From contig NZ_CP022303.1 in assembly GCF_004216475.1 (NCBI RefSeq), positions 3,720,001 through 3,784,000 of the forward strand: a stretch of 64,000 nucleotides of DNA, read 5' to 3'. Under the pieces are notes generated by a model, which was not told the origin of the DNA, made no database searches, and was given only the letters and a program-made list of their open reading frames with translations. Shown piece by piece: positions 1 through 64,000 of this stretch. The DNA comes from Thalassococcus sp. S3 (lineage in GTDB: Bacteria; Pseudomonadota; Alphaproteobacteria; Rhodobacterales; Rhodobacteraceae). Position 1 is the stretch's first letter. Every line of letters starts with the position of its first letter. The position numbers were made by a program, and so were the translations under genes.

Positions 1-1
1 C

Positions 2-1675
2 GAGGACCTTAATGACGGGCTCATCCCGCAAATGCCCGCCGGTGCTCTCGTGATGGTCGATATCGGCCCGGCCGGTTTGGACTGCACCAGCCTCCGCACC
101 GTCGATTTGACCGGACTTGCCGACGTCGCCCCCTCTGACCCCGAGCCGGAATTCGTTGACATCAACAGCGCGGGCGAGACGGTTCTGACGCTTCAGGAAA
201 ACAACCATATCGTCGTGGTTTCGCGGGACGGCTCTATTCTAAGTCATTTCTCCGCTGGCGCTGTGGATCTGGAAAACATTGACGCCACAGATGAGCGCGG
301 CGCGCTTATCTTCACGGAAAGCCAGCCCCGCCGCCTGCGCGAACCAGATGCGGTAAAATGGATCGACGACCAGCATTTTGCCACCGCCAATGAGGGCGAC
401 TACGAAGGTGGCTCCCGCGGCTGGACGATTTTTTCCAAGGACGGGACCGTCGTTTACGAAAACGGCACGGGCTTAGAACACGCCATCGTAGAGATCGGCC
501 ACTACCCCGACAAACGCTCCGACAGCAAAGGGGTCGAACCGGAATCCGTAACCTTCGACACCTTCGGCGGCACGCCGTTCATCTTTGTCGGCGCCGAGCG
601 TGCCAGCATCATCGGCGTCTACGACGCGACGGATCCCGCCGCCCCGGTGCTGACGCAGCTTCTGCCCTCCGGCGTGGGGCCCGAAGGCTATGTCACGATC
701 CCCGCCCGCAACCTCCTTTTGTCGGCCAATGAAACCGACCTGATCGGGGATGGCGGTGTACGGTCCCACGTGATGATCTATGAATATCAGGAGGCGCCCG
801 CGGCCTATCCTCACCTCACCAGCGCCGCGATGGAGACGCTTACAGGCTGGGGTGCGCTGTCTGGCCTGGTCTCGGATGAGAGCGGCATGCTCTACGCCGT
901 GAACGACAGCTTCTATGGCTACCAACCCACGATCTTCCGCATCGACCCGTCCCAGACACCGGCGCAGATAACCGACGCGATCCGCATCACCCGCGGGGGC
1001 TTTCCCGCGCAAAAACTCGATGTGGAAGGCATTACGTTGGATGGCCAAGGCGGATTCTGGGTCGCATCCGAAGGCCGCACCGACGGTGTGATCCCTCATG
1101 CGCTCTACCACGTGAATGCCGATGGCGTGATCCAGCGGGAAATCGGCCTGCCGCCCGAACTCATGGCCGTCGAAACCCGCTTCGGCTTCGAGGGTATCAC
1201 AAAGGTCGGCAACATGCTCTGGATGGCAGTCCAGCGTGAATGGCAAGATGATCCGGCCGATCACGTGAAACTCCTGGCCTACGATCTGGAAACCGAAGAG
1301 TGGGGCGCCGTTCACTACCGCAAGGCCACGCCCGAAACCGGCTGGACCGGTCTTTCAGAGATCACGGCCCATGGGGAATACATCTATGTCATCGAACGCG
1401 ACAACCAGCATGACGCCCGCGCGGTCACCAAGAAAATCTACCGCATTCCCCTGGCCGAGATGACGCCCGCGCCCCTCGGTACCGCGCTTCCCGTCGTCAG
1501 CAAGGAGGAGGTGCGCGACCTCATCCCCGACCTCACCTCGACCGGCGGCTATGTGCTCGACAAGGTCGAAGGCCTCGCCATCACACCGGATGGCACCGCC
1601 TATGTGGTCACCGACAATGACGGCGTCGACGACAGTTCCGGTGAGACGATGTTCTTCTCGATCGGGCAGATGTGA
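2..1675 (+). CDS. Phytase-like esterase / beta-propeller protein, 5' end cut by window
   Basis: The reading frame is open back to base 2, so the true start lies outside the window; the first ATG inside is at 32. Counting from that ATG, residues about 20-260 resemble a beta-propeller of the choice-of-anchor I / alkaline-phosphatase-like kind (ESQPRRLREPDAVKWIDD, GVGPEGYVTI, LLLSANETD). Residues about 265-545 match the esterase-like activity of phytase domain (GMLYAVNDSFYG, LDVEGITLDGQGGFWVASEGR, FGFEGITK). Such proteins are usually exported and thought to act on phosphoesters, but no substrate can be assigned. It ends with TGA and is followed by two hairpins. Domain assignment is by motif only. 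Confidence 0.8.
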   Translation, partial: EDLNDGLIPQMPAGALVMVDIGPAGLDCTSLRTVDLTGLADVAPSDPEPEFVDINSAGETVLTLQENNHIVVVSRDGSILSHFSAGAVDLENIDATDERGALIFTESQPRRLREPDAVKWIDDQHFATANEGDYEGGSRGWTIFSKDGTVVYENGTGLEHAIVEIGHYPDKRSDSKGVEPESVTFDTFGGTPFIFVGAERASIIGVYDATDPAAPVLTQLLPSGVGPEGYVTIPARNLLLSANETDLIGDGGVRSHVMIYEYQEAPAAYPHLTSAAMETLTGWGALSGLVSDESGMLYAVNDSFYGYQPTIFRIDPSQTPAQITDAIRITRGGFPAQKLDVEGITLDGQGGFWVASEGRTDGVIPHALYHVNADGVIQREIGLPPELMAVETRFGFEGITKVGNMLWMAVQREWQDDPADHVKLLAYDLETEEWGAVHYRKATPETGWTGLSEITAHGEYIYVIERDNQHDARAVTKKIYRIPLAEMTPAPLGTALPVVSKEEVRDLIPDLTSTGGYVLDKVEGLAITPDGTAYVVTDNDGVDDSSGETMFFSIGQM

Positions 1676-1711
1676 CCCTTCATCTTGCCAGATAAACTCC
1701 CGCCGGAGGCC

Positions 1712-1767
1712 GCCTCCCCTTCAGGGGAGGCAAACAAAAGAAATGGCCCGGGGCATCGCCCCGGGCC
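1712..1767. terminator. Two stem-loops between convergent genes, probable bidirectional terminator
   Basis: A perfect 8-bp stem lies at 1712-1719/1724-1731 (GCCTCCCC, loop TTCA), and a perfect 10-bp GC stem at 1745-1754/1758-1767 with a 3-base loop. The second is followed on plus by TCCGTTTTC and on minus by ATTTCTTTTG. It sits between the phytase-like gene and the convergent hsp20 gene and could end both transcripts. Confidence 0.7.
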
Positions 1768-1792
1768 TCCGTTTTCTCAAAAGTGCGATCAG

Positions 1793-2263
1793 TTAGTTAA
1801 CGGCCTTGGCGTCAACCACATCCGTCTCGATCGCCTTGGCGCCGCTCGCAATCTCGATCCGGCGCGGTTTCAGTGCTTCGGGCACTTCGCGCTGCAGATC
1901 GATGTGGAGCATGCCGTTTTCATGGCTCGCACCGGTCACGCGGACATGATCAGCAAGATGGAACCGGCGCTCGAATGCGCGCGTGGCGATGCCGCGATGC
2001 AGATAGGTCCGCTCCTTGTCCTCTTCGGCTTTCCGCGCCGAAACGACGAGCGACTTTTCCTTCACCTCCACCGACAGATCGGCATCCGCGAAGCCTGCGA
2101 CAGCAATCGAAATGCGATATGCATCATCGGCGGTTTTTTCGATGTTGTAAGGGGGATAGCTCGGCTGGCTGACATCGTTGGTCAGAACCCGGTCCATCAT
2201 ATCGGCAATCTGGTCGAACCCGACAGTCGCGCGGTAAAGCGGAGCAAAATCAAACGTACGCAT
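1793..2263 (-). CDS. Small heat-shock protein, Hsp20 family (IbpA-like)
   Basis: A 156-residue protein starting MRTFDFAPLYRATVGFD, the usual opening of proteobacterial IbpA-type chaperones. The alpha-crystallin domain spans about residues 33-130 (YPPYNIEKTADDAYRISIAVAGF, LVVSARK, YLHRGIATRAFERRFHLADHV), with a short C-terminal tail. These ATP-independent holdases bind unfolding proteins in the cytoplasm for later refolding by DnaK/ClpB. The gene stands alone between a convergent gene and a protease gene. A Shine-Dalgarno GAGGAT lies about 9 bases before the ATG and is inside a potential hairpin (see 2272-2291), which suggests heat-controlled translation. Confidence 0.93.
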   Translation of the reverse strand: MRTFDFAPLYRATVGFDQIADMMDRVLTNDVSQPSYPPYNIEKTADDAYRISIAVAGFADADLSVEVKEKSLVVSARKAEEDKERTYLHRGIATRAFERRFHLADHVRVTGASHENGMLHIDLQREVPEALKPRRIEIASGAKAIETDVVDAKAVN

Positions 2264-2271
2264 AGGTCGTT

Positions 2272-2291
2272 ATCCTCATTCGTTGAGCGAT
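2272..2291 (-). promoter_or_regulatory. Candidate RNA thermometer hairpin over the hsp20 ribosome-binding site
   Basis: In the hsp20 leader, ATCGCTCA can pair with TGAGGAT across the loop ACGAA, leaving one bulged G. The right arm contains the Shine-Dalgarno AGGA. A weak, bulged stem that hides the ribosome-binding site is the hallmark of ROSE/IbpA-type thermometers. It is seen as sequence complementarity only; no folding energy was computed. Confidence 0.45.
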
Positions 2292-2391
2292 GTTGACATG
2301 AGCCCTCCATTCGGACGAGCCCGGTTTGAAAGCGCCGGAACCCAGCTTTGGCATCCCGACATTCCTCAGATGGGAAGCGATAAACCGCCTG

Positions 2392-3213
2392 TCAAGACCC
2401 GCCCGGACGCACGAATTTCGCACCCGTTTCGCGCCGGGCGTCCCCCACGGTGATGCGGTTGACGCGCGGCGCTGGTGCGACGGCAAACCCCTCTCCCGCC
2501 TCCAGACGGGCCTTTAAAAGGCTGAGTGGCTCATCGAGCGCCGTGCCCAGGGCGACTTTCTCGCCGTGGACTTCGGCCTTCGCGGATACGACCGACACGA
2601 TCTGCGGGCGCCCTGCCTCAAAACTGAAAATCGGAGCGCCCGAAGATCCGAAATCCACATTGCAGGACATCACCAGAACACCCTGCTGGCGCGCCAGCAC
2701 CGCACAGACTTCCTGAAGGGAAGGCGCGTTCGCACGATCCATCGCATAGGACACTACGCCGACCTGGTCGCCCGCCACGGGGCGCGGCGCGGTCTCAAAG
2801 GGAACAACGGTTGTATTTCGGATTTCCCGGCGCAGCTCTAGCAGCGCCACATCGTTACGCACCCGTTCGGACGACACCGCATCGCCGTAATCATAGTTCG
2901 GATGCACGACCGCACGTTTGACCATACGGTAGGCCGACGCGCGGCCATTGCGCCAGCCGGCGCGAAACTCTATCGTTTCCGGGTTGATCTGCTTTCCGGT
3001 AGTCTTGTCAAAAAGACAATGCGCCGCCGTCAAGACAAGGTCGGGCGCGATCAGCGCTCCGGTACAAAAGCCCGCTCCGCTGATGTCGAGCTGTCCCACC
3101 GCCTGCCATGCGCGGCCGGCATCGGTCGTATCAAGACTTTGCAACCGCGCATCCTGAGCCTGAGCCGTTAGAGGAATGACCGAAAAAACAAATGCAATGA
3201 GCAGGCGCCGCAA
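2392..3213 (-). CDS. Secreted trypsin-like serine protease (S1 family)
   Basis: The 273-residue product begins with a signal peptide (MRRLLIAFVFSVIPLTAQAQ, cleavage near residue 20). The chymotrypsin-fold triad is visible: His65 in TAAHC, Asp120 in NDVALLEL and Ser190 in GSSGAP. Cysteines flank the His (FCTG...AHC) and precede the Ser (VCAVL, MSCNV), as expected of an exported disulfide-bonded enzyme. The final 35 residues, with ATPRVN-like and ARRETGAKF motifs, lie outside the protease domain. It is transcribed toward hsp20 with 128 bp between them, so co-transcription is possible but not evident. The substrate is unknown. Confidence 0.88.
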   Translation of the reverse strand: MRRLLIAFVFSVIPLTAQAQDARLQSLDTTDAGRAWQAVGQLDISGAGFCTGALIAPDLVLTAAHCLFDKTTGKQINPETIEFRAGWRNGRASAYRMVKRAVVHPNYDYGDAVSSERVRNDVALLELRREIRNTTVVPFETAPRPVAGDQVGVVSYAMDRANAPSLQEVCAVLARQQGVLVMSCNVDFGSSGAPIFSFEAGRPQIVSVVSAKAEVHGEKVALGTALDEPLSLLKARLEAGEGFAVAPAPRVNRITVGDARRETGAKFVRPGGS

Positions 3214-3287
3214 GAGAAAACTCCTTTATCCGTCACCTGCCGCGATAGCTGCGAGTTAAGGCGAAATTGGGGCACGACCCTGACGAC

Positions 3288-4640
3288 CTATCGCAGGATC
3301 GGCACTTCCGGCGGTTTATCGCTCATACCTGCAAGCGCGGGCGGCTTCGGACCCCCCGTCATCCAATCAAGAAGTTCCACGGTGTGCACAACAGGAACCT
3401 CCGTTCCCGAACCGATCTGCATCATACAGCCGATATTCCCCGCAGCGATGACATCCGGGGTCTTTGCCTCCAGCGTCTTCACTTTGCGATCCTTGAGTTT
3501 CTTCGAGATCTCGGGCTGCATCAGGTTGTAGGTTCCGGCAGATCCACAGCAAAGATGGCTGTCCGCAGGTTCAACCACGTGAAAGCCTGCCCGTTTCAGC
3601 AGATCCTTCGGGTAGGTCTTGATCTGTTGGCCGTGCTGCAGTGAACAAGCCGCATGATAAGCCACGGTCACAGGGCCCGCCGCATCATCGGCAGGGGCTT
3701 TTTCGAATGCGCTGGCGCCTTCCGGCAGAAGCTCGATCAGCACTTCTGACACGTCCTTCGCCAGCTCGGACACCCGGGCTGCATCCTGTGCCAGGGCTTC
3801 GTTTCGGAACATGTGACCGTAATCCTTGACCGTCGTCCCACATCCGCTGGTGTTGATGACAATGGCATCCAGCCCCTCACCGTCCAGTTCCCGGGCCCAG
3901 GCCTTGATATTCTTGGCGGCCGTGGCATGGCTTTCGGACGTCTTGCCCATATGGTGTGTCAGCGCCCCGCAGCACCCCGCACCCTCCGCCACCACCACTT
4001 CGCATCCCAGCCGTGTCAGTAGCCTGATCGTCGCGTCGTTGATGTCGGTATTCAGCGCCCGTTGTGCGCAGCCGGTCATCAGGGCAACCCGCTTGCGACG
4101 CGCCCCCGCCGGTTCGAAGCTTTGCGGATCGTCGTTGCGGCTCACCGGCGGGATCTGCCGGGGCGCCATGTCGAGCATCGCGCGCAGCCGCGCATCCGGG
4201 ACCAGCGGCGCGAACGGGCGCCCGATCTTCGCCGCCAGCAAGGCCACGCGAAACCGCATCGGATAGGGCAGGATCCGCGCCAGAACCCAGCGCAGGGCCC
4301 GGTCACTCCATGGCCGGTCATAGTGCTGCTCGATATATTCCCGCGCGTGATCGACCAGGTGCATATAGTGGACCCCAGACGGGCAGGTGGTCATGCAGGC
4401 CAGGCAGCTCAGACACCGATCAATGTGCTTGACGGTCTTTTCATCCGGGACACGTTCATTTTCCAGCATGTCCTTGATCAGGTAAATCCGCCCACGCGGA
4501 CTGTCGAGCTCGTCACCCAATACCTGATAGGTCGGGCAGGTCGCGGTGCAAAATCCGCAATGCACGCAACTGCGCAAGATCTCGTTCGAGCGTTGGATCG
4601 CCGGATCGGCGAGCTGCTCTTCGGTAAAATGTGTCTGCAT
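3288..4640 (-). CDS. glcF: Glycolate oxidase iron-sulfur subunit GlcF
   Basis: A 450-residue protein with two N-terminal 4Fe-4S motifs (CVHCGFCTATCPTY at about 31-45 and CLSCLACMTTCPSGV at about 82-96) and two later CCG-type domains (GCCGAL, CCGSAGTYNL), the standard GlcF/GlpC layout. It passes electrons from the flavin subunits GlcD/GlcE, which oxidise glycolate to glyoxylate at the inner membrane face, to the quinone pool. It is the last gene of the glcD-glcE-membrane protein-glcF run, and its ATG directly follows the stop of the small membrane gene. The length and motifs are normal for the family. Confidence 0.95.
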   Translation of the reverse strand: MQTHFTEEQLADPAIQRSNEILRSCVHCGFCTATCPTYQVLGDELDSPRGRIYLIKDMLENERVPDEKTVKHIDRCLSCLACMTTCPSGVHYMHLVDHAREYIEQHYDRPWSDRALRWVLARILPYPMRFRVALLAAKIGRPFAPLVPDARLRAMLDMAPRQIPPVSRNDDPQSFEPAGARRKRVALMTGCAQRALNTDINDATIRLLTRLGCEVVVAEGAGCCGALTHHMGKTSESHATAAKNIKAWARELDGEGLDAIVINTSGCGTTVKDYGHMFRNEALAQDAARVSELAKDVSEVLIELLPEGASAFEKAPADDAAGPVTVAYHAACSLQHGQQIKTYPKDLLKRAGFHVVEPADSHLCCGSAGTYNLMQPEISKKLKDRKVKTLEAKTPDVIAAGNIGCMMQIGSGTEVPVVHTVELLDWMTGGPKPPALAGMSDKPPEVPILR

Positions 4641-4994
4641 CTAACCTGCCATCGTCTGTGCGATTACAATTCCGAACCACGGGATCGTGGCCCCTATCGC
4701 CGCGACCGCGGCGGTCCAGCGGCGGGCTTTTGGCGGATCCTCCAACATCAGTCGCAGAACCTGACCCACCAGCGCCATCGAGATCACCCACGCAACCCAT
4801 AGCAGCAGCGGTGTGACGAAGGCCCCGCCTGTCGCCATCAGCGACCAGCCAAAAGCCCCGACGATCAGCAGGCCAATACCACCGCCAAGCAACCGCACTT
4901 CCCGACCTCCGGGCGCGCGGCTGAGAAGCACCAGAGCAAACGCGGGACCCAAAAGGAAGATGAGCGCATAGGCCAGAACAAGCGCTGCATTCAT
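4641..4994 (-). CDS. Small four-helix membrane protein inside the glycolate oxidase operon
   Basis: A 117-residue hydrophobic protein with about four membrane segments (ALVLAYALIFLLGPAFALVLL, LGGGIGLLIVGAFGWSLM, FVTPLLLWVAWVISMALVG, WTAAVAAIGATIPWFGIVIA). It is wedged between glcE (4-bp overlap at its start) and glcF (directly adjacent at its stop), so it is almost surely translated with them. I recognise no named family. Position suggests a membrane anchor or partner of the GlcDEF complex, or an unrelated passenger; this is inference from context only. Confidence 0.75.
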   Translation of the reverse strand: MNAALVLAYALIFLLGPAFALVLLSRAPGGREVRLLGGGIGLLIVGAFGWSLMATGGAFVTPLLLWVAWVISMALVGQVLRLMLEDPPKARRWTAAVAAIGATIPWFGIVIAQTMAG

Positions 4995-6103
4995 CCCATC
5001 AGTCCGGCATTCAGTATTCCGCGCGGATCGAACCGCGCCCGCAAACCAGCGGACAGGGCCGCCAAAGGCGCAGGCTGAGGTTGGAACATGCCAAGGCTCT
5101 GCCGGATCTTCGGAGCTCCGCGGACAAGTGTTGCATGTCCATCAATTTGCCCTGCCTTGGCACGCAAATCCGTGCCTTCGGGCAGACGCAGCCAGATCAG
5201 GCCGCCGCCCCAGTCGTAAAGTGCCGCCTCCGGCCGAAGCCGCGCAACAAGCGCCGGTGCGTCGGTCGGTTTCGTCGAGATCCGCCAGACATCGCCGGGC
5301 GCCCCGGCAAAAGCCTCAACATCCCGAATGCTTCTCCAAAGCTCTCGCGATTTCGTGACATCCTGCTCAACCTCTGCCGGACCAAAAGACCCAAGCGCCT
5401 CTGTCAGAGCCCCCGCACGATAGAGGACAGATCGGGCAAACCCTTCCAGGCGCAACGACGTGACTTTCGTCGCCGGATCATGCGCTGCGGCTGTCACCTC
5501 GTAGGGAGAAGACAGGGCAGCCGACATCGCGCGAACGGCATCTCTGTCCTCCAGACCGGACAGTTGCAGGGTCAGCTCGGCCTCAACACCCGGCAGGACC
5601 TTGAAGGACACTTCGCTCAATACGCCAAGCGTCCCACAGGCCCCGCTCATCAGCTTCACGAGATCATATCCCGTGACGTTCTTCATCACCCGACCGCCAT
5701 TCTTGACGATCGCCCCCGCGCCATCGACATATCGCACACCCAGCAGGAAGTCCCGCGCCGCCCCGGCCTGTATGCGCCTGGGCCCGCTGACATTCGCGGC
5801 CATCACCCCTCCGATCGTGGGCTCGCCGCTTGTGCCCAGAAGCGCCCGATGATCCATCGGCTCAAAGGCCAGCCGCTGGTTCTCCGCCGCAAGCGCCGCC
5901 TCGATCTCGGCCACCGGTGTCCCGGCCTGTGCCACCAGGGTCAGCGCGCCCGGCTCGTAAAGTGTGATGCCGCTCAGCCCCGATGTGCTCAGCGCCTCGC
6001 CCTCGGGGGTCATGCCCCTGGTCCCACCGCCCTGCACGGCCAATGGTCCATCTGCGTCTACAATGATGTCGGCCAGATCGGCCTCTGTCTCGGGTCTCAG
6101 CAT
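4991..6103 (-). CDS. glcE: Glycolate oxidase FAD-binding subunit GlcE
   Basis: I chose the ATG at 6103, giving 370 residues that begin MLRPETEADLADII and have GAGAAG just upstream. An in-frame ATG at 6232 exists, but the extra 43 residues look non-coding and overlap glcD. The PCMH-type FAD domain covers about residues 10-180 (VQGGGTRG, MDHRALLGTSGEPTIGG, ITGYDLVKLMSGACGTLGVL), with a short C-terminal cap as usual for GlcE compared with GlcD. It forms the flavin heterodimer of glycolate oxidase. It is followed with a 4-bp overlap by the small membrane gene. Confidence 0.93.
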   Translation of the reverse strand: MLRPETEADLADIIVDADGPLAVQGGGTRGMTPEGEALSTSGLSGITLYEPGALTLVAQAGTPVAEIEAALAAENQRLAFEPMDHRALLGTSGEPTIGGVMAANVSGPRRIQAGAARDFLLGVRYVDGAGAIVKNGGRVMKNVTGYDLVKLMSGACGTLGVLSEVSFKVLPGVEAELTLQLSGLEDRDAVRAMSAALSSPYEVTAAAHDPATKVTSLRLEGFARSVLYRAGALTEALGSFGPAEVEQDVTKSRELWRSIRDVEAFAGAPGDVWRISTKPTDAPALVARLRPEAALYDWGGGLIWLRLPEGTDLRAKAGQIDGHATLVRGAPKIRQSLGMFQPQPAPLAALSAGLRARFDPRGILNAGLMG

Positions 6104-6153
6104 GCTTCTTCTCGATCCCAATACGGCGGGGGTCCGGGGGCTGGCCCCCGGGG

Positions 6154-7602
6154 TTACTCCGCGGCCAGTCTTGCGGTCCGCCGGCCCTCGGACACCGACA
6201 GGGGAAAGACCTTCGCCGGGTTCAACAGCCAATGCGGGTCGAACACATCCTTGACCGCCATCTGTGCCTCCAGATCTTCGGGCGAATACTGGTGCAGCAT
6301 CAGATCTCGCTTTTCGATGCCCACGCCGTGCTCACCGGTCAGACAGCCTCCAACCTCCACACACAGCTTCAGGATCTCCGCCCCGAACGCCTCACACGTC
6401 TCAAGATCCCCCGGCTTATTGGCATCAAACAGGATCAGGGGATGCATATTGCCGTCGCCGGCGTGAAACACATTGCCCACATCCAGCCCGAACTCCTCCG
6501 ACATTTCGCCGATCCGCCGCAACACGTAAGGCAGGCTCGATACCGGGATCGTGCCATCCAGGCACATGTAATCGTTGATCTGCCCCATCGCGCCAAAAGC
6601 GCTTTTGCGACCCAGCCAGATCTTGGCGCTCTCCTCCGCCGATCCGCTTTCTTTCAGCGCAACCGGATTATGGCGCTTGGCGATCTCCACGATCTTCTCA
6701 AGCTGTTCGTCAATCTCCGCCTCGGATCCCTCGACTTCCACGATCAGAAGCGCCTCGCAATCGGGGTAACCCGCCTTGGCGAAATTCTCGCAGCTCTGGA
6801 TGCAAAGCCGATCCATGAACTCGATTGCCACCGGCAAAACACCCGCCTTGATGATGTCGCTAACGCAGGCGCCCGCGACCTCGTTGTCGTCGAACCCCAT
6901 CAGCACCGGCCTCGCGCCCTCCGGCTTGCGCAGTATGCGCAGCGTCGCCTCCGTCACCACGCCCAACTGCCCTTCAGAGCCGCAGATGACGCCCAGCAGG
7001 TCCAGACCACCCGCATCCAGATGCGCGCCGCCGATCTCGATAACGGTGCCGTCCATCATCACCATCGTGACGCCCAGAAGATTGTTGGTGGTCACCCCGT
7101 ATTTCAGGCAATGCGCCCCGCCAGAATTCATCGCGATATTGCCCGCAATCGCGCAGGCAAGCTGCGAGGACGGATCCGGCGCATAGAAAAAGTCTTCTTC
7201 TTCGACCGCGCCTGTGACGCTGAGATTTGTCCGTCCGGATTGAACGCGGATGATGCGGTTTTCATAATCCGTCTCCAGGACCTCGTTCATCCGCGCCACG
7301 CCCAGGATCACGCAATCCGCGGTCGGCAGCGCCCCCCCTGCCAGAGATGTTCCTGACCCGCGCGGCACCACCGGCACGCCTTCGTCGTGACAAATGCGCA
7401 AGACGTCCGACACCTCCTGGGTCGAGGCCGGCAGCACGGCCAGCATCGGAGGACATTTATAAGCCGTCAGCGCATCGCATTCGTAAGCGCGCGTCTCCGC
7501 TTCATCGGAGATGACCGCGTCCGCCGGCAGAACGTCACGCAACCGCGCCTCCAGACGCGCTTTGCGCGACAGGATCAGGGGGTCGGGGGTCGGCATTTCC
7601 AT
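6154..7602 (-). CDS. glcD: Glycolate oxidase catalytic FAD subunit GlcD
   Basis: The start at 7602 (MEMPTPDPLILSRKARLEARL) is preceded by AGAGGAGAAG at good spacing, so the upstream ATG at 7638 is unlikely. The 482-residue protein has the PCMH FAD domain (VPRGSGTSLAGGALP, GGAHCLKYGVTTNNLLG) and the C-terminal FAD-linked oxidase domain with VFHAGDGNMHPLILFD and the signature GEHGVGIEKR. It oxidises glycolate to glyoxylate, or a related 2-hydroxy acid such as D-lactate, with GlcE and GlcF. It is the first gene of the operon. A perfect inverted repeat at 7618-7638 lies in its promoter region. Confidence 0.95.
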   Translation of the reverse strand: MEMPTPDPLILSRKARLEARLRDVLPADAVISDEAETRAYECDALTAYKCPPMLAVLPASTQEVSDVLRICHDEGVPVVPRGSGTSLAGGALPTADCVILGVARMNEVLETDYENRIIRVQSGRTNLSVTGAVEEEDFFYAPDPSSQLACAIAGNIAMNSGGAHCLKYGVTTNNLLGVTMVMMDGTVIEIGGAHLDAGGLDLLGVICGSEGQLGVVTEATLRILRKPEGARPVLMGFDDNEVAGACVSDIIKAGVLPVAIEFMDRLCIQSCENFAKAGYPDCEALLIVEVEGSEAEIDEQLEKIVEIAKRHNPVALKESGSAEESAKIWLGRKSAFGAMGQINDYMCLDGTIPVSSLPYVLRRIGEMSEEFGLDVGNVFHAGDGNMHPLILFDANKPGDLETCEAFGAEILKLCVEVGGCLTGEHGVGIEKRDLMLHQYSPEDLEAQMAVKDVFDPHWLLNPAKVFPLSVSEGRRTARLAAE

Positions 7603-7617
7603 GGCACTTCTCCTCTT

Positions 7618-7638
7618 TTGGTAAATTAATATTACCAA
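7618..7638 (-). promoter_or_regulatory. Inverted repeat in the glcD promoter region, candidate operator
   Basis: Perfect 7-bp arms TTGGTAA (7618-7624) and TTACCAA (7632-7638) flank an AT-only 7-bp centre, 16 bp upstream of the glcD ATG. TGGT...ACCA half-sites are typical of FadR-subfamily GntR regulators such as GlcC and PdhR, although their usual spacing is shorter. No such regulator gene is next to the operon. Confidence 0.45.
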
Positions 7639-7722
7639 TTTTGCGAAATCGCAAGTCCAAAGATCCGGGCGTCACACGGTCTCGTGACAGACAAACCTTT
7701 CCCGATCCCTTATGCTGACGGC

Positions 7723-8073
7723 ATGAGATATTTTTTTGCAGTCTTCGCGCTTCTTCTCGCAGCCCCACTTGCTGCCGATCCGCCCCAGATCGAAGAGGTA
7801 ACGGCCACCAAATCCGGTACGACCTGGCGTTTTGACGTCACGATCCGCCACCCCGACACCGGTTGGGATCACTACGCGGACGGCTGGCGGGTTCTCGATA
7901 TGGACGGCAACGAATTGGGCATGCGGGTCCTGCACCACCCGCACGAGACCGAGCAGCCGTTCACCCGCTCTCTTTCCGGCGTCGCCATTCCCGAAGGCCT
8001 CACTCAGGTCCAGATCGAGGCGCGCTGTTCCGTCGACGGGTGGAGCGCAATCACCACGGTCGACTTGCCCTGA
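7723..8073 (+). CDS. Small exported protein of unknown function
   Basis: The start at 7723 gives 116 residues with a clear signal peptide (MRYFFAVFALLLAAPLAADPP); an ATG 39 bp upstream would bury it. The mature part of about 95 residues is beta-rich (WRFDVTIRHPDTGWDHYADGWRVLD, HPHETEQPFTRSLSGVAIPEGLTQVQIEARC) and looks like a compact periplasmic beta-sandwich, with one cysteine. It is divergent from glcD, about 120 bp away, and no strong ribosome-binding site is seen. I do not recognise a characterised family. Confidence 0.75.
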   Translation: MRYFFAVFALLLAAPLAADPPQIEEVTATKSGTTWRFDVTIRHPDTGWDHYADGWRVLDMDGNELGMRVLHHPHETEQPFTRSLSGVAIPEGLTQVQIEARCSVDGWSAITTVDLP

Positions 8074-8094
8074 CAGTCTGCTTAGGGGCGGCAA

Positions 8095-8121
8095 CCGGTC
8101 TTCTCCGTAGGAGAGGACCGG
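8095..8121. terminator. Strong hairpin between convergent genes
   Basis: A 12-bp stem, CCGGTCTTCTCC against GGAGAGGACCGG with one G-T pair, closes a GTA loop. It lies between the secreted-protein gene and the convergent rlmH gene. There is no T-run behind it, so its terminator role is inferred from position. Confidence 0.5.
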
Positions 8122-8161
8122 ATATCACGTGTCGGGCAAGCCCGCCTCATTTCCAAAGCAG

Positions 8162-8629
8162 TTAACTCCGGTGGTATGGGCCACCCGCCAGGATTGTCGC
8201 GGCCCGGTACAATTGCTCGGCCAGCATCACACGCACCAGCATATGCGGCCAGACCATCTTTCCAAAAGACAAGCTAAACTGAGCTTCGGCTCGCAACCCA
8301 CGGTCAATGCCATCCGCGCCGCCGATCACAAAGGCAACATCCCGAACATCCCCTCGCCATCGATCCAGCTTGGCGGCGAAATCGGGGGACGTCATAAGGC
8401 TGCCGCGTTCATCAAGTGTCACGACATATGCCGCGGTTGGAATGACGCCCCGCAAAAGATCCGCTTCAGCGGCCATGCCGCGTGACTTGCGATCCTCCAC
8501 CTCGCGCTCGCTCGCCGGGCCCAGACCCAACGCCCGGCCGGTTCGGTTGAACCGTTTGAGATAGTCGTCCGTGAGCGCGCGCTCCTCACCCGACCTCAGC
8601 CGACCCACCGCGCAAATGTGAACGCGCAT
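8162..8629 (-). CDS. rlmH: 23S rRNA (pseudouridine1915-N3)-methyltransferase RlmH
   Basis: A 155-residue SPOUT-fold enzyme. The family hallmarks are all present: MRVHICAVGRL at the start, FVIGGADGIDRGLRAEA (SAM-binding knot) and the C-terminal FSLSFGKMVWPHMLVRVMLAEQLYRA...GGPYHR. It methylates pseudouridine 1915 in helix 69 of 23S rRNA on assembled 70S ribosomes using SAM. It lies 9 bp downstream of rsfS, the usual rsfS-rlmH pair of many bacteria. Confidence 0.97.
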   Translation of the reverse strand: MRVHICAVGRLRSGEERALTDDYLKRFNRTGRALGLGPASEREVEDRKSRGMAAEADLLRGVIPTAAYVVTLDERGSLMTSPDFAAKLDRWRGDVRDVAFVIGGADGIDRGLRAEAQFSLSFGKMVWPHMLVRVMLAEQLYRAATILAGGPYHRS

Positions 8630-8638
8630 TCAGAAAGA

Positions 8639-9001
8639 TCAGGCTTCCTGCGCCGCGGTCCCCGCCGGCAACCACATCTTTTCAAGCTGATAGAACTCGC
8701 GCACCTCGGGCCGAAAGATATGGACGACCACATCGCCGGTATCGATCAGCACCCAGTCTCCGGCATCTTTGCCTTCGACGCGGCTGAGCCGCCCGAACTC
8801 CTGCTTGAGGCGATCCACGAGCTTTTCGGCCATCGCCGCCACCTGACGTGTAGAGCGGCCCGAACAAATCACCATGTAGTCGCCGATGGCTGTCTTGCCG
8901 CGCAGGTCAATCTGCACAACCTCTTCAGCCTTGTCGTCTTGCAGTGAGGATATGATGCGCGCCAACAGCTCTTCGCTGGAAGGCTCGGGTTGGCTGGCCA
9001 T
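8639..9001 (-). CDS. rsfS: Ribosomal silencing factor RsfS
   Basis: The core DDKAEEVVQIDLRGKTAIGDYMVICSGRSTRQVAAMAEKLVDRLKQEFG...GDWVLIDTGDVVVHIFRPEVREFYQLEKMW is the full RsfS (Iojap/DUF143) domain. It binds uL14 on the 50S subunit and blocks subunit joining during starvation. The start is uncertain: ATG at 9001 gives the usual short N-terminus (MASQPEPSSEELLARI, 120 residues), while ATGs at 9067 and 9082 would add 22 or 27 residues; none has a good ribosome-binding site. It precedes rlmH in a two-gene operon. Confidence 0.93.
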   Translation of the reverse strand: MASQPEPSSEELLARIISSLQDDKAEEVVQIDLRGKTAIGDYMVICSGRSTRQVAAMAEKLVDRLKQEFGRLSRVEGKDAGDWVLIDTGDVVVHIFRPEVREFYQLEKMWLPAGTAAQEA

Positions 9002-9250
9002 CCGACCAGTCCGATCGTCAGCGGCATATGCCGCATCAACGTGGGATGACAGAACGGTGTCCTCCATGTAACGCGCCGCCAAAACCCCGGCGCAGGGCGT
9101 ATATCAAGGGTAACAAGCCAAAGGTGACATTTCAATGAAACTGATAAAGGGGCAGCGCGAGATTGCACAGGCACGTTGCGTCTTCATTGTTTTTACAAAT
9201 GAATTCAAAGGCGCTAGGGTCACCCGGTGAGATATCGGGAGGAGATGCGG

Positions 9251-9754
9251 ATGCGGCGAAGCCCCGCACCAGTGATGACACTTGCGCTCTATTTCATCGC
9301 GCTTTGCCTGTCGGTCCGGGAGGCGGCTGCCAGCGGCGATACCCGCTGGGCGGTTTTCACGCCAGAGGTCATCTTCTACCAGGAAGATGCGCCCGGAGCG
9401 GGCGTCGTCTATCCGGATCGCCACGCGCTCATCTACTATATCTCCGAGCATGATGGGTGGCTGGCAACGCTCACGCTCTCGACGCCCGCCGTGGTGACAT
9501 CGGTCACCTCCCGCCTTGTGCGCAAGGACGGTCTGTCGGCGTCTCTGATCCTGGATGAAAACAAGATGATCAGCGCCTATGACCACGAAACCCGACGCGC
9601 GACCATCAGCTTCGCATTTGCGGCCGAAGACATCGAACGGTTTCAATCCGCGATTGAATGGCTCGTGGAAACCGAGTTTGGCACGGTCAGCTTCTCGCTT
9701 TCCGGCTCCCACGCCGCGCTCAAGCAGCTTTTGCAGGTGACGTCAGGAACGTGA
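9251..9754 (+). CDS. Exported protein of unknown function
   Basis: GGGAGGAG lies 6 bases before the ATG at 9251, so I prefer this start over ATGs at 9227 and 9245. The 167-residue product begins with a signal peptide (MRRSPAPVMTLALYFIALCLSVREAAAS). The mature part carries no cysteine and no motif I can name (TRWAVFTPEVIFYQEDAPGAG, YYISEHDGWLATLTLSTP). It is divergent from rsfS, and its end overlaps the convergent MscS gene by 12 bp. Confidence 0.7.
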   Translation: MRRSPAPVMTLALYFIALCLSVREAAASGDTRWAVFTPEVIFYQEDAPGAGVVYPDRHALIYYISEHDGWLATLTLSTPAVVTSVTSRLVRKDGLSASLILDENKMISAYDHETRRATISFAFAAEDIERFQSAIEWLVETEFGTVSFSLSGSHAALKQLLQVTSGT

Positions 9755-11104
9755 ACCCGCCCCGTCCTGCAACGTCAGAACGGGATGCTTCTCGCTGGGT
9801 TCTTCCAGCATCCGCACCTCGCGCTGCGGAAACGGGATCGAGATACCGTGCGCCTGAAAGGCATCCCAAAGCGCGAGATAGACATTGCCACGAATATTCG
9901 TCAGCCCCCCGGTCGGGTCAGTGATCCAGAACCGCAATATGTAATCGACGCTGCTGTCCCCAAAGCCCACGATGTGGCACACGGGCGGTTTGAAATCGAG
10001 AACACGCTCAACACGCTGCGCGGCCTCCACGGCAATGGCGCGCACCTTGTGAGGGTCATCGTGATAGGCCGTGCCGAAATAGATATCGAGCCGCACAAAC
10101 TCGTTCGAATGAGACCAGTTGACCACCTGGCCGGTGATCAGATCCTCATTCGGGATCAGGAACTCTTTCCCGTCCCGGGTTACGACTGAAACATAGCGCG
10201 CGCCAAGCGAATTGATCCAGCCGAAGGTTTCACCCAGTGAGATGACGTCACCCGGCTTGATCGACTTGTCCAGCAGGATGATGACCCCTGAGACGAGGTT
10301 CGACACGACCTTCTGAAGGCCAAAGCCCAGACCTAGTCCAATCGCCCCGGACAGAAAGGCGAGGCCCGTCAGATCGATTCCGACCGATTGAACACCGATC
10401 AGGATCGCGGCGCCGTAGACGAAGACCTGCACGCCCTTGACGGCCAGCACCTGCATCGAAGGAGAAATGTCCTCGTTGCGGCGGATATTCGAAGAGGCCG
10501 TCTGCGCGATCAGCCGCGCCGCAGTGAACATGATGCCGATCACCACCAGCGCCGTCAGGATCGTAAGGACCGACAGCCTTACCTCTCCGATATTGAAATC
10601 CAGGCTGTCCAGAAACGCGGTCGTCTCGTCGACGAGGGTCAGATAATAAAGCGTCGCATAGATCCAGAGCGACCAGCTGACCAGCCGACGCAGAAACTTG
10701 TTTCTGACGATCCGCGCCGCGAAACCGATAAAGAGCCACACGGTGACAAGTGTCGCGGCAAGGCCGATCCAATAACTGCGCGATGGCCAGGTGACCTGCT
10801 GCATGACCAGATAGATGAACCAGGCCATGAGCGCGAAGAAGATCAAAAGAAGCCGCTGGCGCACCTGGACGATCAGGCGCAGCCGCCATTTCGGCCAGCC
10901 CTCCCGACTGCGGGCCCAGGCCTGGAGGCGGGGTTCGGTCACCAGCTTCAGAACATAAGCCGCTGCCATCAGCGCAAGTATGATGAGGACCTGGTTCTGA
11001 CGCCAGCCCGGGGTCAGAAGCCCCTGCAGAAACACCAGCACATCGGTCCAGACACTCAAAGCGGTGTCCGTAAGAGATGCGAAATTCGTCTGCTCTTGAT
11101 CCAT
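9743..11104 (-). CDS. Mechanosensitive ion channel, MscS family
   Basis: The start at 11104 gives MDQEQTNFASLTDTALSVW and 453 residues; the ATG at 11152 adds a 16-residue extension without support. Several transmembrane helices (about residues 35-260) precede the MscS core: the pore helix SGAIGLGLGFGLQKVVSNLVSGVIILLDKSIKPGD and the beta domain (GETFGWINSLGARYVSVVTRDGKEFLIPNEDLITGQVVNWS), followed by the cytoplasmic alpha/beta cage. The channel opens under membrane tension to release solutes at hypo-osmotic shock. The extra N-terminal helices place it among the larger YnaI/YbdG-like members. Confidence 0.93.
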   Translation of the reverse strand: MDQEQTNFASLTDTALSVWTDVLVFLQGLLTPGWRQNQVLIILALMAAAYVLKLVTEPRLQAWARSREGWPKWRLRLIVQVRQRLLLIFFALMAWFIYLVMQQVTWPSRSYWIGLAATLVTVWLFIGFAARIVRNKFLRRLVSWSLWIYATLYYLTLVDETTAFLDSLDFNIGEVRLSVLTILTALVVIGIMFTAARLIAQTASSNIRRNEDISPSMQVLAVKGVQVFVYGAAILIGVQSVGIDLTGLAFLSGAIGLGLGFGLQKVVSNLVSGVIILLDKSIKPGDVISLGETFGWINSLGARYVSVVTRDGKEFLIPNEDLITGQVVNWSHSNEFVRLDIYFGTAYHDDPHKVRAIAVEAAQRVERVLDFKPPVCHIVGFGDSSVDYILRFWITDPTGGLTNIRGNVYLALWDAFQAHGISIPFPQREVRMLEEPSEKHPVLTLQDGAGSRS

Positions 11105-11157
11105 CAGCCCGCCTTTTTTGGCAAAATCGCACGCGGCGGGCCGATCTGGCAAGTCAC

Positions 11158-11787
11158 CTAAAAGTTGAAGCGCAAACCGATCAGAACGTCGAGGCTGTCA
11201 AAATCCGCCGAAAGCTGGCTGCCGCCGGGGCCGGCAAGATCGACGGAACCGGCGCTGACATATCGCAATTCGGTGTTCAGCGTCAGTTGATCGCTGAGCG
11301 CATAGTCGACCCCGGCCATGATTTGACCGGCCAACCCGCCGCGATCGCTATATTCACCGGGGCTCGCCCCTCCTGCGACGTCAAAGTCGATCTCGGTCAC
11401 GTATCCGAGGCCTGCGCCCACATACGGCGTCCAGCGCGATGCGGTGGCGGTGGGGAAACTGTAATAGCCATTCACCATGAGGATGGTTGCGGCGAAGTCG
11501 CCCGACCCGCCCAACGCGCCCGAGATCGAGGATGTATCGCCACTGCGATAGCCAAACTCCACCTCCGCGCGCAGACGGTCTCCGGGATAGATATATCCGA
11601 ACGCGCCACCCACGGCTGGCCCGCTGTCGAAAGACGCAGCGCCACTGGCCGCGCCACCGGTCCCAGTGACATCTGAATCCGACAGATTGGCGAAGCCACC
11701 CCAGGCTTTCAGGTAGAACCCTTCGGCCTGCGCGTGACCCGCGGCGAGCAAGATGGCGGCTCCGGCATATAGACTTGATTTCAGCAT
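11158..11787 (-). CDS. Outer-membrane beta-barrel protein
   Basis: A 209-residue protein with a signal peptide (MLKSSLYAGAAILLAAGHAQAEG) and alternating beta-strands (YLKAWGGFANL, GGAFGYIYPGDRLRAEVEFGYRSG, WTPYVGAGLGYVTEIDF, QIMAGVDYALSDQLTLNTELRYVSAG). It ends LIGLRFNF, with the terminal Phe that marks outer-membrane barrels for BAM insertion. The fold looks like a small eight-stranded OmpA/Omp25-type barrel. It lies 53 bp upstream of the mscS-type gene on the same strand and may be co-transcribed; its function is unknown. Confidence 0.87.
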   Translation of the reverse strand: MLKSSLYAGAAILLAAGHAQAEGFYLKAWGGFANLSDSDVTGTGGAASGAASFDSGPAVGGAFGYIYPGDRLRAEVEFGYRSGDTSSISGALGGSGDFAATILMVNGYYSFPTATASRWTPYVGAGLGYVTEIDFDVAGGASPGEYSDRGGLAGQIMAGVDYALSDQLTLNTELRYVSAGSVDLAGPGGSQLSADFDSLDVLIGLRFNF

Positions 11788-11893
11788 GATGGCTGCACCT
11801 CTTTGGCTTTGTCGATGCCGTCGAGAATGCGGACCGAAAGGGTTCGATCCAGCCTGATTGCACCAACGGGACGGGCTTTTGCACGAATGGGCG

Positions 11894-12748
11894 TCAGCCT
11901 TGGCGCCGCCCTTCGAACCGCGTGCGGATCGCAGCCATGCGTGACCGGCTGACCGGCAGGGAAAGCCCGGTTTTCAAGCGTAATGACATCGACCTGCCTT
12001 GCGTTTCGACATCCTCCACCGCAGCGTCCGCCACCCAATGAGAGCGGTGGATCTGAACACCCGCATCCGCGACATCCTCGACCGCTTGGCCGAATGGATA
12101 CAGGATCAGCGCATCGCCCTTGTCGGTGTAGACCCGCAGATAATGTAACTCAGCGCTTAACGCGCAGAGCGTCTGACCAAGATGGGTCGGCACCCGCTCC
12201 CAAAAGGCGGGCTGACCGGGCTCAGCTTCCACCGCGCGGCCTTTGAGCGGCTCAAGCCGCAAAAGCGGAACAGCATTCAGGGCCAGCCAGCACAAAGTGG
12301 CCGGAGGAGCGAGCGCGGTAAATTCATCCAGAAAGGCAAGGATTATGCCCTGCTCCGCCTCGGCCGGGTCCGGCGCAACGCCAAAAAGCTGGTCAAGAAC
12401 CATGGCGACGGGCGTGAAGACCGCAGATCCGGCCAGTGCAACCACCGCAATCTGAAGCCAAGGCCCTGCTTTTACAGGTGACACCAAACGCGTGAGCCCG
12501 ACCTGCAAGACGGCAAAGATCGATAGAAGTCCAAAAACCTGCAACCCCCAGAACAAGAGACTTGCCGCTCCGCTAACGCCTTCGGACACGCCCGGATCAA
12601 GACCAGCAAATATGAGTGTAAGCGTGAGACCGGAAAGCCCGAGGAAGACCGGCCAGGAATTCAGAGACAGACCACTCGTCACAAGCCGCTTATGAAAGCG
12701 GGATCGAGACTTCGTTGCGTCGGTTCCAGGGGAGCGTGAACGGGTCAT
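11894..12748 (-). CDS. Membrane-bound LytTR-type DNA-binding regulator
   Basis: About four transmembrane segments (FLGLSGLTLTLIFAG, LLFWGLQVFGLLSIFAVLQVGL, LQIAVVALAGSAVFTPVAMVL, PPATLCWLALNAVPLL) are followed by a C-terminal LytTR domain (LCALSAELHYLRVYTDKGDALILY, GVQIHRSHWVADAAVEDV, SLRLKTGLSLPVSRSR). One-component membrane LytTR regulators bind paired direct repeats and sense membrane-linked signals. The start is unclear: ATG 12748 overlaps the SOUL gene by 59 bp, whereas a GTG at 12682 starts just after the SOUL stop and still keeps all membrane segments. It is probably co-transcribed with the upstream SOUL gene. Confidence 0.82.
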   Translation of the reverse strand: MTRSRSPGTDATKSRSRFHKRLVTSGLSLNSWPVFLGLSGLTLTLIFAGLDPGVSEGVSGAASLLFWGLQVFGLLSIFAVLQVGLTRLVSPVKAGPWLQIAVVALAGSAVFTPVAMVLDQLFGVAPDPAEAEQGIILAFLDEFTALAPPATLCWLALNAVPLLRLEPLKGRAVEAEPGQPAFWERVPTHLGQTLCALSAELHYLRVYTDKGDALILYPFGQAVEDVADAGVQIHRSHWVADAAVEDVETQGRSMSLRLKTGLSLPVSRSRMAAIRTRFEGRRQG

Positions 12749-13289
12749 CGTAGAAATGATACCGGGCGGGACCGGCAACTTTTAGTCCCTGATCGGCTGC
12801 ATATTGCATGAGTGTCTGCGTCTTTGTGGCCAGCGCGCGTGTTGTCGCCAAGCCGGAAAAGCGGATCACCAAATGCTCTTCTGGCCCGGTCTCGACAAAT
12901 CGGATGCTGTCGGACGAGGGGCGCGGCAAATCTTCGATCCGGTAGGCTGCCGGCATCATGAACCTTACGGTCCAGACCCCGTCCCCGGGCAGTTGGCTGA
13001 CAGGCACAGTCATCGCGACGCTTTCGCCGCTCTCATTGCCGCCGAAAATGAAGTCCGCCAAGACACGGAAACCCCGTCTGATCGCCTGCTCGCGGGACCC
13101 ATCGACCTGCACCTCCGCCACGATGTGCGGAGCGTAGCGCCGAAGTTCGATATCCCCGTCGATCTTGTTAACCGCAAAGGGGGGTTGTTCGTACCCTTTG
13201 TACATATCCGCGCGTGCCACAACAGCGATCGTCAGCGCCACGACCGCGACGATCAATCCCAGAGCATATATTTTAAAAGCATTCACCAT
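12690..13289 (-). CDS. SOUL-family heme-binding-like protein, membrane-anchored
   Basis: A 199-residue protein with one N-terminal membrane segment ([22 protein letters not shown]) and a SOUL/HBP domain ([82 protein letters not shown]). SOUL proteins bind heme or tetrapyrrole in eukaryotes; bacterial roles are poorly known. The domain faces the periplasm if the anchor is a signal anchor. It is followed by, and overlaps or abuts, a membrane LytTR regulator, which hints that the pair could form a sensing unit. Confidence 0.88.
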
Positions 13290-13367
13290 ATTTGCGGTAC
13301 GAAGGCCGGCATCGCTCGGATCACTTCAAACCTTGCCTGCGGGGGTGCGACATAGTATCTGCTCCCA

Positions 13368-13466
13368 ATGCAACCCGTCTTTGCCCTGATCCTGGACAGT
13401 TCCGACCGCGTGCGGCTGCGCGAGCGCTTTTTCGGGGCAACGCGAACGGTTCTTGCGCGCCTATAA
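13368..13466 (+). CDS. Possible 32-codon leader ORF ahead of leuC
   Basis: ATG at 13368 opens a 32-codon frame ending in TAA at 13464, 53 bp before leuC. The peptide starts [15 protein letters not shown] and ends TRTVLARL; five of 32 codons are Leu, including a rare CTA as the last sense codon. This could be a leucine-sensing leader peptide or a small conserved protein. No convincing Shine-Dalgarno or attenuator stem was found, so coding status is uncertain. Confidence 0.35.
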
Positions 13467-13519
13467 TCTGCGACACCTCCTTCAAGCCAGTTTCACAGCC
13501 ATCTGACGGGAGAGGACCG

Positions 13520-14923
13520 ATGTCCCCCAAAACACTCTACGATAAAATCTGGGATGCCCATGTCGCGCATGAAGCCGACGACGGCACCTGCCTTCTCTAT
13601 ATCGATCGCCATCTCGTGCACGAGGTGACAAGCCCTCAGGCCTTCGAAGGGCTGCGCATGTCGGGCCGGAAAGTGCGCGCACCCGAAAAGACCATCGCGG
13701 TGCCTGATCACAACGTTCCGACAACGCCCGGTCGCGACAAGCATATCGACAACGAGGAAAGCCGCATTCAGGTCGAAGCGCTCGACAAGAATGCACGGGA
13801 TTTCGGTGTGCACTATTACCCGGTCTCGGACATCCGGCAGGGTATCGTGCATATCGTCGGCCCCGAACAGGGCTGGACCCTTCCGGGCATGACCGTTGTC
13901 TGCGGCGACAGCCATACCGCCACGCATGGTGCTTTCGGTGCCTTGGCACACGGGATCGGCACCTCCGAGGTTGAACATGTTCTGGCCACGCAAACACTGA
14001 TCCAGAAGAAGTCGAAAAACATGAAGGTGGAGATTACCGGCCAACTCCGCCCCGGCGTCACGGCGAAAGACATCACCCTTTCGGTGATCGGAAAGACCGG
14101 AACCGCCGGCGGGACCGGTTATGTCATCGAATATTGCGGCGAAGCAATCCGGTCACTGTCTATGGAAGGCCGCATGACCGTCTGCAACATGGCCATCGAG
14201 GGCGGCGCCCGCGCCGGCCTGATCGCGCCTGATGAGACCACATTCGCTTACGTGCAGGGCCGGCCGCATGCACCGAAAGGCGCGCAATGGGAGGCCGCGC
14301 TGGCGTGGTGGAAAACGCTTTACTCCGACGACGATGCGGAATGGGACAAGGTGATCACGATCCGCGGTGAAGATATCGCGCCGGTCGTCACCTGGGGAAC
14401 CTCGCCCGAAGATGTGCTGCCGATCACCGACGCCGTGCCAGCCCCCGACAGCTTTGATGGCGGAAAGGTCGATGCCGCCAAACGCTCCCTTGAATATATG
14501 GGGCTGGAGGCGGGTACCCCGCTTCGCGACATCAAGATCGACGCTGTCTTCATCGGCTCCTGCACCAACGGGCGCATCGAAGACCTGCGCGCGGCAGCCG
14601 ATATCCTGAAAGGCAAAAGGATCGCAGACGGGGTCCGCGCCATGGTCGTTCCCGGGTCAGGCCTCGTGCGCGCACAGGCCGAAGAGGAAGGCATCGCCGA
14701 CATCTTCAAGGAAGCCGGTTTCGAGTGGCGCCTTGCGGGATGTTCCATGTGCCTGGCCATGAACCCCGATCAGCTTGAGCCGGGAGAGCGCTGCGCCGCG
14801 ACGTCGAACCGCAACTTCGAGGGGCGACAGGGACGCGGCGGTCGAACGCATTTGATGAGCCCGGCAATGGCAGCTGCTGCCGCGGTGACCGGACGGCTCA
14901 CGGATGTTCGCGACTTGATGTAA
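13520..14923 (+). CDS. leuC: 3-isopropylmalate dehydratase large subunit LeuC
   Basis: The start at 13520 is set by GGGAGAGG upstream and by the standard N-terminus [18 protein letters not shown]; the frame extends further upstream but without homology. The 467-residue protein has the aconitase-family 4Fe-4S ligands in GSCTNGR and [10 protein letters not shown], plus [26 protein letters not shown]. With LeuD it isomerises 2-isopropylmalate to 3-isopropylmalate in leucine synthesis. leuD follows after 75 bp. Confidence 0.98.
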
Positions 14924-14998
14924 CTGGCACCGCGCCTCCGCCGTTGAGACGGCATCCGCGCCAAGGGCGGGGGCACGGCCTGAACAGGATCCTTTCGA

Positions 14999-15604
14999 AT
15001 GGACAAATTCAAAACAGTCACGGGGATTGCGGCACCGCTTCCGCTGATCAACATCGACACCGATATGATCATCCCCAAGCAATTCCTCAAAACCATCAAA
15101 CGGTCGGGTCTTGGGGTGAACCTTTTCGACGAAATGCGCTATCATCCCGATGGCGGCGAGAACCCCGATTTCGTGCTGAACAAAGACGCCTATCGCAAGG
15201 CAGAGATCCTCGTTGCCGGCGACAATTTCGGCTGCGGATCGTCTCGGGAACACGCGCCCTGGGCGATTGAGGACTTTGGTATCCGCTGTGTGATCGCCCC
15301 GTCCTTCGCCGACATCTTCTTTAACAACTGCTTCAAGAATGGCATCCTTCCGATTGCCCTTCCGCAAGAGGTTGTCGACGTTCTGATGAAAGATGCGGAG
15401 AAAGGCGAAAACGCCCGGATGACGATCGATCTTGAAACCCAGACAATCACCACATCCGATGGAGAGACATTTTCGTTCGAGGTCGATCCCTTCAAAAAGC
15501 ACTGCCTTCTTGAAGGTCTCGATGACATCGGTCTGACCATGGAAAAGTCAGAAAGCATCGACGCTTACGAGGCGCAGGCCTCTCAACAGCGCCCCTGGGT
15601 CTAG
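14999..15604 (+). CDS. leuD: 3-isopropylmalate dehydratase small subunit LeuD
   Basis: A 201-residue protein starting [31 protein letters not shown], with the swivelling-domain signature [42 protein letters not shown]. It completes the LeuCD isomerase. It follows leuC by 75 bp, and a hairpin with a T-run lies 27 bp after the stop, so leuC-leuD probably form one transcript. Confidence 0.98.
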
Positions 15605-15630
15605 CGTATTAACATTACCGGCAAGAATAT

Positions 15631-15659
15631 GCCGTGTCCTTAACGGGGCACGGCTTTTT
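15631..15659 (+). terminator. Rho-independent terminator after leuD
   Basis: GCCGTGTCC pairs with GGGCACGGC (one G-T pair) and is followed directly by TTTTT. This is a classic intrinsic terminator 27 bp past the leuD stop. Confidence 0.88.
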
Positions 15660-15937
15660 CATGGTCCGCAGAGCCGTAGTAGCGCGCCGATACCCCGCTA
15701 CCATATCTGGTGCGAGCCGCTCCAAAGCCGCAAATACGTTGCGGATTTGATGCAAAGACGCACCAGTTTCTTCACGCTTTTGCCGTGATTTTTTAATGAA
15801 TTGGGATCACGACTTGAGCCACTGCCCGAAACAAGGCACAAATGAGGCAATATTGAGGCATACCGCGCAAAAGCGGGATCAAGTTGGACAAGGGTGCGGC
15901 ATCGTATCGCGCTCGACCAGTTTGAAGGGATCGAACA
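15660..15937. other. Non-coding region between leuD terminator and a membrane-protein gene
   Basis: No gene is seen in this stretch. It holds a CGTGAT...ATCACG imperfect palindrome near 15785-15812 around an AT-rich TTTTTTAATGAATT core, which may mark the promoter of the downstream operon. No consensus -35/-10 pair could be fixed with confidence. Confidence 0.4.
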
Positions 15938-16771
15938 GTGATTGCACGGATCACAGGCGCAGCGATGCGCGCCGTTTTGGTTGCGATACTTATTGCAACA
16001 CCTGCACTTCTTGTTCCGGGCATCGTTTCGGGCGGGCCAGAACTGATCTTGCTCCTGGCGCTCATCGCGGCCGTGCTCACCTTTCTGGAGTACAATACCG
16101 CCTACCCAAGCATCGTCGAATTTCGAGACGCGCCGCCGCTCAATCGCATTCGCTTTATCGCGTTGTTTGCTACGGTGTTCTTTCTGACGGTCATGGCAAA
16201 GCATGCTGTCGCCCCGACCGGACTGACGACGCTTGTCGCGTCACTGGGCGGCCTGATCGGGGATGCCGTCGACTTTCCCTATTCTCCGGTGCGGCTTGTC
16301 ATTCTAATTCTGCCGTCGGACGCGCCTTTGGCGCTTTACGAAGCGGTCCGGATGTCCGCCGGTGTCGCCTATACAATCGCTTTTCTCGCAACCCTGATCT
16401 TCCTGATGCTGGTTCGGTTGCTCGGCTGGCCGACCGGCGCGGGGTCGTTCAATGTCTGGATCAACCTGCCCCTTTTCGACCCCACAACGGGGGGAGACGT
16501 GGTACAGCGGCTGCACCGCGATGCACGGATCAACATCATACTTGGTGTGCTGCTCCCCTTCCTGATACCGGCGCTCATGAAAATGGCGTCGGCGATCATT
16601 GATCCTGCGATCCTGCACAACCCACACACCCTGATCTGGACCATCAGCGCTTGGGCCTTCCTGCCGGCCAGCATCATCATGCGCGGTATCGCAATGTCCC
16701 GGATCGGAGACCTGATCGAGGAACAGCGCCGCAGAACCTACGCCAATGCGGAGGCCGCGCAGACGGTATGA
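15938..16771 (+). CDS. Multi-pass membrane protein of unknown function
   Basis: A 277-residue protein with about six membrane segments (AVLVAILIATPALLVPGIV, LILLLALIAAVLTFLEY, FIALFATVFFLTVMAKH, VAYTIAFLATLIFLMLVRLLGW, IILGVLLPFLIPALMKMASA, LIWTISAWAFLPASIIMRGIA) and a charged C-terminal tail (RIGDLIEEQRRRTYA). I cannot name its family. It overlaps the next gene by 4 bp (ATGA), so the two are translationally coupled; the partner is an exported endonuclease/phosphatase-fold protein. Confidence 0.8.
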   Translation: MIARITGAAMRAVLVAILIATPALLVPGIVSGGPELILLLALIAAVLTFLEYNTAYPSIVEFRDAPPLNRIRFIALFATVFFLTVMAKHAVAPTGLTTLVASLGGLIGDAVDFPYSPVRLVILILPSDAPLALYEAVRMSAGVAYTIAFLATLIFLMLVRLLGWPTGAGSFNVWINLPLFDPTTGGDVVQRLHRDARINIILGVLLPFLIPALMKMASAIIDPAILHNPHTLIWTISAWAFLPASIIMRGIAMSRIGDLIEEQRRRTYANAEAAQTV

Positions 16772-17829
16772 CAAGACGCGCACGCCAGATCGCGATCTTG
16801 TTCGCGTTCTGCCTGTATGGCGCGGTTGCCCATGCCGCAGACACAGTGCGCATCGCAACCTGGAATGTGGAATTGCAACGCTCGGGGCCCGGCCTGCTTC
16901 TGCGCGACATAATGCGGGGGCAGGATCAGGATCTCAAAGCGGTCTACGATACGTTGCTGGCGGTGCGCCCGGATATCGTTGCCTTGCAAGGCTTCGACCA
17001 CGATCAGGACGGCGTCGCCCTGCGCGCCTTTGCCGATGCGCTTTCCGATCTGGGTCTGACCTATGATCATCTTTTGTGGCGCCCCACGAACCGCGGACGC
17101 TCGACCGGTCTGGATATGGATGGCAACGGTCGGATGGGGGAGGCGCGCGATGCCCAAGGATATGGCCGGTTCTCCGGTCAGGGTGCGATGGCGGTTCTGT
17201 CCCGTTATCCCATTCGGAGTGACGAGATTCAGGACTTCACCGATCTGCTTTGGCGGGATCTGCCCGGCGCCCTTTTACCGCGCCATGAGGACGGCACCGC
17301 CTTCCCCTCGCCCGAGGCTCAGGCCATTCAGCGCCTGTCCTCCTCGGGCCATTGGGTTGTGCCGTTTCAGCTTCCCAACGGAACGGACCTTCATCTTCTG
17401 ACGTTTCATGCCACTCCGCCGGTCTTCGACGGGCCGGAAGATCTGAACGGGCGCCGCAATCACGACGAGATTCGCTTTTGGACGCTTTATCTGGATGGCG
17501 CCTTTGGTCCACCCCCTGAGCAATCCTTCGTGATCGCGGGCAGTGCCAATCTCGATCCTGGCCGCAGCGATGGCCGACGTGAGGCCATCAAGGATCTGAT
17601 CGCCGACCCAAGGGTCCAGGATCCCGCCCCTCAGGGCGCCCCGAACGGCGGATTGGCGACGGTCGACTGGCCCGATCCCGGTCCGGGCCGGCTTCGGGTC
17701 GACTATGTTCTGCCATCCCGTGATCTGCGTCTCTCCGGCTCGGGCGTATACTGGCCCGAAGACGACGCGGCTGGCGCAGGAGCCAGCCGCCATCGGATGG
17801 TCTGGGTCGATATCGATCTCACAAACTAA
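16768..17829 (+). CDS. Exported endonuclease/exonuclease/phosphatase-family protein
   Basis: The start at 16768 overlaps the upstream stop (ATGA). The 353-residue product has a signal peptide (MTRRARQIAILFAFCLYGAVAHAAD), then the EEP fold: IATWNVEL, VRPDIVALQGFDHDQDGVAL, GQGAMAVLSRYPI, LHLLTFHATPPVF and a final RLRVDYVLPSRDL...GASRHRMVWVDI. These correspond to the metal, His and Asp/Asn positions of DNase I-like phosphodiesterases, although the usual GD-N motif is here SANLDPGRSDG. Its substrate in the periplasm is unknown. The stop overlaps the convergent epimerase gene by 4 bp. Confidence 0.87.
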   Translation: MTRRARQIAILFAFCLYGAVAHAADTVRIATWNVELQRSGPGLLLRDIMRGQDQDLKAVYDTLLAVRPDIVALQGFDHDQDGVALRAFADALSDLGLTYDHLLWRPTNRGRSTGLDMDGNGRMGEARDAQGYGRFSGQGAMAVLSRYPIRSDEIQDFTDLLWRDLPGALLPRHEDGTAFPSPEAQAIQRLSSSGHWVVPFQLPNGTDLHLLTFHATPPVFDGPEDLNGRRNHDEIRFWTLYLDGAFGPPPEQSFVIAGSANLDPGRSDGRREAIKDLIADPRVQDPAPQGAPNGGLATVDWPDPGPGRLRVDYVLPSRDLRLSGSGVYWPEDDAAGAGASRHRMVWVDIDLTN

Positions 17830-18683
17830 CGGATGGCCGACGCCAGTGCGGTGTCGACGGGCGTTGACTGAAAGTCCGGCAGCAAGGTCTTGAAGTCCGC
17901 ATCGTCCATCTGATGCGGCGTATTCCAGAGATAGCGCATCTCACGCAGGCTCTTTGCGAGCGTCCAGAAGGGGGTGGCCAGCCAAAGCGGCCACCAGGCC
18001 ATTGGACGCAAAGTGATGTCTTTCGCCGTGACCCGCCCCAATCCGGCCGCCAGCTCGCGCCCGCTTAACGTGTAGCCCGGAAAGGGGACATCGATGAAGG
18101 TCGGCAGGTCCGAGCGCATCTCAACCAGCGCCAGCGCCGCACGCGCCACGTCCGGCAGATAGGCCCAGGCATGCGGAATGTCGGGATTGCCCGGATAGGT
18201 CATCTGCCCTTTCTCAAGCGACTTGATCAAGATGCGGTCGAACCAGTTGCCTGACCGCTCTGTGTCGATGAAATCGCCTGCCCGCAGCAAGATCGTAGGC
18301 ACGCCCGAAAGGCGATACTGTTCCTCCATCTCGATCCGGATGCGGCCCAGCGTGTTGGTCGCGCGGTGGGGTGAGCCAGCCGACCAAACCGTGTCGGGAT
18401 TGTCTGGGCCGAACACATAAACATTCCCCGCCATAAGCACGGTTGCGCCGGTGCTTGCCGCTGCCTCGATCACCTGCTTGGTCAGGTGCGGAACCTGTTC
18501 GGGCCAATCGGGGTACGGCGGGTTCCATCCATTGGCGATGACGTCAACGCCCATCGCGGCCTGGAGCAACGTCCCCCGCTTGCGATCAAAGCGTTTGACG
18601 TGCCAGCCGGCCGCCTCAAACGTGGCGGCGACGTTGCGCCCGAAACGCCCGGTCGCGCCCAAAACAAGAATGCTTTTTGTCAT
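17826..18683 (-). CDS. NAD(P)-dependent epimerase/dehydratase (extended SDR-like)
   Basis: The start at 18683 gives 285 residues beginning MTKSILVLGATGRFGRNVAATFEAAGWHV, with the Rossmann GxTGxxG signature. An upstream in-frame ATG at 18920 is ignored because its extension overlaps the divergent LysR gene. Other SDR-like segments are VMAGNVYVFGPDN, LRAGDFIDTERSGNW and HAWAYLPDVARAALAL. The exact substrate is unknown. A LysR gene is divergent across 92 bp and is the likely regulator. Confidence 0.86.
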   Translation of the reverse strand: MTKSILVLGATGRFGRNVAATFEAAGWHVKRFDRKRGTLLQAAMGVDVIANGWNPPYPDWPEQVPHLTKQVIEAAASTGATVLMAGNVYVFGPDNPDTVWSAGSPHRATNTLGRIRIEMEEQYRLSGVPTILLRAGDFIDTERSGNWFDRILIKSLEKGQMTYPGNPDIPHAWAYLPDVARAALALVEMRSDLPTFIDVPFPGYTLSGRELAAGLGRVTAKDITLRPMAWWPLWLATPFWTLAKSLREMRYLWNTPHQMDDADFKTLLPDFQSTPVDTALASAIR

Positions 18684-18739
18684 AGCGAACTTCCATGATT
18701 GATGCTGATCCAAACATATTTGACCAGGTCTGGATTGGA

Positions 18740-18777
18740 ATTGCGCAATGACGACCATCGTGTATTCATTATTGAAT
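18740..18777. promoter_or_regulatory. Palindromes in the LysR/epimerase divergent promoter
   Basis: ATTGCGCAAT (18740-18749) is a perfect 10-bp palindrome. ATTCA-TTAT-TGAAT (18764-18777) is an inverted repeat that overlaps the lysR start codon. LysR-type regulators bind T-N11-A palindromes and often repress their own gene, so these are candidate sites. Confidence 0.4.
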
Positions 18778-19708
18778 GGATAACCGACTTGCAGCGACCG
18801 ATTGGTCTTTGGTCCAAAGTTTCCTTGCCGTCGCGGAAACAGGATCTCTCTCCGCCGCCGCCAAAAGGCTGGGACGGAGCCAACCCACCCTGGGCCGGCA
18901 CATCCGGGCGCTTGAAACACATCTTGGCGCGGATCTGTTTCACCGCCATGCGCGCGGGCTGACGCTGACCGAAACCGCGCGCAGCATGCTGCCTCTCGCC
19001 CAGGCGATGCGCGATGCGATGGGGGCTTTCACGCTGACGGCTGCCGGGCAAACCCAGGCCATCAGCGGGACCGTCCGGGTTACGGCAAGCGTTGTCGCGT
19101 CACACCTTGTGCTTCCGCGCCTAATTGCGGATCTGCGCCGTAAGGAGCCCGACATTCAGATCGTGCTGATCCCGTCGGATGAAACAGAGAACCTGCTGTT
19201 TCGTGAAGCTGACATCGCGGTGCGCATGTACCGCCCCACGCAGCTTGACGTGGTCACGCAAAGGATCGGACAGCTTGAGATCGGCGTGTTCGCGGCACGG
19301 AGTTATCTGGCCGATCGTGTCCCACCGCGAACGATCGGTGATCTGCTGGATCACGATTTGATCGGCTATGATGAAAACGACACCATTCTGCAGGCCACCC
19401 GCGATCTGGGCTGGCCGCTGGAGCCCGAGGATTTCGCCGTTCGGTGCGACAACCAGGCCACCTATTGGCACTTGCTCAGGGCCGGCTGCGGTGTGGGGTT
19501 TGGCCAGGTTGGGATCGGACGTGCAGACCCGGCGGTCGAGGAGGTTCACCTCGATCTGGAGATCCCGCCCCTTGAGGTTTGGCTGACCGCGCACCAAACG
19601 CTGCGCCATACGCCAAGGATGCAACGTGTCTGGGATCACCTGTCCGAAGGTCTGAAGGCGATTTGCCGGGCGGATCATGACATTGACGCTGGCAGCGGTC
19701 CGGGCTAG
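18776..19708 (+). CDS. LysR-family transcriptional regulator
   Basis: A 310-residue protein with an N-terminal winged HTH ([59 protein letters not shown]) and a LysR substrate-binding domain ([40 protein letters not shown]). It is divergent from the SDR epimerase and probably controls it. leuB follows on the same strand after 31 bp but has its own good ribosome-binding site. Confidence 0.93.
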
Positions 19709-19739
19709 GCCCTGCGCGTCGCAGACCAAGGAGACCGTC

Positions 19740-20846
19740 ATGAGCAACCCTTCGCTTCTCATCCTGCCCGGAGATGGCATTGGCCCCGAAGTCATGGCGG
19801 AAGTGACCCGGATCATCGACTGGTTCGGCAGCAAACGCGGCATCACCTTCGAGATCAGTGAAGATCTTGTCGGCGGCGCGGCATATGACGCGCATGGCAC
19901 TCCGTTGCATGACGACACGATGGCAAAGGCGCAGGAGGTCGATGCCGTTCTTCTGGGCGCCGTCGGTGGCCCGAAATACGACGCCCTTGATTTCAGCGTG
20001 AAGCCCGAGCGTGGCCTGTTGCGTCTGCGCAAGGAGATGGACCTTTTCGCCAACCTGCGCCCGGCTCAGTGTTTTGACGCGCTCGCCGATTTCTCATCGC
20101 TGAAAAAGGATGTGGTGGCAGGTCTCGACATCATGATCGTGCGTGAGCTGACCTCCGGCATCTACTTTGGAGAGCCGCGCGGCATCATCGAGGAAGGCAA
20201 CGAACGCGTCGGCATCAACACCCAGCGCTACACCGAAAGCGAGATTGACCGCGTGGCCCGCTCGGCTTTCGAACTGGCCCGTCGTCGCGGCAACAAGGTC
20301 TGCTCAATGGAGAAGGCCAATGTCATGGAAAGCGGCATTCTTTGGCGCGAAGTGGTCCAGAAGGTTCACGACGAAGACTACCCGGATGTTGAACTCAGCC
20401 ACATGTATGCCGATGCCGGTGCGATGCAGCTTTGCCGCTGGCCCAAGCAATTCGACGTGATCGTGACGGACAACCTCTTCGGTGATCTGCTTTCGGATGC
20501 AGCGGCCATGCTGACCGGCTCGTTGGGGATGCTGCCCTCTGCCTCGCTGGGCGCGCCGATGGCAAATGGCCGTCCCAAGGCGTTGTATGAACCGGTTCAT
20601 GGCTCCGCCCCCGACATCGCGGGTCAGGGCAAAGCCAACCCGATTGCCTGCATTCTCAGCCTTGCCATGGCGTTGCGCTACTCATTCGACATGGGCGACG
20701 AGGCAACACGTGTCGAAACCGCGGTTGAAAAGGTGCTTGCCGACGGTGCGCGCACCGCGGACCTGCTGGGCGAGGACGGCGTGACGCCCGTCTCGACCTC
20801 GGGAATGGGCGACGCGATCCTTGGGGCACTCGACGACAGCCTGTGA
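19740..20846 (+). CDS. leuB: 3-isopropylmalate dehydrogenase LeuB
   Basis: The ATG at 19740 has AAGGAGA upstream and gives the standard start [18 protein letters not shown] (368 residues). Family motifs include [42 protein letters not shown] and [30 protein letters not shown]. It oxidatively decarboxylates 3-isopropylmalate to 2-oxoisocaproate with NAD. Unlike many bacteria, leuB is separated from leuCD by a membrane gene, an EEP gene, an epimerase and lysR. Confidence 0.98.
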
Positions 20847-20863
20847 TCTCGGTCACCCCTTAA

Positions 20864-21328
20864 AGCAACCGGGACAGGGCCGCCTTTGCCCAGCTTTATC
20901 GGGCCTGTCTCACCTACTACGACATCCCCGCCCCCTCCCCTGCGGAGGAGGCCAGGATACTCGACCTTCTCGCGCAGAAGCGTCATATGTCCGGCTTACT
21001 CGCCCGTGAGGCGTAAACACCGCGCGGCTTCGCCACATAGGCTCCGACCTCTCCCGCAATCAACGGCACCGCCCTGTATCTCAAGGAGGTTTTCGTACTC
21101 CCCGACGCGCAGGGAAAGGGCGTGGGCGGTGCGTTGCTCTCGGCTCTGCTTGAAACGGCAGATCGTCAGGGATGCGTTCGCGTGGATTGGCAAACCGACA
21201 GCAGCAATCCTGCTTCTCAAAAGTTGCACACTAGGATCGGCGCCGAGCCTTTCGAAAAGATATCTTACCGGATCGCAAGAGCGGACTTCGACGCCTTTCG
21301 CGCCAAACTCGACGCACGCGGCGGGTGA
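20864..21328 (+). pseudogene. Decayed GNAT acetyltransferase gene
   Basis: Two frames together spell a GNAT protein. Frame one (20864-21013) reads RDRAAFAQLYRACLTYYDIPAPS and ends at a TAA (21014). Frame two, open from 21041, reads LYLKEVFVLPDAQGKGVGGALLSALLETA, the acetyl-CoA-binding core, and SNPASQKLHTRIGAEPFEKISYRI to a TGA at 21328. The start codon, and the strands between the two parts, are missing, so both N-terminal loss and an internal deletion or frameshift are likely. It lies between leuB and tRNA-Pro. Confidence 0.65.
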
Positions 21329-21377
21329 TTGGCACCTTGCCAAGTCCCGATTCCTCGTCTATCCCGCGCTGCACGGT

Positions 21378-21454
21378 CGGAGTGTAGCTCAGCCTGGTAG
21401 AGCACTGTCTTCGGGAGGCAGGGGTCGTGAGTTCGAATCTCGCCACTCCGACCA
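21378..21454 (+). tRNA. tRNA-Pro (anticodon CGG), CCA encoded
   Basis: A full cloverleaf can be drawn: acceptor CGGAGTG/CACTCCG, D arm GCTC...GAGC, anticodon stem CTGTC/GGCAG with loop TTCGGGA (anticodon CGG), T arm GTGAG-TTCGAAT-CTCGC, then discriminator A and encoded CCA. The starting C with its partner G is typical of bacterial tRNA-Pro. Confidence 0.95.
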
Positions 21455-21564
21455 TATCCGCAACTCGGGTTGCATCCCTCTCAGGATCAATTTGCATGCC
21501 TCGTACCGAGCAAGGCCGAACCGTCTTTGCTATGTCAGCGCGATCCAAAGGGACTGCGCTATCT

Positions 21565-22125
21565 TTATCGCATCGACGCGATGATCTCGTCTGCGAGGCG
21601 GCTCAGGGCGCTTGCCTGCGCCCTTGTGATGGCTTCGGTCCCCTGCCCCGCAACCGGTGTGGCGATATCGAACCGGCGGACCGTCTCACGCAAAACGCGA
21701 TCAGGGGATGAGAGGGCGAATTGCCCCCTGAGAATGAAAATCCCATCCGCCCCGGCAAACATATCATCGACACGCACATCGATGGTGACGTCGGGACGAT
21801 CTGCAAGCGGCCATGGTTCGGCAGCAATGTCGGCAGAGGTTCTTGACCCAACAGCCCGGACAAGAGCCCCCGTCACGCCCCTGACCGGATCGTCCGCCCA
21901 AAGCGCATCGCCTTGCTCATAAAGCGCTCCATCCTCTCCCTGGGCCACGATTTCCGAGGCGGATGCATAAGCGGGGAGCGACACGTCACGGACTTCGACA
22001 GAGCCCGGCACAATGCGCACAAGATCACCGTCTGCACCTGCATCGATCAGATATCGCGGTGCGTTGCCAGCGGTGCAGGCGGCCAGCAACAGGCCCAGGG
22101 TCAGAAGAAGAATCCGCATCAACAT
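21565..22125 (-). CDS. pqiC: PqiC-like auxiliary lipoprotein of the Pqi transport system
   Basis: The start at 22125, directly behind the pqiB stop, gives MLMRILLLTLGLLLAACTAG, a lipoprotein signal with lipobox LAAC. An ATG at 22254 would lie inside pqiB and is rejected. The rest fits the ABC-type transport auxiliary (PqiC/DUF330) domain: VRIVPGSVEVRDVSLPAYASASEIV, ALWADDPVRGVTGALVRAV, DVTIDVRVDDMFAG and GQFALSS. PqiC is an outer-membrane lipoprotein thought to dock the PqiB needle for lipid movement across the periplasm. It is the last gene of the pqiA-pqiA-pqiB-pqiC operon. Confidence 0.88.
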   Translation of the reverse strand: MLMRILLLTLGLLLAACTAGNAPRYLIDAGADGDLVRIVPGSVEVRDVSLPAYASASEIVAQGEDGALYEQGDALWADDPVRGVTGALVRAVGSRTSADIAAEPWPLADRPDVTIDVRVDDMFAGADGIFILRGQFALSSPDRVLRETVRRFDIATPVAGQGTEAITRAQASALSRLADEIIASMR

Positions 22126-22126
22126 G

Positions 22127-24211
22127 TCAGCGTCCAAATAAGAGGGAATTGGGATCACGCTCGATCCGTCGCGCGAGTGTCGAAACGGCACGGGCAGCCT
22201 CTTTGATCTCGCGCAGCGCTCCAAGGGTTTGGGTATTGAAGTCAGACCGATCACCGTATGCGGCGATCAGAACCTCCGATCGACGAACCAGTTGTTCGAG
22301 GCGTTGCGAAAGGGCCGGCAAACCGCTGGCAGCCTCGGCCACCGCGTCGGCGGCGCTTCGGGCGGACCCCATCGTCGCATTTGCATTCTCAATCAGCCCA
22401 CCGTCCCGCAGCGCGCTCAAGGTCATACGCACCTCGTTCAGCGCTTGCGTCAGCGCGGGGGGCAGGTCCCGGGCCTCTTCGGTTCCGATCAAGGCGTCTG
22501 TACTGTCAAGAACGCGGCGCGCCGCCAGGATCAGCTCTTCGGCCTCAAGCCCGTTCGCCTTGGCGGTCAAGGCCCGAAGATCCGTGATCAAGGCCGGCAC
22601 CTCTTCGCTTGCAAGGGCAATATCCGCGGCCGCGGCATTCGTCCGTTCGAGGGCGGCCGCCAGAGTGGAAACGATGTCCTGTTGCTGCAGGTCCGCGACG
22701 ACCGTGCGCAGATCGGCGATCGCGGCGCGCAACTCTCCAGGCAAGGCCCGCATTTCAGGGTCCGCAATCAGCATACGGGTCTCTTCAAGCAAGGCCACCG
22801 CGGCCTCGGGCGTGCGCCGTGTGCTTTCGGCGGATGCCAGGGTTTCAATGCTCGCCATCGTCCGGATGGCCTGGCTGAGCAGCTCTTCGATGGGAAGCTC
22901 GTTGATCCGCTCTAGAACACCTTCGGCAGTCGCGGCAAAGCTCGGCAAATCCGAAGGGACGCTGGGCAGTCTTGGAAGTGGCTCGGCAGATCGTTCGAAC
23001 ACAGCCGGCTCCGCGTCGGGAAGGGTCACAAGCTCAACGATCAGCTCCGCACCCAGAAGACTTGCAGATGTAAGGCGTGCCCGCATGCCAGCCTGGACCG
23101 CCTCTTCAAGATAGTCAAAGGTGGCGGCTTCATCCGCGTCGGCGGGAAGGCCCAGCAAGGACGGCTCAAGGTTCAGCGTCGCAACAAGCTGAACATCCGG
23201 ACCCGAAACATCGTCTTCCATCGCGGCAGTGATCGCGCGAACCTCACCCACACGGATCCCGCCGAACTGAACCGCGGCCCCGTTCGACAGGCCCGCCACT
23301 GACTCGTCGAATGCCACCGCAACCGCCACACCGCCCGCCAGCGTCCGCGCAAATGCCGTGCGCCTTGCAGCCGCCTCATCGGGGTAAATCTCGAAGATGT
23401 ATCCGGGGCTGACTGGGCGGCCACCGTCAAAAACCGTATCGAATTCGATACCACCGGCCACCAGAGACGCCAGGCTGTCAACATCCAGCGACAGCCCGCC
23501 TGTTCCCAGCGAAATGGAAAAGCCCGAACTGTCCCAGAACCGCGTCGCGGAATTGATCCGTCTGTCATGCGGGGCGTCGATAAAGGCGTCCACAACGATC
23601 GTGCGCCCGCTGAGCGTAAGCCGGGGCTGTTCAAGGCGCCCGACCTCGATGCCGCGAAACAGGACCGGAGCGCCCGCACTGATCATCTTGCCGTCTTCGG
23701 TTCTCAGCGTGATGCGGCGACCGTCACGTCCCGGCTGGACCAGAGGCGGTCGGGACACGCCGCGAAACGACGTTGTCACCTCGCCGGGCGTCTGGTCCCA
23801 TGCACCTTCGATGTAGACGCCGGACAGGACGGTACTTAGCCCGGTGATACCACGTGCGCTGACCTCTGGCCGCACAACCCAGAAGGTCGCGTCTTCGTCG
23901 AGAAACGGGGCAACCTGCTTGTCGATCCGCGCGGACACGACCACCTGCGTCAGATCTCCGCTAAAGCCGATATCCTCGACATTGCCGATCACGACGTCCC
24001 GGTACCGCAAAGTCGTCTCGCCCGGTACGATCCCCGCCGCATTGGCAAACTGGATCTCGATCAAGACGCCGCGATCATTGTAGCTCTGCCAGACAATGGC
24101 CAGAGACACGGCCAACGCCAGAACCGGAACCAGCCAGACAATCGACAGGTTGCGCCAGAAGGATCGGCGCGGCGCCGTGATCTGCAAATCTGCTGGGCCG
24201 GGATCGCTCAT
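22127..24211 (-). CDS. pqiB: Intermembrane lipid transport protein PqiB (MCE family)
   Basis: A 694-residue protein with one N-terminal membrane helix (LSIVWLVPVLALAVSLAIVWQSY) and three MCE/MlaD domains: GVLIEIQFANAAGIVPGETTLRYRDVVIGNVEDI, ITLRTEDGKMISAGAPVLFRGIEVGRLE, and VAVAFDESVAGLSNGAAVQFGGIRVGEVRAI. The C-terminal 280 residues are a long alpha-helical region rich in Ala, Leu and Glu, matching the PqiB needle. It would form a hexameric tube from the inner to the outer membrane. It overlaps the upstream pqiA gene by 4 bp. Confidence 0.94.
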   Translation of the reverse strand: MSDPGPADLQITAPRRSFWRNLSIVWLVPVLALAVSLAIVWQSYNDRGVLIEIQFANAAGIVPGETTLRYRDVVIGNVEDIGFSGDLTQVVVSARIDKQVAPFLDEDATFWVVRPEVSARGITGLSTVLSGVYIEGAWDQTPGEVTTSFRGVSRPPLVQPGRDGRRITLRTEDGKMISAGAPVLFRGIEVGRLEQPRLTLSGRTIVVDAFIDAPHDRRINSATRFWDSSGFSISLGTGGLSLDVDSLASLVAGGIEFDTVFDGGRPVSPGYIFEIYPDEAAARRTAFARTLAGGVAVAVAFDESVAGLSNGAAVQFGGIRVGEVRAITAAMEDDVSGPDVQLVATLNLEPSLLGLPADADEAATFDYLEEAVQAGMRARLTSASLLGAELIVELVTLPDAEPAVFERSAEPLPRLPSVPSDLPSFAATAEGVLERINELPIEELLSQAIRTMASIETLASAESTRRTPEAAVALLEETRMLIADPEMRALPGELRAAIADLRTVVADLQQQDIVSTLAAALERTNAAAADIALASEEVPALITDLRALTAKANGLEAEELILAARRVLDSTDALIGTEEARDLPPALTQALNEVRMTLSALRDGGLIENANATMGSARSAADAVAEAASGLPALSQRLEQLVRRSEVLIAAYGDRSDFNTQTLGALREIKEAARAVSTLARRIERDPNSLLFGR

Positions 24212-24843
24212 ACATCGTCTCTTTCGTTTGCGTCCCAGATCAGACGCGGATCGAAACTCTGCGCGGAGAGCATGGTAAAGGCAACGGACAGCGCGAAACT
24301 TACCGCGGCGATACCAGGGTTTATTGTCGCGGCAAAATCAAGCTGGACGAGCGCCGAAAGGATGGCCACGACAAAAACATCGATCATTGACCATCGACCA
24401 ATGAACTCGACAACCTCGTAAAGCTTGTGCCGGGCATGCGGTTTCAAAGCCACGCGATGTTGGATTGAAAATGCCAGGTAGCCGATAGCAAGGAACTTGG
24501 CGATGGGGATCACGATGCTCGCAACGAACACGATCAGTGCGACACCGTAGGACCCGTGGCCCGCAAGTTCGACAACGCCCCCAAGGATCGTATCTTCGCT
24601 GGTCTTGCCCAGGCTTGACGTGCTGAGCATCGGGTAGGTGTTGGCGGGAATGTACGCAACGAGGCCTGCGACCAGCCATGCCCAGACCCGTTGCAGACTG
24701 CGAGGCTCCCGCGGAGCGATATGGCTCTGACAGCGGACACAACGCGACCGGTCCGGTCGGTTCACCCGACCGCAAACACGGCACCCGACAAGACCCGCGC
24801 GGCGGGCCGTCAGGACCGGCTGCGCGCGTCCAGCGTTTTCCAT
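24208..24843 (-). CDS. pqiA: Paraquat-inducible protein A, C-terminal-half homologue
   Basis: The ATG at 24843 (MENAGRAQPVLTARRAGLVGCRVCGRVNRP) gives 211 residues; the frame continues upstream only as a shadow of the other pqiA gene. Zinc-ribbon cysteines CRVCGRVNRPDRSRCVRC precede four membrane helices with the PqiA pattern YIPANTYPMLSTSSLGKTSEDTILGGVVELAGHGSYGVALIVFVASIVIPIAKFLAI and WSMIDVFVVAILSALVQL. It overlaps the first pqiA gene by 34 bp, so in this genome the two PqiA repeats are two proteins and not one fused chain. The role is the inner-membrane partner of PqiB. Confidence 0.88.
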   Translation of the reverse strand: MENAGRAQPVLTARRAGLVGCRVCGRVNRPDRSRCVRCQSHIAPREPRSLQRVWAWLVAGLVAYIPANTYPMLSTSSLGKTSEDTILGGVVELAGHGSYGVALIVFVASIVIPIAKFLAIGYLAFSIQHRVALKPHARHKLYEVVEFIGRWSMIDVFVVAILSALVQLDFAATINPGIAAVSFALSVAFTMLSAQSFDPRLIWDANERDDV

Positions 24844-25442
24844 ACGGTCAGCCTGCACATGAAGTTGTCTTTCAAAACGGTAATGACGACCAGCGCCGAG
24901 AACGCCCAGAACGCTGGCCCAAGCTCGACCCGCGCAAGACCTGCGACCTTGACCAAGGCCACGGCCACTCCGACGATGAAGATCTCGGCCATTGCCCAGG
25001 GCTTGAGACGTTGGGCCCACCGAAAGGCATTCAGCGCATGGGGCGCGGGATGCCAGCCAAGAGCCATGGGCGCCAGAGCGTAGAGTATTGCACCAAATCG
25101 GGCAACCGGGAGCAAAACGATCAAAAGTGCGACGGCAACCGAGAGAGGCGCCATCAGGCCACGCGAGAACGCCATGATCGCATCGAAAACGGATGCCCGC
25201 TGAACCAGGCCCTGGGCGCTGAGTTGCAGGAACGGAAAGAATACCGCCGCCGCCATCAGGATGATCGCCGTCAGCGCCAGCATGGTGATCCGGGTCATCG
25301 CGCCGGCCCGTGGCGCTGCCAGAACCTCGCCGCACCTGATACAGCGCGCGATCACGCGATCCGGCAGATCCCTGTCCAAATGCAAGGCATCGCAGACCGG
25401 ACAGGCGATGACGGTATCAGGGTCAACCTTGGCGGGTTCCAT
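24810..25442 (-). CDS. pqiA: Paraquat-inducible protein A, N-terminal-half homologue
   Basis: A 210-residue protein with a rubredoxin-like zinc ribbon (CPVCDALH...RCIRCGEVL) and four membrane helices (ITMLALTAIILMAAAVFFPFLQLSAQGL, SVFDAIMAFSRGLMAPLSVAVALLIVLLPVARF, WAMAEIFIVGVAVALVKV, AFWAFSALVVITVL). It is the first gene of the pqi operon and corresponds to the first PqiA repeat of the E. coli protein. The next gene starts inside its last 34 bp. Upstream, 25443-25616 holds no gene. Confidence 0.88.
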   Translation of the reverse strand: MEPAKVDPDTVIACPVCDALHLDRDLPDRVIARCIRCGEVLAAPRAGAMTRITMLALTAIILMAAAVFFPFLQLSAQGLVQRASVFDAIMAFSRGLMAPLSVAVALLIVLLPVARFGAILYALAPMALGWHPAPHALNAFRWAQRLKPWAMAEIFIVGVAVALVKVAGLARVELGPAFWAFSALVVITVLKDNFMCRLTVWKTLDARSRS

Positions 25443-25616
25443 ACCGCGTTGTCTCTCATGTCGGGCAGCGAATGCAAGGCTTGGGTCCCCAATGCACCCG
25501 CCGGGACAGGCTTATTGAGTACGTCCTCTGACCCGCTGACCATTTTGCAGCCTTTCTGTCAGGCTCCGACGTTAGCTGATCCGGCAGCCGGGCGGGATCG
25601 CGGATATCGACAATCT

Positions 25617-26183
25617 TCACGCCCGGTTGCGAAGATGTTCAGCAAGATCGTTCCAAACCTCCTGACGCGCGATCCGTCCGTCGCGCAACAAAAACCGGTC
25701 GATGAACCGGATGCCTTCAAAGGACGCGCCGTCCGGCCATTCTCCGGACAGCGTTCCCCGACAATAGACCAGCGTCTCACCCTCCGACATCGCCACATCG
25801 AAACCATCATAGCTTTTGCGGACAAAGCGATAACGCGGCGCCGCCCAATCGATCAGCTCTTGCAATTTGGTCATCGGTTCGGCGCCGGGAAACTGCATCG
25901 AGAAATCATCTCATAGATAGCTTTCGGCCTTCGGCAGGTCCCGCTGCTCCATCGCGGCGAGATAGTCGCGGACAATTGTTTCCGGATCGGGCAAGGCCGG
26001 GGCGCCGTCGCGATGTTGACGGCCCCGCATGTAATGGGCCGATGGCATCTCGTGGATCATCACGGTGACCGCGTCAGGCGCTGCGGGCACAACCTGGCGC
26101 ACGGCATCCGTAAGCACTTGTCCCAGCCGAGTTTTCTCAGCACTTTGATAGCCTTCGACGATGTGAAGCTCGATGACCGGCAT
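25617..26183 (-). pseudogene. Tautomerase-SnoaL fusion gene interrupted by an in-frame TGA
   Basis: One continuous frame from ATG 26183 to the stop at 25617 is broken only by TGA at 25913-25911. Part one, MPVIELHIVEGYQSAEKTRLGQVLTDAV, is a 4-oxalocrotonate tautomerase-type domain with catalytic Pro2. It continues into IVRDYLAAMEQRDLPKAESYL, the first helix of a SnoaL/NTF2-like domain. Part two, in the same frame after the TGA, reads DDFSMQFPGAEPMTKLQELIDWAAPRYRFVRKSYDGFDVAMSEGETLVYCRGTLSGEW and completes that domain. A single base change (for example GGA to TGA) would explain this. The ATG at 25898 could restart part two, but without a ribosome-binding site. Sequencing error is possible. Confidence 0.7.
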
Positions 26184-26197
26184 GACGACCCCCTGCT

Positions 26198-26262
26198 AAA
26201 TCTGTCTCTCAAAAAGGACAGATTTTGACTTGTTCATCTCTCAATATCTGATCCTTACAGAT
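26198..26262. promoter_or_regulatory. Two inverted repeats with ATCTG/CAGAT half-sites upstream of gntR
   Basis: AAATCTGTC (26198-26206) and GACAGATTT (26217-26225) form a perfect 9-bp inverted repeat with a 10-bp spacer. ATCTG (26246-26250) and CAGAT (26258-26262) form a second with a 7-bp spacer. They lie between the divergent tautomerase and gntR genes and are good candidates for GntR self-control sites. Confidence 0.5.
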
Positions 26263-26322
26263 GTTTATTCACTTGAAAACAAAATATGCAGCATTAGGCT
26301 TGCGCAAAGCGAAGGGGAAAGA

Positions 26323-27120
26323 ATGCGCGATACGGCAAGCGTTCAACTTCCCGAGGGCGGCAAGTCACGCAGAGTGTACCTGCTGCTCCGGGAGCGTATC
26401 TCCGGCGGCATCTATGCCGACGGGTCCGTGTTGCCGTCCGAGCATAAGCTTTGTGCCGAACATGGCGTCTCTCGCGTGACGATCCGCCGGGCGCTCGATG
26501 CGCTCTGCCAGGATGGTCTGATCAAAAAGCGGGTGGGTGCCGGATCCATCGTCAGATCCAACCGCATCATCGATACGCCACTGGCCGCGGATATGGGCAC
26601 GCTTGTTCCCCAGATCGTCCGCATGGGGGAGGAAAGCACTGCGCGGCTCCTCTCCTTTTCCTACGGCCCCGCGCCCAAGACGGTGTCGAGCGCGCTGGGT
26701 CTGGCTGATGGCGCCCGCGTCCAAACGGCGGTCCGCGTGCGCGATGCGGACGGGGCGGCGTTTTCCCATCTGACGACGCATGTGCCCGAAAAAATCGCCC
26801 AGAGCTATTCGGAGGCTGACCTCGCCACCACCCCTCTTTTCCAGCTTCTGGAACGCTCCGGCGTGCAGATTGGCAGCGCACGCCAATCGGTGACAGCCGC
26901 CCTTGCGTCGCCGGATGTGGCCGATGCGCTGGGTGTGTCCGTCGGAACCGCCTTGCTGGGGCTGACACGGGTGGTGATGGATGCGGACGGGTCGGGGGTG
27001 GAGTATCTCTCGGCGCTTTACCGGCCGGACATGTTTCGGCTTGAAATGTCACTGCATCGGGTTGGGGACAGCCAGGATCGGCATTGGGAGCCGATCACCG
27101 ACAAGGACGGGGGCGGTTGA
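26323..27120 (+). CDS. GntR-family regulator, HutC/UTRA subfamily
   Basis: The ATG at 26323 has GAAGGGGAAAGA before it and gives 265 residues. An N-terminal winged HTH (SRRVYLLLRERISGGIYADGSVLPSEHKLCAEHGVSRVTIRRALDALCQDGLIKKRVGAGSIV) is joined to a UTRA effector domain (AARLLSFSYGPAPKTVSSALGLADGARVQTAVRVRDADGAAFSHLTTHVP ... VEYLSALYRPDMFRLEMSL). It heads the TRAP operon and probably responds to its substrate. Inverted repeats lie 61-125 bp before its start. Confidence 0.93.
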   Translation: MRDTASVQLPEGGKSRRVYLLLRERISGGIYADGSVLPSEHKLCAEHGVSRVTIRRALDALCQDGLIKKRVGAGSIVRSNRIIDTPLAADMGTLVPQIVRMGEESTARLLSFSYGPAPKTVSSALGLADGARVQTAVRVRDADGAAFSHLTTHVPEKIAQSYSEADLATTPLFQLLERSGVQIGSARQSVTAALASPDVADALGVSVGTALLGLTRVVMDADGSGVEYLSALYRPDMFRLEMSLHRVGDSQDRHWEPITDKDGGG

Positions 27121-27279
27121 GTGGAACACCCGGTCAACCGCGGCGCGGCCCCGAGAGGGCCAGGCTTGCCGCTTCACATGCGGCAACCGACGAATTCTGC
27201 ATGGGCACGGCACATGTCATGTCTGCGCAAACAGGGAGGGGTGAGCTGCTTGCCCCACGATCACAAGGAGAGAAATGAA

Positions 27280-28293
27280 ATGCGAATACCTTTTTTGAGC
27301 GGGATCACCGCCGGAGCGGTGCTGGTGGGGAGCACTGCTGCCTGGGCGGAGGAGACGATCACCGCCGTCCACGCCTTTCCGGAAACACTGATTTACACTC
27401 AGAGTTTCCTGAGCTTCGTGGAAAAGGTCAACGAGGCTGGGGAGGGCGTGATCCAGATTGACGTGCGCGGTGGACCGGAAGCCATCGGCATGTTCCAACA
27501 GCCCGACGCGGTGCGCGACGGCATTGTCGATATGGTCTATACGCCGGGCAGTTTCTACGGTGGCACCGTGCCTGAGAAAGACGCCATGGTCGCGTCCAAC
27601 CTGACGGCGGTGGAAACGCGGGAAAATGGCGGCACCGAATTGATCGACCAGATCCACCAGGAAAAAATGGGGGTGAAGTACCTGGGTTGGTTCGACAGCG
27701 GCGTCAGCTACAACCTCTGGACCCGCAACGAGCCTGAATTCGATGACGAGGGCAATCTGGAGGTTGAGGGCCTGAAGCTGCGTGGGAATGCCGTCTATAA
27801 CGCATTCTTCACCAACTATCTCGGGGCACAGGTGATCGACCTTCCCACTGGTGAAGTTTATGCCGCACTGCAACGCGGGGTCGTTGATGCGACCGGCTGG
27901 ACGCAGATCGGTCTGATCGACCTGAAATGGAACGAGTTCCTGAACTACCGGATCGAGCCGAACTTCTTTTCAACCGATCTGGGCGTGATCATCAATCTGG
28001 ATCGCTGGAACGCGCTGAGCCCCGAAGCGCAGCAGGTTCTGCAGGATGTCGCCATTCAGCACGAAAAAGACAGTGTCGAGGCGCTGACGGCCAAGAAGGA
28101 CGCGGACTTTGCCGCTCTGGCCGAGGGCGGGATGCAAGTGGTCGAGCTGCAGGGCGAGGCGCGGGCAAACTACCTGGCCGCCGCTCGGGAAAAGACCTGG
28201 GAGCGCATGAAAGGCCTGATGGCCGAGCATCCCTCTGGCGACGGCAATTATGACACGCTGATTTCGCTGTTCTACGATACAGCAGCCGATTAA
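27280..28293 (+). CDS. dctP: TRAP transporter substrate-binding protein DctP
   Basis: The ATG at 27280 follows ACAAGGAGAG and opens a signal peptide (MRIPFLSGITAGAVLVGSTAAWAEE); 337 residues. DctP features include FPETLIYTQSFLSFVEKVNEAGEGVIQIDVRGGPEAIGMFQQPDAVRDGIVDMVY and LKLRGNAVYNAFFTNYLGAQVIDLPTGEVYAALQRGVVDATGWT, where the conserved Arg (LRGN) binds the carboxylate of the ligand. It captures an organic acid in the periplasm. The 159 bp after gntR hold hairpin arms TTGCCGC/GCGGCAA (27166-27186), perhaps separating the two transcripts. Confidence 0.93.
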   Translation: MRIPFLSGITAGAVLVGSTAAWAEETITAVHAFPETLIYTQSFLSFVEKVNEAGEGVIQIDVRGGPEAIGMFQQPDAVRDGIVDMVYTPGSFYGGTVPEKDAMVASNLTAVETRENGGTELIDQIHQEKMGVKYLGWFDSGVSYNLWTRNEPEFDDEGNLEVEGLKLRGNAVYNAFFTNYLGAQVIDLPTGEVYAALQRGVVDATGWTQIGLIDLKWNEFLNYRIEPNFFSTDLGVIINLDRWNALSPEAQQVLQDVAIQHEKDSVEALTAKKDADFAALAEGGMQVVELQGEARANYLAAAREKTWERMKGLMAEHPSGDGNYDTLISLFYDTAAD

Positions 28294-28301
28294 GAAGACA
28301 T

Positions 28302-28330
28302 AGGCCTCGGCGCATTCCGCGCCGGGGCCT
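28302..28330 (+). terminator. Intercistronic hairpin between dctP and dctQ
   Basis: A 12-bp stem, AGGCCTCGGCGC against GCGCCGGGGCCT with one G-T pair, encloses a 5-base loop (28314-28318), 8 bp after the dctP stop. No T-run follows. It probably protects the dctP message or reduces readthrough into the permease genes. Confidence 0.6.
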
Positions 28331-28344
28331 TGAGGCAGGGCAGA

Positions 28345-28851
28345 ATGCGGCTGGTCTTTTCGATCTACACGGCATTGCTTTATGCGATGGCGGGCGTTGC
28401 CGGCGCGACGCTGATCTGGCTGATGATCTCGGTGATCACGTCGGTGGTGATGCGCAATCTTGGCCTGCAACCCTTTGCCTGGCTCTTTACCTCGACCGAA
28501 TACGGTATTCTCTATATGACAATGCTCGGTGCGCCCTGGCTGGTGCGCGAAAAAGGGCATGTCCATATCGAGCTGGTCACCGCTGCCCTCCCCGCCCCTC
28601 TGCGCCGGATTGTGAGCCGTGGCGTGGCCCTAGCCTGCGTTGCGGTCAGCCTGATCCTTGCGTGGAAGGGACTGGAGCTGTTCCTGACCAATATCGAGCG
28701 GAACGACTATGACGTCCGCGCCTATTTCACACCGCGCTGGATCCTGACAATCAGCTTTCCTATCGCGTTCGGAATGATGGCCATAGAGTTCTCACGCTTC
28801 GTTTTCGGATCAGAGTTGATGCATTCGGGTGAAGCGGGGATCCACGAATAA
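28345..28851 (+). CDS. dctQ: TRAP transporter small permease DctQ
   Basis: The ATG at 28345 gives 168 residues with the four helices of DctQ (IYTALLYAMAGVAGATLIWLMISVITSVVMRN, YGILYMTMLGAPWLVREKGHVHIELV, GVALACVAVSLILAWKGLELF, WILTISFPIAFGMMAIEFSRF). The segment APWLVREKGHVHIE is a DctQ hallmark. It partners with DctM in the inner membrane. Its stop shares one base with the dctM start. Confidence 0.92.
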   Translation: MRLVFSIYTALLYAMAGVAGATLIWLMISVITSVVMRNLGLQPFAWLFTSTEYGILYMTMLGAPWLVREKGHVHIELVTAALPAPLRRIVSRGVALACVAVSLILAWKGLELFLTNIERNDYDVRAYFTPRWILTISFPIAFGMMAIEFSRFVFGSELMHSGEAGIHE

Positions 28852-30161
28852 TGGAGTGGTACGAAGCGCTGGCCCTTCTGGTGGGCTCTATCATGTTCCT
28901 GATGGCGATCGGAATGCCGGTCGCGCTGGCCTTTCTGGCCGCCAACATTCTGGGGGCCTGGGTCTTCATGGGCGGCGATCGCGGGGTGGCACAACTCCTG
29001 AACAATGGCTTCGGGTCGCTGACGAAGTTTGCGCTGGTGCCGATCCCGCTTTTCCTGCTGATGGGAGAGATCTTCTTTCACACCGGGCTTGGCGGGCGGA
29101 TGTTCACCGCCATTGACCGCCTTTTGGGGCGGCTGCCCGGGCGCCTGAGCTATGTGACCGTGCTGGGCGGGACAGCGTTTTCCACGCTCTCGGGCTCGTC
29201 CATGGGATCGACCGCGCTTTTGGGCTCGCTCATGGTGCCGGAGATGAGCCAGCGCGGATACAAGAAACACATGTCCGTCGGGCCGATCCTTGGCACGGGG
29301 GGGTTGGCAATCATAATCCCGCCCTCGGCTCTGGCCGTGCTACTGGCGACGCTTGCCCAGATCGACGTTGCGGCACTTCTGATAGCGGGCATCATCCCGG
29401 GACTGATCCTGGCAGGCTTCTACATCGGGACGATCTGGCTGCAAACCCAGCTCGATCCCAGTGCGGCACCGGCCTATGACGTGGAGCCGCTGCCCTTGCT
29501 AGGCAAGCTCTGGCTTCTGTTTCGGGAAGTGGTGCCGATGGTGGGCGTGATGGTGGTCATCATCGTCATGATGGTGAGGGGTATCGTCACCCCGTCCGAG
29601 GCTGCGGCCTTCGGCGCCTTGGGCGTTCTGATCCTGGCCGCGCTCTTCCGGTGCCTGACCTGGGACGCTATGAAGAAATCGGTGATCGGCGCACTGAGGG
29701 TGACGCTGATGGCGTATCTGATCGTTTTTGGATCAGCGACGTTCAGCCAGCTTCTGGCCTTTTCCGGCGCCTCGCGCGGGCTGATCGAATGGGCCACGGA
29801 CTTCGAGCTGGCACCGGTCGCGATGTTGCTGGTCATGTTTGCCGTGCTGCTAATTCTTGGGATGTTCATGGAACAGATCTCCATGATGTTGCTGACCGTG
29901 CCGATCTTTTTTCCACTGGCCACGACGCTTGGCTTCGACCCGATCTGGTTCGGGCTGATCATGCTGCTGGCGCTGGAGATCAGCTTTACGACGCCGCCCT
30001 TCGGGCTGCTGCTTTTTGTGATGAAGGGGGTGGCACCACCGGATACGACCATGCGACAGATCTATCTCGCGGCGGTACCGTTTATCCTCTGCTCGCTATG
30101 CGTGGTTGCGCTGCTCATTCTGTTTCCGCAGCTGGCCCTGTGGCTGCCGGGGCTCGGCTAG
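28851..30161 (+). CDS. dctM: TRAP transporter large permease DctM
   Basis: A 436-residue protein of about twelve helices with DctM signatures: GMPVALAFLAANILG, FALVPIPLFLLMGEIFFHTGLGGRMF, FSTLSGSSMGSTALLGSLMVPEM, GTGGLAIIIPPSALAVLLATLAQIDVAALLIAGIIPG, and EISFTTPPFGLLLFVMKGVAPP. It is the Na+-driven pore subunit for solute import. It ends the gntR-dctPQM cluster, and its last 4 bases overlap the convergent yacG. Confidence 0.94.
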   Translation: MEWYEALALLVGSIMFLMAIGMPVALAFLAANILGAWVFMGGDRGVAQLLNNGFGSLTKFALVPIPLFLLMGEIFFHTGLGGRMFTAIDRLLGRLPGRLSYVTVLGGTAFSTLSGSSMGSTALLGSLMVPEMSQRGYKKHMSVGPILGTGGLAIIIPPSALAVLLATLAQIDVAALLIAGIIPGLILAGFYIGTIWLQTQLDPSAAPAYDVEPLPLLGKLWLLFREVVPMVGVMVVIIVMMVRGIVTPSEAAAFGALGVLILAALFRCLTWDAMKKSVIGALRVTLMAYLIVFGSATFSQLLAFSGASRGLIEWATDFELAPVAMLLVMFAVLLILGMFMEQISMMLLTVPIFFPLATTLGFDPIWFGLIMLLALEISFTTPPFGLLLFVMKGVAPPDTTMRQIYLAAVPFILCSLCVVALLILFPQLALWLPGLG

Positions 30162-30343
30162 TGCGGTCTGGGCGGGGTTTGACGCGCCGCCTCCTCCGCC
30201 GCTTTCTCGGCGTCGTCGGGGTCGCTGGATGGCACCGAGTAGGAGCCGTTCATCCACTTGGCAAGATCAAGATCAGCACAGCGTTTTGAACAGAATGGAC
30301 GATATTTCCGCTCCGTGGCAGCGTGACAAATCGGGCAGCTCAT
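30158..30343 (-). CDS. yacG: DNA gyrase inhibitor / zinc-binding protein YacG
   Basis: A 61-residue protein with the YacG zinc site C3, C6, C18 and C22 (CPICHAATERKYRPFCSKRC) followed by ADLDLAKWMNGSYSVP. E. coli YacG binds GyrB and inhibits DNA gyrase. It starts 4 bp inside the upstream RNase gene end, the last gene of the infA-maf-RNase-yacG row. Confidence 0.94.
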   Translation of the reverse strand: MSCPICHAATERKYRPFCSKRCADLDLAKWMNGSYSVPSSDPDDAEKAAEEAARQTPPRPH

Positions 30344-31362
30344 CTAATCACCTCGGCCAGTGGCAGACGCGCACGTTTGCGTTGCAGTTCATAATGACCC
30401 AAAGGCGTCCAGCCCACCAGCGCCGTTTCCGTCGGATCGGATCTGAAGGCCGCACGTAACGCCGCCTCAAATGCACGCCGGTCCTTTTTGGGCATCGGCG
30501 CGAGATCGAGTGTGATCTGCCCTCCCAGACCGCGCACCCGCAACGCCCTTGGAAGGGCCTTGGCGGTCGCCAGATTGGCTTTGAGCCCTGCCGCCATGGA
30601 CGTATCCGGGCCCGTATTGACATCCACTGCGACCAAGGCCCGTGTCGGCTCCACAAAGAATGAGGCCCCGCCCGACAATGCGACCCGGTGGGAGCGGGCC
30701 GCGTCTATCGCCTCCAGCGCGCCGTGATCTTCCAGGCATCCGGCGTCTGTCACGATATCCGCAGGCTCGCTCCAATCCCGCCAGGCCAGCAGATGTGGAC
30801 CGTCGCCATCCAGGAGGCGTTCGACCTCTCCCTCGGCATCGTCCATGATCTGCCGGGCAAGCCCTGACATGGCTGTGATATCCTCCGCGATCTCCTCCAC
30901 ATCGGCACCGGCACAGGCAGAGCGCAGGATCAGACCGAAAGGTTCCGCATCGAAAACATCATGTGCGACCTCGAGCAGCCGATCGCGTTCTTCTTCGTCC
31001 CGGATAACCCGCGAGATGTTCAACCCCGGCGCGTCGGGCGTCACGATCGCATAACGGCTCTTGAAGAGCAGGCGCTGCGTGACAGGCATCGCCTTGCCCG
31101 GCTCGGCGTAGCCGGTGACCTGAACCAGCAATGTGGACCCTGCCGACAAACCCTTGACCTGCCTCAGAAACGCCCGGCCGTCCGGTGTGGCGAGAAACAT
31201 GCCGCCCTGCCCTTTGACCGGCCTCTCGGCCCGGGCGCGGTAGATCGTTCCGGGCGCCGGCTGATCGGTTTCGATCAGAATGTCATCCAGGGCGCCATCC
31301 ACCATCAGCACCGCGGTTTCCCGGCCCTGCAAATGGTCCAAAAGAATAGTTCGCCCCTTCAT
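30340..31362 (-). CDS. Short ribonuclease E/G-family protein
   Basis: A 340-residue RNase E/G homologue of the compact alphaproteobacterial type. The two metal-binding Asp motifs are visible (LVAVDVNTG near residue 250 and QITLDLAPM near 290), with an S1-like region ([29 protein letters not shown]). It lacks the long scaffold tail of RNase E and is shorter than RNase G. It overlaps maf upstream and yacG downstream by 4 bp each, so the row is one operon. Confidence 0.9.
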
Positions 31363-31937
31363 GCGTCAGCCCTGTAAAGCGGATATCCCGCGGCCTGCAA
31401 GAGGCCCGCCGTTTCGGCCAGCGGCAGGCCCACGATGCCCGTGAAGGACCCGCTGATCCACGGAATGAAGGCGCCGGCCGGCCCCTGGATGGCATATCCG
31501 CCCGCCTTGCCTTGCCAGTCTTCGGTCGCCAGATAGGCATTCACCTCGGCATCCGACAGCCGTTTCATCTTGACCTGGCTGACCACATCACGCTCCCACA
31601 CCTGATCGCCCCTGCGTATCGCAACGGCCGTGATCACACGATGCCTGCGCCCGGACATGGCATGGAGAAACTCCGCCGCCTGCCCCGCATCTTCGGGCTT
31701 GCCGAGAATACGACGACCCAGCGCGACCGTGGTGTCGGCGCAAAGCACGATATCCGATGCCCCGGCCTTTACCGCCGCTGCCTTTTCACGCGCGATGCGG
31801 GCGCAGTAGGGACGCGGGAGTTCGTTTTTCAGAGGGGTTTCGTCGATATCGGGGGGGCGGATTTCATCCGCCACCACCCCGATCTGCGCCAGAAGCTCTC
31901 GCCGTCGTGGACTGCCAGAGCCCAAGATCAAAGCCAT
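31359..31937 (-). CDS. Maf-like nucleoside triphosphate pyrophosphatase
   Basis: A 192-residue Maf/HAM1-fold protein with the signature [16 protein letters not shown], the family DIDETPL motif, [15 protein letters not shown] and VTAVAI. Maf proteins hydrolyse non-canonical or modified nucleotides (dTTP/UTP/pseudo-UTP types) to monophosphates. It lies between infA and the RNase E/G gene, with a 4-bp overlap to the latter. Confidence 0.94.
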
Positions 31938-31986
31938 GTTTAGCCCAAGCCCTTGGTCCGAAGCGCAAATATCAAATCGTGACCGC

Positions 31987-32205
31987 TTACTTGAAACGGT
32001 AATTGATCCGACCCTTGGTCAGATCATAGGGGGTCATTTCGACCTGCACCTTGTCGCCAGCCAGAACGCGGATGCGGTTTTTGCGCATCTTGCCTGCCGT
32101 ATGTGCGATGATTTCATGGCCATTCTCTAGCTCGACCCGAAACGTCGCATTGGGCAGGAGTTCCTTCACGACACCGGGAAATTCGAGCGTATCTTCCTTG
32201 GCCAT
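31987..32205 (-). CDS. infA: Translation initiation factor IF-1
   Basis: The 72-residue product [20 protein letters not shown] ... [33 protein letters not shown] is the complete IF-1 OB fold. The frame remains open upstream, but the ATG at 32205 is the universal start. IF-1 occupies the ribosomal A site during initiation. A short run with a purine-rich AAGGAGGG and a 15-codon mini-ORF (32216-32263) lies in its leader. Confidence 0.98.
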
Positions 32206-32275
32206 GTTGTCTCCATTACAGTGGGTCCCGCCATGTGCGGGGCGTGGCCTTAAATGAGGCCATCCCTCCTTTTTT

Positions 32276-33163
32276 TCAAGGGCGTTCTGAGCGGAGGTCC
32301 CGCTTTGTGACCGATTTGATGCGGGCCGGCTGCTCCTGCCAGTGAGTGCGGTTGAGAACGACGCCGTCATGGCGGACATGTGCGATGGCATCCAGATCGA
32401 CCTCGGCATAGGTCCATCCGGGCAGATCAAGCTGACCCTCGGCAAGCACGCCGGTCTGCGGAAACCCCTTGTCTGGCGGGCCGAACACGCCGCCCGTACC
32501 TGTGTTGATGTCAACGGCAGGCGACCAGTCCGCGGCCCCGACGACAGACGACATCACCGAAACACATTGGCTTTCCAAGGCCCGCGCCATCGCCCCGATC
32601 CGCACACGCCAGTAACCCGACAGTGCCTCGGTACAGGATGGCACCAGAAGAATATCGGCCTCGGCCAAGGCGCGGCCCAGCAACGGAAATTCCGCGTCAT
32701 AGCAAATCAGAACACCGATCCGGCCCAGATCCGTGTCGAAGAGGGTCAAGGGACCGCCCGATGCGACATGCCATTCTTCCCGTTCGAACCGGGTCATGAT
32801 CTGCTTATCCTGAACACCGACGGCACCATCCGGCGTGATCAGCCGCGCCCGGTTGACCGGACGTGGATCCGCAGCCGCAGGGCCGGATGCGGCGAGGATA
32901 TGCACATCATGCTCCGCAGCCAGCCGGGCATGCAGTGCATCCGCTTCGGCCATCAGATCGGAAACCGCGTGGAGCGACCCCTCCAGATCACCGGCAACGG
33001 TCGCGCCTGCCAGCGTCGCCAGTTCCATCGCCCCGTATTCCGGAAAAACCAGCAGCGTGGCACCGTTCGAGGCGGCCTCCGACACCCAGGATGCCAGCTT
33101 GTCTTCGTATTGCGCCCAAGTATCGAACCAATCCAGAGGATAGGCCGCGGTTGCAACCTTCAT
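32276..33163 (-). CDS. Carbon-nitrogen hydrolase (nitrilase superfamily)
   Basis: The ATG at 33163 gives 295 residues beginning [23 protein letters not shown]. The Glu-Lys-Cys triad is visible: Glu42 in [10 protein letters not shown], Lys120 in [12 protein letters not shown] and Cys154 in [15 protein letters not shown]. It hydrolyses an amide or similar C-N bond; the LICYD and FEREEW context fits the amidohydrolase branch, not true nitrilases. It stands upstream of infA on the same strand, with the RTX gene behind it. Confidence 0.92.
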
Positions 33164-33291
33164 GGCGCGCCCCTTCAAACCGTTTGCTCAAGGCTTAGCT
33201 TCTGCAATCCGGCTTGGCGAGGGCTGCAGGGATGCCCGCCTGAAAAAGCGAGCATCCCGCGATCCCAAATTTGGCTCTGGGCGTCCAGGTC

Positions 33292-34809
33292 TTAGCCGAT
33301 GGCGGAATACGGATCTTCCACGCCATAGAACACGCCCGCATCCACCTCGACCGTGTCGATGATGGTGTTCAGGATCACGACCTTGCCGACACTGTCCTGA
33401 TCATGAGCCCCGCCATTGCCACCTTGATTGCTGATGAAATTCAGCACCGTATCGATCGTGCCATCGCCATCATAGTCGAAGTGTTCAACCGATGCCAACT
33501 CCACCGTATGCCCTTCGAAGACCAATTGATCGCCTTCGGCAGCGGTGTAGTCGGTCACGATCTTGACGCCGATATCGGCGACCCAGTGATCGTGGACATT
33601 GTCGTTCTCGCCTGCAACACCGTTCATCGAGTAGTCGACATTGCCTTCGGCATCCCGGTGTTTGTCGAGGATCTCTTCCTTTGCATCAATCAACCAGCGG
33701 AACACGAAAGTGTCGGCGCCGCGCCAGCCGGTCATGGTATCGGTATCCTCGACCGGTTGGCCTGGATTGACCTGTCCACCCGGATCCTGCGCCGGCACGG
33801 GCTCGCCCCCGTAGGAGAAGGCATAAAGCAGATCGTCACCCCGTCCGCCGTCAAGCGCATCGTTTCCGGCGCCGCCTTCGAGCGTGTCGTTGCCATCGCC
33901 GCCCCAGAGGGTGTCGACACCGGCACCGCCCGAGACGTTGTCATTGCCCTGTTCACCATCCACGCGGTCGTTACCGGCGCCGCCATGCACCTGATCATCG
34001 CCATGCCAGCCATAGACAAGATCGTCACCATCGTCACCAAAGACCTGGTCGTCTCCGACGTTGCCGGTCACGCCGTCATTGCCCGTGCCACCCCGCACGA
34101 TGTCATTGCCACCGCCGCTGTTGATGAAATCGTCATCGGCCCCGCCAAAGATCTGGTCGACCCCGTCGCCGGAAACGATCCTGTCGTTACCGGCGCCCCC
34201 GACACCGACATTGTCTCCATCGTCGAGGCGCAGCAGGTCATTTCCATCGTTCCCAAAAAGCACGTCATCGCCATCACCGCCGAAAAGCCGGTCATCGCCC
34301 GCGCCGCCGCTCATCGAGTCGTCGCCGCGCCCGCCGTACAACAGATCGTTGCCGTCTTCGCCGTCGACGAGATCCCGACCGGCGCCCCCGTTCAGCGTAT
34401 CATTCCCCGATCCACCGCTCAGCAGATCATCCCCCTCGTTCCCGAGAATGAAGTCATCTCCGCTATTGCCATAAAGCTGATCCCCATCACCGCCACCGAC
34501 GATATAGTCGTTACCGCCGAGGCCAAAGATGATGTCATATCCTGCAGTCCCGAACAGCTGATCGTTCCGGTCCGTTCCCTCAATCAGATTGACGGGAGAC
34601 ACGATTGCAGTGATGGGCATCACGGGGGCCAGCGCCGCGTTTGAAATCGCCGGGAACTCTCTGTCGCGGGCCCCAATCGTTATGGGTTCGGGAAAATGCG
34701 CCAGGTCGTCCAGCGAAACGGCCAGCGTGGGCGCGCCCGGCAACCCCGGCATGGTGGGGGAGAGAAAATCGTCCAGACCGTACCAGCCCAAAGCGTGAAT
34801 ATGTGACAT
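33292..34809 (-). CDS. RTX-type calcium-binding repeat protein
   Basis: The start at 34809 (MSHIHALGWYGLDDF) has AAAGGATC upstream; 505 residues. Residues about 77-330 are an unbroken run of nearly thirty GGxGxDxLx nonapeptides that form Ca2+-binding parallel beta-rolls. The C-terminal 175 residues (TDTMTGWRGADTFVFRWLIDAKEEI ... DVGVKI-like VTDYTAAEGDQLVFEG, GGAHDQDSVGKVVI) hold the type I secretion signal region; no T1SS genes are nearby. Such proteins are secreted and often act at the cell surface or in biofilms. No enzyme domain is visible. Its upstream DNA is unusually palindrome-rich. Confidence 0.9.
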   Translation of the reverse strand: MSHIHALGWYGLDDFLSPTMPGLPGAPTLAVSLDDLAHFPEPITIGARDREFPAISNAALAPVMPITAIVSPVNLIEGTDRNDQLFGTAGYDIIFGLGGNDYIVGGGDGDQLYGNSGDDFILGNEGDDLLSGGSGNDTLNGGAGRDLVDGEDGNDLLYGGRGDDSMSGGAGDDRLFGGDGDDVLFGNDGNDLLRLDDGDNVGVGGAGNDRIVSGDGVDQIFGGADDDFINSGGGNDIVRGGTGNDGVTGNVGDDQVFGDDGDDLVYGWHGDDQVHGGAGNDRVDGEQGNDNVSGGAGVDTLWGGDGNDTLEGGAGNDALDGGRGDDLLYAFSYGGEPVPAQDPGGQVNPGQPVEDTDTMTGWRGADTFVFRWLIDAKEEILDKHRDAEGNVDYSMNGVAGENDNVHDHWVADIGVKIVTDYTAAEGDQLVFEGHTVELASVEHFDYDGDGTIDTVLNFISNQGGNGGAHDQDSVGKVVILNTIIDTVEVDAGVFYGVEDPYSAIG

Positions 34810-34942
34810 GTCGAGATCCTTTATTGGCGTGCAGGTTGAGCGCACCCGAGATCACGGACCACAATCAAACGCGTTGGATTCTGGCACCGGGATATCGGAG
34901 CGCGGAACCTCAAAATACAATTCAGGGTTGATTCGCAAAAGT

Positions 34943-34959
34943 GGTAAACAATGTTTACC
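34943..34959. promoter_or_regulatory. Perfect 17-bp palindrome upstream of the RTX gene
   Basis: GGTAAACA-A-TGTTTACC is a perfect inverted repeat with 8-bp arms, 134 bp upstream of the RTX start in an AT-rich stretch. It has the look of a LacI/MarR-class operator. Confidence 0.55.
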
Positions 34960-34995
34960 TGAGATTTCAAGGCGATTTTATTTATTAATTACATG

Positions 34996-35016
34996 AAGGT
35001 AGAATCATGCTACCTT
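34996..35016. promoter_or_regulatory. Second palindrome upstream of the RTX gene
   Basis: AAGGTAG (34996-35002) and CTACCTT (35010-35016) are perfect 7-bp arms around a 7-bp centre. It lies 36 bp from the first palindrome. Confidence 0.45.
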
Positions 35017-35043
35017 ACAATAGAGCCTATTGGAAGTTGAGTA

Positions 35044-35080
35044 AACGCAACCAGATGTTGCGTTGAACGTGTTGTTCAAC
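35044..35080. promoter_or_regulatory. Two overlapping inverted repeats, mutually exclusive hairpins
   Basis: AACGCAAC (35044-35051) pairs with GTTGCGTT (35057-35064), and GTTGAAC (35062-35068) pairs with GTTCAAC (35074-35080). The two share 35062-35064, so only one stem can form at a time in RNA. They could also be tandem operators. The rest of 34810-35282 contains no gene. Confidence 0.5.
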
Positions 35081-35282
35081 CGGTCAATGCGATTGCGAGA
35101 GACCCGTTTGCGAAGACAGGCCGAGGCCGTAAACCTCGTCCCTTTCGTTTTCTGTTGATACGCGTCAGCCCGCCTTCGCATTCCACGTTTGACGCATCAA
35201 TTCTTGTTGGGATCTGCAGTGGTGTTGAGGGGCCGTGACGACCCCGGATACAGGCCCGAACACAGGATCGTCGCTGCCTTTT

Positions 35283-36422
35283 TCAGGGTTCGGCCAGATA
35301 TCTCGCGCGCGGCCTGATCATCTGGCCACTTTGCACCTGCTCAATGGCATGGGCAATCCACCCCGCAGCGCGGCCTATCGCAAAGAGGGACGTGGCCGCA
35401 TGCGGAGGGTACGCAAAATGCACCTCCAACGCAGCGAGAGCGGCATCGATATTGGGCGCAATCGCAAGACGGTCGGATATCTGCCCGACCGCCATCCGAG
35501 CGGCCGACCTGCGGGGGATCTGCTCAAGAAGATGCCGCGCTCTGGGATCACCCTCAGGATAAAGGGGATGGCCGAAGCCAAAGGCATAGGGCGCACTTTC
35601 GGCATGCCCGTTCAGAAAGGTGTCAAAACGTCCCTTTATCGCCGCGCCCAATGCCTTATTGGTCAACCCCGCAACGCCCCCATGCAGCGGTCCGCTCAAG
35701 GTGGCCATCCCCGCCAAAAGAGATGCGGGCAGGCTGGCACCGGTTGCGGCACAAACCCGAACCGCGAATGTCGATGGGTTCAATTCATGATCGCTGAGAA
35801 GCACCAGCGCACGCCGGGCGGCATCGGTTCCGGTGCCATCGAGCCCCCAGACAGATCCGATCCGCGTGTGAATGTGTCCCGTCTCGCTTCGTCCCAAACA
35901 GGCATCGGCGATTAACGAGATCATGTTGCCCACTTCCCGGGCCATCTGCCCTGCGCTTCGGCCCTGCATCGGGGTCGCGGCCTCCGCTTGCTGGGCAAGG
36001 GCTTTCATGGCCCGGGCGAAGGGGGTTGACCCCTCAACGCTGAGTTTCGTCAAGACAGAGGTGACACGCCCACCCCCGCAAAGCAGTTCCGCCACCTCCT
36101 CCAAGGCCAGCGTCTCGGCGCAGTCTTCGATCGCATGCCCTCGCACCCAGATCGTGCCGTCCCTGATTTCGGAAATGGATGTCGGCAGCACCGGATCCCC
36201 CCAACGAATGGCCGCTTCAGCGACATCCGCGCGGGCCCTAGGGCGACGTTTCTGCCGCAGGAGCGTATCGACGTCACGCCTTGAATACAGGCTGAGACGC
36301 GCGTCATTCGGATCGGCCCTGGCACGGATCTGACGTCGGCTGACATAGGCGTAAAGGGTCTGAGGCTTGATCCCCAATATAACGCAGGCGGACTTTGCAT
36401 CGATCCAGTCAGGCTCTTTCAT
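35283..36422 (-). CDS. Citrate synthase-like enzyme with N-terminal DNA-binding HTH domain
   Basis: The ATG at 36422 gives 379 residues. Residues about 5-60 (WIDAKSACVILGIKPQTLYAYVSRRQIRARADPNDARLSLYSRRDVDTLLRQKRR) form an excisionase/MerR-like helix-turn-helix. The remainder is a citrate synthase fold with the His motifs LLSDHELNPSTFAVRV and SGPLHGGVAG, FGFGHPLYPEGDPRARHLL and the C-terminal NIDAALAAL...LFAIGRAAGWIAHAIEQ. Catalytic positions appear kept. It is divergent from a CaiB-type CoA-transferase, so the pair may act on one acid-CoA and be self-regulated. Its true substrate is unknown. Confidence 0.88.
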   Translation of the reverse strand: MKEPDWIDAKSACVILGIKPQTLYAYVSRRQIRARADPNDARLSLYSRRDVDTLLRQKRRPRARADVAEAAIRWGDPVLPTSISEIRDGTIWVRGHAIEDCAETLALEEVAELLCGGGRVTSVLTKLSVEGSTPFARAMKALAQQAEAATPMQGRSAGQMAREVGNMISLIADACLGRSETGHIHTRIGSVWGLDGTGTDAARRALVLLSDHELNPSTFAVRVCAATGASLPASLLAGMATLSGPLHGGVAGLTNKALGAAIKGRFDTFLNGHAESAPYAFGFGHPLYPEGDPRARHLLEQIPRRSAARMAVGQISDRLAIAPNIDAALAALEVHFAYPPHAATSLFAIGRAAGWIAHAIEQVQSGQMIRPRARYLAEP

Positions 36423-36423
36423 G

Positions 36424-36440
36424 TTGATTATATTGATCAA
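36424..36440. promoter_or_regulatory. Inverted repeat at the start of the HTH-citrate synthase gene
   Basis: TTGAT (36424-36428) and ATCAA (36436-36440) flank TATATTG. It lies within 2 bp of the start codon in a 72-bp divergent promoter region and is a possible target for the HTH domain of the citrate synthase-like protein. Confidence 0.35.
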
Positions 36441-36494
36441 GATTTACCCGCGCACAAGCACCTGATTTGCTGGCGACAAACCAAGGAGGCTTTT

Positions 36495-37820
36495 ATGCAA
36501 AACGCATTGCATCGCCAGATTGATGAGGCTTTGGGGCTGGACCTCACCCCTCCCGTTTCTGTCACGCAGGTCGGCTCGGCCGAATTGCCGTCCTGTTTTG
36601 CGGTCACGGATCTTGCGGTGTCCGCTTTTCGCGCGGCATCCGTCGAGCTTGCGGAACTGATCGGCGCGCATGAGGTCGTCCTGGACCGCCGTCTTGCGGC
36701 GCTCTGGTTCGACATGACCTTACGGCCTGTGGGTTGGGATTTACCATCCGCATGGGATGCGATCGCCGGCGTCTACCGGTCAAGTGATGGCTGGATACGT
36801 CTTCACACAAATGCCCCGCACCATCGCGATGCAGCTTTGCGGGTCCTTGATTGCGCGGCGGACTGGGATGCGGTCGCCTCCGTCGTGGAACGCTGGCGCA
36901 AGACAGATCTGGAAGCCGCAATCGTCGCTGGGCACGGGGCGGCGGCGGCGATGCACACCACCGATGAATGGGCTGCGCACCCCCAGGGGCGCGCCGTCGC
37001 AAGCGAACCTCTGATCGACTGGCAGCAGATCGGCGCAGAGGCAAGGCCGGTCCGGATCGAGCAGATCAAGGTGCTTGACCTCACCCGCGTTCTCGCCGGA
37101 CCTGTCGCGACGCGGTTTCTCGCAGGTTTCGGCGCGGAGGTTCTGCGGATTGATCCGCCGTGGTGGACCGAACCCGGTGTAGAGCCCGAGGTCACGCTCG
37201 GCAAAAGGCGCGCAGGTCTGGATCTGACACAAACCAATGACCGAACCCGATTTGAGCGTCTGCTTTCAGACGCGGATGTCCTTGTGCACGGCTACCGACC
37301 CGGCGCGCTTGAGGGGCTTGGATATGGTCGGGATCGGCTGTGCCGCCTTGCCCCACATCTTATCGACGTCAGCCTATGCGCCTATGGCTGGAGCGGACCA
37401 TGGGCAGATCGCCGTGGCTTTGACAGCCTCGTTCAGATGAGTTGCGGAATTGCGGAAGAAGGGATGCGCCGAAAGGGCGCGGACCGACCAGTTCCGCTCC
37501 CTGTCCAGGCCCTGGACCACGCAACAGGATATCTGATGGCTGCCACGGTCTTGCGCGCCCTGAGGATCCGCAACCGGTCCGGCAAGCTGATGTCCGCCCG
37601 TCTGTCATTGGCCCGCACCGCCGCGCTCCTCACGTCTCAAGGATCGCGTGATTTTCAGGGCGCTGTGATCGAGGAAACGGAAGACGATCTGGATCCGTCA
37701 ACCGAACCAACCGGCTGGGGACCTGCGCGCCGCCTTCGCTTTCCGGTGCAAATGGACAAGAAGGGACCAAATTGGCGACATCCGGCGGGGCCTTTGCGGA
37801 TTGATCCTGCAAGCTGGTGA
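36495..37820 (+). CDS. CaiB/BaiF-type CoA-transferase with unusual domain order
   Basis: AAGGAGG precedes the ATG; 441 residues. The typical family N-terminus (IKVLDLTRVLAGPVATRFLAGFGAEVLRIDPP, then VLVHGYRPGALEGLGYGRDRL and DVSLCAYGWSGPWADRRGFDSLVQMSCGIA) only begins near residue 190. Before it lies a region like the usual second half (SSDGWIRLHTNAPHHRDAALRVL ... DLEAAIVAGHGAAAAMHTTDEWAAHPQGRAV). The chain therefore reads as permuted or as two truncated copies. It would transfer CoA between carboxylic acids. It is divergent from the citrate synthase-like gene. Confidence 0.87.
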   Translation: MQNALHRQIDEALGLDLTPPVSVTQVGSAELPSCFAVTDLAVSAFRAASVELAELIGAHEVVLDRRLAALWFDMTLRPVGWDLPSAWDAIAGVYRSSDGWIRLHTNAPHHRDAALRVLDCAADWDAVASVVERWRKTDLEAAIVAGHGAAAAMHTTDEWAAHPQGRAVASEPLIDWQQIGAEARPVRIEQIKVLDLTRVLAGPVATRFLAGFGAEVLRIDPPWWTEPGVEPEVTLGKRRAGLDLTQTNDRTRFERLLSDADVLVHGYRPGALEGLGYGRDRLCRLAPHLIDVSLCAYGWSGPWADRRGFDSLVQMSCGIAEEGMRRKGADRPVPLPVQALDHATGYLMAATVLRALRIRNRSGKLMSARLSLARTAALLTSQGSRDFQGAVIEETEDDLDPSTEPTGWGPARRLRFPVQMDKKGPNWRHPAGPLRIDPASW

Positions 37821-38002
37821 TCGAACAAATAATGACGTGCGCGGTTTGAGACCGACACCCATTAAGCAGGGCGTCTCCGCTCCGCCAACTCGGTTCAGGA
37901 GTTTCGGCAGATGGAGGTCGTCTGTCACCAACCTGCATCGGACAGCGCACGATGACGCTATCATCCAAGGCACTGAGCCGGCTAACCTGTCATGATGTGA
38001 GG
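37821..38002. other. Non-coding stretch between CoA-transferase gene and tRNA-Thr
   Basis: No gene is supported here. On minus, 37848-37890 vaguely recalls the D and anticodon arms of a tRNA-Leu (AGACGC, CTGCTTAATG), but no cloverleaf closes. Confidence 0.4.
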
Positions 38003-38077
<75 letters not shown>

Positions 38078-38294
38078 ACGCTGTTCTCCAGATTACTCCC
38101 CGGACATGGCCCCGGATCGTGCGGGCACTGGAGCGGCCCTTTCGTTTGGACGTTTCACAGGCAAAGTCGACCATGTGAAACCGATGCCCGAGCTATAGTT
38201 TTCGCCAGCATCGTGCGCGGGTGATTAGACGCAAATTTCCAGACACGCAAGGGCAATCTGGACCCGGTCTGATCCCTGAGCTAGACAAGAGAAC

Positions 38295-38450
38295 ATGGCG
38301 CAGAAACCCACACCGAAATCCCGACCCAACAAGGGAGAAAGCCGCGAGGACCGGCTTAAGGCGGCGCTGAAGGCAAACCTGGCGCGACGTAAATCGCAGG
38401 CCAAGGCGCGGTCGCATGCGCCGGACGATACAGGCAGTGAGAAGGAATAA
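38295..38450 (+). CDS. Small basic protein upstream of murA
   Basis: A 51-residue frame, MAQKPTPKSRPNKGESREDR ... LKAALKANLARRKSQAKAR, ends 6 bp before murA. It is rich in Lys and Arg with an acidic end (DDTGSEKE) and probably largely helical. Small proteins of this type ahead of murA are, to my memory, common in Rhodobacterales. Function is unknown; tight spacing suggests translation with murA. Confidence 0.7.
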   Translation: MAQKPTPKSRPNKGESREDRLKAALKANLARRKSQAKARSHAPDDTGSEKE

Positions 38451-38456
38451 GGGCAG

Positions 38457-39728
38457 ATGGATTCGATTGTTGTGACGGGGAACGGACCGCTGAGCGGTCA
38501 AATTCCCATTGCGGGCGCAAAGAATGCCTGCCTCACCTTGATGCCGGCAACCCTGCTCAGCGAAGAGCCCCTGACCCTGACCAACGCCCCCAGGCTCAGC
38601 GACATACGCACCATGACCGATCTTCTGGGATCGCTCGGGGCCGAGGTCAGCACCCTGCACAACGGCAAGGTGCTTGCGATGTCGAGCCACCATATCAACA
38701 ATCACATGGCGCATTACGACATCGTCCGCAAAATGCGCGCCTCGATCCTTGTCTTGGGGCCCATGCTCGCCCGCGAAGGACACGCTGTGGTCTCGCTGCC
38801 CGGGGGCTGCGCGATCGGGGCCCGCCCCGTCGATCTTCACCTCAGAGCCCTAGAGTCCATGGGCGCGGAGCTTGAACTCAAAGACGGTTATGTCCATGCC
38901 TCCACGCCGAGTGGGCGATTGACCGGAGGAACGGTTGAGTTTCCGTTCGCATCGGTCGGTGCGACCGAGAACGCGCTGATGGCCGCCACATTGGCCAAGG
39001 GAACAACCGTTCTCAAAGGCGCGGCGCGGGAGCCGGAGATCGTCGATCTGGCAAGATGTCTGCGCAAGATGGGCGCGCGCATCGAAGGTGACGGGACGGA
39101 GACGATTACAATTGAAGGGGTTGACCGTTTGAACGGGGCAACCCATCCGGTCGTGACCGATCGTATCGAACTTGGCACCTACATGCTGGCCCCGGCGATA
39201 TGCGGTGGCGAGGTCGAGCTGCTGGGTGGCCGCAAGGACCTCTTGTCGGCCTTTTGCGACAAGCTTGACGAGGCGGGCGTGGAGATTGACCAAACCGAAC
39301 AGGGCCTGCGGGTCAAGCGGCGCGCCGATCATATTCGCGCGGTCAACGTCACGACCGAACCTTTCCCCGGCTTTCCTACGGATCTCCAGGCCCAGATGAT
39401 GGCCCTGCTCTGCACCGCCGACGGGGTCAGCGTGCTGGAAGAGACGATCTTTGAAAACCGGTTCATGCATGCGCCCGAGCTTATGCGGATGGGGGCCACG
39501 ATCGATGTGCATGGCGGAACGGCCACCGTGACCGGCGTGCGGACCCTGAAGGGCGCGCCGGTGATGGCGACGGATCTCAGAGCATCGGTATCGTTGATCC
39601 TGGCCGGTCTCGCGGCAGAGGGAGAGACCACGGTGAGCCGCGTCTATCACCTTGACCGTGGCTATGAACATGTGGTGCGAAAGCTTGAAGGCGTGGGAGC
39701 GCGCATTGAGCGGGTGAAGGCACAGTGA
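38457..39728 (+). CDS. murA: UDP-N-acetylglucosamine 1-carboxyvinyltransferase MurA
   Basis: A 423-residue EPSP-synthase-fold enzyme. Lys22 lies in [10 protein letters not shown] and the active-site Cys118 in [17 protein letters not shown], so the fosfomycin-sensitive form is predicted. Other motifs are [34 protein letters not shown] and [24 protein letters not shown]. It makes the first committed step of peptidoglycan synthesis from UDP-GlcNAc and PEP in the cytoplasm. It overlaps DUF2948 by 4 bp. Confidence 0.98.
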
Positions 39729-40198
39729 CACAGGACGCGACATTCGAAGACGGACGGGAGGCGCCGCTGAACCTTGGGGCGCAGGATGCCGAGGATTTGC
39801 AGGTTATCTCAAGCCTGGTGCAGGACGCGGTGCTGCCGATCCACGAAATCACCTGGCGCGCGGCACAAAGACGGTTCGGTCTCTTGCTCAACAGGTTCCG
39901 GTGGGAGGACAATCCTGAAAACCGGCAGCGGGACTATGAGCGTGTGCAATCTGTCCTCGTGATCGAAAATGTGCTGAGGGTGGCAAGCCAGGGAGTGGAT
40001 CGCAGTGACAAGGACACGATCCTGTCCCTGATGTCGATTGCGTTCGATGCGGGAGAAGACGGCGCTGGCGACGTGTTGCTGACATTTGCGGGCGACGGCG
40101 CTATCCGTTTGAGTGTCGAGGCGCTCGATATCAGCTTGAAAGACGTCACGCGCCCCTATCGCGCCCCTTCGGGACAAAAGCCAAGTCATCCCGAATGA
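39725..40198 (+). CDS. DUF2948 family protein
   Basis: A 157-residue protein matching the alphaproteobacterial DUF2948 pattern: [91 protein letters not shown]. No biochemical role is known. It sits between murA and hisD in many Rhodobacterales, here with a GNAT gene inserted. It overlaps both neighbours by 4 bp. Confidence 0.88.
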
Positions 40199-40692
40199 CG
40201 ATCCGCATCCTGACCCCGCATGACCTTGTGGATTGGCGCGCGATCCGGTTGGAGGCCTTGAAGACGTTCCCGGAGGCCTTTTTGTCGACTTACGCGGATG
40301 AAAAGGCCAAATCAGACGATGAAGTGCGCGAACGCCTTGCCCAGAACTGCATCATCGGCCGGTTCGACGGGACCGACCTGACCGCGGTTTTGTCACTCGA
40401 CCCAGAAACAGCGGCACCCCTTGCGCACCGGGTCTGGATCAACGCCTTTTACGTGCGCGCGACCTGGCGGGGCGGGCCAGCGGCCCACGAGCTACTGCAG
40501 GATGCCATCGTGCAGGCGCGAGCGCGGGGATTTGCTCAGATCGAACTCTATGTCGCCGAGGAAAACAACCGTGCGATCCGATTTTACGAGCGCGCCGGCT
40601 TTGAGCGATGCGGGCTGATGCCGCGTGCGGTAAGGCTCCCAGATCGCTACCAGAACGATCTGCACTATTGGATGCCTTTAGACCGGGCTTGA
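40195..40692 (+). CDS. GNAT-family N-acetyltransferase
   Basis: A 165-residue GNAT protein: [33 protein letters not shown] at the start, the acetyl-CoA region VWINAFYVRATWRGGPAAHELLQDAI with a diverged Q/RxxGxG loop, and the C-terminal IELYVAEENNRAIRFYERAGFERCGLMPRAVRLPDRYQND. The acceptor is unknown. It is translationally coupled to the DUF2948 gene and lies 52 bp before hisD. Confidence 0.9.
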   Translation: MTIRILTPHDLVDWRAIRLEALKTFPEAFLSTYADEKAKSDDEVRERLAQNCIIGRFDGTDLTAVLSLDPETAAPLAHRVWINAFYVRATWRGGPAAHELLQDAIVQARARGFAQIELYVAEENNRAIRFYERAGFERCGLMPRAVRLPDRYQNDLHYWMPLDRA

Positions 40693-40744
40693 GGCCAGCA
40701 AGGCACAGGGCTATGTCGCTGCTCCAGACAGGAGGCGTGCAACG

Positions 40745-42046
40745 ATGCCAGTATTTCTCTCTACACGCTCGGACGATTTCGAGACGAAGTTTTCCGAGCT
40801 TCTTGGCGCCAAGCGCGAAGACAGCGCTGATGTCGATGCGGTTGTCGCCGATATCATCGCGGATGTCCGGTCCCGGGGCGATGAGGCTGTGCTGGAGTTG
40901 ACCGAAAAATTCGACCGGGTCCGATTGTCACCCGAGGCACTCGCCTTCAGCGAAACCGACATCGCGGACGCGGTTGCAGCCACGCCCAAAGAGGACCGTG
41001 CGGCACTCGAATGCGCAGCCGAGCGCATCCGCGCCTACCATGATCGCCAGATGCCGGCGGATGAAACCTGGACGGACGCCTCCGGTGCCACCCTGGGATG
41101 GCGTTGGAGCGCGGTGTCGGCGGCAGGTCTTTACGTACCGGGCGGATTGGCCAGCTACCCCTCCTCCGTTCTGATGAATGCGATCCCGGCCAAGGTGGCC
41201 GGTGTCGAGCGGTTGGCTATGGTGGTGCCCACGCCGGATGGAGTGGTCAACCCGCTGGTGCTCACGGCGGCGCATTTGTCTGGCGTGGATGAAGTCTACC
41301 GCATCGGCGGCGCACAGGCCATCGCAGCGCTTGCCTATGGGACCGAAACCATTGAGCCCGTCGACAAGATCACCGGCCCCGGAAATGCTTATGTCGCGGC
41401 GGCAAAGCGGCGGGTGTTCGGCAAGGTCGGCATCGATATGATCGCCGGACCGTCCGAGATCCTTGTCATCGCGGACAGGGACAACAATCCCGACTGGATC
41501 GCAATCGACCTCCTCAGCCAGGCAGAGCATGACCAAAGCGCCCAGTCCATCCTGATCACGGATGATGCCGACTTTGGCCAGGCCGTGGCAAAGGCGGTCG
41601 ATGCGCGCCTGCGCGACCTTTCGCGCGCGGATATCGCCGGCCCAAGCTGGCGGGACTTCGGGGCCATCATCACCGTGCGGGATCTCGATGAGGCCGCCGA
41701 GATATCGAACCGGATCGCGCCGGAACACCTTGAGCTATGCGTGGCAGATCCTGAAGCGCTGTCGGGCAAGTGCATTCATGCGGGGGCAATCTTTCTCGGG
41801 CAATGGACGCCCGAGGCGATCGGGGATTACGTCGGCGGCCCAAATCATGTTCTGCCCACAGCCCGGTCTGCCCGGTTTTCCTCCGGTTTGTCCGTTCTGG
41901 ACTTTTTGAAGCGGACCACACTGGCACGGATGACACCGGATGCGCTCCGTGCTATTGGCCCGGCGGCGGAGCGGTTGGCACAGTCTGAAAGCCTGGATGC
42001 GCATGGACAATCCGTGCGGGCCAGGCTGGATCAGTTGAACAGGTAA
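40745..42046 (+). CDS. hisD: Histidinol dehydrogenase HisD
   Basis: A 433-residue enzyme with the expected sequence throughout: AAGLYVPGGLASYPSSVLMNAIPAKVAGV, RIGGAQAIAALAYGTETI, KITGPGNAYVAAAKR, GPSEILVIAD, the zinc/catalytic LLSQAEHDQSAQSIL and RIAPEHLELCV. It carries out the last two oxidation steps of histidine synthesis with NAD. It precedes the UPF0262 and LMW phosphatase genes. Confidence 0.98.
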   Translation: MPVFLSTRSDDFETKFSELLGAKREDSADVDAVVADIIADVRSRGDEAVLELTEKFDRVRLSPEALAFSETDIADAVAATPKEDRAALECAAERIRAYHDRQMPADETWTDASGATLGWRWSAVSAAGLYVPGGLASYPSSVLMNAIPAKVAGVERLAMVVPTPDGVVNPLVLTAAHLSGVDEVYRIGGAQAIAALAYGTETIEPVDKITGPGNAYVAAAKRRVFGKVGIDMIAGPSEILVIADRDNNPDWIAIDLLSQAEHDQSAQSILITDDADFGQAVAKAVDARLRDLSRADIAGPSWRDFGAIITVRDLDEAAEISNRIAPEHLELCVADPEALSGKCIHAGAIFLGQWTPEAIGDYVGGPNHVLPTARSARFSSGLSVLDFLKRTTLARMTPDALRAIGPAAERLAQSESLDAHGQSVRARLDQLNR

Positions 42047-42054
42047 CACGAGAC

Positions 42055-42534
42055 ATGTCTCACATCGTTGATATCGCGCTCGACGACGCGGGTCTGCCCC
42101 CTCCCACGCCCGAAATCGAGCAAGAGCGCAAGGTCGCCATGTTCGATCTGCTGGAGGACAATACGTTCATCCTGCCCAAGCGGGACGACCGGACCGTGCC
42201 CGACGGCCCATACAACGTCGCCCTCGCAATCCGTGAAAAACGGCTGGTTTTTGATGTGACAACGACAGCCGATGAAAAGGCGGCCGAGTTCCATTTGTCG
42301 CTTGGACCGTTCCGGCAAGTCGTCAAAGACTATTTTCAGATCTGCGAAAGCTACTTCGACGCGGTCAAAACCCTGCCGCCCAGTCAAATCGAAACCATCG
42401 ACATGGCGCGGCGCGGGATCCACAACGAGGGCAGCCGCGTTCTGCAGGAACGGCTGGAAGGCAAGGCCGAAGTCGACAACGACACCGCGCGACGCCTTTT
42501 CACTCTGATCTGCGTGCTGCATTTCGGGGGCTGA
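42055..42534 (+). CDS. UPF0262 family protein
   Basis: A 159-residue protein with the UPF0262 signature: IALDDAGLPPPTPEIEQERKVAMFDLLEDNTFILP, GPYNVALAIREKRLVFDV, FHLSLGPFRQVVKDYFQICESYFDAVK, AARRLFTLICVLHF-type ending. It is found in alphaproteobacteria, almost always behind hisD. Function is not known. It lies 8 bp after hisD and 1 bp before the phosphatase gene. Confidence 0.93.
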   Translation: MSHIVDIALDDAGLPPPTPEIEQERKVAMFDLLEDNTFILPKRDDRTVPDGPYNVALAIREKRLVFDVTTTADEKAAEFHLSLGPFRQVVKDYFQICESYFDAVKTLPPSQIETIDMARRGIHNEGSRVLQERLEGKAEVDNDTARRLFTLICVLHFGG

Positions 42535-42535
42535 C

Positions 42536-42997
42536 ATGGCGCAAGAGCTCCCACAATCGGTGCTCTTTTGCTGCGACCACAACGCGGTCCGCTCTCCGAT
42601 GGCGGAAGGGATCATGAAAAAGTTCTACGGAACCGGAACTTACGTGCAGTCTGCAGGTGTCAGAAATGACCTGGAAATCGACGGTTTTTCCATCGCCGTC
42701 TGTCAGGAGATGGATGTCGAGCTGTCCCGGCATCGGTCGCGATCCTTTGACGAGATGGAAAACTGGGGGGATGATCTGTCCTCTTTCGATCTTGTCGTGG
42801 CACTTTCTCCGGCCAGCCAGAGACGTGCGCTTGAGCTGACGCGGTTTTATCACCTCGACGTCGAATACTGGCCCATTCTGGATCCGACAGGCCTGGGTGA
42901 AACGCGCGAAGCCAAGCTGGAAAGCTACCGGCAGGCACGCGATCAGATCATCACACGTCTCAAAGAGCGTTTCGGTGCCCCGACGGAGATACAATGA
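42536..42997 (+). CDS. Low-molecular-weight protein tyrosine phosphatase-like protein
   Basis: A 153-residue protein with the CX5R phosphate loop C13-DHNAV-R19 (LFCCDHNAVRSPMAEGIM) and a later Asp-Pro (WPILDPTG) in place of the general-acid loop. The fold is that of LMW-PTP and arsenate reductase; the DHNAVRS loop is the variant seen in the hisD-linked rhodobacterial proteins. It overlaps the NTF2-like gene by 4 bp. In related genomes infA usually follows; here it does not. Confidence 0.9.
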   Translation: MAQELPQSVLFCCDHNAVRSPMAEGIMKKFYGTGTYVQSAGVRNDLEIDGFSIAVCQEMDVELSRHRSRSFDEMENWGDDLSSFDLVVALSPASQRRALELTRFYHLDVEYWPILDPTGLGETREAKLESYRQARDQIITRLKERFGAPTEIQ

Positions 42998-43386
42998 CCC
43001 AACAGATCCAACGCTATTTCGATGCGTTCAATGCAGGCAATGTCGACGGAATGCTGGACTGCCTGACAGACGATGTCGCGCATCACGTCAACGAGGGCGA
43101 GGTTCGGCGCGGCAAGGCTCTCTTTGCCGAATTCTGTGCTCATATGAACCGCTGCTACGCAGAAACACTTACCAACATGACGCTGTTCGTCACGCCCGAC
43201 GGCACGCGCGGAGCTGCGGAATATGTGGTCAACGGTCAGTATCTTGAAACCGACGCCGGTTTGCCAGAGGCACAAGGGCAGCGATACAAGCTGCCCGCCG
43301 GATCCTTCTTCGATCTTAGGGACGGCAAGATAAGCCGGGTGACGACCTACTACAATCTTGCCGACTGGATCCGCCAGGTCTCATGA
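42994..43386 (+). CDS. NTF2/SnoaL-like protein (ketosteroid isomerase-type)
   Basis: A 130-residue cone-fold protein: IQRYFDAFNAGNVDGMLDCLTDDVAHHVNEGEVRRGKALFAEFCAHMNRCYAETLTNMTLF and PAGSFFDLRDGKISRVTTYYNLADWIRQV. This is the imidazol/polyketide-cyclase-like NTF2 family, often called SnoaL. It has 4-bp overlaps with genes on both sides. Its substrate is unknown. Confidence 0.87.
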   Translation: MTQQIQRYFDAFNAGNVDGMLDCLTDDVAHHVNEGEVRRGKALFAEFCAHMNRCYAETLTNMTLFVTPDGTRGAAEYVVNGQYLETDAGLPEAQGQRYKLPAGSFFDLRDGKISRVTTYYNLADWIRQVS

Positions 43387-43967
43387 TCGAGACGCGCGTC
43401 CTGATCGGCGATGCCATCGAAGACGCGCTCGATGCACTTGCGCGTCTTCGGATCGAGGTCTTCAGGGACTGGCCCTATCTCTATGACGGCGATCTTGATT
43501 ATGAACGCGGCTATCTGCGCACTTATCGCGAAAGCGAGGCGGCTATTCTTGTCGGCGCGTTCGATGGATCCCGCCTGATCGGTGCGGCAACGGGCACGCC
43601 GCTTGCGGACCACGCCGACAATTTTGCAATGCCCCTGGCCGAAACCGGACTGAATCTCGGCACCATCTTCTATTGCGCGGAATCTGTGCTTCTGCCCGAA
43701 TTTCGGGGGCGCGGGTTGGGACATCGCTTCTTTGATATGCGCGAGGCACATGCGCGCGCCCTTGGATTTGGCTGGTCCTGCTTTTGTGCCGTGAGCCGCC
43801 CAGAGGATCATCCGTTGAGGCCGGCGAGATACCAGCCGCTCGACCCGTTCTGGAGAAAGCGGGGATACGCACCCGTCGACGGCGCAATTGCGCATTTTTC
43901 ATGGAAAGATGTCGATCAGTCCGCTGAGGATCAAAAGCCGCTCCAGGTCTGGTTGCGCGCACTCTAG
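43383..43967 (+). CDS. GNAT-family acetyltransferase
   Basis: A 194-residue protein with ALARLRIEVFRDWPYLYDGDLDYERGYLRTYRESEAAILVGAFDGSRLIGAATGTPL and the acetyl-CoA site FYCAESVLLPEFRGRGLGHRFFDMREAHARALGF. It ends the murA-hisD row. No terminator with a T-run follows, though hairpin arms CGCGCAG/CTGCGCG occur at 44043-44070. Acceptor unknown. Confidence 0.88.
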   Translation: MIETRVLIGDAIEDALDALARLRIEVFRDWPYLYDGDLDYERGYLRTYRESEAAILVGAFDGSRLIGAATGTPLADHADNFAMPLAETGLNLGTIFYCAESVLLPEFRGRGLGHRFFDMREAHARALGFGWSCFCAVSRPEDHPLRPARYQPLDPFWRKRGYAPVDGAIAHFSWKDVDQSAEDQKPLQVWLRAL

Positions 43968-44175
43968 GGGGGCAAGACGAGGCAGAGAGTTGCCCGGTGA
44001 CGCCGTCTTGAAGAGGCTGCTTCGCTGCACATTCGCTTTCGTCGCGCAGCAAAAAGCGCTTGTCTGCGCGTCTCCCCAACCTGAGGTCACGACAAAAGCC
44101 GGTCCTTTTGCAACAGTCCCAGACCCGGCGCTTTGCACGTCACAAATAAATGCGATTTGACCTGTCGATCTATCA

Positions 44176-44192
44176 TGGATAAGCTTTATCCA
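44176..44192 (+). promoter_or_regulatory. Perfect palindrome in front of the rrf2 gene, probable auto-operator
   Basis: TGGATAA-GCT-TTATCCA has perfect 7-bp arms and ends 19 bp before the rrf2 start codon. Its position over the likely core promoter suggests self-repression by the Rrf2 protein. Confidence 0.6.
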
Positions 44193-44211
44193 CGAATTAG
44201 CGGGGAGAGAA

Positions 44212-44724
44212 ATGAAGCTTGGTGATGGAGTGGAACAGGCGATCCATGCCGTTGCGGTGCTGGCGAGTTTACCGCCGGGCAGTCTGCTCTCGGCGGCGGC
44301 TCTGGCGGAGTTCCATGGCGTATCGCAAAGCTATCTCCTGAAACATATGCAGGCGCTCTCCAAGGCGGGGCTTGTCGAAACGATGCCGGGTCCGAAAGGC
44401 GGTTACCGCCTCGCCCTGGCGCCGGACAGAATTTCCCTGCTCGACGTCGTTCTCGCAGTCGAAGGGCCCGAGCCGGCCTTCCGCTGCAAGGAAATTCGCC
44501 AGAAGGGCCCGGACCCTCTGCCGGCGCATCGCTATGCAAAGCCGTGCCAGATCAACGTCGCCATGCTGCGCGCCGAACGCGCTTACCGCGCAGAATTGCG
44601 CGCCGTGACCATCGGGCAACTCATGGCCCAGGTGGCCGCCGACGACACCGACGGCGCGCTTGCCGCGCGCGGATGCAAATTCTTCGAACCGCATTTGCGC
44701 CAGACACCATCAAACGAGAACTGA
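44212..44724 (+). CDS. Rrf2-family transcriptional regulator
   Basis: GGGGAGAG precedes the ATG; 170 residues. The winged HTH (GVEQAIHAVAVLASLPPGSLLSAAALAEFHGVSQSYLLKHMQALSKAGLVETMPGPKGGYRLA) is typical. Three cysteines, Cys92 (RCKEI), Cys112 (PCQIN) and Cys155 (RGCKF), are more widely spaced than in IscR or NsrR, but could bind an Fe-S cluster or act as redox switches. It is 12 bp upstream of an AhpD-like gene, which suggests control of an oxidative response. Confidence 0.9.
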   Translation: MKLGDGVEQAIHAVAVLASLPPGSLLSAAALAEFHGVSQSYLLKHMQALSKAGLVETMPGPKGGYRLALAPDRISLLDVVLAVEGPEPAFRCKEIRQKGPDPLPAHRYAKPCQINVAMLRAERAYRAELRAVTIGQLMAQVAADDTDGALAARGCKFFEPHLRQTPSNEN

Positions 44725-44736
44725 AAGGACCTGCCC

Positions 44737-45192
44737 ATGCACCCCCGTCTTGACTACATGACCGCGGCGCCCGACGCCTTCCAGGCGGTTCTGGCCCTTG
44801 AGACCTATGTCGCCGGAAAATCCGGCCTTGATGCGCGCCTGATCGACCTTGTCAAACTCCGCGCCTCGCAGATCAACGGCTGTGCCTTTTGCGTCGATAT
44901 GCACACGAAGGAAGCAAAAGCCCATGGTGCCGATCCGCAATGGATCAACCTGGTTTGTGTCTGGCGCGAAGCAGGCGTCTTCAGCGCGCGCGAGCGGGCC
45001 GCCCTGGCCTGGACCGAAGCGGTCACCAATGTCCGCGACACCGGCGTGCCGGATCAGGACTTTGAGGCAATCGGCGCGCATTTCAGTGATGCGGAGATTG
45101 TAAAACTGACCGTAGCAATCGGCACAATCAACCTGTGGAACAGGCTGGCTGTCAGTTTCCGTACGCCCCATCCGGTTGATGAGGCCGCGTGA
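44737..45192 (+). CDS. Carboxymuconolactone decarboxylase family / AhpD-like protein
   Basis: A 151-residue CMD-family protein (MHPRLDYMTAAPDAFQAVLALETYVAGKSGLD) with the AhpD-type redox site KLRASQINGCAFCVDMHTKEAKAHG, that is CxxC plus a nearby His, so it is likely an alkylhydroperoxidase and not a true decarboxylase. It pairs with the upstream Rrf2 regulator in one short operon. Confidence 0.92.
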   Translation: MHPRLDYMTAAPDAFQAVLALETYVAGKSGLDARLIDLVKLRASQINGCAFCVDMHTKEAKAHGADPQWINLVCVWREAGVFSARERAALAWTEAVTNVRDTGVPDQDFEAIGAHFSDAEIVKLTVAIGTINLWNRLAVSFRTPHPVDEAA

Positions 45193-45259
45193 TTTCGCAA
45201 ACGGACAGGCCCGATCGGCGGATAATCCCGATTGGGCCAGATCCCGCCAAAAGCGTTTG

Positions 45260-45289
45260 GGAATAACCCCACCCCTGCAGGCGTAGTCC
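45260..45289 (+). promoter_or_regulatory. ECF-type promoter for the Asp-rich peptide gene
   Basis: GGAATAA (45260-45266), 15 bp, then CGTAGTCC (45282-45289). This matches the elements at 47158-47187 and 48876-48904 around the nearby ECF sigma gene. The -10 lies 48 bp before the ATG at 45338. Confidence 0.6.
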
Positions 45290-45337
45290 TTTCGAGAGCA
45301 GCCCAGCGCTGTTCAGTTCAGCGAAAGGAAAACGACG

Positions 45338-45634
45338 ATGAAGCTCCCAATATTCGTCCTGACCGGAAGTCTGGCTGTCACCCTCATGTCGCCGCCAGCC
45401 TTCGCAAACGATGTCCGCGATGCGATCCGGCTCTTCAACGATGTCTTCAACGCGCAGCCAACCCGCCGGGTTCGGATATGTGAGGATGACGACGACGATG
45501 GTGGCCGGTGCTATTACGTGCGGCCGGGCCGGACCATCTATCTTGATGATGACGACGACGACCACGGGCGGCGTTGGCGCCGATACGATGACGACGATGA
45601 TGATGGGGGCCGTTGGGACGACGATGACGACTAA
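45338..45634 (+). CDS. Secreted Asp-rich small protein
   Basis: A 98-residue protein with a signal peptide (MKLPIFVLTGSLAVTLMSPPAFAND) and AAAGGAAAA upstream. The mature part of about 74 residues has four or more Asp tracts (CEDDDDDGGRC, YLDDDDDDHGRR, RYDDDDDDGGRW, final WDDDDD) with interleaved Arg and Trp, and two cysteines bracketing the first tract. It resembles no enzyme; a Ca2+ or other cation-binding envelope peptide is a reasonable guess. The DNA is a repeat-like GAT/GAC run. An ECF-type promoter precedes it. Confidence 0.78.
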   Translation: MKLPIFVLTGSLAVTLMSPPAFANDVRDAIRLFNDVFNAQPTRRVRICEDDDDDGGRCYYVRPGRTIYLDDDDDDHGRRWRRYDDDDDDGGRWDDDDD

Positions 45635-45660
45635 CGGCAAACGTCAATCAGACAGCCGAA

Positions 45661-45691
45661 GGGCCCGCATCACGGATGTCGGGCCCTTTTT
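45661..45691 (+). terminator. Rho-independent terminator after the Asp-rich gene
   Basis: GGGCCCG and CGGGCCC (7-bp perfect arms, 12-base loop) are followed by TTTTT at 45687-45691. It ends the plus-strand transcript just before the convergent HTTM gene end. Confidence 0.9.
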
Positions 45692-45698
45692 CGTTCGT

Positions 45699-47129
45699 TC
45701 AGACACTGTCGGGCAGAGTGTGGCCTTGCAGCGGCAATCGCGGATAGTCGACAGGCATCGCGCCCCGCGGCGCGCGCAACTGGTTGGGCAAGACCCACGA
45801 ATTGGGCCGCGCCCATTCCCATTTCACAGCGGTCAGGTCCTGTTCGGGGTCTGTGAATTGCTGCATCGCACGCCCGTTCAGGGACTTGCGGACATCGGCA
45901 TAGACCGCGACATCGGGATATCCGCGCTCGGCCCAGGCCTGTTCAAGCTGTCGGGCAAAGTCGTAGATGATATCGGGCCGGCCCAGCACGTTGCGGGCCT
46001 GTCGAAAGCTCATCACCTGATAGGGGTCAACGGTCCAGGTTTCGCTGCCATCTGCGGCGACGATCCGAAACGTGCCTTCGCTCTGCCGGTCATAGATCCT
46101 CATGCGCCACGAAAACCGGTGGCCATCTCCGGTCCAGCCCACCATGTTGTCAAAGAATACCTGCCGCTGAGGCACGGCGACCTGAACGGCGAACCAGACC
46201 CCCAGCGCCAGCAGAGCGACGGGCATCAGCCGAAACCGCGCTTTAGGCAGCGCAGGCATCGGCGGCAGCGTTTCAAACCGGCACAGCGCCCCGCGCAACA
46301 GCCGTTGCGGCCAATCCGGCGCGAAAAAGATCGTCGTGAGGGCGAGCGTAATCCACGGAAAGATACCGATGTTGAACAATTGTGCATTGGACCAGTGGAA
46401 CACTGCATAAATCAGAAACACGGCCATCCGGGTCCGATGCCAAAGCAGAAGGGGCGCGCCCACGACATGCAAAAGGATCACACCCCAGGCCGCCACGACA
46501 AAGGCCAGATCATACTGAAAGAGAAACCCGAAGAAGACGTCGTCTTCACGTCCCGCCAACCACGAGCGCAGCGGCTCTCCGCGAAGCCAGTCATCGGTGA
46601 TCTTTACGATGCCGGCATAGACGAGGATGATTTCAAGCTGCAGCTTCAGCGCGGTCACAGGCCAGCGGGGGATCACCAGGCTGCGGATTCGCGGCCAAAG
46701 CCAGGCATCCACGGAAAAGGCGCTGTGCGCAGGCATGAATGCCAACAGTACGCCGAACAGGATCACCATATAGTTGTGGTTGAGATACTGGGTCCGGTCC
46801 AGAAGGAAGAAATACGCGAAGATCCCGGTCAGCGCAACGATGGAGACGCGATAGAACGCGCCCAAAGCGACAAGCAGGCCAAAAAGACCGACGCCGCCCC
46901 AAATGATATGGATCCAGGGCTCCGGCGCGGGTTGGACGAAACTCCAGAACGGAAAGTTAAAGTCGGGTTCGACATAGTACCGGGCAATGCGGTCATAGCG
47001 GACATATCGCCACCAGTCCCACGCCAGGATAAGCCCAAAGGCAATCCGAACCACGACAAGGGATTGAATGCTCACGGGCTCTTCAAGCGCGCGATGCAGA
47101 CGGCTCAGCATTTGGGGTTTCGATGTCAC
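45699..47129 (-). CDS. HTTM-domain membrane protein (vitamin K-dependent carboxylase-like)
   Basis: I choose the GTG at 47129 (VTSKPQMLSRLHRALEEP), with AGGAGG 5 bases ahead; the ATG at 47189 lies upstream of the predicted -10 box. The 476-residue protein has about eight membrane helices in the first 300 residues. HTTM features are VSIQSLVVVRIAFGLILAWDWWRYVRYDRIARYYVEPDFNFPFW and AVFLIYAVFHWSNAQLFNIGIFPWITL. The C-terminal 170 residues (GDGHRFSWRMRIYDRQ) are soluble. HTTM proteins share the membrane core of gamma-glutamyl carboxylase; bacterial roles are unproven. It is divergent from a DCC oxidoreductase. Confidence 0.88.
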   Translation of the reverse strand: MTSKPQMLSRLHRALEEPVSIQSLVVVRIAFGLILAWDWWRYVRYDRIARYYVEPDFNFPFWSFVQPAPEPWIHIIWGGVGLFGLLVALGAFYRVSIVALTGIFAYFFLLDRTQYLNHNYMVILFGVLLAFMPAHSAFSVDAWLWPRIRSLVIPRWPVTALKLQLEIILVYAGIVKITDDWLRGEPLRSWLAGREDDVFFGFLFQYDLAFVVAAWGVILLHVVGAPLLLWHRTRMAVFLIYAVFHWSNAQLFNIGIFPWITLALTTIFFAPDWPQRLLRGALCRFETLPPMPALPKARFRLMPVALLALGVWFAVQVAVPQRQVFFDNMVGWTGDGHRFSWRMRIYDRQSEGTFRIVAADGSETWTVDPYQVMSFRQARNVLGRPDIIYDFARQLEQAWAERGYPDVAVYADVRKSLNGRAMQQFTDPEQDLTAVKWEWARPNSWVLPNQLRAPRGAMPVDYPRLPLQGHTLPDSV

Positions 47130-47157
47130 ATCACCCTCCTGTGCGAATGATTTGTCG

Positions 47158-47187
47158 GGAATACGCAGTGGCGGCGCTACGTATTCC
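47158..47187. promoter_or_regulatory. Symmetrical bidirectional ECF-type promoter between HTTM and DCC genes
   Basis: GGAATACG (47158-47165) and CGTATTCC (47180-47187) are a perfect inverted repeat around 14 bp. Read on either strand it gives GGAATAC, 15 bp, CGTATTCC, matching the sites at 45260 and 48876. The starts are 28 bp (HTTM, GTG) and 60 bp (DCC, ATG) downstream of the two -10 elements. Confidence 0.6.
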
Positions 47188-47247
47188 ATTCAATCGCAAG
47201 GCATTTGGCAAAGCGGCGCCCAAGGGATCCACAAGGCGAGGAGAGAC

Positions 47248-47625
47248 ATGACCGAGCCCACGCGCATTATCTACGACGGCGAATGCCCCTTTTGTGCGCG
47301 CTATGTCCGCATGGTCCGTCTGCGCGATGCCGTAGGCCAAGTGGAGTTGATCGACGCGCGCTCCCACCATCCGATCATCAGCCAGATCGCAGACGCTGGT
47401 CTAAATCTGGATGATGGAATGGTTGTCGTGATGGATGGCAAATTGCATCACGGCGATGCGGCGATGACGGCCCTGGCGGTGATGACGACGCGCAGCGGTC
47501 TTTTTAATCGGCTGATGCGGGCGATGTTCGCTAATCCCCGGCTCGCCCGCGTCCTTTATCCTCCGCTTGTTGCAGGCCGTGCCATCGTTCTACGCTTGCT
47601 GGGGCGCCGCAAAATCAACGGTTAA
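47248..47625 (+). CDS. DCC-family thiol-disulfide oxidoreductase
   Basis: AGGAGAG precedes the ATG at 47248; 125 residues. The DCC (YuxK/DUF393) signature is IIYDGECPFCARYVRMVRLRD with the redox pair Cys13/Cys16, followed by VELIDARSHHPI and VVVMDGKLHHGDAAMTALAVMT. It is predicted to be a thioredoxin-fold reductase. DCC genes are often found next to HTTM genes. The end overlaps the convergent anti-sigma gene by 11 bp. Confidence 0.93.
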   Translation: MTEPTRIIYDGECPFCARYVRMVRLRDAVGQVELIDARSHHPIISQIADAGLNLDDGMVVVMDGKLHHGDAAMTALAVMTTRSGLFNRLMRAMFANPRLARVLYPPLVAGRAIVLRLLGRRKING

Positions 47626-48304
47626 GCTCGGCAAGCCGCGCGGCCTCTTCCGCTTCCGAAAGCACGGCACCTGCCCCGGTGCTTTGCATCCATGCTTCCA
47701 GCGCGTCGAAGGCGCTTGCCGGAACAAAATCATCATTCCCAGGTAATTCGGTCGCGGCGGCAAATCTCAATTCCCAAGTGGCATTGCTTTGGCATCCGAC
47801 GCCAACCAGATCGCTGCGTTGGGGCAAACGCAGCTCAAACTCCCGGCAGAACGCGCCACCCGGCCCAGTGAAAGAGGCAATCATGGTGACCTCGCCATCG
47901 CCCAGGGCGGAATTGGACCCCGACGGGACGGTATTCAGAACCGGCGCAAGCGATGCCATATCGAAGGTGTTTTGCGGCATCTCGCCGGGCCCCAGCAAGA
48001 CACCTCCCAACAAAACACCCAGCGCCAGACTTGCGGCGATTGTCCCGCCTAGCAGCGGCCAGCGCGGGCGTTGCGCTGGCGACGGGACATGGTCTTTGAG
48101 CGTCATCTCGACCCGGTCGCTCAACTCGGCGGGCACGGCCTCAAGCGGCATCGCATCCTGGGCCAATCCAGCAGTTTTGCGGAACAGATCCAGCCTCTCT
48201 CGCAAGGCCGGGTCATCCAGAACCGCAGCAGCGACCCTTGCCCGGTCCGCCTCCGCCAATTCGTTGTCGGCATATGCCATAAGCTCTTCATCCGAGACCG
48301 TCAT
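47615..48304 (-). CDS. Anti-sigma factor, single-pass membrane protein
   Basis: A 229-residue protein with an N-terminal anti-sigma domain (MTVSDEELMAYADNELAEADRARVAAAVLDDPALRERLDLFRKTAGLAQDAM), one membrane helix (LLGGTIAASLALGVLLGGVLLG, about residues 86-107) and a periplasmic domain of about 115 residues (FTGPGGAFCREFELRL, VGVGCQSNATWELRFAAATELPG) with two cysteines. It lacks the His-Cys-Cys zinc motif. It overlaps the sigma gene by 4 bp and should hold that sigma at the membrane until an envelope signal arrives. Confidence 0.88.
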   Translation of the reverse strand: MTVSDEELMAYADNELAEADRARVAAAVLDDPALRERLDLFRKTAGLAQDAMPLEAVPAELSDRVEMTLKDHVPSPAQRPRWPLLGGTIAASLALGVLLGGVLLGPGEMPQNTFDMASLAPVLNTVPSGSNSALGDGEVTMIASFTGPGGAFCREFELRLPQRSDLVGVGCQSNATWELRFAAATELPGNDDFVPASAFDALEAWMQSTGAGAVLSEAEEAARLAELNR

Positions 48305-48849
48305 CGCGAGGAAGTCTCCGTTTTGTTTGTCGGCTGGCCGGAATACGCCCGCGATCCCCGATCTATTCCCATCGCCTCAGCCAAGGCGATCCTGGCCCGT
48401 GCCAGACGTGACATCACAGTGCCGATCGCAACCTCCAACACCTCCGCGGCCTCGCGGTAGCTGAGGCCCTCGACACAGACAAGGATCAGGACATCGCGTT
48501 GCGGATCGGGCAATCGCTGGATGGCTTCAAGTGTCTGTCGCACTTCCATCTGCAGCTCTGCGCTGGCGGCGCTATCGGAGTGCGCACCGATTTCCGTATC
48601 CTCTGCCGTCAGCATTTCGCCCCTCACCTTCCGTCTGCGCGTCTCGTCGATCCACGCGTTTCGCAGAATGCGAAGCAGCCAGGGCGCAAGGCTTTGCCGA
48701 GGGTCGAACTGCGCCCTTTGCCGCAGCGCTTTTTCGACCGTAAGTTGCACGAGATCATCCGCCACATCGGGCCTGCGTGCGAGCGACATGGCATAGCGGC
48801 GCAGGTTTGGCAGAAGCTCCACGATGTTACGAGAAAAAGGATCCGTCAT
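48301..48849 (-). CDS. ECF RNA polymerase sigma factor
   Basis: The ATG at 48849 (MTDPFSRNIVELLPNLRRYA) gives 182 residues. Region 2 (NLRRYAMSLARRPDVADDLVQLTVEKALRQRAQFDPRQSLAPWLLRILRNAWIDETRRRK) and region 4 (EAIQRLPDPQRDVLILVCVEGLSYREAAEVLEVAIGTVMSRLARARIALAEAM) are complete. It is coupled to the anti-sigma gene by a 4-bp overlap and divergent from a subtilase. Three nearby intergenic regions share an ECF-type promoter pattern, the likely target of this sigma. Confidence 0.94.
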   Translation of the reverse strand: MTDPFSRNIVELLPNLRRYAMSLARRPDVADDLVQLTVEKALRQRAQFDPRQSLAPWLLRILRNAWIDETRRRKVRGEMLTAEDTEIGAHSDSAASAELQMEVRQTLEAIQRLPDPQRDVLILVCVEGLSYREAAEVLEVAIGTVMSRLARARIALAEAMGIDRGSRAYSGQPTNKTETSSR

Positions 48850-48875
48850 GAAAAACCCGAGGCGACCGAGACTTT

Positions 48876-48904
48876 GGAATAAGGGCGCGCGTCGCCCGTA
48901 GTCT
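48876..48904 (+). promoter_or_regulatory. ECF-type promoter for the subtilase gene
   Basis: GGAATAA (48876-48882), 14 bp, then CGTAGTCT (48897-48904), 25 bp before the ATG at 48930. The same pattern, with 1 bp more spacing, occurs at 45260 and 47158. Confidence 0.6.
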
Positions 48905-48929
48905 AGGCAAAGCACTCTGGGAAAACACC

Positions 48930-50240
48930 ATGTCAGACCTCAGATCCCTTCTGATCCGCGTAATTTTGCTGGTCCTGCTCGCCGTCTCGCCCCCGCTGAT
49001 GATCAACGTGTCACTGGGATTGGGCAGCCCCGCCTATGCAGATGATGACGACAACGACGATGATGGCGGAGACGATGATGACGACGACGATGACGGGGGT
49101 AACGCCCCACGACGGGTCTTTACGGATGACGACGATGACGACGACGGTATTGGCGCGCCGGCGGTGACGGTCCCCCAGCTTGACTTTGCACCCGACGAAA
49201 TCATCGTGGCCGGCCTGTCCGGGCCGGATCTCAATCAGTTGCTGTTCGAGGGCTACGCGCTTTTGGCGCAGCTTGGCAGCACCCCGGTCTTGAGCCGGCT
49301 GCGTATTCCGCCCAACGTTCCAATCGACGCGGCCAGAGCCCGCGTGCGGTTGCTCGGGAGCGGAGCATCGGCGGACTTCAATCACTATTATCGGACCTCC
49401 CAAAGTGGATGTGAGCGGCCCGAATGTCCCGCGCTGGAGTTGATCGGCTATCCGGTCGACCGCATCTGCGCCCGCACCGACATTCGGATCGGTATGGTCG
49501 ATACGGGGATAAACGACACCCATGAGGTTTTCGCCGAGCGGCGGCTGACCGTTCACCGCATCTCTGACATCGCCCAGGATCCGTCGCGTGCGATCCACGG
49601 CACCGCCGTCGCCGCAATCCTGATCGGAGCGCCCGAAAGCCGCTCACCGGGCCTTTTGCCGGATGCAACATTGCTGGCCGTGGACGCCTTTTACCGGTCC
49701 GGTGCAGATGAACGGGCGGATGCGTTTTCGATTGCAGCCGGGATCGACTGGCTGCGCGCGAGGGACATTTCGGTATTGAACCTGTCCCTGGCAGGCCCGT
49801 CCAACACTGAACTGGAGCAAGCAATCAACCGAATTGCCGCCGAAGACGTTCTGGTGATCGCTGCCGTCGGCAATGCAGGCCCCCGCAGCGCGCCGGCCTA
49901 CCCCGCCGCGTATCCAACGACACTGGCTGTGACCGCGGTGGACGCGCAAGGCACGATTTACCGCCGCGCCGGACAGGGCAACCATGTCAATCTGGCTGCG
50001 CCGGGCGTCAACATCTGGACGGCGGCATCGGTTTCGGGCGCAAGGTGGCGGACTGGCACTTCCTTCGCCGCCCCCTTTGCCACCGCCGCGGCGGCGCTTG
50101 TCCGGTTCAGCTGGCCCGATTTCACCGCCAGCCAGGTCGGGGATTATCTGATCAGAGGGGCCCGCGATGCCGGTGATCCTGGATTTGACCCTGTCTTTGG
50201 CGCTGGCATCCTGCAGCTCAACAACCGCTGTGGGGACTAG
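48930..50240 (+). CDS. Subtilisin-family serine peptidase (S8) with Asp-rich N-terminal tracts
   Basis: A 436-residue protein with an N-terminal signal/anchor (LLIRVILLVLLAVSPPLMINVSLGLGSPAYA). Residues 38-71 are three Asp tracts broken by Gly and Arg. A propeptide-like region follows, then the S8 domain with Asp190 (RIGMVDTGIN), His222 (IHGTAVAAIL), the oxyanion Asn314 (AAVGNAG) and Ser377 (GTSFAAPFA). It is predicted to be an exported protease. It is divergent from the ECF sigma gene with an ECF-type promoter in front. The Asp tracts echo those of the peptide at 45338. Confidence 0.92.
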   Translation: MSDLRSLLIRVILLVLLAVSPPLMINVSLGLGSPAYADDDDNDDDGGDDDDDDDDGGNAPRRVFTDDDDDDDGIGAPAVTVPQLDFAPDEIIVAGLSGPDLNQLLFEGYALLAQLGSTPVLSRLRIPPNVPIDAARARVRLLGSGASADFNHYYRTSQSGCERPECPALELIGYPVDRICARTDIRIGMVDTGINDTHEVFAERRLTVHRISDIAQDPSRAIHGTAVAAILIGAPESRSPGLLPDATLLAVDAFYRSGADERADAFSIAAGIDWLRARDISVLNLSLAGPSNTELEQAINRIAAEDVLVIAAVGNAGPRSAPAYPAAYPTTLAVTAVDAQGTIYRRAGQGNHVNLAAPGVNIWTAASVSGARWRTGTSFAAPFATAAAALVRFSWPDFTASQVGDYLIRGARDAGDPGFDPVFGAGILQLNNRCGD

Positions 50241-50409
50241 GCTTTCTCGTAGGTGCTCCGTTTATGTTTCTGTCGCATGGACCGCTTAGGGTTCATCCAA
50301 GCTCTGCCCACCAGAAACTGGTCGGGCCGACGGATGTTCGGCGGAACATCTTAAGATCTGCGTTGATAGATAAACGCACAAAAAAGGTAAGGCGTTGAAA
50401 GAGGCAGAG

Positions 50410-52713
50410 ATGCATCAGCACTTGGGGTCAGAACCTCTTCGGCACACCTTTCTGTCCCGCGTCGCGTCACGACGCATCAACGGTGCCGTGGCCACGCTGG
50501 GCGATGGGCTGTCGCGCTTTGTTCTGCAACAGAATGCCATCGGCCGGGCGGTTCTCTCGGCGCCAAACCCGCTGGCTCTCAACAGCCAACTGACCCGTTA
50601 CGTCAGAGACCGTGCGATGCGGAATGTCGCTTTCGCAGATGTCCTAAGACGCTGGAGCGATCAACACATCGCACATAACGCGGCTGGCGCGCCTCCGGTT
50701 CTGGCTTACCCTTACACGGTCGTGATGGACGGTGCGGATCTTCCGACACCGTCGAACTATGTTCTGCTGCACATCCAACCGCCCGATGAAACCACGACCT
50801 GGCCCGGCAAGCGCCCGTATATCATCATTGATCCGCGCGCAGGGCACGGGCCCGGGATCGGCGGGTTCAAACCCGACAGTCAGGTCGGCGTGGCCCTGGC
50901 GGATGGTCATCCGGTCTATGTCGTGGCGTTCCGCCAGATGCCGGAGCCGGGACAGACCATCGCAAGCGTCACCCACACCGAGGCGGCCTTTGTCCGTGAA
51001 GTCGAGCGCCTTCATCCCGACAGTCCCAAACCCGTGATCATCGGCAATTGCCAGGGTGGATGGGCCACGGCCATTCTGGCCGCGACGCATCTGGATTTGA
51101 TCGGCCCAATTGTCCTCAATGGGGCACCCATGTCCTATTGGGGCGGAAAACTGGGCCAGGACCCGATGCGCTATGCCGGTGGCCTGTCGGGAGGAACCTT
51201 CCCTGCCGCCTTCTCAAGCGACCTGAACGGCGGTGTCTTTGATGGCGCAAACCTCGTCCAGAACTTCGAAGCTCAAAATCCGGGACGCACATGGTTCCGC
51301 AAGTATTATGACCTTTACCGCGCCAGCGACCGGAACGCCGCGCATCGCTTCCTGGAGTTCGAGCGCTGGTGGGGCGCCTTCTTCATGATGACAGAAGCGG
51401 AAATCGTCTGGATCCTGGAGAACCTTTTCATTGGAAATCGCCTGTCTCAAAATCAGGCTCAACTTGAACCGGGTGTGCCGATTGATCTCAAGGCGATCCG
51501 CGCGCCGATCATTTGCTTTGCCTCTCACGGCGACAACATCACGCCACCCGCACAGGCCCTGAACTGGATCCTCGACATCTTTGCCGACGAGACGGAAATC
51601 GAAACACGCGGTCAGCGGATCGTTTATATGGTGCATCCCGATGTCGGGCATCTCGGCATCTTCGTGTCGTCGTCCGTTGCCAAACGCGAGCACACGCAGA
51701 TGGCTTCAACGCTCAAGACAATCGAGGCATTGCCACCGGGTCTTTTCGAAATGCAGATCGAAACCGTCGCCGGACACGGGATCGAGAAGAACTTTGTCGT
51801 CAGCTTCGCACCTCGACGTTTTGAAGATATCGAAGCGGTCACGGGGCTGCGCCGGGACGAGCAGTGTTTTGCTGCGGTCGCGCGACTGTCCGAAGCGACC
51901 ATGGAGCTTTATGACAGCACCGCCCGACCGCTCATTCGCACGCTCGGTGCGGGACCACGCGGGCGCATGGTGCGGCGCATGCATCCGATGCGAAACATGC
52001 GGCAGGCCTGGGCCAGCGACAAACCATTGGGCCAGGCCGCCTTGTGGAGCACGCAACTGCTGCCCCAAGAACAGACGGAGATCGAGCCCGACAATCCGTT
52101 CGTTCTGGCGGAGGCACTTTGGGCGGACATGGTGGAGACAAGCTGGAACCTCGTCAGGGATTGGCGGGAGGCTGCGACCGAACTGGCTTTCTTCGCGATC
52201 TGGGCGCATCCTGTGATGCTGAGCTACGGCGCGGCGCGTTATCAGCCGCGCACTCTGCCCCGCGAAGACGAGCTGGCCCGTTCTCCCATGGTGGAGCGGG
52301 CCCTTGCCTCCGTCCATGAGGGTGGATTGGCCGCCGGTATCGTGCGTCTGCTTCTTCTGCTCGCGGCCACCCGCAAAGACGTCCGCAAAGACCGGTTGGA
52401 ACGGTCATCCGCAGTTTTGAACACGCAAACACCGTTTGCGGAAATGGAGCCCGCGGATCGCCTGAACCTTATACATCAGCAAAAGATGATCATTCATTTC
52501 GATCAGGACGCCGCGATCAATACGCTTCAAGACCTGATTTGCACGGCCGAGGATCGCAAAAGGGCCGAAGACGCCCTTCGTTTCGTCCTCGGCTCAGAGG
52601 ATGAAATGAGCGAGGGCACCAAAACCGCATGGCATCAGATTCAGGCGTGGCTTCGCGAAGACAGCAGCCAGGTCATTTCGGATCAGATCCGGACGGCACA
52701 GAATAATTCTTGA
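50410..52713 (+). CDS. DUF3141 family protein (PhaC-like alpha/beta hydrolase)
   Basis: The ATG at 50410 follows AAAGAGGCAGAG and gives 767 residues; a TTG 15 bp upstream is less likely. The alpha/beta-hydrolase part includes YIIIDPRAGHGPGIGGFKPDSQVGVALADGHPVYVVAFRQMPEPGQTIASVTHTEAAFV, the nucleophile-elbow-like IIGNCQGGWATAILAA (Cys in the Ser place, as in PHA synthases), and GVPIDLKAIRAPIICFASHGDNITPP. The C-terminal half is helical and specific to DUF3141. Function unproven; links to PHA or acyl-CoA metabolism are inference. The 169 bp before it hold no gene. Confidence 0.9.
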   Translation: MHQHLGSEPLRHTFLSRVASRRINGAVATLGDGLSRFVLQQNAIGRAVLSAPNPLALNSQLTRYVRDRAMRNVAFADVLRRWSDQHIAHNAAGAPPVLAYPYTVVMDGADLPTPSNYVLLHIQPPDETTTWPGKRPYIIIDPRAGHGPGIGGFKPDSQVGVALADGHPVYVVAFRQMPEPGQTIASVTHTEAAFVREVERLHPDSPKPVIIGNCQGGWATAILAATHLDLIGPIVLNGAPMSYWGGKLGQDPMRYAGGLSGGTFPAAFSSDLNGGVFDGANLVQNFEAQNPGRTWFRKYYDLYRASDRNAAHRFLEFERWWGAFFMMTEAEIVWILENLFIGNRLSQNQAQLEPGVPIDLKAIRAPIICFASHGDNITPPAQALNWILDIFADETEIETRGQRIVYMVHPDVGHLGIFVSSSVAKREHTQMASTLKTIEALPPGLFEMQIETVAGHGIEKNFVVSFAPRRFEDIEAVTGLRRDEQCFAAVARLSEATMELYDSTARPLIRTLGAGPRGRMVRRMHPMRNMRQAWASDKPLGQAALWSTQLLPQEQTEIEPDNPFVLAEALWADMVETSWNLVRDWREAATELAFFAIWAHPVMLSYGAARYQPRTLPREDELARSPMVERALASVHEGGLAAGIVRLLLLLAATRKDVRKDRLERSSAVLNTQTPFAEMEPADRLNLIHQQKMIIHFDQDAAINTLQDLICTAEDRKRAEDALRFVLGSEDEMSEGTKTAWHQIQAWLREDSSQVISDQIRTAQNNS

Positions 52714-52731
52714 TTTTCAGCCCAGTCACTG

Positions 52732-52766
52732 AATACTCCGAAAAATTCGATTATTTTTCGAGTATT
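52732..52766 (+). promoter_or_regulatory. Long hairpin just upstream of the TPR/barrel gene
   Basis: AATACTC(C)GAAAAAT (52732-52746) pairs with ATTTTTCGAGTATT (52753-52766) around a 6-base loop, with one bulged C. It ends 5 bp before the start codon and next to the likely TGGGA ribosome-binding site. It may end the DUF3141 transcript or control translation of the next gene. Confidence 0.55.
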
Positions 52767-52771
52767 GGGAC

Positions 52772-53989
52772 ATGACTTTTCACGGAAGACCCCGTTCGGC
52801 CTATGCCGGGCTGATCCTAGCACTGTTTGGCGTTCTTCTATTTGCTTTGCCGTCGCCCGCTGCCGCACAGACCGAACGGGACGCCGTCTTTGCGCAGATG
52901 CTGGAGCGGCCCGCCGATACGGCGCTGATGTTGCGATATGCGCAGCTTTCAATCGACGCGCGCGATTACGAAGCGGCCGCCGCAACGCTCGAGCGGCTCC
53001 TTGACCTTGATCCGCAAGCGCAAGATGCGCGGCTGGCATTGGCCAAAGCCTACTTTGCGCTCGGCGCAAACGCCGTGGCCGAATATCACCTGACACTCTA
53101 CAGAGAGCGGGGGCAATTGACCGAGGCAGAGGCCGCGGAGGCCGACGCCTTTGTTCAGGAGGCGCGTATACGTCAGCAGCCTTTGACGTTCGAGGGGTTC
53201 CTCTCCGCCGGTGCCGTGCGCCGGAGCGATCTGGGCGAGACCGGGCTTAGCTATAGCGCCGCACTTGGCCTCGACTGGGATATGGGCGGGGCCATCGCCA
53301 ATAGCTGGCGCACGATATTTCGCCTTGACGGTTATCGCTTTTCCGATGCGCCGGGGGCCGATACCACGCAATTCCTGTTTCGAACGGGGCCTGTGCTCTC
53401 GCTTGACGGACAGGCTTTCGGCCCGCGGATCCAGACCTATTTCGAGGCGCGTCTTGTAGAGGACGATGACCCGGCCGACGACGCCGATACTTTGGTTCTT
53501 GGGGCGCTTTACACGAATCCGATCACAGACAAATGGTCTGTCTTCGCAGATCTCGGTTTTGGCCGCATCCGGCGGGACGCGCCTGCCACAGATGCCGATC
53601 TCGCACGCTTTCAGATAGGCGCCACGCTGCGACCGACCGAGCGGACGCGGATCCGTTTTTCAACCAGGTGGCAGGATGAGCAGGCGCGGGGTGGCGGCAC
53701 GGATCGTGAACGGATCGGGGCCCGGCTGGACGCCAGCCTGAAATTCTCTCCTGCCTGGTCAAGGGTCGACCGCAATTGGGAGATATCGGGCTTTCTGCAG
53801 ATCGACCGTGATGAGTTCGGCACCGGACGTGAGGACGATCTGACATCGTACGGTGTCGCGCTGAAGGGATATCTGACAGAGGCTGCGTTCTGGAGGCTCA
53901 GCGCCCGACGCGTTGAGCGCGATAGCACGACGGCGGCTTTCGACAGCCGCGAGACCTTTATCGGGCTTCAGGCAGGTTGGGAGTTCTGA
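52772..53989 (+). CDS. TPR-plus-beta-barrel outer-membrane protein
   Basis: A 405-residue protein with a signal peptide (LILALFGVLLFALPSPAAAQ). Residues about 35-130 hold TPR-like helices (ERDAVFAQMLERPADTALMLRYAQLSIDARDYEAAAATLERLLDLDPQAQDARLALAKAYFALG). Residues about 140-405 are amphipathic strands ending in FIGLQAGWEF with terminal Phe, an outer-membrane barrel. The layout is like SLAM/DUF560 surface-export proteins. It lies 1 bp upstream of the fecR-domain gene, so both are one unit. The cargo is unknown. Confidence 0.83.
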   Translation: MTFHGRPRSAYAGLILALFGVLLFALPSPAAAQTERDAVFAQMLERPADTALMLRYAQLSIDARDYEAAAATLERLLDLDPQAQDARLALAKAYFALGANAVAEYHLTLYRERGQLTEAEAAEADAFVQEARIRQQPLTFEGFLSAGAVRRSDLGETGLSYSAALGLDWDMGGAIANSWRTIFRLDGYRFSDAPGADTTQFLFRTGPVLSLDGQAFGPRIQTYFEARLVEDDDPADDADTLVLGALYTNPITDKWSVFADLGFGRIRRDAPATDADLARFQIGATLRPTERTRIRFSTRWQDEQARGGGTDRERIGARLDASLKFSPAWSRVDRNWEISGFLQIDRDEFGTGREDDLTSYGVALKGYLTEAAFWRLSARRVERDSTTAAFDSRETFIGLQAGWEF

Positions 53990-53990
53990 G

Positions 53991-54845
53991 ATGCAACGAC
54001 TTTCCTTGATCCTCGCAAGCGTGACAGTCGGCCTCTTCTTTGCGCTGCCTGTCTTCGCCAACCAGATCGGCGTCGTGGCCTCGATCTCCCCTGCTTTGCG
54101 CGGCACACCGCCCGGCGCATCCGAACGCATCCTGGGCCAGGGTCAGGGGGTGGTGCAGGACGAGGTCATTCAGTCCTCGGATGCGGGCCGGGCCCAATTG
54201 CTGTTTCTGGATGAAACCACGCTCTCCATCGCGCCATCCAGCCGCGTTGTGCTTGATGCGTTTGTCTACGATCCAAACCGCACGACAGGCCAATTGGGCC
54301 TTCAGCTCACCCGCGGCGCGCTGCGCATGATCGGTGGCAACGCGATGCGTGGGGGCGAGGCCGTCGTCAGAACCCCCAGCGCGACCATCGGCATTCGGGG
54401 ATCCAGCGCCATCGTCATTTATTCGGGGGGCCGGACCACGGCAATTTTCCTCATGGGCGACCGGATGTGCCTGACACGGAATGGCCGGCGCACCTGCACC
54501 AACCGGAGCGGGGGTGTCCTGACCGATGATGGATATCTGGGCAAGGTGAGCCAGGGATATCTGGCGGATGTGCTGACCTGGATTGACGGTCCGGCCCCAT
54601 CCTCTCTGGCCCGCCGCGAAACGGCGCCGGAAAGTCGCACGCGGACCGACGGACCGAAGATCTCTACCACAGGGCAGATTGCGGATACCGGCCTGCTGGA
54701 TACACGCCGCCGCGTAGACATAGATATTGGCTCTTTCTTCGAAGAAGGACTGCCTGACGAACCCGTGGAAGAGCCGATCGTCAATCCAGAAACGCCCACC
54801 ACGGAAGAGCGTTACGAGAAGTACGAAGACATCTTCCTCGAATAA
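53991..54845 (+). CDS. Exported FecR-domain protein
   Basis: The ATG at 53991 follows the preceding TGA by 1 base. The 284-residue product has a signal peptide (MQRLSLILASVTVGLFFALPVFANQ) and a FecR domain (GQGVVQDEVIQSSDAGRAQLLFLDETTLSIAPSSRVVLDAFVYD ... GALRMIGG...VRTPSATIGIRGSSAIV), with a Pro/Glu-rich acidic tail. Unlike iron-regulating FecR, it has no membrane anchor or sigma-binding part. Free FecR-domain proteins are often beside CHASE2-cyclase genes, as here. Confidence 0.9.
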   Translation: MQRLSLILASVTVGLFFALPVFANQIGVVASISPALRGTPPGASERILGQGQGVVQDEVIQSSDAGRAQLLFLDETTLSIAPSSRVVLDAFVYDPNRTTGQLGLQLTRGALRMIGGNAMRGGEAVVRTPSATIGIRGSSAIVIYSGGRTTAIFLMGDRMCLTRNGRRTCTNRSGGVLTDDGYLGKVSQGYLADVLTWIDGPAPSSLARRETAPESRTRTDGPKISTTGQIADTGLLDTRRRVDIDIGSFFEEGLPDEPVEEPIVNPETPTTEERYEKYEDIFLE

Positions 54846-54897
54846 ACGCTGGGCATGCGTCAGCCCGTCGGAGGGTTGGCGCTCCGGGGGTCAAGGC

Positions 54898-57138
54898 CTA
54901 CCGTTTTGCGTCGGCCCGATACAGCATGTCCGGACCGCCTTTGACTTCGGCATCCGCAATACGCTCAAGATAGAAGCGGGCGAGATGCGGCAGATCCAAG
55001 CCGGATAGCTGCATTTGCGCAATCTGATCGCAAGCGGCACGCGCCGCCGTCCAATCCGCCGCTTTTTCAGCGACCCGCAACGTGGCCATCTTGGATTTGA
55101 AAGCCTGAGCAGCAGGATCGGAGGCTGAAACCAGCACGGCAACGGCTTCGGGCTGGGTGCGGCCTTTCACGACCACCTCGTCAATCTCCACATGCATGTA
55201 TCCTTCGGGGCAGGCCGACGCTGTCGCCGATCCCACAAGATGCCCCACGCCATAAAGCCGGGTCAGCCCTTCAAGTCGCGCCGCCAACGTCACCGCATCA
55301 CCAACACAGGAATAACTCAGGCGTTCGGAGGATCCCATGAGACCCACAAACGCCTTGCCCGTATTGACACCGATCCGGGCTTCGACCTGCGGCAGATTTG
55401 CATCCTGGAACGTGGCATTGGCATCTGCGACCGCCCTTTCGATCGCGAAAATCGCAAGCTGCGCCTGAACCGCGTGGTCCTCGCGCGCAACCGGGGCGTT
55501 CCAGAAGGCCATCACCGCGTCACCGATATATTTGTCGATGGTCGCCCCGTGCGAGACAAGCGCGACCGAGATGCCGTCGAGAAACGTATTGAGCAAGCGC
55601 ACCACATCTTCGGGCGCCATCTTTTCCGTGAGTGTCGAGAAACGCCGCATGTCCACGAACATGATCGTAAGCTCCCGCTCGGCCCCTTTCGGCGTCAGGG
55701 TTTCTTCCGGGCTCTGCACGATCTCGGCGATCAGCGGCTCGGGCAAAAAATGCGCGAATTGTCCGCGGATCTTGCGTCTGGCCACCTCCTTGGCCAGCAC
55801 GTTGAGCGCCGTGGTCGGGATGAAAACCGCAAAGGCGGCCAGTATCGGACCTGTCGGATCCAGCAAAAGCCCATACGCGGAAAAGGCGTGCCACCCCACG
55901 GCCCAGCTGAGCCCGGCCAGACCAAACGCACCAAGAAGACCCAGCGCGGGCGCGTCGGTACGGGACAGCAAGATCATGATCAGGCCGATGGCCGCGATAA
56001 CCAAAAGCTCAAGCCCGACGGTCCAGTCAGGGCGGTTCAAGAATGTGCCGGCAATGACCTGTTCCAGCACCTCGGCATGGATCATCACCCCCGGCACTTT
56101 GTCCGACAGCGGCGTCGTGCGAATGTCAAAGAGCGCCTGCGCGCTGGAACCGATCAGGACAATTTTCCCGGCAATGGCGGCCTGGTTTGCGACCGTGTCC
56201 CAATCATCCGCCAGGATGCTCAGGATAGGTGTGGTTCTCCCGGGCTGAAGGCCCGCGAAATGGACGTGAAAATCACCGCTCGCGTCCAATGGATACTGCG
56301 CCGCACCCGTTTTCATCGCAACGACCAGATTGCTGCCACCGGCGCCCTCTCCTGACGCCTGTGTGGTTCGCAAGATGTGAGAGCCAGCACCTTGTGCGAC
56401 ACGCAAAAGCTCTGCCGACAGGGACGGATATGTCTGATCTCCAAGACGCGCGGCCATCGGAACCCTGCGCGTAATGCCGTCTCTTCCGGGTGTGAGGCTG
56501 ACATGTCCCAACCCAGCAGCGGCCTCACCCAGCTCCGGCACGGGAAGAAGGGCGCCTGGAAACGTCAAAAGCGCGTCGGCCGGATCGGCCCCGGTAAACG
56601 CCACCCCTGCCTTTGGCGGCGGAACCACGCCTCCATCGCGCCCCGACAGGGCCAGGACCGTTGGTCCCTGTGACAAAGCCCTTGCAAAAATCGCGTCGTG
56701 ATCGGCCAAGGCGCTCAGCCCCTCCGGAAGACGGATATCTTCGCGAAATCGTGTCAGGTTTTCCCGCAGCGCGCGCGGGGAGGTGCGATCCGGCTCGGCC
56801 AACAGGATATCAAATCCAATCGCGACAGCACCCAGCCCAAAAAGCCGGTCGGTCAAAGCGGCAAGATAGGTGCGCGGCCAGGGCCACTGCCCCAATGTCT
56901 CAAGCGACGCCTCATCGATATCGATGACATGCACGGGCGCATCGCGATCATAAACACGCGGCGACAGGCGCTGATACCCGTCCTGCACCGCATTTCGCAC
57001 AAGCTCTACCGGAGGCGGCGATATGATGTAGAGGATCAACAGCGTCGCAGTCACCGCAAGACCGGATATCCAGGTCGCACGTCGCAGCAACTTGCCCCTT
57101 TCCCACATATTCAACACGTCACCTCGGAACCGCCGCAC
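54898..57138 (-). CDS. CHASE2-domain class III adenylate cyclase
   Basis: A 746-residue sensor: a first membrane helix (about 22-42), an extracytoplasmic CHASE2 domain (about 45-350; VHVIDIDEASLETLGQWPWPRTYLAAL, GKIVLIGSSAQALFDIRTTPL), three more helices (about 375-445) and a cyclase domain (about 485-660). Metal-binding Asp496 (MFVDMRRF) and Asp540 (DKYIGDAVMAFWNAP) and adenine-type Lys536 are present. The transition-state Asn position is Thr617 (VTLAAR), with Arg621 kept. It likely makes cAMP in response to an envelope signal. It is convergent with the FecR gene. Confidence 0.92.
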   Translation of the reverse strand: MRRFRGDVLNMWERGKLLRRATWISGLAVTATLLILYIISPPPVELVRNAVQDGYQRLSPRVYDRDAPVHVIDIDEASLETLGQWPWPRTYLAALTDRLFGLGAVAIGFDILLAEPDRTSPRALRENLTRFREDIRLPEGLSALADHDAIFARALSQGPTVLALSGRDGGVVPPPKAGVAFTGADPADALLTFPGALLPVPELGEAAAGLGHVSLTPGRDGITRRVPMAARLGDQTYPSLSAELLRVAQGAGSHILRTTQASGEGAGGSNLVVAMKTGAAQYPLDASGDFHVHFAGLQPGRTTPILSILADDWDTVANQAAIAGKIVLIGSSAQALFDIRTTPLSDKVPGVMIHAEVLEQVIAGTFLNRPDWTVGLELLVIAAIGLIMILLSRTDAPALGLLGAFGLAGLSWAVGWHAFSAYGLLLDPTGPILAAFAVFIPTTALNVLAKEVARRKIRGQFAHFLPEPLIAEIVQSPEETLTPKGAERELTIMFVDMRRFSTLTEKMAPEDVVRLLNTFLDGISVALVSHGATIDKYIGDAVMAFWNAPVAREDHAVQAQLAIFAIERAVADANATFQDANLPQVEARIGVNTGKAFVGLMGSSERLSYSCVGDAVTLAARLEGLTRLYGVGHLVGSATASACPEGYMHVEIDEVVVKGRTQPEAVAVLVSASDPAAQAFKSKMATLRVAEKAADWTAARAACDQIAQMQLSGLDLPHLARFYLERIADAEVKGGPDMLYRADAKR

Positions 57139-57215
57139 ATGAAACCCGTGATCAACTTATCCCGCCGGCGAGATATCTGCATCTGCTTTGATTTCTCCTG
57201 GGATCGCCTCTGCAC

Positions 57216-57235
57216 CTGAAACCGTCCCGTTTCAG
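57216..57235. repeat. Inverted repeat CTGAAAC/GTTTCAG between iclR and cyclase genes
   Basis: Perfect 7-bp arms around CGTCCC, 78 bp upstream of the cyclase start and 54 bp past the iclR stop. The GTTTCA half-site also occurs in the TRAP/GMC divergent promoter. It could be an IclR-type site or a hairpin ending the iclR transcript. Confidence 0.4.
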
Positions 57236-57288
57236 CAGACAGCATCGAGAGAGGTGGCTCCCGAAGGGATGTGAAGCTCGCCGCTTTG

Positions 57289-58059
57289 CTAGCTCAGCAG
57301 CAAAGCCGAAAGCTTGTCGGCAGCCTCTTTCAAGCGATCGACATTCTGTTCCAGATCGCTCAGGCGGTGCCGTTGGATTGGCGCGTGAACCGACAGGGTC
57401 GATACCACCCGATCCCGATCATCCAGAATAGGCATCGCGACAGCGGCCATGCCTTCCATGAATTCCTCGTCATCGGTGGAGTATCCGCGCGCCCGCGTTT
57501 TCGCCAATTCGGCCTGCAAGGCCTCAAGGCTCGTGATGCTGCGCGGGGTACGGGCCTCCAGCTTGCGGGACGACATGAAACGCTCGACATAAGACGGGCT
57601 GAGGGACGACAGGTACATTTTGCCGCTGGCCGTACAGTGGAACGGCACCTGACTGCCAACCGGCAACTGGATGCGCAGCGGCCATTTGGTCTCGACCCGA
57701 TCAAGATAGACCATCCCGTCGCGATCTGGCGTGGCGATGTTGCAGGTTTCGCCGATATCCTCCGCCACGCTCTGCAAGATCGCCAGCCGGGCCGCCCTGA
57801 TGCGCTGCGAGGACAGCGTATTCACCGAAAGCCTGCGCATTCTGGGTCCCGGCCCGTACGACCGCCCGTCTATGTCGCGTTGAATGAACCCCTCTGCCTC
57901 GGCGGTGTGAAACAGACGGTGGATCGTCGGTTTCGGCAGACCCAGCGCCAGGCCGACCTCGGCCGGTGTCACCGGCACGCCGGCCTGGGCCACCTCCTCA
58001 AGCAGCAGCAGAAGCCTCAGGTTGGTGGGAATTTGCTCGGATCGGGCATCGTCGGGCAT
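57289..58059 (-). CDS. IclR-family transcriptional regulator
   Basis: A 256-residue protein with an N-terminal winged HTH (NLRLLLLLEEVAQAGVPVTPAEVGLALGLPKPTIHRLFHTAEAEGFIQRD) and an IclR effector domain (RAARLAILQSVAEDIGETCNIATPDRDGMVYLDRVETKWPLRIQLPVGSQVPFHCTASGKMYLSSL). It lies 9 bp downstream of dctM and is probably the last gene of the TRAP operon. Candidate sites lie in the promoter between dctP and the GMC gene. Confidence 0.94.
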   Translation of the reverse strand: MPDDARSEQIPTNLRLLLLLEEVAQAGVPVTPAEVGLALGLPKPTIHRLFHTAEAEGFIQRDIDGRSYGPGPRMRRLSVNTLSSQRIRAARLAILQSVAEDIGETCNIATPDRDGMVYLDRVETKWPLRIQLPVGSQVPFHCTASGKMYLSSLSPSYVERFMSSRKLEARTPRSITSLEALQAELAKTRARGYSTDDEEFMEGMAAVAMPILDDRDRVVSTLSVHAPIQRHRLSDLEQNVDRLKEAADKLSALLLS

Positions 58060-58068
58060 GGCACTGTG

Positions 58069-59430
58069 TCATCGGTTCGGCAACAGGATCAGCGCCAGAT
58101 CGGGAACAAGGGACACGACAATCCAGACACTGATCAATGCGATCAAATAAGGAACCGTATAGCGAAGAAGCCGGAAATAGGGAACGCCCGTGACCCCGGA
58201 TGCGACATAGAGGTTCAGCCCGTAAGGCGGGGTGATAAAGCCGATGGACGCACCAACGAGGAAGATTACCGAAAAGTGGATCGGATCCACACCGACCGAA
58301 GCGGCAATGGGCGCAAGGATCGGGGCCAGGATGATCGTGACCGGAAGGCTTTCCAGAACCATCCCGGAAAAGAACACGATGACCATGGCCGTGAAAAGCA
58401 CGGCGTAATAACCGCCCATCGACGTCACGAAATCGCCGATGACCTGCTGCGCCCCAAGAAGGGACAGGATTTGCTGCATCACCACGGAAATGGCGATCAG
58501 TGGGGCAAGAATGCCGGTGATTTGCGCCGAACGCATCGTGATCGACGGGATCTCGGGGATCTTGAAGCCCTGAACGACGAACATCTCGGCATAGCTTTTG
58601 TCTTTCACGGACTTTTCCGCGTCACTGCCCAGGATCTTGTTCAGCGGATAGCTCACCAGCCCGGCGATGAGGCAGAAGCCAACCGTCACGCCAGCCGCTT
58701 CGGTTGGAGAGAACTTGCCGGTGTAGATCCCCCACAGGACAAGCCCGATGGCGAAAAAGCCTAGCCAGGCGCCAAAGGCGGTCTTCAGGACCCGGTTCAG
58801 TTGCAAAGGGATCAGATAGCCCCAGCCGTTCATGCGGCAGATGATCCAGCAGGCGACCTGCATGCCGATGACCATCAGCGCACCCGGCAGAATGCCGGCC
58901 ACGAAAAGGTCCGAGATCGGCAGGTTCATCAGAAACCCGTAAACGATGAAGATGATGGAGGGCGGGATGATGATGCCGACCGTGCCACCCGCAGCGGCGG
59001 TGGCCGCGGAAAAGCGTTCGTCATATCCGCCCTTCACCATCTCAGGATGCAGCATGGACCCGATCGTGGCCGTCGTGGCCGAATTCGACCCCGAGATCGC
59101 GGCGAAAAGACCGCAAGCGCCAAGGGAGGCCATCGCAAGGCCGCCGCGCAGCCAGCCAAGGCAGGCATAGGCGAAGTCCGACAATCGCCGCGCGATCCCG
59201 GATTTGTTGATCAGGTCACCGGTCAGGATGAAAAGGGGCATCGCCAGAAGGGCAAAGCCCTTGTTGAACACGTTCAACAACTCCGCGCCCATATTGTCGA
59301 GCGTGAGGCCCAGCACCCAGGAACAGCCGATCACCCAATAGGCGATGACCAGCAGAACCGGAACGCCCAGCATGAACAAAAACGTGACCCCGACCGAGAT
59401 CAGCGTGACAAGGGTTCCGTCGGTCATCAC
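58069..59430 (-). CDS. dctM: TRAP transporter large permease DctM
   Basis: A 453-residue membrane protein with DctM features: LGVPVLLVIAYWVIG, GFALLAMPLFILTGDLINKSGIARRLSDFA, CGLFAAISGSNSATTATIGSMLHPEMVKGGYDERFSAATAAAGGTVGIIIPPSIIFIVYGFLMNLPISDLFVAGILPG, and GFITPPYGLNLYVASGVTGVP. It forms the import channel with DctQ, whose stop it overlaps by 4 bp. Confidence 0.94.
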   Translation of the reverse strand: MMTDGTLVTLISVGVTFLFMLGVPVLLVIAYWVIGCSWVLGLTLDNMGAELLNVFNKGFALLAMPLFILTGDLINKSGIARRLSDFAYACLGWLRGGLAMASLGACGLFAAISGSNSATTATIGSMLHPEMVKGGYDERFSAATAAAGGTVGIIIPPSIIFIVYGFLMNLPISDLFVAGILPGALMVIGMQVACWIICRMNGWGYLIPLQLNRVLKTAFGAWLGFFAIGLVLWGIYTGKFSPTEAAGVTVGFCLIAGLVSYPLNKILGSDAEKSVKDKSYAEMFVVQGFKIPEIPSITMRSAQITGILAPLIAISVVMQQILSLLGAQQVIGDFVTSMGGYYAVLFTAMVIVFFSGMVLESLPVTIILAPILAPIAASVGVDPIHFSVIFLVGASIGFITPPYGLNLYVASGVTGVPYFRLLRYTVPYLIALISVWIVVSLVPDLALILLPNR

Positions 59431-60095
59431 ACATCCCCCCCGATCACAGCCTGTTTGATCAACGGCTCACCGTTGCGATAGTTGTCGATATCGTCAGCCA
59501 GGTTTTGAAACACCCGACCGGCCATCAGCAGAAAGGCAACCGGAGCCGTGATCAGAAACCACCATTGCATGACGTCATCCGTGCCCAGCACGATCTGAAA
59601 ATTCGAGGCTGAGAGTGCGGTCAAACGCGTCGTCGTCGTGACCACGATGATTGCGAAACCAAGCCAAAGTGCCGCGTCAAGAAGCAGGCAGGCCATCTGG
59701 CCGTTACGGGGCATGGCCGTGCGAAACTCCGAAAAGCTCAGATGCGTGCGAAGGCGCACGTTAAAGGCAGCGCCGAACCAGGCCATGATCATGAACAGAA
59801 GCGGTGGGATTGTCGTCGACCACGCTTCCTGATTGTTAAAGACGAAGCGGTCAATCACCCCCCAGAAGATGATCATCGCGATGGCAAGGTAGGAAAAGAC
59901 CATAACCGTCCGTTCCAGATGCCGTTCGACAAACGGCACGGCGCGGTAAACGAACATGACCAGCAATCCACCCAGGACGGTCGCGGATGCACCGAAGATC
60001 CACGCCGCGTTAGACCGCATGGCGTTGCTGATCTCCCAGGAATCCTGTGATGCAAGCGCGCTGAAGATTGCGCCTGTGTCGGCCCAGATAGACAT
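59427..60095 (-). CDS. dctQ: TRAP transporter small permease DctQ
   Basis: The ATG at 60095 (MSIWADTGAIFSALASQD) has GGGAGGAGGG upstream; the frame open to 60302 is rejected. The 222-residue protein has the four DctQ helices (WIFGASATVLGGLLVMFVYRAVPFVERH, VMVFSYLAIAMIIFWGVIDRFVF, TTIPPLLFMIMAWFGAAFNVRLRTHLSFSEF, WWFLITAPVAFLLMAGRVFQNL). It is longer than the typical 160-180 residues because of its N-terminal segment. Confidence 0.9.
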   Translation of the reverse strand: MSIWADTGAIFSALASQDSWEISNAMRSNAAWIFGASATVLGGLLVMFVYRAVPFVERHLERTVMVFSYLAIAMIIFWGVIDRFVFNNQEAWSTTIPPLLFMIMAWFGAAFNVRLRTHLSFSEFRTAMPRNGQMACLLLDAALWLGFAIIVVTTTTRLTALSASNFQIVLGTDDVMQWWFLITAPVAFLLMAGRVFQNLADDIDNYRNGEPLIKQAVIGGDV

Positions 60096-60146
60096 GGTCC
60101 CTCCTCCCTGTCTCGCCGGGCTTTCCCGGTCTTGGGTCAGTGCGAA

Positions 60147-60170
60147 ACCGGCCCCGCAAACGGGACCGGT
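60147..60170 (-). terminator. Intercistronic hairpin between dctP and dctQ
   Basis: A 10-bp stem, ACCGGCCCCG against CGGGACCGGT with one G-T pair and a CAAA loop, lies 19 bp past the dctP stop. No long T-run follows on minus. It probably stabilises or limits the transcript, as at 28302-28330 in the first TRAP operon. Confidence 0.6.
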
Positions 60171-60189
60171 CTTTGTCAAGCAGGCTGGA

Positions 60190-61422
60190 TCAGCCTTTCC
60201 ACCACCGGCGCGGCTCCACGTTTTCGGGCAGCATATCCGCCGAAACCTCGCGCGCGATGTCATAGATCTCCTGATAGGTGTCGATGCCACCGGCCCAGCC
60301 ATTCAAACGGTCGCGCCATTGCTCCCAAAGCTGCGGCTGGAACTCGGGCGAGCACATCTCCTCCGCCATCTTGATCTCGCTGTCAGGCAGGAAGGCCGGG
60401 CGCACGTTGTTTTCAACAAAGATCGTGTTGGGCAACTGCGGATCGGAGAACCCGACCGTTTTGACAAGCGCGGCCTCGTTCGCTGCCTGCACGTGAACCT
60501 GTGCCCAGTAGGACGATTCCATCACCGCGTCCTGCAAGTAACCTTCCAGGCCATCGAATGTGGACGCCTTCATCGAGGTGTGTTCGGTTCCGCAGAAGAA
60601 CTTCAGGTCGACCGATTGGCTGACCACCGGCGACATGTTGGCGTATGCCACCGCCGACGCCCAGGTTTCCGCCCCGTCGATCAAGCCCTGTTTCAGACCG
60701 TCGAGTGTTTCTTCCCACGCCACGGGCACCGGGTTCAGGTTCAGCGCCTGCATCGCGATGCGACCCAGCTGCGTCCCCGTCACCCGGTTCTTCGTGCCGA
60801 AGAGCTGCTCGAGTTTTGTGACGGTCGGTTTGTCTTCCCAGCCAAGACCCAGCTGGATGCCGCGCAATTCGCAATGGCTGAAAAGGAATTTCAGCCCATG
60901 CCGCTTCTCCAGCGGATCGCGCAGGATCTCCTGGCTCTTGGGATGATAGAGGAAGTGATACTGCGACGCGCGGCCCGGGAACATGAACGCATAATCAAGA
61001 ACGTTCAGATAGGGCGCGCCCCCCGCGGAGTTCTGCGTGGATGCCGCGTAGATGTCGATGATGCCCTGCTGGGTTTTCTCCACGCAGGACAGCTGCCCGC
61101 AGATCTGGTTGTCGCCGATGAATTCGATGCGGATCTCACCGTCTGTGCGGCTTTCCAGATCCCGCGCGAATTCCAACGCACCGGCCCGTTCGATCAGCAG
61201 GTTGCGGGCATTAAAGCCGGACGCGCCAAATTTCAGATTGTGCTTTGCCGGTTTCGAAAAGCGACGCTCATAGGTTGATTCGGCTGCTGACGCCAAGCTG
61301 GCCAGGCTCATGGCACCCGTAAAACCGCCCGCCGCCATGAGCGTCGAAGACATCCCATATTGACCAGCCAGCTTAAACAGATCCCGCCGCGATATACGGC
61401 TGAGCTTCTCAGTTAATCTCAT
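60190..61422 (-). CDS. dctP: TRAP transporter substrate-binding protein DctP, Tat-exported
   Basis: A 410-residue protein with a twin-arginine signal (RISRRDLFKLAGQYGMSSTLMAAGGFTGAMSLASLASAAE). The DctP fold follows (NLKFGASGFNARNLLIERAGALEFARDLESRTDGEIRIEFIGDNQICGQLSCVEKTQQGIIDIYAAS, RVTGTQLGRIAMQALNLNPVPVAWEETLDGLKQGLIDGAETW). Tat export suggests folding before export. It heads the dctP-Q-M-iclR operon. The GMC oxidoreductase is divergent, so the ligand may be related to an alcohol that enzyme oxidises. Confidence 0.92.
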   Translation of the reverse strand: MRLTEKLSRISRRDLFKLAGQYGMSSTLMAAGGFTGAMSLASLASAAESTYERRFSKPAKHNLKFGASGFNARNLLIERAGALEFARDLESRTDGEIRIEFIGDNQICGQLSCVEKTQQGIIDIYAASTQNSAGGAPYLNVLDYAFMFPGRASQYHFLYHPKSQEILRDPLEKRHGLKFLFSHCELRGIQLGLGWEDKPTVTKLEQLFGTKNRVTGTQLGRIAMQALNLNPVPVAWEETLDGLKQGLIDGAETWASAVAYANMSPVVSQSVDLKFFCGTEHTSMKASTFDGLEGYLQDAVMESSYWAQVHVQAANEAALVKTVGFSDPQLPNTIFVENNVRPAFLPDSEIKMAEEMCSPEFQPQLWEQWRDRLNGWAGGIDTYQEIYDIAREVSADMLPENVEPRRWWKG

Positions 61423-61447
61423 GACTATCCTCCCAAATCGTCAGTTA

Positions 61448-61507
61448 TTGAGACATATTGTTTCAAAAAAGACTAGAATACGAATTTCGATCTGTATAGT
61501 CTTTTTT
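61448..61507. promoter_or_regulatory. Nested inverted repeats in the dctP/GMC divergent promoter, candidate IclR operators
   Basis: TTGAGACA-TAT-TGTTTCAA (61448-61466) matches in 7 of 8 arm positions and resembles TGAAAC/GTTTCA sites of IclR/KdgR-type regulators. AAAAAAGACTA (61465-61475) and TAGTCTTTTTT (61497-61507) are perfect 11-bp arms with 21 bp between, and CGAA-T-TTCG (61481-61489) lies in that spacer. Confidence 0.55.
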
Positions 61508-61527
61508 ACTCAAGGGAGGATTTTCAC

Positions 61528-63123
61528 GTGGATGCAGACTATGTGATCGTGGGCGCCGGCTCGGCCGGTTGCGTGCTGGCGAACCGGCTGAGTGCGGATC
61601 CGAAGGTAAAGGTGGTGCTGCTGGAAGCTGGCGGAAAAGACACCAACCCGTGGATCCACATCCCCGTCGGCTACTTCAAGACCATGCATAATCCCAAGGT
61701 CGACTGGTGCTACCGGACCGAGCCGGATCCGGGTTTGAATGGCCGGTCGATTGACTGGCCGCGCGGTAAGGTTCTGGGCGGGTCTTCGTCGTTGAATGGC
61801 CTGCTTTACGTGCGCGGGCAGAAGGAAGATTACGACCGCTGGCGGCAGATGGGCAACGAGGGCTGGGGATGGGACGATGTCCTGCCTCTGTTCAAGAAGT
61901 CCGAGGATCAGGAACGCGGTGCGGACGATTATCACGGCACCGGCGGCCCGCTTTCGGTCTCGAACATGCGCATCCAGCGCCCGATCTGCGATGCCTGGGT
62001 CGCTGCGGCGCAGGCGGCGGGATACCCTTTCAACCCTGATTACAACGGGGCTGAACAGGAGGGTGTCGGTTATTTTCAGCTCACCACGCGAAACGGCCGC
62101 CGCTGCAGCTCTGCCGTGGCCTATCTGAAACCGGCCCGCACACGTCCAAACCTGCACATCGTGACCCATGCCCAGGTCCAGCGCCTTGTGCTGGATGGAA
62201 AACGCGCAACGGGCGTCGAGTATTCGGACGCATCGGGCCGACGGCAGATCGTCAGCGCCAGCCGCGAGATCGTGTTGAGTTCGGGCGCGATCGGCTCCCC
62301 TCAGATCCTGATGCTGTCGGGCATCGGCGACCCGGATCACCTCAAGGAAAACGGGATCGAACCGCGGCATGCCCTGGCGGGGGTGGGCAAGAACCTGCAA
62401 GACCACCTTCAGGCCAGGCTCGTCTTCAAGTGTAACGAGCCCACTTTGAACGATGAGGTGCGCAGCCTCTTCAACCAGGCGCGCATAGCCATGAAATACG
62501 CACTTTTCCGTGCGGGTCCCATGACCATGGCCGCAAGCCTTGCAACCGGCTTCATGCGGACCCGGCCAGATGTCGCAACGCCCGACATTCAGTTTCACGT
62601 CCAACCCTGGTCAGCCGACAGCCCCGGCGAAGGCGTGCATCCGTTTTCTGCCTTCACAATGTCGGTCTGCCAATTGCGCCCTGAAAGCCGGGGCGAGGTT
62701 CGGCTGAGCGGATCGGACCCCAGGACCTATCCCAAGCTGATCCCGAATTACCTGTCGACCGACACGGATTGCCGAACCCTTGTCGATGGCATCAAGATTG
62801 CCCGAAACATCGCACGGACCGCACCGCTCAGCACCAAGATCGCTGAGGAATTCCGACCGACCGCGACGCTTGATATGGAGGATTACGACGGCACACTGGA
62901 TTGGGCCCGCAACAACTCCGTCTCGATCTATCATCCAACCGGAACGTGCAAGATGGGCCAGGGCGCGGACGCTGTCGTCGATGCAAAACTGAAGGTACAC
63001 GGTATCGAAGGTCTGCGTGTCGCGGATTGTTCGATCATGCCCGAGATCGTGTCGGGCAACACCAACGCGCCCGCGATCATGATCGGGGAAAAGGCCAGCC
63101 ATCTGATTTCAGGGGCGGCCTGA
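61528..63123 (+). CDS. GMC-family oxidoreductase (choline dehydrogenase-like)
   Basis: A 531-residue flavoenzyme; AAGGGAGGA precedes the ATG. The FAD site VIVGAGSAGCVLANRLS opens the protein, followed by RGKVLGGSSSLNGLLYVRG (GMC signature 1), LSSGAIGSPQILMLSGIG (signature 2) and the catalytic His in SIYHPTGTCKMG with the second polar residue in VSGNTNAPAIMIGEKAS. It oxidises an alcohol with FAD; the substrate is not deducible, and it is shorter than true BetA. It is divergent from the TRAP operon. Confidence 0.94.
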   Translation: MDADYVIVGAGSAGCVLANRLSADPKVKVVLLEAGGKDTNPWIHIPVGYFKTMHNPKVDWCYRTEPDPGLNGRSIDWPRGKVLGGSSSLNGLLYVRGQKEDYDRWRQMGNEGWGWDDVLPLFKKSEDQERGADDYHGTGGPLSVSNMRIQRPICDAWVAAAQAAGYPFNPDYNGAEQEGVGYFQLTTRNGRRCSSAVAYLKPARTRPNLHIVTHAQVQRLVLDGKRATGVEYSDASGRRQIVSASREIVLSSGAIGSPQILMLSGIGDPDHLKENGIEPRHALAGVGKNLQDHLQARLVFKCNEPTLNDEVRSLFNQARIAMKYALFRAGPMTMAASLATGFMRTRPDVATPDIQFHVQPWSADSPGEGVHPFSAFTMSVCQLRPESRGEVRLSGSDPRTYPKLIPNYLSTDTDCRTLVDGIKIARNIARTAPLSTKIAEEFRPTATLDMEDYDGTLDWARNNSVSIYHPTGTCKMGQGADAVVDAKLKVHGIEGLRVADCSIMPEIVSGNTNAPAIMIGEKASHLISGAA

Positions 63124-63214
63124 CCCGGGCAGGCGCTGGACAGCGCCGTGGGAGCGGCGTAAGCCTGCGCCATGGTCATCTGGCTCCTCTTCTCATGACG
63201 TTGGTTGCGTTGCG

Positions 63215-64000
63215 ATGACTGATCGCGCCATTCCCGCGTCCCAGGACGGGCGTGCGATCACGCTCATGATAATCGCGATCTGCAGCTTTTCCCTGATGGA
63301 TGTGACGGTCAAGGCGCTGGCGCCCATCGTAGGCACGATCCCCGCGCTTTGGGCGCGGTACACGGGCCAGATGGTGATCGTGCTTGTCCTGATCTCGCCG
63401 CATCTGCGCCAGACGGTGCGAACCGAATTCCCGGTGTTACAGCTGGCCCGATCGGTTCTTTTGATGGGCGCGACCGCCTTTTTCTTTCTGGCGCTCAGCC
63501 GTATTCCCCTGACCGATGCCGCCGCGCTGATGTCGATTAATCCGGTGATCATCACGCTGGGTGCCGCCTTGTTTCTGGGCGAGAGGCTGGGACCGCGACG
63601 CGTGACGGGCATTTTCGTCGCCTTGTGTGGCGCCCTGATCATCATCCGGCCCGGCAGTGATGTCTTTTCCCCGGCCGCGCTTTACCCGCTTGCAGCGGCT
63701 CTGTGTTATTCGAGCTATGCGCTTCTGACACGGCGGGTCGGAGACCGCGAAAGCGTATGGACCTCGCTCTTTTACACCGGACTTGTCGGAACGCTCCTTC
63801 TGAGCGTCGCCGTGCCCTTTGCCTGGACCCCGCCACCGCTTGAAGGGTGGTTGCTGATGGGTCTGGTCGCCCTTTTCGGAACAGGCGGGCAGCTTTTTCT
63901 CATCCGGGCCTTCAGCGCGGGGGAGGCGAGCATGCTTGCGCCCTACTCCTATGTCGGTCTGATCTTCGCGGCGGTCTGGGGTGTTGTGTTTTTCAGCGAA
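63215..64000 (+). CDS. DMT-superfamily permease (EamA domain), 3' end cut by window
   Basis: The ATG at 63215 (MTDRAIPASQDGRAITLMIIAICSFSLMDVTVKALAPIVGTIPALWARY) starts a 262-residue fragment that runs off the window. The first EamA repeat (about 15-145) ends with ALMSINPVIITLGAALFLGERLGPRRVTGIFVALCGALIII, and the second begins ALYPLAAALCYSSYALLTRRV and continues to APYSYVGLIFAAVWGVVFFSE. Nine helices are visible of about ten expected. It probably exports a metabolite. It lies 91 bp behind the GMC gene on the same strand. Confidence 0.9.
   Translation, partial: MTDRAIPASQDGRAITLMIIAICSFSLMDVTVKALAPIVGTIPALWARYTGQMVIVLVLISPHLRQTVRTEFPVLQLARSVLLMGATAFFFLALSRIPLTDAAALMSINPVIITLGAALFLGERLGPRRVTGIFVALCGALIIIRPGSDVFSPAALYPLAAALCYSSYALLTRRVGDRESVWTSLFYTGLVGTLLLSVAVPFAWTPPPLEGWLLMGLVALFGTGGQLFLIRAFSAGEASMLAPYSYVGLIFAAVWGVVFFSE

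Follow-up and report, generated by a model that had tools for sequence, protein, structure and literature searches.

A predicted RpoE6-like (ECF26) sigma factor regulon that includes a gamma-carboxylase homologue and a small Asp-rich peptide

The window analysed here is a 64-kb stretch of DNA (G000:C1:3720001-3784000) from a 5.0-Mb genome. Between 45.2 and 50.2 kb it carries a cluster of genes for an Asp-rich peptide, a homologue of human gamma-carboxylase (VKGC), a DCC1-like oxidoreductase, an anti-sigma factor, an ECF sigma factor and an S8 subtilase (Table 1). A sequence-only reading of this DNA had described the VKGC homologue as a carboxylase-like HTTM membrane protein, a description that stands and can be refined, as the VKGC lumenal domain (PF22777) is present too; its start, GTG 47129, was set by inspection. 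The same reading had correctly placed the sigma/anti-sigma pair in the middle of the cluster, between the promoter-like sites described below (48849-47615, minus strand). The NCBIfam anti-sigma match of the 229-aa protein reaches 44 bits against a cut-off of 100, and a hydrophobic stretch can be made out by eye. The S8 subtilase has a signal-like start followed by an Asp-rich stretch. The Asp-rich peptide has no match in Pfam or NCBIfam, and matches a sequence in an uncultured Tateyamaria (L007), the nearest named relative found, at 44.7% (tblastn).

Table 1. Genes and predicted promoters of the cluster, with positions in the 64-kb window.
Feature	Position	Strand	Basis
Predicted ECF26 promoter of the Asp-rich peptide, GGAATA-N16-CGTAGTCC	45260..45289	+	Exact pattern match; L007 and other relatives have a counterpart upstream of this gene
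Asp-rich peptide, 98 aa	45338..45634	+	ORF; signal-peptide-like start by eye; C-terminal DDDDD
VKGC homologue, 476 aa, HTTM + VKGC lumenal domain	45699..47129	-	Pfam PF05090 E 1.6e-76, PF22777 E 1.6e-34
Palindrome GGAATACG...CGTATTCC, predicted divergent ECF26 promoter of VKGC (minus) and DCC (plus)	47158..47187	.	Pattern match on both strands
DCC1-like thiol-disulfide oxidoreductase, 125 aa	47248..47625	+	PF04134 E 6.3e-11
Anti-sigma factor, 229 aa	47615..48304	-	Sub-cutoff NCBIfam anti-sigma match; location beside sigma and shared synteny
ECF sigma factor, 182 aa, RpoE6-like (ECF26)	48301..48849	-	Sigma70_r2 + r4_2; RpoE6 kinship
Predicted ECF26 promoter of the anti-sigma factor, in the 3' end of the sigma gene	48369..48340	-	Site scan; rare-codon test
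Predicted ECF26 promoter of the S8 subtilase, GGAATA-N15-CGTAGTCT	48876..48904	+	Exact pattern match; counterparts in 9/9 close relatives including this genome
S8 subtilase, 436 aa	48930..50240	+	PF00082 E 1e-34

Sites of the form GGAATA-N15/16-CGTA precede the Asp-rich peptide, HTTM/VKGC, DCC and S8 genes. The longer pattern GGAATAMN{13,16}CGTAKTCY is found at three places only in the 64 kb (one matches on both strands) and has no match in 100 dinucleotide shuffles; these are exactly the three sites that the sequence-only reading had picked out. It had put them 25-60 bp before gene starts, which is close to what we measured from the end of the CGTA core (52 bp for the Asp peptide, 32 for VKGC counted to GTG 47129, 39 for the anti-sigma factor and 29 for S8), only the 64 bp to DCC falling beyond that range. 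It had also rightly located the middle site between HTTM and DCC, but had assigned it to DCC alone; since the site is a palindrome, in which promoter elements can be read on both strands within a single element at 47158-47187, it points at VKGC as well as at DCC. Two further palindromic matches, in family genomes, were rejected as regulon members: that in L079 falls within a 1489-aa frame whose sequence, judged by eye, resembles a helicase, and that in L081 precedes a membrane-protein gene unrelated to the cluster.

Genome-wide, the pattern GGAATAN{13,17}CGTAKTC has six matches in 5.0 Mb, five of which are inside the 3.7-kb cluster, and its reversed control has none; the sixth (L006, 17-bp spacer) looks by eye to lie inside a reading frame. 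The shorter GGAATAN{14,16}CGTA is not enriched (14 matches versus 13 for the reversed control), so that it is the local clustering and the conservation of the sites that carry weight. We rejected a large regulon in this genome, since the nine short-pattern sites outside the cluster mostly overlap reading frames: seven of them overlap frames of at least 90 aa, while the remaining two lie upstream of an ORF (a 489-aa RTX-repeat ORF at 33 bp and one of 459 aa at 123 bp) and also overlap opposite-strand ORFs of 215 and 95 aa, respectively.

The sites are conserved in close relatives. In a set of nine genomes (this one included) whose sigma factor has about 49% identity or more, and with a site defined by a score of at least 9 of 10, a site was found before S8 in 9/9, before the anti-sigma gene in 9/9, before VKGC in all seven genomes that have this gene, and before all six small peptide genes (five Asp-rich, one Asn/Ser-rich). 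By comparison, a random 130-bp segment of these loci has a chance of 0.014 of containing a site of at least 9, the scored regions having been chosen from gene positions and measuring 78 to 265 bp. Tateyamaria (L007) has sites at all five positions, and two genomes added later score 10 and 9 (G342) and 9 and 8 (G366) at the S8 and anti-sigma sites, respectively. Sigma autoregulation in the close clade was rejected, as a site toward sigma occurs in only one of the nine genomes. Across the wider family the pattern is sparse, with any match at all in 62 of 149 genomes sampled.

The anti-sigma site lies within the sigma coding sequence, where it can be judged by codon usage. The 12 sigma genes compared contain 100 Ile codons, 13 of which are ATA, and 11 of these 13 form part of the GGA-ATA of the anti-sigma -35 element near the 3' end; the remaining 89 Ile codons hold two ATA, and the twelfth gene (G366) has GGA-ATG at the -35 position. 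Nine other genes of the window have 7 ATA among 159 Ile codons. Judged by this rare-codon test, the anti-sigma site is not a coding artefact, and we infer that it gives negative feedback.

Counting this genome, 14 of the 394 family genomes have a VKGC gene, and Tateyamaria brings the total to 15. Eleven of them also have an S8 gene, which in G118 was found only in pieces. A VKGC/DCC site that reaches 9 or more in one direction occurs in 11/11 VKGC genomes with S8 and in 0/4 without (Fisher p 0.0007, for a split by S8 presence that was chosen after seeing the data); splitting instead by a sigma factor of at least 49% identity gives 9/9 versus 2/6 (p 0.011). Of the other VKGC proteins in the 394 genomes, the one nearest to that of the window (72% identity) belongs to G286, one of the four genomes that have neither S8 nor the site. 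In G380 the VKGC/DCC site is present and no sigma factor was found; the contig with the peptide gene ends 272 bp past it and that with S8 ends 138 bp beyond S8, so the sigma gene may sit in an assembly gap. In G385, which also has the VKGC/DCC site, a sigma factor of 45% identity is encoded elsewhere in the genome and none beside S8.

Eight plasmid loci from named bacteria, four of them Paracoccus, were picked by their sigma/S8 matches and not by the motif, and were fetched after the scan had been fixed. The S8 site was found in 7/8 and the anti-sigma site in 7/8, the exceptions being L170, where nothing before S8 scored 9 or more, and L174, where the same holds for the anti-sigma gene. Paracoccus denitrificans PD1222 has the core, its sigma factor being PDEN_RS22705 and its S8 protease PDEN_RS27890. 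Paracoccus albus SCSIO 80058, the sole VKGC locus of this set, has the VKGC/DCC site as predicted, and directly after its DCC gene comes an Asp-rich peptide gene with its own site, annotated as a hypothetical protein. The sequence-only reading had linked an ECF-type promoter pattern common to the cluster genes to the local sigma factor, and had proposed to check the link by conservation of the motif upstream of orthologues and by its co-occurrence with the sigma system; the conservation and co-occurrence reported here, for example in all nine genomes before both S8 and the anti-sigma gene, largely support it.

The sigma/anti-sigma/S8 arrangement extends to Caulobacter, Hellea and a Gemmatimonadaceae bin, among others. 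In 12 distant divergons, which include close kin (L011 with L013, L010 with L014), the GGAA-CGT spacing peaks at 18, in 6/12 toward S8 and in 8/12 toward sigma, compared to at most 3/12 in 2000 two-base-block shuffles; left out of the 12 were L017, L087 and L088, in which no S8 was found, and L085, in which S8 is not divergent. Distant members, unlike the close clade, thus carry sites toward sigma (9/12 when a spacing of 17 is counted in).

The sigma factor of the window resembles RpoE6 of S. meliloti, a member of group ECF26, in its identity, its divergent protease and its promoter consensus. It is 49% identical to the product of the pSymA rpoE6 gene and is the best of eight matches of RpoE6 in this genome; the reverse best match, from the window sigma to RpoE6, comes from a comparison against plasmids only. 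The anti-sigma factor is homologous to EcfR6 (34%), and the divergent S8 subtilase shares 45% identity with the protease encoded downstream of the published SMa0142 promoter. Both the -35 GGAATA and the -10 GT of the ECF26 consensus, as given in PMC6180224, are found in the target sites of the window.

Taken together, these observations make it very probable that the locus is a self-contained ECF26 (RpoE6-type) regulon, in which the genes for S8, the Asp-rich peptide, VKGC, DCC and the anti-sigma factor are expressed via GGAATA-N15/16-CGT(A/T) sites. We infer that these sites are promoters and that the local sigma factor reads them. As in other members of the family, an envelope signal would free the sigma factor from its anti-sigma factor, and the sigma-holoenzyme would then transcribe S8 and the Asp peptide, would start at the shared symmetric element toward either VKGC or DCC, and would transcribe the anti-sigma gene to close a negative feedback loop. 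The palindrome would presumably fire both ways, one polymerase at a time.

The same ECF promoters could instead be read mainly by a paralogous sigma factor of similar specificity, for example that encoded at G000:C1:4265891, which is the second RpoE6 match in this genome (118 bits), with the local sigma factor as one of several inputs. Such cross-talk is known in S. meliloti, where group-26 sigma factors cross-activate each other's targets (PMC6180224) and three of the four activate one ECF26 promoter (PMC10880074), but we consider it unlikely to be the main arrangement here, since the sites track the local sigma/S8 unit and are absent at the VKGC loci of the four genomes that have neither S8 nor a close sigma factor, though three of these four carry other ECF matches. 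We judge it highly improbable that the palindrome, instead of being a two-way promoter, serves a dimeric transcription factor as operator. Inverted repeats are indeed typical of operators, and the similar palindrome in L081 precedes an unrelated gene; the arms, however, are exactly the -35 and -10 elements with their 15-16 bp spacer, which stand singly before S8, the anti-sigma gene and the Asp peptides. Moreover, in 7/11 genomes the VKGC/DCC site reaches 9 of 10 or more whichever way it is read, and in 3/11 it reaches at least 9 in one direction and 8 in the opposite one, the palindrome there being symmetric save for single bases and still readable as a promoter; it is one-directional in 1/11, and G132 has no site toward DCC. 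That the sites are a product of chance or of coding sequence is scarcely credible: although the short pattern is matched about as often as its control across the genome, and the anti-sigma site lies in coding sequence, the lack of matches in shuffles, the background of 0.014 set against near-complete conservation, the concentration of ATA codons at the -35 element of the sigma genes and the later plasmid loci all contradict it.

A self-contained ECF26 regulon would tie a bacterial gamma-carboxylase homologue to a predicted signal-responsive system. The VKGC homologue matches human gamma-carboxylase structures (PDB 9wfn, 9bvk and others) over query residues 10-450 with an E-value of 3.7e-41. 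Its H118 and K176 correspond in the alignment to H160 and K218 of the human enzyme (numbers counted by hand), which we take to be catalytically important, and both are kept in 15/15 bacterial VKGC sequences, including the four from genomes without the regulon. To our knowledge, bacterial homologues of human gamma-carboxylase have no assigned physiological substrate. Small Asp-rich peptides with a signal-like start are encoded in 8 of the 11 VKGC genomes with the regulon by one filter, and in nine with G366 added by reading; G118 and G132 have none near VKGC or S8. Such peptides occur in 0/4 VKGC genomes without S8, and in the fetched stretches of 0/18 sigma loci without VKGC (16 of them with S8), where the only low-complexity peptide is the Asn/Ser-rich one of S. 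meliloti; for L008-L016 the absence of VKGC refers to the fetched stretch and not to the genome, the stretches of L008 and L010 measuring 5-7 kb. Both kinds of peptide are found in G292, where the Asp peptide neighbours DCC/VKGC and the Asn/Ser peptide, like that of S. meliloti, neighbours a DUF6065 protein. A Pfam search with eight small peptides (seven Asp-rich or similar) and the RTX ORF gave EF-hand matches below the cut-off for the L150 peptide, unconvincing sub-cutoff matches for two other small peptides (TrbC, Striatin) and no match for the remaining five; the EF-hands of the L117, L118 and L175 peptides are thus seen by eye only.

This distribution suggests that the Asp-rich peptide is a candidate substrate of the VKGC homologue; the two do not seem strictly dependent, as the four VKGC genes outside the regulon have no peptide of this kind close by. 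The likeliest role of the cluster would be in making or maintaining secreted acidic, calcium-binding proteins, together with the protease. It is possible, though rather doubtful, that the locus is a counterpart of the vitamin K pathway under sigma control, in which VKGC, with DCC as its helper, would carboxylate Asp (and Glu) residues both in the small Asp-rich peptides that are secreted and in the S8 leader, itself Asp-rich, and S8 would trim the products, with a parallel product made in the S. meliloti branch from the Asn/Ser-rich peptide and the DUF6065 protein. If this were true, S8, VKGC, DCC and the peptides would yield strongly calcium-binding surface peptides on demand. As the locus links VKGC both to a regulon and to a candidate substrate, the substrate question becomes directly testable.

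We met no ECF regulon reaching a gamma-carboxylase homologue, DCC and small Asp-rich peptides in the open-licence literature searched, an absence that is weak evidence, nor did that literature yield anything on an ECF sigma factor with HTTM, or on gamma-carboxylase with HTTM or with extracytoplasmic function; in the one review met on subtilisin with ECF reclassification, no peptidase passage was found. Compared to the RpoE6 core, the VKGC/DCC/Asp-peptide extension and the shared symmetric ECF promoter were not found in the literature searched; for a symmetric promoter of the VKGC/DCC kind this refers to titles and abstract starts of the top-ranked open-licence papers, and is likewise weak evidence.

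Parts of the locus can be set against known systems. The window homologue is shorter than human gamma-carboxylase (476 versus 758 aa), has a Val aligned to K217, and its nearby candidate substrate is Asp-rich and not Glu-rich. The bidirectional Sigma70 promoters of E. coli similarly consist of pseudo-symmetrical DNA that binds polymerase in two orientations (PMC12825309), whereas the symmetry in the window pairs the ECF -35 element of one strand with the -10 element of the other; PMC12825309 mentions neither ECF nor alternative sigma. In C. glutamicum, experiments have shown that a promoter in the coding region of sigH drives the anti-sigma gene rshA alone and needs that same sigma factor, SigH (PMC3489674); SigH belongs to another sigma family, and the promoter in the window is predicted from sequence only.

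The closest parallel is RpoE6/EcfR6 of S. meliloti. The sequence-only reading had held a regulon of this kind to be undescribed as a whole, which has to be corrected for its core: according to PMC6180224, divergence from the serine protease SMa0142 is widely conserved among ECF26 sigma factors, expression of the protease, SMa0146 and SMa0148 is RpoE6-dependent, RpoE6 overexpression turns on the protease, the anti-sigma factor and neighbours, and a likely RpoE6-dependent promoter of the anti-sigma gene lies inside rpoE6. With the divergent protease, the GGAATA promoters and the likely internal anti-sigma promoter all published there, the core of the cluster is of a known kind. In pSymA (L165) the printed promoters of SMa0142, ecfR6 and SMa0148 coincide with sites of the same scan, and the Asn/Ser-repeat ORF after the anti-sigma gene is taken to be SMa0146 from its position. 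The RpoE6 locus differs from the window in that the 20 kb examined encode neither VKGC nor DCC nor a small Asp-rich peptide, that its peptide is Asn/Ser-rich and that the other neighbour is a DUF6065 protein. RpoE6-type anti-sigma factors of ECF26 have an N-terminal domain, one membrane helix and a periplasmic part, to be compared with the hydrophobic stretch seen by eye in the window protein. In both systems, a sigma gene with a downstream anti-sigma gene diverges from an S8 protease with an Asp run after its start, and GGAATA sites lie before the protease and within the sigma gene before the anti-sigma gene; the RpoE6 locus likewise has a gene for a secreted-type low-complexity peptide with its own site, there adjoining the anti-sigma gene.

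A distant member of the predicted ECF26 regulon may lie elsewhere in the Thalassococcus sp. S3 genome, where a 489-aa ORF with many RTX calcium-binding repeats (PF00353) begins 33 bp after a GGAATA-N14-CGTAATC site (coordinates are tabulated below), and acidic calcium-binding proteins are a possible theme tied to this candidate. On two Paracoccus plasmids, the region downstream of the anti-sigma gene holds further genes preceded by sites, one for a permease of the SLC13 family and one for a glycerate kinase, and the gene that follows is annotated as encoding a calcium-binding protein. In G385, one of the VKGC-bearing relatives, a sigma of 45% identity is encoded next to a protein with RTX repeats and a very long ORF, which to the eye resembles a subtilase with RTX repeats. 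G118 has a short contig on which the S8 gene appears to be broken into several separate parts, and a distinct ECF-like sigma ORF, again judged by eye, lies immediately downstream of the VKGC gene of that genome.

The genome that carries the cluster encodes a further RpoE6-like sigma, which matches RpoE6 at 118 bits and might give rise to crosstalk. The motif is absent at the Rrf2-family/carboxymuconolactone-decarboxylase-family gene pair adjoining the cluster. In another genome, G009, a perfect palindrome, GGAATACGG...CCGTATTCC, is found upstream of a large membrane-protein gene unrelated to the cluster.

Coordinates of these further features
Feature	Location	Source
GGAATA-N14-CGTAATC site and RTX-repeat ORF	G000:C1:4312876 (L103, L133)	Thalassococcus sp. 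S3
Further RpoE6-like sigma	G000:C1:4265891-4266370	Thalassococcus sp. S3
Rrf2-family regulator gene, then carboxymuconolactone-decarboxylase-family gene	44212-45192	window
Extra sites downstream of anti-sigma	L169:3668-5495; L176:4652-6457	two Paracoccus plasmids
RTX-repeat protein and very long ORF beside sigma	L152:1398-7247	G385
Apparently split S8 gene	L164:5312-7385	G118
ECF-like sigma ORF	L078:8766-9311	G118
Palindrome	L081:9355-9385	G009
DUF6065 protein with own site	L121:3642-4352	G292
DUF6065 protein with own site	L165:10961-11674	S. meliloti pSymA

In G292, a further VKGC-bearing relative, and on S. meliloti pSymA alike, an Asn/Ser-repeat secreted-type peptide is encoded near the DUF6065 protein, and the two possibly form a second peptide-enzyme pair.
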